Below the pieces are notes generated by a model, which did no database searches, was not told where the DNA came from, and worked only from the letters and a program-made list of their open reading frames with translations. Shown here piece by piece: positions 1 to 11,302 of a stretch of DNA of 11,302 bases (position 1 is the stretch's first letter; every line of letters begins with the position of its first letter). This DNA comes from Actinobacteria bacterium 21-64-8 (GTDB lineage: Bacteria; Actinomycetota; Acidimicrobiia; Acidimicrobiales; RAAP-2). Position numbers and translations under genes: made by a program. The stretch lies in assembly GCA_002255315.1 (NCBI GenBank), contig NCBD01000066.1:1-11302 (forward strand). The letters run 5' to 3'.

Positions 1-380
1 CCGTCGCGCTCGAAGTGGCCGAAAGGATTACACCAGCCGTCACGACCCAAGACCACGGGTCGGTGACCGTAACGTTTCGCCAGCGCGGCGTACTCACCCT
101 TGGGATCAAGGACCACGACGCGCCGTCCCCGCCGCAGCGCCCGAGCGAGCATCATTTTCACGACTGTGCTCTTGCCCGCCCCAATCGCGCCCGCGACGAC
201 GACGTTGGGATTGGTGACGAGACCCGCCGCGTACGCGTCAAAGACGTCGAATCGGAACTCGCCGCCGTACTGGGCCACGCCGAGCCCCTCGCCCTCGAGA
301 CCGGTGCCCGCGTCGTGGGCGGGAATACCGAGTCCCAGCAGGTCCTCGGAGGTGCCCCAGTGCGTCCACGCGGGGCTCAT
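1..380 (-). CDS. VirB4/TraC-like conjugation ATPase, N-terminal part (cut by left window edge)
   Basis: This is the N-terminal 126 residues of a P-loop ATPase that continues beyond position 1. The visible part begins MSPAWTHWGT and has a Walker A motif GAIGAGKST at residues 64-72, followed by a strand and acidic turn VVVLDPKGEY at about 88-97. That combination is typical of VirB4/TraC/HerA-type ATPases, which power type IV secretion and conjugative DNA transfer at the inner membrane. The TNPNVVVAG stretch before the P-loop resembles the ATPase found beside SCO6880 in actinobacterial conjugation-like loci, from memory of that family. The ATG at 380-378 follows the TAA of the upstream gene (383-381) with no gap, so the two are translationally coupled. 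Only about 63 residues precede the P-loop, so the long VirB4 N-terminal domain is absent and its role may be carried by the SCO6880-like partner. Walker B lies outside the window. Confidence 0.8.
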   Translation of the reverse strand, partial: MSPAWTHWGTSEDLLGLGIPAHDAGTGLEGEGLGVAQYGGEFRFDVFDAYAAGLVTNPNVVVAGAIGAGKSTVVKMMLARALRRGRRVVVLDPKGEYAALAKRYGHRPVVLGRDGWCNPFGHFERD

Positions 381-1415
381 TTAGGCGGGGCTTCCCGGGA
401 GTTGAGCGCACCACCACGCGTACTGGCGGCCCCAGCCCCGCTCGAGGCGCAGTCCGTGATCGTGGGCGTGGCGCCACAACTGAGTGTGGGCGTCACGAAG
501 TGCGCTAAGACTGTCCGCCCCAATGGTCACGTACACCCCGAGGCGCACGAGCGCACGCCCTTCAGCGACGAGGGATTCGCGCTCGGCGACGCGGCGCTGG
601 CGCGCGCTGGTGCGCGCGCTCCGGCGAAACCCGGCGGCGCTCGCCGCGGCGACGTCACTGTCGAGTTGGTGCGCGGCGCGCGCGCTGAGGCGTCGCGCGC
701 GCGACGCACTGAGTACTTCAACGTGGAGTGAGAGCGACGAGGCCGACCCGGCGCGTTGCAGCGACGCCAAGAGCGGCCGAGTCTCACGAACCGCGCTGAA
801 GTCAAAGACGCGATAGCAACGAACGAGCTGGTCGTCGTGCCGCACGTACGTCCAGCGTTCTAACACCGCGGGCGCGGCGCTGACCAGGCGTTCGTGGTCG
901 TCGAGTGGTCGCCACTTCGAAGGAGCGCTCACCTCGGGGGCGAGCACCAGCACGGTTGTCGCCTCGCCGCCAAGATCGGTCACGTGCAGTGAAAACCGTG
1001 ACGTGGTGCTTCGTTGCGCGAGCGCGTCCGCCACGTCGCGCAGTGACTCGCCCAGCGCGCGGTCCCCACCCGTGAGATCGAGCCGGCCCCGATGTTCAAG
1101 TTCGTAACAGCGAAACGAGGCTCGCGACTTCGCGCTAATGAACGTGTGCGTTTCCACATCGAACACGTCGATCTGGTGCCAACGAGAGCGCAGGCCCCGC
1201 CGCACCCCCAAGTGGACCAACTCAGCCACGGTGTCGCCCGCACTCACGCGCACGGCGAACGCGGCGCACGCCAGCGCCGCCGCGAGTGACCACCAGGCGC
1301 GACGATCCGCCACCAGCCACGAGGCCAGCGCACTCGCGGCGACCAGTAGTAACGCGGCTTGATGGGGGCGCACACCCATCCAGCGAAAGCGCGCGTCACT
1401 CTCACCCAGGCGCAC
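381..1415 (-). CDS. SCO6880-like conjugation/T4SS membrane protein
   Basis: A 344-residue protein placed between a TrbL-like gene and a VirB4-like ATPase. Two hydrophobic segments near the N-terminus (about residues 18-36 and 40-57) are followed by a long soluble region. This matches the architecture of actinobacterial SCO6880-family proteins, which carry a PrgI-like N-terminal anchor. The C-terminal pattern, a basic Ala/Arg-rich helix, then VRLGVYVTIGAD and a terminal GRQYAWWCAQLPG, also resembles that family as I remember it. I chose the GTG at 1415, four bases after the stop of the upstream gene. A TTG at 1430 and an ATG at 1379 are alternatives. The open frame runs on to 1616, but that extension lies inside the upstream coding sequence. 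The protein is shorter than the roughly 480 residues I associate with the family. Its exact biochemical role is not established; a structural role in a conjugation channel is inferred from context. Confidence 0.68.
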   Translation of the reverse strand: MRLGESDARFRWMGVRPHQAALLLVAASALASWLVADRRAWWSLAAALACAAFAVRVSAGDTVAELVHLGVRRGLRSRWHQIDVFDVETHTFISAKSRASFRCYELEHRGRLDLTGGDRALGESLRDVADALAQRSTTSRFSLHVTDLGGEATTVLVLAPEVSAPSKWRPLDDHERLVSAAPAVLERWTYVRHDDQLVRCYRVFDFSAVRETRPLLASLQRAGSASSLSLHVEVLSASRARRLSARAAHQLDSDVAAASAAGFRRSARTSARQRRVAERESLVAEGRALVRLGVYVTIGADSLSALRDAHTQLWRHAHDHGLRLERGWGRQYAWWCAQLPGSPA

Positions 1416-1419
1416 GGCA

Positions 1420-2532
1420 CTACTCGTCAAAGTGCCAGCCGATAACGGGACCCATGTGGTCTTCGTAGACGTGTCGATGACCGCCGACGGGACGCGGCGT
1501 ACCAATCGGCGGCGCGACTGGATCGCCGTCGTACTCAGGAACCTGGCGCTCGGGTCCCCCCGGCCAGCGCCCGAGTCCGAGATCCTCGCCGCGTTCAGGC
1601 TCGCTGGGCAGTTCAACGTCGGGTCGAAGTCGCTCGAGAGCCAGCGCCGCCGGCGACGAAGCCGCGGCGCTCGCCGCGCGCGACGCGCGACCCCGCAGGC
1701 CCTCCACGGCGTGGAGTGCGGAGTGTTCGAGGATCGGCACCACGCGCAAGATCACGAAGGGTGACGCCGACGCGACCAACAACGTGACCAGTCCCGTCAC
1801 GACACTCGTCGCGTTGGCCTGGGTGGCTTCGGCCAGACCCAGCACCAGCGTGAGCACGATTACTAACTTTGACGCCGCCACGGCGACGAAGGTTTCGAGG
1901 AGCCGCCAACCAACGCGTCGAAGGGAGGTAAAAAAGACGAGCGGAACGATCAGCGGCACGGTCACTAAGACCAGGGCGAGCACGACGTCGCGCACGATGA
2001 GTTCACACCACAGCAACCACGTGCCCGCGGCCAAACCCAGAGCGATGACGAAGAGTCCAAATCCGGGCACCGAAGCGGTCAGGTTGGTCAAGGTTGACAC
2101 GAGGTGACGTTCATCGCTGACCACGTGCGCCGAAGCGGCGCTACTCAATTGATTCACCGCTTCGAGTACGAGTTGCGCCAGCGGTCGCGCCAGCACAATG
2201 GCGCCAACGCACGCGGGCAGCAGTCCGAAGTACTCGCGCCACAGTCGAGCCGGTTCCGCGAGACGAAGCGCGTGCGCGGTGCTCACGACGAGACCCAGCA
2301 GAACGAGCGCCGGTGAAACGACTTCCAGCGCTTGGTAGGGCGAAGCGGTCGCGTTCAACACGAGTCGCGGGTCGCTGACGGAGTTGAGAATCTTTCCGCT
2401 CGCGCTAAAGAGCCACTGCACGCTGGCGAGAATCCAACTCGTCACGGCGTTAAAGAAGTCGGCGAAGGACGCCTTCGCGAGCGAGGTCATGGCGCAACCC
2501 ACCGGCGAGACAAAACACGTCAGGTGGCCCAC
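1420..2532 (-). CDS. TrbL/VirB6-like polytopic conjugation protein
   Basis: A 370-residue integral membrane protein with about six hydrophobic segments (roughly residues 33-49, 67-90, 101-123, 155-176, 182-203 and 212-235, with another near 244-268). The C-terminal tail of about 90 residues is hydrophilic and rich in Pro, Glu and Arg. TrbL/VirB6 proteins form the inner-membrane part of type IV secretion channels. The WCELIVRDVVLALVL and FVAVAASKLVIVL helices resemble the TrbL-type protein of actinobacterial conjugation loci. I chose the GTG at 2532-2530 because it overlaps the upstream TAG by one base (TAGTG), which suggests coupled translation. The protein then begins MGHLTCFVSPVGCAM. An internal ATG at residue 15 is possible. 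The open frame extends to 2727, but this would overlap the preceding gene heavily. Its position between the DUF6112-like and SCO6880-like genes supports the call. Confidence 0.72.
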   Translation of the reverse strand: MGHLTCFVSPVGCAMTSLAKASFADFFNAVTSWILASVQWLFSASGKILNSVSDPRLVLNATASPYQALEVVSPALVLLGLVVSTAHALRLAEPARLWREYFGLLPACVGAIVLARPLAQLVLEAVNQLSSAASAHVVSDERHLVSTLTNLTASVPGFGLFVIALGLAAGTWLLWCELIVRDVVLALVLVTVPLIVPLVFFTSLRRVGWRLLETFVAVAASKLVIVLTLVLGLAEATQANATSVVTGLVTLLVASASPFVILRVVPILEHSALHAVEGLRGRASRAASAAASSPAALALERLRPDVELPSEPERGEDLGLGRWPGGPERQVPEYDGDPVAPPIGTPRPVGGHRHVYEDHMGPVIGWHFDE

Positions 2533-2816
2533 TAGTGAACCTTCAAACCAGTCGAAAAGAAAAAGTTGATGAGCGTGGGCGCGGCACCTATCAGGATCGC
2601 CGCAACGAGCGACGTCAACACCGCTCGACGCCCCTGCGCCGACTGGTGCATATTTTGCGTGTGGCTCCCGAGCGCCCACAGGCCGGCGCCTAGAACTAAG
2701 GCGACCAGTGCGCCCACGAGGGCCCACGCGGCGATGCCATTGGCGAGTTGCTGCAACGCGCCCCCACCGGGAAGATCACTGAGCGAGGGACTGAGATTGA
2801 CGCTAAGAAGTTGCAC
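2532..2816 (-). CDS. small two-helix membrane protein, DUF6112-like, first gene of the conjugation-like operon
   Basis: A 94-residue protein starting with GTG at 2816. It has a short N-terminal part ending in LSDLPGGGALQQLANG, a first hydrophobic helix at about residues 27-50 (WALVGALVALVLGAGLWALG), a polar loop GSHTQNMHQSAQGRR, and a second helix at about 67-88 ending in LINFFF. The Leu-Pro-Gly-Gly lead-in and the ALGSH loop match small membrane proteins (DUF6112) encoded upstream of TrbL-like genes in actinobacterial conjugation loci, from memory. The size and two-helix plan also resemble VirB2/TrbC pilin-like subunits, so it may form an oligomeric channel or pilus component. That is inference. 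No strong Shine-Dalgarno site is visible; a weak AGAAAG lies about 9-14 bases upstream. It is the most upstream gene of the minus-strand operon in the window. Confidence 0.65.
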   Translation of the reverse strand: MQLLSVNLSPSLSDLPGGGALQQLANGIAAWALVGALVALVLGAGLWALGSHTQNMHQSAQGRRAVLTSLVAAILIGAAPTLINFFFSTGLKVH

Positions 2817-2892
2817 GATTGCCCGCTTTCTCTAAGGGAGTTCCCAACGGTCGGCGTCACGCTCGCGACGTCGGGTCTGCGAGAATAGATTC
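2817..2892. promoter_or_regulatory. divergent intergenic region between conjugation-like operon and two-component operon
   Basis: This 76-base gap must carry promoters in both directions because both flanking genes are transcribed outward. On the plus strand, GAGAAT at 2881-2886 lies six bases before the GTG at 2893. It is a one-mismatch version of the TANNNT -10 box and has the same spacing as the leaderless starts elsewhere in the window. On the minus strand, TATTCT (2887-2882) could be a -10 box for the conjugation operon, giving a leader of roughly 60 bases. No convincing -35 elements are visible. Both assignments are weak. Confidence 0.3.
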
Positions 2893-4188
2893 GTGCTCGT
2901 CGCCCTCGCTAAAAACTTCGCTTCGCTCTGGTCGCCCGCGTTGGTCTACGCCGCAGCGGCGGGGGTGCTCGTGGTGGGGGCGCTGTTAGGCATGCTGATC
3001 TTTCGCCGACGGGGCCACCGCGCGATTGCCCAACGCCTCACGGCACTCGGTTCGCGACTCGGGGTAGAACCCCACGACGATCGCGGCAAAGTCGAGTCGG
3101 CCCTCAACTACCTCGAAGAGGTGACGAGCGCCGCGACGACGGCCGTGAGTGAGTCCAGTGCCGAGTCGGTACGACTACGTCGCTCGCTCGACTCGCTGCC
3201 TCTCGGACTCGTGCTCTGTGACGAAAGTGGCGAGGTCATTTTTCGCAACAACCAGGCCGAGCAACTTATGGCGAGTCGATACGGCGAAGCCATCGCCGCC
3301 CAGGCAGTCACCGAGGTCCTCGCCGAGAGCTGGCACCAAGGCGTGGCCGAGCGCACTATTGACATCTACGGTCCACCACGGCGCACCTTGACGATTCGCG
3401 CCTCGGTGATCGATGACGGTCGTCGCTCGCTCGGCGTGCTCGCGGTAATTGAGGATGTCTCCGAACGACGTCGCCTCGAAGACATTCGACGCGACTTCAT
3501 CGCCAACGTCTCTCACGAACTGAAAACACCCATGGGGGCACTGGGCCTCTTAGCCGAGACCCTGCAGTTTGAGCGAGACCCGACCGTCGCGCAACGACTC
3601 GCCGAGCGCATCAACTCCGAAGCCTTTCGCGTCAACCGCATCATTGAAGACCTCCTCGACCTTTCACGAATCGAGAGTCAAGGCTCACCCAGTCGTGAAC
3701 CCGTGTCGGTCGTGTTAATCGTCGCCGACGCGATTGAACGCATTCGAACTGCCGCCGAGCAGCACGGCATCAAGGTGCACTTTGAAGAGCCCAGTGACAA
3801 TCCCGTCGTCTTTGGCGATCGTCGTCAACTGACGTCGGCCCTGCACGCGCTGCTCGAAAACGCGGTCGTGTACTCGCCGCGCGACGGCGTCGTCGACATT
3901 GAAGTCAACCGCGTTGACGCGACCACCCACGAGGACGGTGTCGTCAACGGCCCCTGGGTCCACGTCGCGATTCGCGACCACGGCGTGGGCATCCCCGCGA
4001 AAGACGTCGAGCGCATCTTTGAGCGTTTCTATCGCGTCGACCCCGGTCGAGCGCGCGAGACTGGCGGCACGGGACTGGGCCTTTCCATCGTGCGCCACGT
4101 CGCCCAGAACCACGGCGGCTCGGTCGTCGTGGACTCACGCGAAGGTGAGGGATCGACCTTCACGTTGGAACTACCGGCGAATCAGTAA
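2893..4188 (+). CDS. membrane-anchored sensor histidine kinase, SenX3/PhoR type
   Basis: A 431-residue kinase that should autophosphorylate on His and pass the phosphate to the regulator encoded next to it. An N-terminal membrane helix at about residues 16-37 ends in a basic stop RRRGHR. A PAS-like domain covers about 95-190. The dimerisation/phosphoacceptor helix has NVSHELKTP with His208. The ATPase domain shows the N box LLENAVVYSP (Asn323), G1 DHGVGIP (362-368), F box ERIFERFYR and G2 GGTGLGLS (391-398). The single short N-terminal anchor, PAS domain and kinase order match actinobacterial SenX3, which senses phosphate limitation through the Pst/PhoU system. No phoU or pst gene is in the window, so the signal is not proven. 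GTG at 2893 is the start; no Shine-Dalgarno is evident. The stop overlaps the regulator ATG by one base (TAATG). Confidence 0.9.
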   Translation: MLVALAKNFASLWSPALVYAAAAGVLVVGALLGMLIFRRRGHRAIAQRLTALGSRLGVEPHDDRGKVESALNYLEEVTSAATTAVSESSAESVRLRRSLDSLPLGLVLCDESGEVIFRNNQAEQLMASRYGEAIAAQAVTEVLAESWHQGVAERTIDIYGPPRRTLTIRASVIDDGRRSLGVLAVIEDVSERRRLEDIRRDFIANVSHELKTPMGALGLLAETLQFERDPTVAQRLAERINSEAFRVNRIIEDLLDLSRIESQGSPSREPVSVVLIVADAIERIRTAAEQHGIKVHFEEPSDNPVVFGDRRQLTSALHALLENAVVYSPRDGVVDIEVNRVDATTHEDGVVNGPWVHVAIRDHGVGIPAKDVERIFERFYRVDPGRARETGGTGLGLSIVRHVAQNHGGSVVVDSREGEGSTFTLELPANQ

Positions 4189-4913
4189 TGGCGAAGTCCC
4201 GCGCGATGGAGCGACGCACGCGAGTGCTCGTCGTCGAGGACGAGGAGTCATTCATCGACGCGCTCACGATTGGTCTCGAACGCGAGGGCTTCGACGCCAC
4301 CATCGCCCGCGACGGGCAAGAGGCGCTTACGATTTTTCACGCCGATCAATTTGACGTCGTGCTCCTGGACCTGATGCTGCCCAAGTTGTCCGGACTCGAC
4401 GTCTGTCGCTCCATGCGAGCGGCCAGTGACGTGCCCATCATCATCGTGAGCGCCAAGGGCGAAGAAGTCGACATGGTCTTAATGCTCGAAGTTGGTGCCG
4501 ACGACTACGTCACGAAGCCCTACCGCCTGCGCGAACTGGTGGCGCGCATTCGCGCGGTGCTTCGTCGACGTGAGACGCCCGTGCCCGACGAGAACGACGA
4601 AGTGCTCGAGCTGGGTTCGATTCGAATGGAGCTCGACGCACGACGCTGTTTCGTCGGCGGCGACGAAATCAAACTGCGAAAAAAAGAGTTCGCCTTGTTG
4701 CGACTCTTACTCGAAAATCCTGGTCGCGTCCTCACTCGTGATGTGTTAATTGACCGCGTCTGGGGCAGTGACTACGTCGGTGACACGAAGACCCTCGACG
4801 TACACATCAAGCGGCTACGCACGCTGATAGAAGATGATCCCAAACACCCCGAACACATCACGACCGTACGCGGCGTGGGCTATCGATTCGAAACTACGAA
4901 GCCTTCGCCGTAA
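4188..4913 (+). CDS. OmpR/PhoB-family response regulator, RegX3 type
   Basis: A 241-residue DNA-binding response regulator and the cognate partner of the kinase just upstream. The receiver domain (about residues 11-125) has the acidic pocket VVEDEE (Glu17/Asp18), phosphoacceptor Asp61 in VLLDLMLP, the switch Ser88 in IIIVSAK, and Lys110 in DDYVTKPY. The C-terminal winged helix (about 140-236) carries LRKKEFALLRLLLENPG, the recognition-helix region TLDVHIKRLRTLIE, and the wing TVRGVGYRFE. All key residues are present, so it should be functional. The chosen ATG at 4188 overlaps the kinase TAA; a second ATG at 4206 would remove six residues and is also plausible. The 3' end overlaps the convergent serS gene by 20 bases. 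It resembles RegX3, but the regulated genes are unknown. Confidence 0.9.
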   Translation: MAKSRAMERRTRVLVVEDEESFIDALTIGLEREGFDATIARDGQEALTIFHADQFDVVLLDLMLPKLSGLDVCRSMRAASDVPIIIVSAKGEEVDMVLMLEVGADDYVTKPYRLRELVARIRAVLRRRETPVPDENDEVLELGSIRMELDARRCFVGGDEIKLRKKEFALLRLLLENPGRVLTRDVLIDRVWGSDYVGDTKTLDVHIKRLRTLIEDDPKHPEHITTVRGVGYRFETTKPSP

Positions 4914-5994
4914 GACGCGTCGCGCCCCCGAGGTACGGAGCGAGCACGTCGGGTAGCGCCACCGAGCCGTCCGCCTGACGGTAGGTCTCGACGAGCGCGG
5001 CCCAGATTCTCGCCCACGCGAGCGCTGAACCATTGACCGTGTGCACCAACGCCGTCGTGCCGTCGGCGCGCCGATAGCGCACGTTGGCGCGGCGGGCCTG
5101 GTAGTCACGGAACCACGACACCGACGAGACCTCCAGCCAACGATCAACGCCCCTCGTGTCGCGTCCCGCCGCGCCGGCCTCACGACGAAAGCACGCGGTT
5201 TGGGCGGTCATGCGGATCGGGAGGGCCGCCTCGTCCAAGATCTCGCCTCGGTGCATGGAGGTCAGCGGCACCTCGGCCGTAGGGATTGCCCACAGGTCGT
5301 CGCGAGGAATGGAATACATATCGTCTTGGGACTTTGGGAGGTGACCGGTCGAGGTCATGGTCTCGGTGAGCGCGAAGCTCGGCGGCCGGATTTCTTCGTA
5401 GGCGTCGAGGTGCGCGTCGAGGGCGAAGGCTCCGAGCGCGCGCAGAAGTCGCGCGCCCGCGCCGCGATAGAGCGGGAACATCGAGCCGGCCATGCGCGCA
5501 CCGGCCTCGAGGTCCAAAATGCCGAGCTCGCGGCCAATCTCCCAGTGCGGCACACGCTGGTGAGCCTCAAACTCGGGAAACGGCGCGCCCTCGTCGATGC
5601 CCACCCACCACCGGCGAAGCTCCACGTTGTCCTGGTCGTCGCGACCGTCGGGCACGTCGGGCGCGGGGACGTTGGGAATCTGCAGGAGTGCCGCGCGCAG
5701 CGTGGCGCCCACGCGCTCACTTCTTTCACTGGCTTGGCGCTCTTCAGTGCCGAGCTGGCGTGAGCGAATCGTCAAGGTCTCGGCGCGGGCGTCGTCGTGA
5801 TCACGTCGCGCCTCTCCCACTTGGCGCGAAAGTTCCTTCACCTCCGCGCGCAGTCGTTCACTTTCTTGGAGCAGGCGTCGGTGTTCGACGTCGAGCGTCA
5901 AAATCTCGTCCATGGTCGACGACGAGACGCCACGGCGGGCCAGCGCGGCCTTTATTTCGTCGGGTTCTCGTCGCAGTTGCGCCAGGTCGATCAT
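4894..5994 (-). CDS. serS: seryl-tRNA synthetase with an apparent in-frame loss of part of the catalytic core
   Basis: SerRS charges tRNA-Ser with serine. The 366-residue product begins MIDLAQLRREPDEIK, has a tRNA-binding coiled-coil arm at about residues 35-100, then a class II catalytic domain with TAEVPLTSMHRGEIL (about 239-253), motif 2 CFRREAGAAGRDTRG (268-282) and motif 3 NGSALAWARIWAA (321-333). Family members are about 420-430 residues. In them the DTRG of motif 2 is followed by L/I-RVHQFDKVE, a helical segment, the CTGDLG serine-binding region and FD-x-E, before WLEVSS/SN. Here DTRG runs directly into VDRWLEVSSVSWF, so roughly 60-75 residues appear absent with frame preserved (junction near 5149). 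The missing part holds the second strand of motif 2 and ATP/Mg- and serine-binding acidic residues, so normal activity is doubtful. The ATG start is well supported by the first residues and the adjacent -10 box. Confidence 0.88.
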   Translation of the reverse strand: MIDLAQLRREPDEIKAALARRGVSSSTMDEILTLDVEHRRLLQESERLRAEVKELSRQVGEARRDHDDARAETLTIRSRQLGTEERQASERSERVGATLRAALLQIPNVPAPDVPDGRDDQDNVELRRWWVGIDEGAPFPEFEAHQRVPHWEIGRELGILDLEAGARMAGSMFPLYRGAGARLLRALGAFALDAHLDAYEEIRPPSFALTETMTSTGHLPKSQDDMYSIPRDDLWAIPTAEVPLTSMHRGEILDEAALPIRMTAQTACFRREAGAAGRDTRGVDRWLEVSSVSWFRDYQARRANVRYRRADGTTALVHTVNGSALAWARIWAALVETYRQADGSVALPDVLAPYLGGATRLTAKAS

Positions 5995-6000
5995 GATGCC

Positions 6001-6006
6001 AGCCTA
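6001..6006 (-). promoter_or_regulatory. -10 box (TAGGCT) of a probable leaderless serS promoter
   Basis: On the minus strand TAGGCT (6006-6001) is followed by six bases, GGCATC, and then the serS ATG at 5994. A TANNNT box at this spacing places the transcription start at or near the A of the start codon, as in leaderless actinobacterial mRNAs. There is no Shine-Dalgarno sequence before the ATG, which fits. The same hexamer with the same six-base spacing precedes ctaA. No clear -35 element is seen. Confidence 0.6.
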
Positions 6007-6039
6007 CCGAGGGGCGTTCCGGGGGCTCGAAGAAGCGGT

Positions 6040-6045
6040 TAGTTT
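6040..6045 (+). promoter_or_regulatory. candidate -10 box (TAGTTT) of the ABC exporter operon
   Basis: TAGTTT lies eight bases before the GTG start at 6054, with no Shine-Dalgarno in between. This is compatible with a leaderless or nearly leaderless transcript. The spacing is slightly longer than at serS and ctaA, so the assignment is less secure. Confidence 0.45.
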
Positions 6046-6053
6046 GCATACTC

Positions 6054-6965
6054 GTGAGCCACGCCCTTGACGTCGAGCATCTGCGCGTCTCCTTTGGAGA
6101 ACTTGCGGCCGTTGACGACGTCTCGCTGCGGGTCGACTACGGCGAAGTCGTGGCCCTGCTCGGTCCCAACGGTGCTGGCAAAACCACGCTCGTCGAAACC
6201 CTGCTCGGTTTTCGCAGTCCCCTCGCGGGCCTCGTGCGCCTGCACGGACTCGACCCCGTGCGCGACCACCACGAAGTCACCTTGCGCACCGGAGCCCTCT
6301 TACAGCGAGGCGGCGTCTGGTTTCCGATGTCGCCGCGCGACGTGCTCGCCCTCACCGCTTCCTACTACGACGCCCCTCGTGAACCCCGCGAACTGCTGGC
6401 GCTGCTCGCCCTTGAGCACTGCGCCAAGACTCCGTGGCGGCGCCTCAGCGGCGGCGAGCAGCAGCGAACCTTGCTCGCGCTCGCCTTGATCGGACGGCCT
6501 CGGGCGCTGGTCTTGGATGAACCCACCACGGGCGTTGACGCCGAGGGGCGTCAGGTCGTGCGCGAGATTATTCGCGCCGAACGCGACCGGGGCTGTGCGT
6601 TGCTGCTCACGACCCACGAACTCGGAGAAGCCGAACGACTCTGTGATCGACTCGTGATAGTGCACCAGGGCCGCGTCCTCGCCCAGGGCACACTCGACGA
6701 CCTCGCGGGCGAACCCGAGATGATTGTCGAAGTGTCGGGACCCGTCGACGTAGGAGAACTCGCCGCTCGATTGAACTGTGCGGTCACGAGTGACGACGGA
6801 CGCACGCTGCGTTGTCAGGTCGCCTCGTCGCCGCAGCGAATCGCGTCGCTCACCGATTTTCTCAACGAGCGCCATCTCTCGATGGTCTCACTGCGCACCC
6901 GCGCGTCGCTCGAGGAGCGCTACCTCGAGCTCGTCGGTGACGAGCGAGCGGGACGGCGATCGTGA
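6054..6965 (+). CDS. ABC-2 exporter, ATP-binding subunit
   Basis: A 303-residue ATPase subunit of an ABC export system, with the nucleotide-binding domain in about the first 215 residues. It shows Walker A GPNGAGKTT (37-45), Q-loop LLQRGG (Gln84), signature LSGGEQQR (131-138), Walker B ALVLDEP (151-157), D-loop GVDAEG and H-loop TTHEL (His188). The C-terminal 80 residues form the extra domain common in CcmA/DrrA-like ATPases that pair with ABC-2 permeases. All catalytic motifs are intact. Start GTG at 6054; the TGA at 6963-6965 overlaps the permease GTG at 6962 by four bases, so the two are one translational unit. The substrate cannot be read from the sequence. The nearby heme A/O synthesis genes suggest a link to oxidase biogenesis. 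A drug- or lipid-type exporter is the generic alternative. Confidence 0.9.
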   Translation: MSHALDVEHLRVSFGELAAVDDVSLRVDYGEVVALLGPNGAGKTTLVETLLGFRSPLAGLVRLHGLDPVRDHHEVTLRTGALLQRGGVWFPMSPRDVLALTASYYDAPREPRELLALLALEHCAKTPWRRLSGGEQQRTLLALALIGRPRALVLDEPTTGVDAEGRQVVREIIRAERDRGCALLLTTHELGEAERLCDRLVIVHQGRVLAQGTLDDLAGEPEMIVEVSGPVDVGELAARLNCAVTSDDGRTLRCQVASSPQRIASLTDFLNERHLSMVSLRTRASLEERYLELVGDERAGRRS

Positions 6966-7693
6966 ACGCGTGGTGGGCCCAGTCACGCGCCGAGGTGGCC
7001 ATGACGATTCGCCGCGGCGAGACGTTATTGCTGACCATTGGCATTCCGGTCCTTCTCTTGATCTTTTTCACCGAGACCCACGTCACATCCACGCCCGGTG
7101 CGCACCGCGTGAACTTCATCGCGCCGGGCATCGTGGCGCTGTGCGTGATGTCCACGGCCCTCGTCGCGCTTTCCATCGCGACGGGCTTTGAGCGCAACTT
7201 CGGCGTCATTCGACGCTTGCACGTCACCCCGCTCGGGCGCCCGCGGCTCATTGGCGCCAAAATCGCGGGCGTCGTCGTGACCGAGGCGATTCAGATCATC
7301 GTCGTCGGCGTCGTCGCGTGGTTCTTGGATTGGCGTCCCAGTGGTGGCGTCACGGGCGCGCTGAACGTCGTGGCCCTGGTGCTCCTCGCCAGCGCGGGTT
7401 TCGCCGGGATTGGACTAGCGCTGGCCGGGCGCCTTCGCGCTGAGGTCAATCTCGCCGCCAGCAATGGCCTCTACCTCGTATTGCTGTTGCTGAGCGGAAT
7501 TGTCGTGCCCCTGAGTTCGTTACCGGCCCTCGTGCAACGCGTAGCGGTCGCGCTGCCGTCGGGTGCGCTGGCCGAAGGACTTCGTCGCGTCCTCGAACAC
7601 GGTGGTTCCCCGAGCGGTGGCGACTGGCTCAGCCTCGGTCTGTGGGCACTGCTCGCACCGCTGCTCGCGGCGCGCACCTTTCGCTTCGACTGA
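6962..7693 (+). CDS. ABC-2 type permease subunit
   Basis: A 243-residue membrane permease that pairs with the overlapping upstream ATPase. About six hydrophobic segments are visible, near residues 20-37, 52-74, 99-121, 130-154, 165-188 and 222-238. A conserved-looking cytoplasmic loop FGVIRRLHVTPLGR (about 80-93) contains the R-L-x-V-T-P-L pattern typical of ABC2_membrane-family exporters. Length and topology fit the family, with no sign of truncation. The GTG at 6962 overlaps the ATPase stop (GTGA). The TGA at 7691-7693 lies two bases from the stop of the convergent thioredoxin gene, with no space for an intrinsic terminator. Substrate unknown. Confidence 0.85.
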   Translation: MNAWWAQSRAEVAMTIRRGETLLLTIGIPVLLLIFFTETHVTSTPGAHRVNFIAPGIVALCVMSTALVALSIATGFERNFGVIRRLHVTPLGRPRLIGAKIAGVVVTEAIQIIVVGVVAWFLDWRPSGGVTGALNVVALVLLASAGFAGIGLALAGRLRAEVNLAASNGLYLVLLLLSGIVVPLSSLPALVQRVAVALPSGALAEGLRRVLEHGGSPSGGDWLSLGLWALLAPLLAARTFRFD

Positions 7694-7695
7694 AC

Positions 7696-8271
7696 CTAGA
7701 GTCGCGCAATCCCGGCCGACAACTGGCGCGGAGGAATCGCCCCAAAGTAGACCTGCTGCACGATGCCGCGGGCGCTCACGAAGACGGTCTCGGGGATCTG
7801 GCCAAAGCCAAAACGGCCCGCGGTAATCGTAAAGTTGGGGTCCTCGCCGACGAGAAAGTGCACGTGCGCTTTGGCGAGAAAGGACTTGGCGGCGGCCGTG
7901 GTGTCGTTGACGTCAATGCCGAACACGCGCACCCTGCCGAGGGGGTGAGTGTTCAAATAGGCAGCCACCTTGGGCATTTCGTGCTGGCACGGGCCGCACC
8001 AACTCGCGAAGAAAATCACGACTGCGGGATGCCCACTCGCCCACGGCGCCGTCACGACGCCACCGTTGAGCCCGGCGACGTGAAAACTTCGTACGTGCTT
8101 TCCCACGAGCGCACTCGGTGGCAGCAAACCCGACGGCCGATTGGCGTGGTGAGTATTCGTGAGCCACGACACTACGAGAATCATGACGATCGCCACCGTC
8201 GTGCCAATGCCGATGGAGATCAGCATCATGGGCGACGGGCGCTCCCGTGGCGGCTTAGTGGTATCGGACAA
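7696..8271 (-). CDS. membrane-anchored TlpA/ResA-like thioredoxin
   Basis: A thiol-disulfide oxidoreductase of about 191 residues with one N-terminal membrane anchor (about residues 15-36, MMLISIGIG through VSWL) and an extracytoplasmic thioredoxin domain. The active site is FFASWCGPCQ, and the cis-Pro segment GQIPETVFV is present. TlpA/ResA/CcmG proteins reduce cysteines of apocytochrome c or of the CuA site of cytochrome oxidase. Overlap with ctaB points to oxidase or cytochrome assembly. The start is uncertain. I chose the TTG at 8271 (17 bases inside ctaB) because it gives MSDTTKPPRERPSP, a basic cytoplasmic stub that fits the positive-inside rule. A TTG at 8280 and an ATG at 8229 are alternatives. 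No strong Shine-Dalgarno is seen, so reinitiation after ctaB is likely. Confidence 0.85.
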   Translation of the reverse strand: MSDTTKPPRERPSPMMLISIGIGTTVAIVMILVVSWLTNTHHANRPSGLLPPSALVGKHVRSFHVAGLNGGVVTAPWASGHPAVVIFFASWCGPCQHEMPKVAAYLNTHPLGRVRVFGIDVNDTTAAAKSFLAKAHVHFLVGEDPNFTITAGRFGFGQIPETVFVSARGIVQQVYFGAIPPRQLSAGIARL

Positions 8272-9169
8272 GGACGTCAACGGCCATCAAGATGAAGAGA
8301 GCTGACAGGTACGTAATGGAGTAATGAAAGAGTCGCATCGCCTCGGCGACGTCGGCGGTGCCCGAGCGTGCGTGTCGATACAGCAACAGCGCGTAGTAAG
8401 TAAAGACGCCGCCGAGCACGGTGGAACTCAGCGCGTAGACCCAACCGAGGTGCGCCGAGGGTCCAATCAACACGGTGAGCGCCCACATCAACACTGAGTA
8501 AATAAGAATTTCGAGCGTGGTGCGTCGCAGCGACGCCACGACGGGCATCATGGGCACGTTGGCGGCTTCGTAATCGTCGCGGTAACGAACGGCCAGCGCC
8601 CAAAAGTGCGGCGGCGTCCAGATAAAAATCACCAAAAAGAGCAACACGGGCGTCCAGCCGAGCGAGTTGGTCACCGCCGACCAGCCAATGAGTACCGGTA
8701 CCGCGCCGGCGGCGCCACCGATGACGATGTTCTGCTTGGAGCGACGCTTCAAGATCAAGGTGTAGACGACGACGTAAAAGGCCGTCGCCGACATCGCGAG
8801 CCAGGCCGACAACTGATTGACCCACAGCGCCAAGACCGCAAAGGCCACCACCTCGAGCCCTATCGCAAAGAGCGTGGCCGCGCGGGGCGACATAATGCCC
8901 GTCACGAGCGGACGGCGCTTGGTGCGCTCCATCAGCGCGTCAATGTCGCGGTCGATCACCATATTGAAGGCGTTGGCCCCACCCGCGGCCAAGGTCCCGC
9001 CAATCAACGTGGCGACGATCAACCACAAGCCCGGAATACCTTTCGCCGCGACGACCATGGTGGGCACCGTCGTTACGAGCAGCAGCTCAATGATGCGCGG
9101 TTTGGTCAGCGCGAGGTAGCCCTTTAAGACGTCACGCGTCGAAGTCGTCGTGGGCGCGGTAATTGTCAC
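8255..9169 (-). CDS. ctaB: protoheme IX farnesyltransferase (heme O synthase)
   Basis: A 304-residue UbiA-family prenyltransferase that transfers a farnesyl group to heme b to make heme o, the precursor of heme a for aa3-type oxidases. It has about eight or nine membrane helices. The first Asp-rich motif is NAFNMVIDRDIDALMERT, followed by KRRPL. The second acidic motif is YRDDYEAAN. Further family patterns are KPRIIELLL near the N-terminus, SKQNIVIGGAAGA and WTPPHFWAL. I chose the GTG at 9169 because it lies seven bases after a -10 box and gives the usual length. The frame stays open to a TTG at 9211, but that would overlap ctaA regulatory DNA and adds no conserved sequence. The thioredoxin gene overlaps its 3' end, and ctaA is divergent 42 bases away. 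Confidence 0.95.
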   Translation of the reverse strand: MTITAPTTTSTRDVLKGYLALTKPRIIELLLVTTVPTMVVAAKGIPGLWLIVATLIGGTLAAGGANAFNMVIDRDIDALMERTKRRPLVTGIMSPRAATLFAIGLEVVAFAVLALWVNQLSAWLAMSATAFYVVVYTLILKRRSKQNIVIGGAAGAVPVLIGWSAVTNSLGWTPVLLFLVIFIWTPPHFWALAVRYRDDYEAANVPMMPVVASLRRTTLEILIYSVLMWALTVLIGPSAHLGWVYALSSTVLGGVFTYYALLLYRHARSGTADVAEAMRLFHYSITYLSALFILMAVDVLVRYH

Positions 9170-9176
9170 TCGGGAC

Positions 9177-9182
9177 AGTCTA
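9177..9182 (-). promoter_or_regulatory. -10 box (TAGACT) of a probable leaderless ctaB promoter
   Basis: On the minus strand TAGACT (9182-9177) is followed by seven bases, GTCCCGA, and then the ctaB GTG at 9169. This places the transcription start at the start codon. No Shine-Dalgarno is visible. The hexamer sits about 17 bases from the oppositely oriented ctaA -10 box, so each box occupies the other promoter's -35 position. Confidence 0.6.
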
Positions 9183-9199
9183 GGAGTCTCGCAATTCCC

Positions 9200-9205
9200 T
9201 AGGCT
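9200..9205 (+). promoter_or_regulatory. -10 box (TAGGCT) of a probable leaderless ctaA promoter
   Basis: TAGGCT is followed by six bases, AGGCAA, and the ctaA GTG at 9212. The hexamer and spacing are the same as at serS on the opposite strand. No Shine-Dalgarno precedes the GTG, and no clear -35 hexamer is visible. Confidence 0.6.
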
Positions 9206-9211
9206 AGGCAA

Positions 9212-10150
9212 GTGTCCAGAACCGGTACAGGAAAAATAAGTGCGCCCACATTTCGATGGTTTGCCTTCGCGTCGTTCCTCGCCATGATCGTCATTGTTCT
9301 GACGGGTGCGGCCGTTCGCCTCACCGGATCAGGACTGGGCTGTCCGGACTGGCCCACGTGCTTTCACCACCGAATCACCGGCTCGTGGAGCATTCATCCC
9401 CTCATCGAGTACTCCAACCGCGTCGTCACCATCGCCCTCGTCTTGGTGGCGGTGGCGACCTACTTCGCCGCACTGCTTCGCGACCAACGCCGTCGCGACC
9501 TCGTCTGGCTCTCGTTCACGCTGATCCTCGGGGTCGTCGCCGACGCGATTCTCGGAGCGTTCGTCGTCTACTCGAAGCTCAATCCGTGGCTCGTGTCGAC
9601 CCACATGATCCTCTCTTTGTCGATGGTGAGTGTCGGGGCCGTGCTCTACCACCACTCGAAGTACGAGTACGGACCCTCCAGCCGCCACGACGTGCGAGAC
9701 CCGTACTTCAAACTGCTCGCGCGACTGCTCTGGATTCCCTTCTTCGTCCTCGTCGCCACCGGCACCGCGACGACCGGATCGGGACCGCACGCGGGTTCGT
9801 CCTCGGGCCAACTCGTCGCTCGCCGACTCCCCTTCGCGCTGTCGTCGGCGGCCTGGGTGCATTCGCTCGCGGCGATTCTCTTCATTGGCCTCGTCACGGG
9901 CATGCTGGCCGCGATCTGGCGAAGTAGCGCGCCGACGCCGCTCAAGCTCGGCGTACGTCGACTCGTCTACATCTCGCTCATCCAGGCGGCCATCGGGGCG
10001 ACTCAGTACCTCACGCACCTGCCGGCGTGGCTCGTGGAGCTGCACGTCGCCGGGGCGGTATCGCTGACCATTGGCGTTACGCAGTTCAACCTTCGTCAAG
10101 GCGCGCGCGACCGAGTGCCGGGAACGAAGAAAGTTGCCTTATCTTCCTAG
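9212..10150 (+). CDS. ctaA: heme A synthase, COX15/CtaA family
   Basis: A 312-residue membrane protein with eight predicted helices that oxidises the C8 methyl of heme o to give heme a. Family marks are TGSGLGCPDWPTC with a Cys44/Cys50 pair in the first outer loop, the Glu66 motif IEYSNR, His131 in VSTHMIL, His217 in WVHSLAA, and His278 in VELHVAG. In many CtaA proteins a His follows the conserved Glu by three residues; here that position is Asn69. I recall Asn in mycobacterial and corynebacterial homologues too, so this is probably a lineage trait. The C-x5-C pair also follows the actinobacterial pattern. Start GTG at 9212, supported by the adjacent -10 box. It diverges from ctaB, the preceding step of the pathway. 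Confidence 0.93.
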   Translation: MSRTGTGKISAPTFRWFAFASFLAMIVIVLTGAAVRLTGSGLGCPDWPTCFHHRITGSWSIHPLIEYSNRVVTIALVLVAVATYFAALLRDQRRRDLVWLSFTLILGVVADAILGAFVVYSKLNPWLVSTHMILSLSMVSVGAVLYHHSKYEYGPSSRHDVRDPYFKLLARLLWIPFFVLVATGTATTGSGPHAGSSSGQLVARRLPFALSSAAWVHSLAAILFIGLVTGMLAAIWRSSAPTPLKLGVRRLVYISLIQAAIGATQYLTHLPAWLVELHVAGAVSLTIGVTQFNLRQGARDRVPGTKKVALSS

Positions 10151-10154
10151 AGAT

Positions 10155-10168
10155 GGGCCTTAAGGCCC
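10155..10168. terminator. 14-base perfect palindrome after ctaA, possible hairpin
   Basis: GGGCCTTAAGGCCC lies five bases after the ctaA stop. As RNA it can form a five-pair GC stem with a TTAA loop. No T-run follows, so it is not a classical intrinsic terminator. It could be a weak terminator, an mRNA 3' end stabiliser, or an operator for the downstream operon. It is the only clear dyad in the 75-base gap between ctaA and the next gene. Confidence 0.3.
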
Positions 10169-10210
10169 TAGCGGGGCACTCGTTTCCTCGGCGAGAATCA
10201 TTACTGACCT

Positions 10211-10217
10211 AAGGAGG
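10211..10217 (+). promoter_or_regulatory. strong Shine-Dalgarno site (AAGGAGG) for the 60-residue protein
   Basis: AAGGAGG ends eight bases before the GTG at 10226 and fixes that start. It contrasts with the leaderless starts of serS and ctaA, so this operon has a real 5' leader. The promoter must lie in the 10151-10205 region or upstream; I see no clear -10 hexamer. Confidence 0.8.
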
Positions 10218-10225
10218 GAGCGACC

Positions 10226-10408
10226 GTGAACTGGTTCAATACCATGGGAGCCCTGATCAACCTGGATCATCCAGGCCACTTCATTCATTGGCACTTCATC
10301 GAAATTAGCGTCGCGAACTTTATCGTCATCGTCCTCATGGTGGCGACATTCGTGACCGCGCTGCTCGCCCCCTTTCCTGGTCGCCGTCGCCGTAGGGAGA
10401 CCCGATGA
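10226..10408 (+). CDS. 60-residue His-rich single-pass membrane protein
   Basis: A short protein beginning MNWFNTMGALINLDHPG. It has a His cluster HPGHFIHWHF (His15, 18, 21 and 23), a membrane helix at about residues 26-49, and a basic tail GRRRRRETR. The positive-inside rule places the tail in the cytoplasm and the His cluster at the outer face of the membrane. It is real: it has a strong Shine-Dalgarno, and its TGA overlaps the next gene's ATG (ATGA). The context is an operon with a cytochrome b-domain protein, so it may be a small subunit of that complex. The His residues could ligate heme or metal, or sit near a quinone site; this is inference. I recall similar short proteins before cytochrome b genes in other actinobacteria but cannot name a family. 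Confidence 0.75.
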   Translation: MNWFNTMGALINLDHPGHFIHWHFIEISVANFIVIVLMVATFVTALLAPFPGRRRRRETR

Positions 10409-10899
10409 GCACTACTGAGATTGATCGTCAATGGACCACGCGACTGCGCCGTCGCGCCGCGGGTAAGTTGCCGCCCGAGAAACTGTTGCCCGACACGCAG
10501 CCGGCCTATGTCGCCTCGTGGATTTACGTCTTTGGCGTCACCACGATGGCCGCGTTGATGATCGTAATTCTGACCGGCTGCGTGCTGGCGATTGAGGGTC
10601 CCCAGTGGTGGCACCTCTCGACTATCGGGCACTTCGTGAATTCGCTGCACCTCTGGAGCGTCGAGATTTTCTTCTTCGCAATGGTCGTGCATCTCTGGGG
10701 CAAGTTCTTTATGGCGTCGTGGCGAGGTGGACGCACGCTCACCTGGATGACCGGGGTCGTCACTTTCCTCGCGTCAATCGCGACCGCCTTTACCGGTTAC
10801 GCGAGTCAGAGCAACTTCGACTCCCAGTGGATTACCACGTTAGTGCGCGTAAAGGGTGTCGTACCCCCCTTTGCCGATGACAAGGAGACCGCGCGATGA
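10405..10899 (+). CDS. cytochrome b N-terminal-domain protein lacking helix D
   Basis: A 164-residue membrane protein resembling helices A-C of the bc1/b6f cytochrome b N-terminal domain. Helix A covers about residues 36-62. Helix B carries His82 and His96, 14 residues apart, the usual spacing for ligands of hemes bL and bH. Helix C (about 112-132) ends in FTGYASQSNFDSQW. In cytochrome b the second ligand pair lies in helix D, but here QWI is followed at once by TTLVRVKGVVPPFADDKETAR and the stop. From memory, actinobacterial relatives have about 60 more residues between the two, including a helix D with His residues, and then end in a similar LVR-x-x-GVVPP tail. An in-frame deletion is therefore suspected (junction near 10831-10842). 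ATG at 10405 overlaps the upstream stop, and its own stop overlaps the next ATG. As it stands it could not bind two hemes alone. Confidence 0.8.
   Translation: MSTTEIDRQWTTRLRRRAAGKLPPEKLLPDTQPAYVASWIYVFGVTTMAALMIVILTGCVLAIEGPQWWHLSTIGHFVNSLHLWSVEIFFFAMVVHLWGKFFMASWRGGRTLTWMTGVVTFLASIATAFTGYASQSNFDSQWITTLVRVKGVVPPFADDKETAR
10882..10887 (+). promoter_or_regulatory. Shine-Dalgarno site (AAGGAG) of the last gene
   Basis: AAGGAG lies eight bases before the ATG at 10896, inside the end of the cytochrome b-domain gene. It supports that ATG, which overlaps the preceding TGA (ATGA). Confidence 0.75.
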
Positions 10900-11302
10900 C
10901 CAAAGCCTTTCGCCCCGACGTCGACGCTCCGGAGTGGCGCGGCGGCCACACTCCCTACGACATCATCAAAGAAGGCTCGATCGCGATCTTGGCGGTGTTA
11001 GTCCTCACCGTGGCCCTCGCGTTTGTCTTTGGTTCGCCTGACGAACACGCCGTCACGATCAAGACCTGGTCGAACGCGACGCCCGTTGACTTCGCCCAAA
11101 CCGCACTGAGTGAGTTGAACGGTACCTCCGGCACCGCCCAGTACGGCGCGCCCTACAACAACGCGAGCGTTGGTCAAAAGCTTGGTCCGCTCTCGCTCGC
11201 CAAGTGGGCGGGCGCGCGTCACCCCGTCAACACCGTGACCGACTTCGTCATCGACCCCTTGAGGTCGCTCCCCAACCAGCCCGCGCTCGACCAGGCGCTG
11301 CA
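10896..11302 (+). CDS. membrane-anchored protein of the cytochrome b operon, N-terminal part (cut by right window edge)
   Basis: The first 135 residues of a protein that runs beyond the window. It starts MTKAFRPDVDAPEWRGG, has a membrane helix at about residues 27-46, and then an outer-facing region: GSPDEHAVTIKTW, DFAQTALSELNGTSGTAQYG, PYNNASVGQKLGPLSL and TDFVIDPL. I recall this SPDE / ELxGTS / YGxPYN pattern in actinobacterial proteins encoded next to cytochrome b N-terminal-domain genes, but no biochemical function is known to me. The Shine-Dalgarno AAGGAG and the ATGA overlap with the upstream gene show that it belongs to the same operon, so it is probably a partner subunit. No CxxCH heme site is present in the visible part. 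The rest could hold further helices or redox motifs. Confidence 0.75.
   Translation, partial: MTKAFRPDVDAPEWRGGHTPYDIIKEGSIAILAVLVLTVALAFVFGSPDEHAVTIKTWSNATPVDFAQTALSELNGTSGTAQYGAPYNNASVGQKLGPLSLAKWAGARHPVNTVTDFVIDPLRSLPNQPALDQAL

Follow-up and report, generated by a model that had tools for sequence, protein, structure and literature searches.

Seryl-tRNA synthetases (SerRS) of the bacterial type (family TIGR00414; structure PDB 2dq3) are the closest described counterparts of the serS product encoded in the 11,302-nucleotide stretch of DNA analyzed here (hereafter the window). The window copy shares with them the N-terminal arm, the start of motif 2 (CFRREAG) and the C-terminal strand with the motif 3 region, but it is assembled without 69 residues that include HEFDKVE and LCAGDLG. 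SerRS homologues that have acquired other roles, such as the amino acid:carrier protein ligases and SLIMP, are SerRS-derived proteins from which parts or residues have been lost, and they retain a folded catalytic core. In contrast, the window copy misses the core itself, in a shape that was seen in no relative. A different kind of counterpart is offered by the local assembly errors of metagenome-assembled genomes (MAGs). As set out in passages of PMC7111523, these errors can be told by imperfect read support, carry incorrect protein-coding genes into databases when assemblies are left uncurated, and are suspected to be prominent in the output of one assembler. The likeness to the errors described there lies in a locally wrong sequence, in incorrect protein-coding genes and in the presence of several cases per assembly; the difference is that those errors are defined by read support, whereas the serS case is known from the assembled sequence only. 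We have little doubt that the missing block of serS is a local error of assembly (or of the library) in the fragmentary MAG of an uncultured Acidimicrobiales bacterium.

As assembled, serS encodes a product of 366 residues in which motif 2 runs straight into VDRWLEVSS, a peculiarity already described in the first-pass annotation and borne out both by the open reading frame and by alignments (coordinates of all features are collected in Table 1). That annotation had located the loss of an in-frame catalytic block at 5143-5160; protein alignment places the junction inside this interval, between codons 282 (GGC, 5149-5151) and 283 (GTT, 5146-5148). In an alignment with ten homologues chosen from the 120 listed, 69 residues, corresponding to 207 bp, are gone in frame between G282 and V283. 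At the DNA level, the alignment with the closest genome (G018), covering 300 bases on each side, contains a single gap of 207 bases and no other gap. The initial estimate of 60-75 missing residues thus agrees with the 69 obtained from protein alignment, from the best-matching protein (P0001) and from G018 DNA. In homologues, the block extends from LLRVHEFDKVELF through the SPG ahead of VDRWLEVSS and reads LLRVHEFDKVE...LC(A/T)GDLG...SPG. The motifs first proposed for it, HQFDKVE and CTGDLG, occur in other SerRS. Within the block, 23 of the 69 positions are invariant (in 79 of the 80 genome loci that span it). Following the labels of the first-pass annotation, we take the block to include the strand that succeeds the motif 2 loop, as well as the CxGDLG region. 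A complete class II catalytic core, with both of these elements, is absent from the assembled copy and, from what the class II fold requires, a SerRS devoid of them should not charge tRNA.

The profile matches mirror this architecture. With a whole-protein score of 303.0 bits, the product lies barely above the curated TIGR00414 cut-off (301.65) and belongs to the family on that basis, although the score is gathered in two stretches: residues 1-285 align with model positions 1-278, positions 279 to 346 are skipped, and the match restarts at 347. A two-stretch match that skips the block is also obtained with PDB SerRS chains (the three with alignments shown). The N-terminal tRNA-binding arm (PF02403) is present at residues 1-110 with 73.7 bits, and the motif 3 region (NGSALAWARIWAALVE) is retained and aligns with the homologues. 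At its 3′ end, serS is convergent with the response-regulator gene, and the two overlap by 20 bp (4894-4913).

Table 1. Features of the window and interior losses in its host assembly (G000)
Feature	Position	Strand	Remarks
serS (serine--tRNA ligase)	4894..5994	(-)	ORF, 366 aa; TIGR00414, PF02403, part of PF00587
serS deletion junction	5146..5152	(-)	69 codons (207 bp) absent, G282/V283; exact base ambiguous by a few positions
Cytochrome b (N-terminal part) gene	10405..10899	(+)	164 aa as assembled; Pfam PF00033/PF13631
Cytochrome b deletion junction	10839..10840	(+)	132 bp, 44 residues absent, in frame
In-frame losses in G000			serS 207, cytochrome b 132, helicase 120, chorismate synthase 108 bp
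Out-of-frame losses in G000			GlpD 97, pyruvate dehydrogenase E1 alpha 142, phosphoribosyltransferase 34 bp
Interior deletions or garbled stretches in housekeeping genes on other G000 contigs	L133 5963-7042; L134 5172-7256; L131 5915-6846; L200 4626-5758; L193 near 2750; L187 1504-2970; L132

The block is present in all 120 listed homologues (431-437 aa; the best 120 of 8000 scored). Judged from this sequence comparison, its absence from the window gene is far beyond chance, and such a departure from the pattern of close relatives is what an assembly error in a MAG is expected to leave. Exactly 69 residues occupy the block site in 114 of 123 loci. The other nine comprise four of the window's own, two from a contig joined at this place by a 2-N scaffold link, two from what seems a single contig that breaks off there, and L003, a different gene; since some loci are the same contig taken from two collections, they are not all independent. 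The DNA of the junction was matched in 88 of the 99 genus genomes searched and, among the matches listed, none except the window's own crosses it by more than ∼10 bases. The best match, P0001, is a protein of 435 residues recorded as 'MAG TPA: serine--tRNA ligase [Acidimicrobiales bacterium]', which aligns to PDB 2dq3 in one stretch (residues 1-425). It is identical to the window protein at 366 of 366 positions, as compared at the protein level, and adds the 69-residue block. A deletion, if real, would be too young for even one residue to have changed. On the strength of this identity, the ordinary serS gene of what is very probably the same species stands in another public record. The organism itself very probably possesses an ordinary SerRS of 435 residues with which tRNA-Ser is charged. 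It had been laid down in advance that some 180-225 extra bases at the junction in close relatives would indicate an assembly error; G018 has 207 more, and P0001 has 69 more residues.

The host assembly (G000) consists of 1.38 Mb in 249 contigs and is 65% complete. We sampled 61 of these contigs, including the window (20 of the 61 were masked and unreadable, which left 305,631 readable bases), for comparison with 728,685 bases of G018 in 60 contigs. When non-overlapping G018 frames were aligned, 9 of 114 genes proved to be garbled or devoid of an interior piece in G000, the same picture as given by an earlier pair of scans on less sequence. Seven of the nine are simple net losses of 34 to 207 bp, while an FtsW/RodA-like gene (C24) and an MFS-like gene (C9) are garbled or rearranged. 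Chorismate synthase additionally contains a stop codon in G000, and ∼40 unaligned bases accompany the 142-bp loss in pyruvate dehydrogenase E1 alpha. Gene names on the sampled contigs (helicase, chorismate synthase, GlpD, pyruvate dehydrogenase E1 alpha, phosphoribosyltransferase, FtsW/RodA, MFS, PfkB and IspG) were read from the sequence. A tenth candidate, PfkB-like on C9 (19 residues), stands outside the count of nine, and two rows were dropped from the forward comparison: a small frameshift and a difference of 30 bp within an acidic sequence of low complexity (L148 17433-18077). In the reverse direction (112 G000 frames against G018), one loss of 37 bp was called in G018 and dropped, because its position, upstream of ispG, was judged to be non-coding. 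Two small-frameshift rows were dropped as well, a 71-bp 'has extra' row (L187) was left uncounted, and the other 'has extra' rows mirror the losses of G000. The contrast of nine versus none gives a Fisher p = 0.003 and that of seven versus none p = 0.014, the two events of the window, which were known beforehand, being included in both counts and the dropped G018 call in neither. Damage scattered over unrelated genes of G000 and not found in the comparison genome is again what would be looked for in a MAG assembly error.

Which of the two genomes is the odd one was examined for four sampled genes in eight more genus genomes. The pieces lost from the helicase, from pyruvate dehydrogenase E1 alpha and from chorismate synthase were found in all eight (one match of the latter ends at residue 135, beyond the piece), and the piece lost from GlpD in seven, of which two have the gene split between contigs, the eighth being without a match. 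As the lost pieces are present in seven or eight of the eight genomes, the odd one is G000, and interior gaps were seen only in this assembly among the genus genomes searched. One of the other cases, in cytochrome b, shares the 11.3-kb contig with serS and goes unmentioned in the first-pass remark on serS. Its gap sits between WITT and LVRVKG, and the 44 residues, present in eight of eight loci compared, include two histidines in a membrane helix that we take to be haem ligands. A gene-by-gene comparison of the window with eight loci (of which L038 is too short to cover the left-hand genes) revealed interior gaps of at least 5 residues in serS, cytochrome b, the ORF at 381-1616 and, once, the response regulator. 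The gaps in the latter two are small (5-8 residues) and look like natural variation.

Three readings had been offered at first sight: an assembly deletion, which our results support, a second serS and a function other than tRNA charging, which they do not. The second serS matters to the idea of a genuine deletion of very recent date, carried by the sampled strain or by part of its population, with another serS sustaining the cell or the lineage dying. A deletion as young as this is expected to leave the remaining protein unchanged, as seen with P0001, and the genus genome G019 does carry two full serS copies. It would nevertheless call for deletions just as young in several more genes, among them those for cytochrome b, a helicase, chorismate synthase, GlpD and pyruvate dehydrogenase, and neither a second serS nor a stray block was found in G000, an assembly that is 65% complete and in which the block was searched for without a positive control. 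We consequently regard it as very unlikely. The profile search of the contigs returned the gene of the window and a weak match on C158 only; the latter was rejected as a second serS, its frame looking like glycyl-tRNA synthetase as read from the sequence. Exceedingly little weight is left for the broader proposal that the sampled cells truly carry the deletion, with the arm kept and the core lost in frame, as members of a lineage in which interior blocks are disappearing from essential genes and the functions are supplied by other copies or by neighbors.

A protein derived from SerRS and turned to a new role, in which the tRNA-binding arm is kept and the catalytic core is lost, would suit the intact PF02403 arm and motif 3 region. 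Yet this shape is shared by none of the 120 listed homologues, the matches listed from the 99 genus genomes contain no junction-crossing sequence beyond ∼10 bases except the window's own, the remainder is identical to the ordinary SerRS P0001 and so betrays no changed constraint, and the deletion would be expected to disrupt the class II core. Such a role is scarcely credible. AlphaFold prediction bears neither way on the deletion, because the full-length control P0001 (mean pLDDT of 48.0 with 10 sequences) was modeled as poorly as the 366-residue protein (51.2 with 11 sequences). The idea that genome decay has made serS a real pseudogene gains some appeal from the several broken housekeeping genes of G000, some of them frameshifted and one interrupted by a stop codon. 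It has next to no chance of being correct, given that the broken genes are core ones and that the serS flanks have accumulated no residue changes relative to P0001; an interior loss with no decay elsewhere is rather the pattern that an assembly error would produce.

We thus favor the local assembly error. Two pieces of an ordinary serS would have been put together without the intervening 207 bases, the reading frame surviving by chance, and the cause would lie in assembly rather than in the DNA of the cell. Candidate types of error are a chimeric read, faulty scaffolding and an incorrect join where coverage was missing. What points in this direction is the scatter of losses of 34 to 207 bp, some in frame and some not, over core genes of one incomplete MAG, together with the existence of an otherwise identical P0001. 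Repeat collapse was set aside as a cause: in the relatives looked at, the block edges have little beyond a Gly codon in common, which makes a collapse via a long direct repeat unlikely. Three observations were counted against an artefact. In these relatives the junction has no long direct repeat by which a simple collapse could be explained; the frame is kept in 4 of the 7 simple losses versus one in three by chance, which is a small number; and the nearest listed proteins for the neighboring histidine kinase and ABC ATPase are 95% and 92% identical, not the 100% expected if the P0001 contig covered the same neighborhood. The loss of the serS block has no meaning as biology and serves instead as a warning. 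Several housekeeping genes of G000 miss catalytic blocks, and some of them are still in frame and hence look intact. Deletions that keep the frame can slip past gene callers and family cut-offs, as does serS just above that of TIGR00414, and assembly deletions of this kind could be taken for novel enzyme variants.

Other assemblies of the genus are disturbed at the same place. In G029:C51 (L014 2375-2376 = L122 1302-1303), two Ns and a duplicated overlap stand inside serS at RVHEFDKV, which corresponds to a type of error described in a passage of PMC7111523, where Ns are inserted although the flanks overlap. In another genus MAG (L015/L053), the contig ends at nearly the same place of serS. 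Together, these two cases suggest that assembly may be difficult in this conserved stretch. Separately, one genus genome (G019) has a full-length serS on each of two contigs, C8 and C17 (L028, L118), a pair that may represent either a genuine duplication or mixed binning and that can be compared with L063 and L082 of isolate E14_bin-2996.

As for the rest of the window, a search against Rfam families gave no match, and the gene order over its whole length matches that of four relatives (L034, L035, L036 and L048). Adjoining serS and its neighbors, positions 3-2816 on the minus strand hold genes that include a TrbL/VirB6-like membrane protein (a weak Pfam match, below the cut-off). The order of these genes is the same in four relatives, and they possibly form a conserved chromosomal secretion-like locus.
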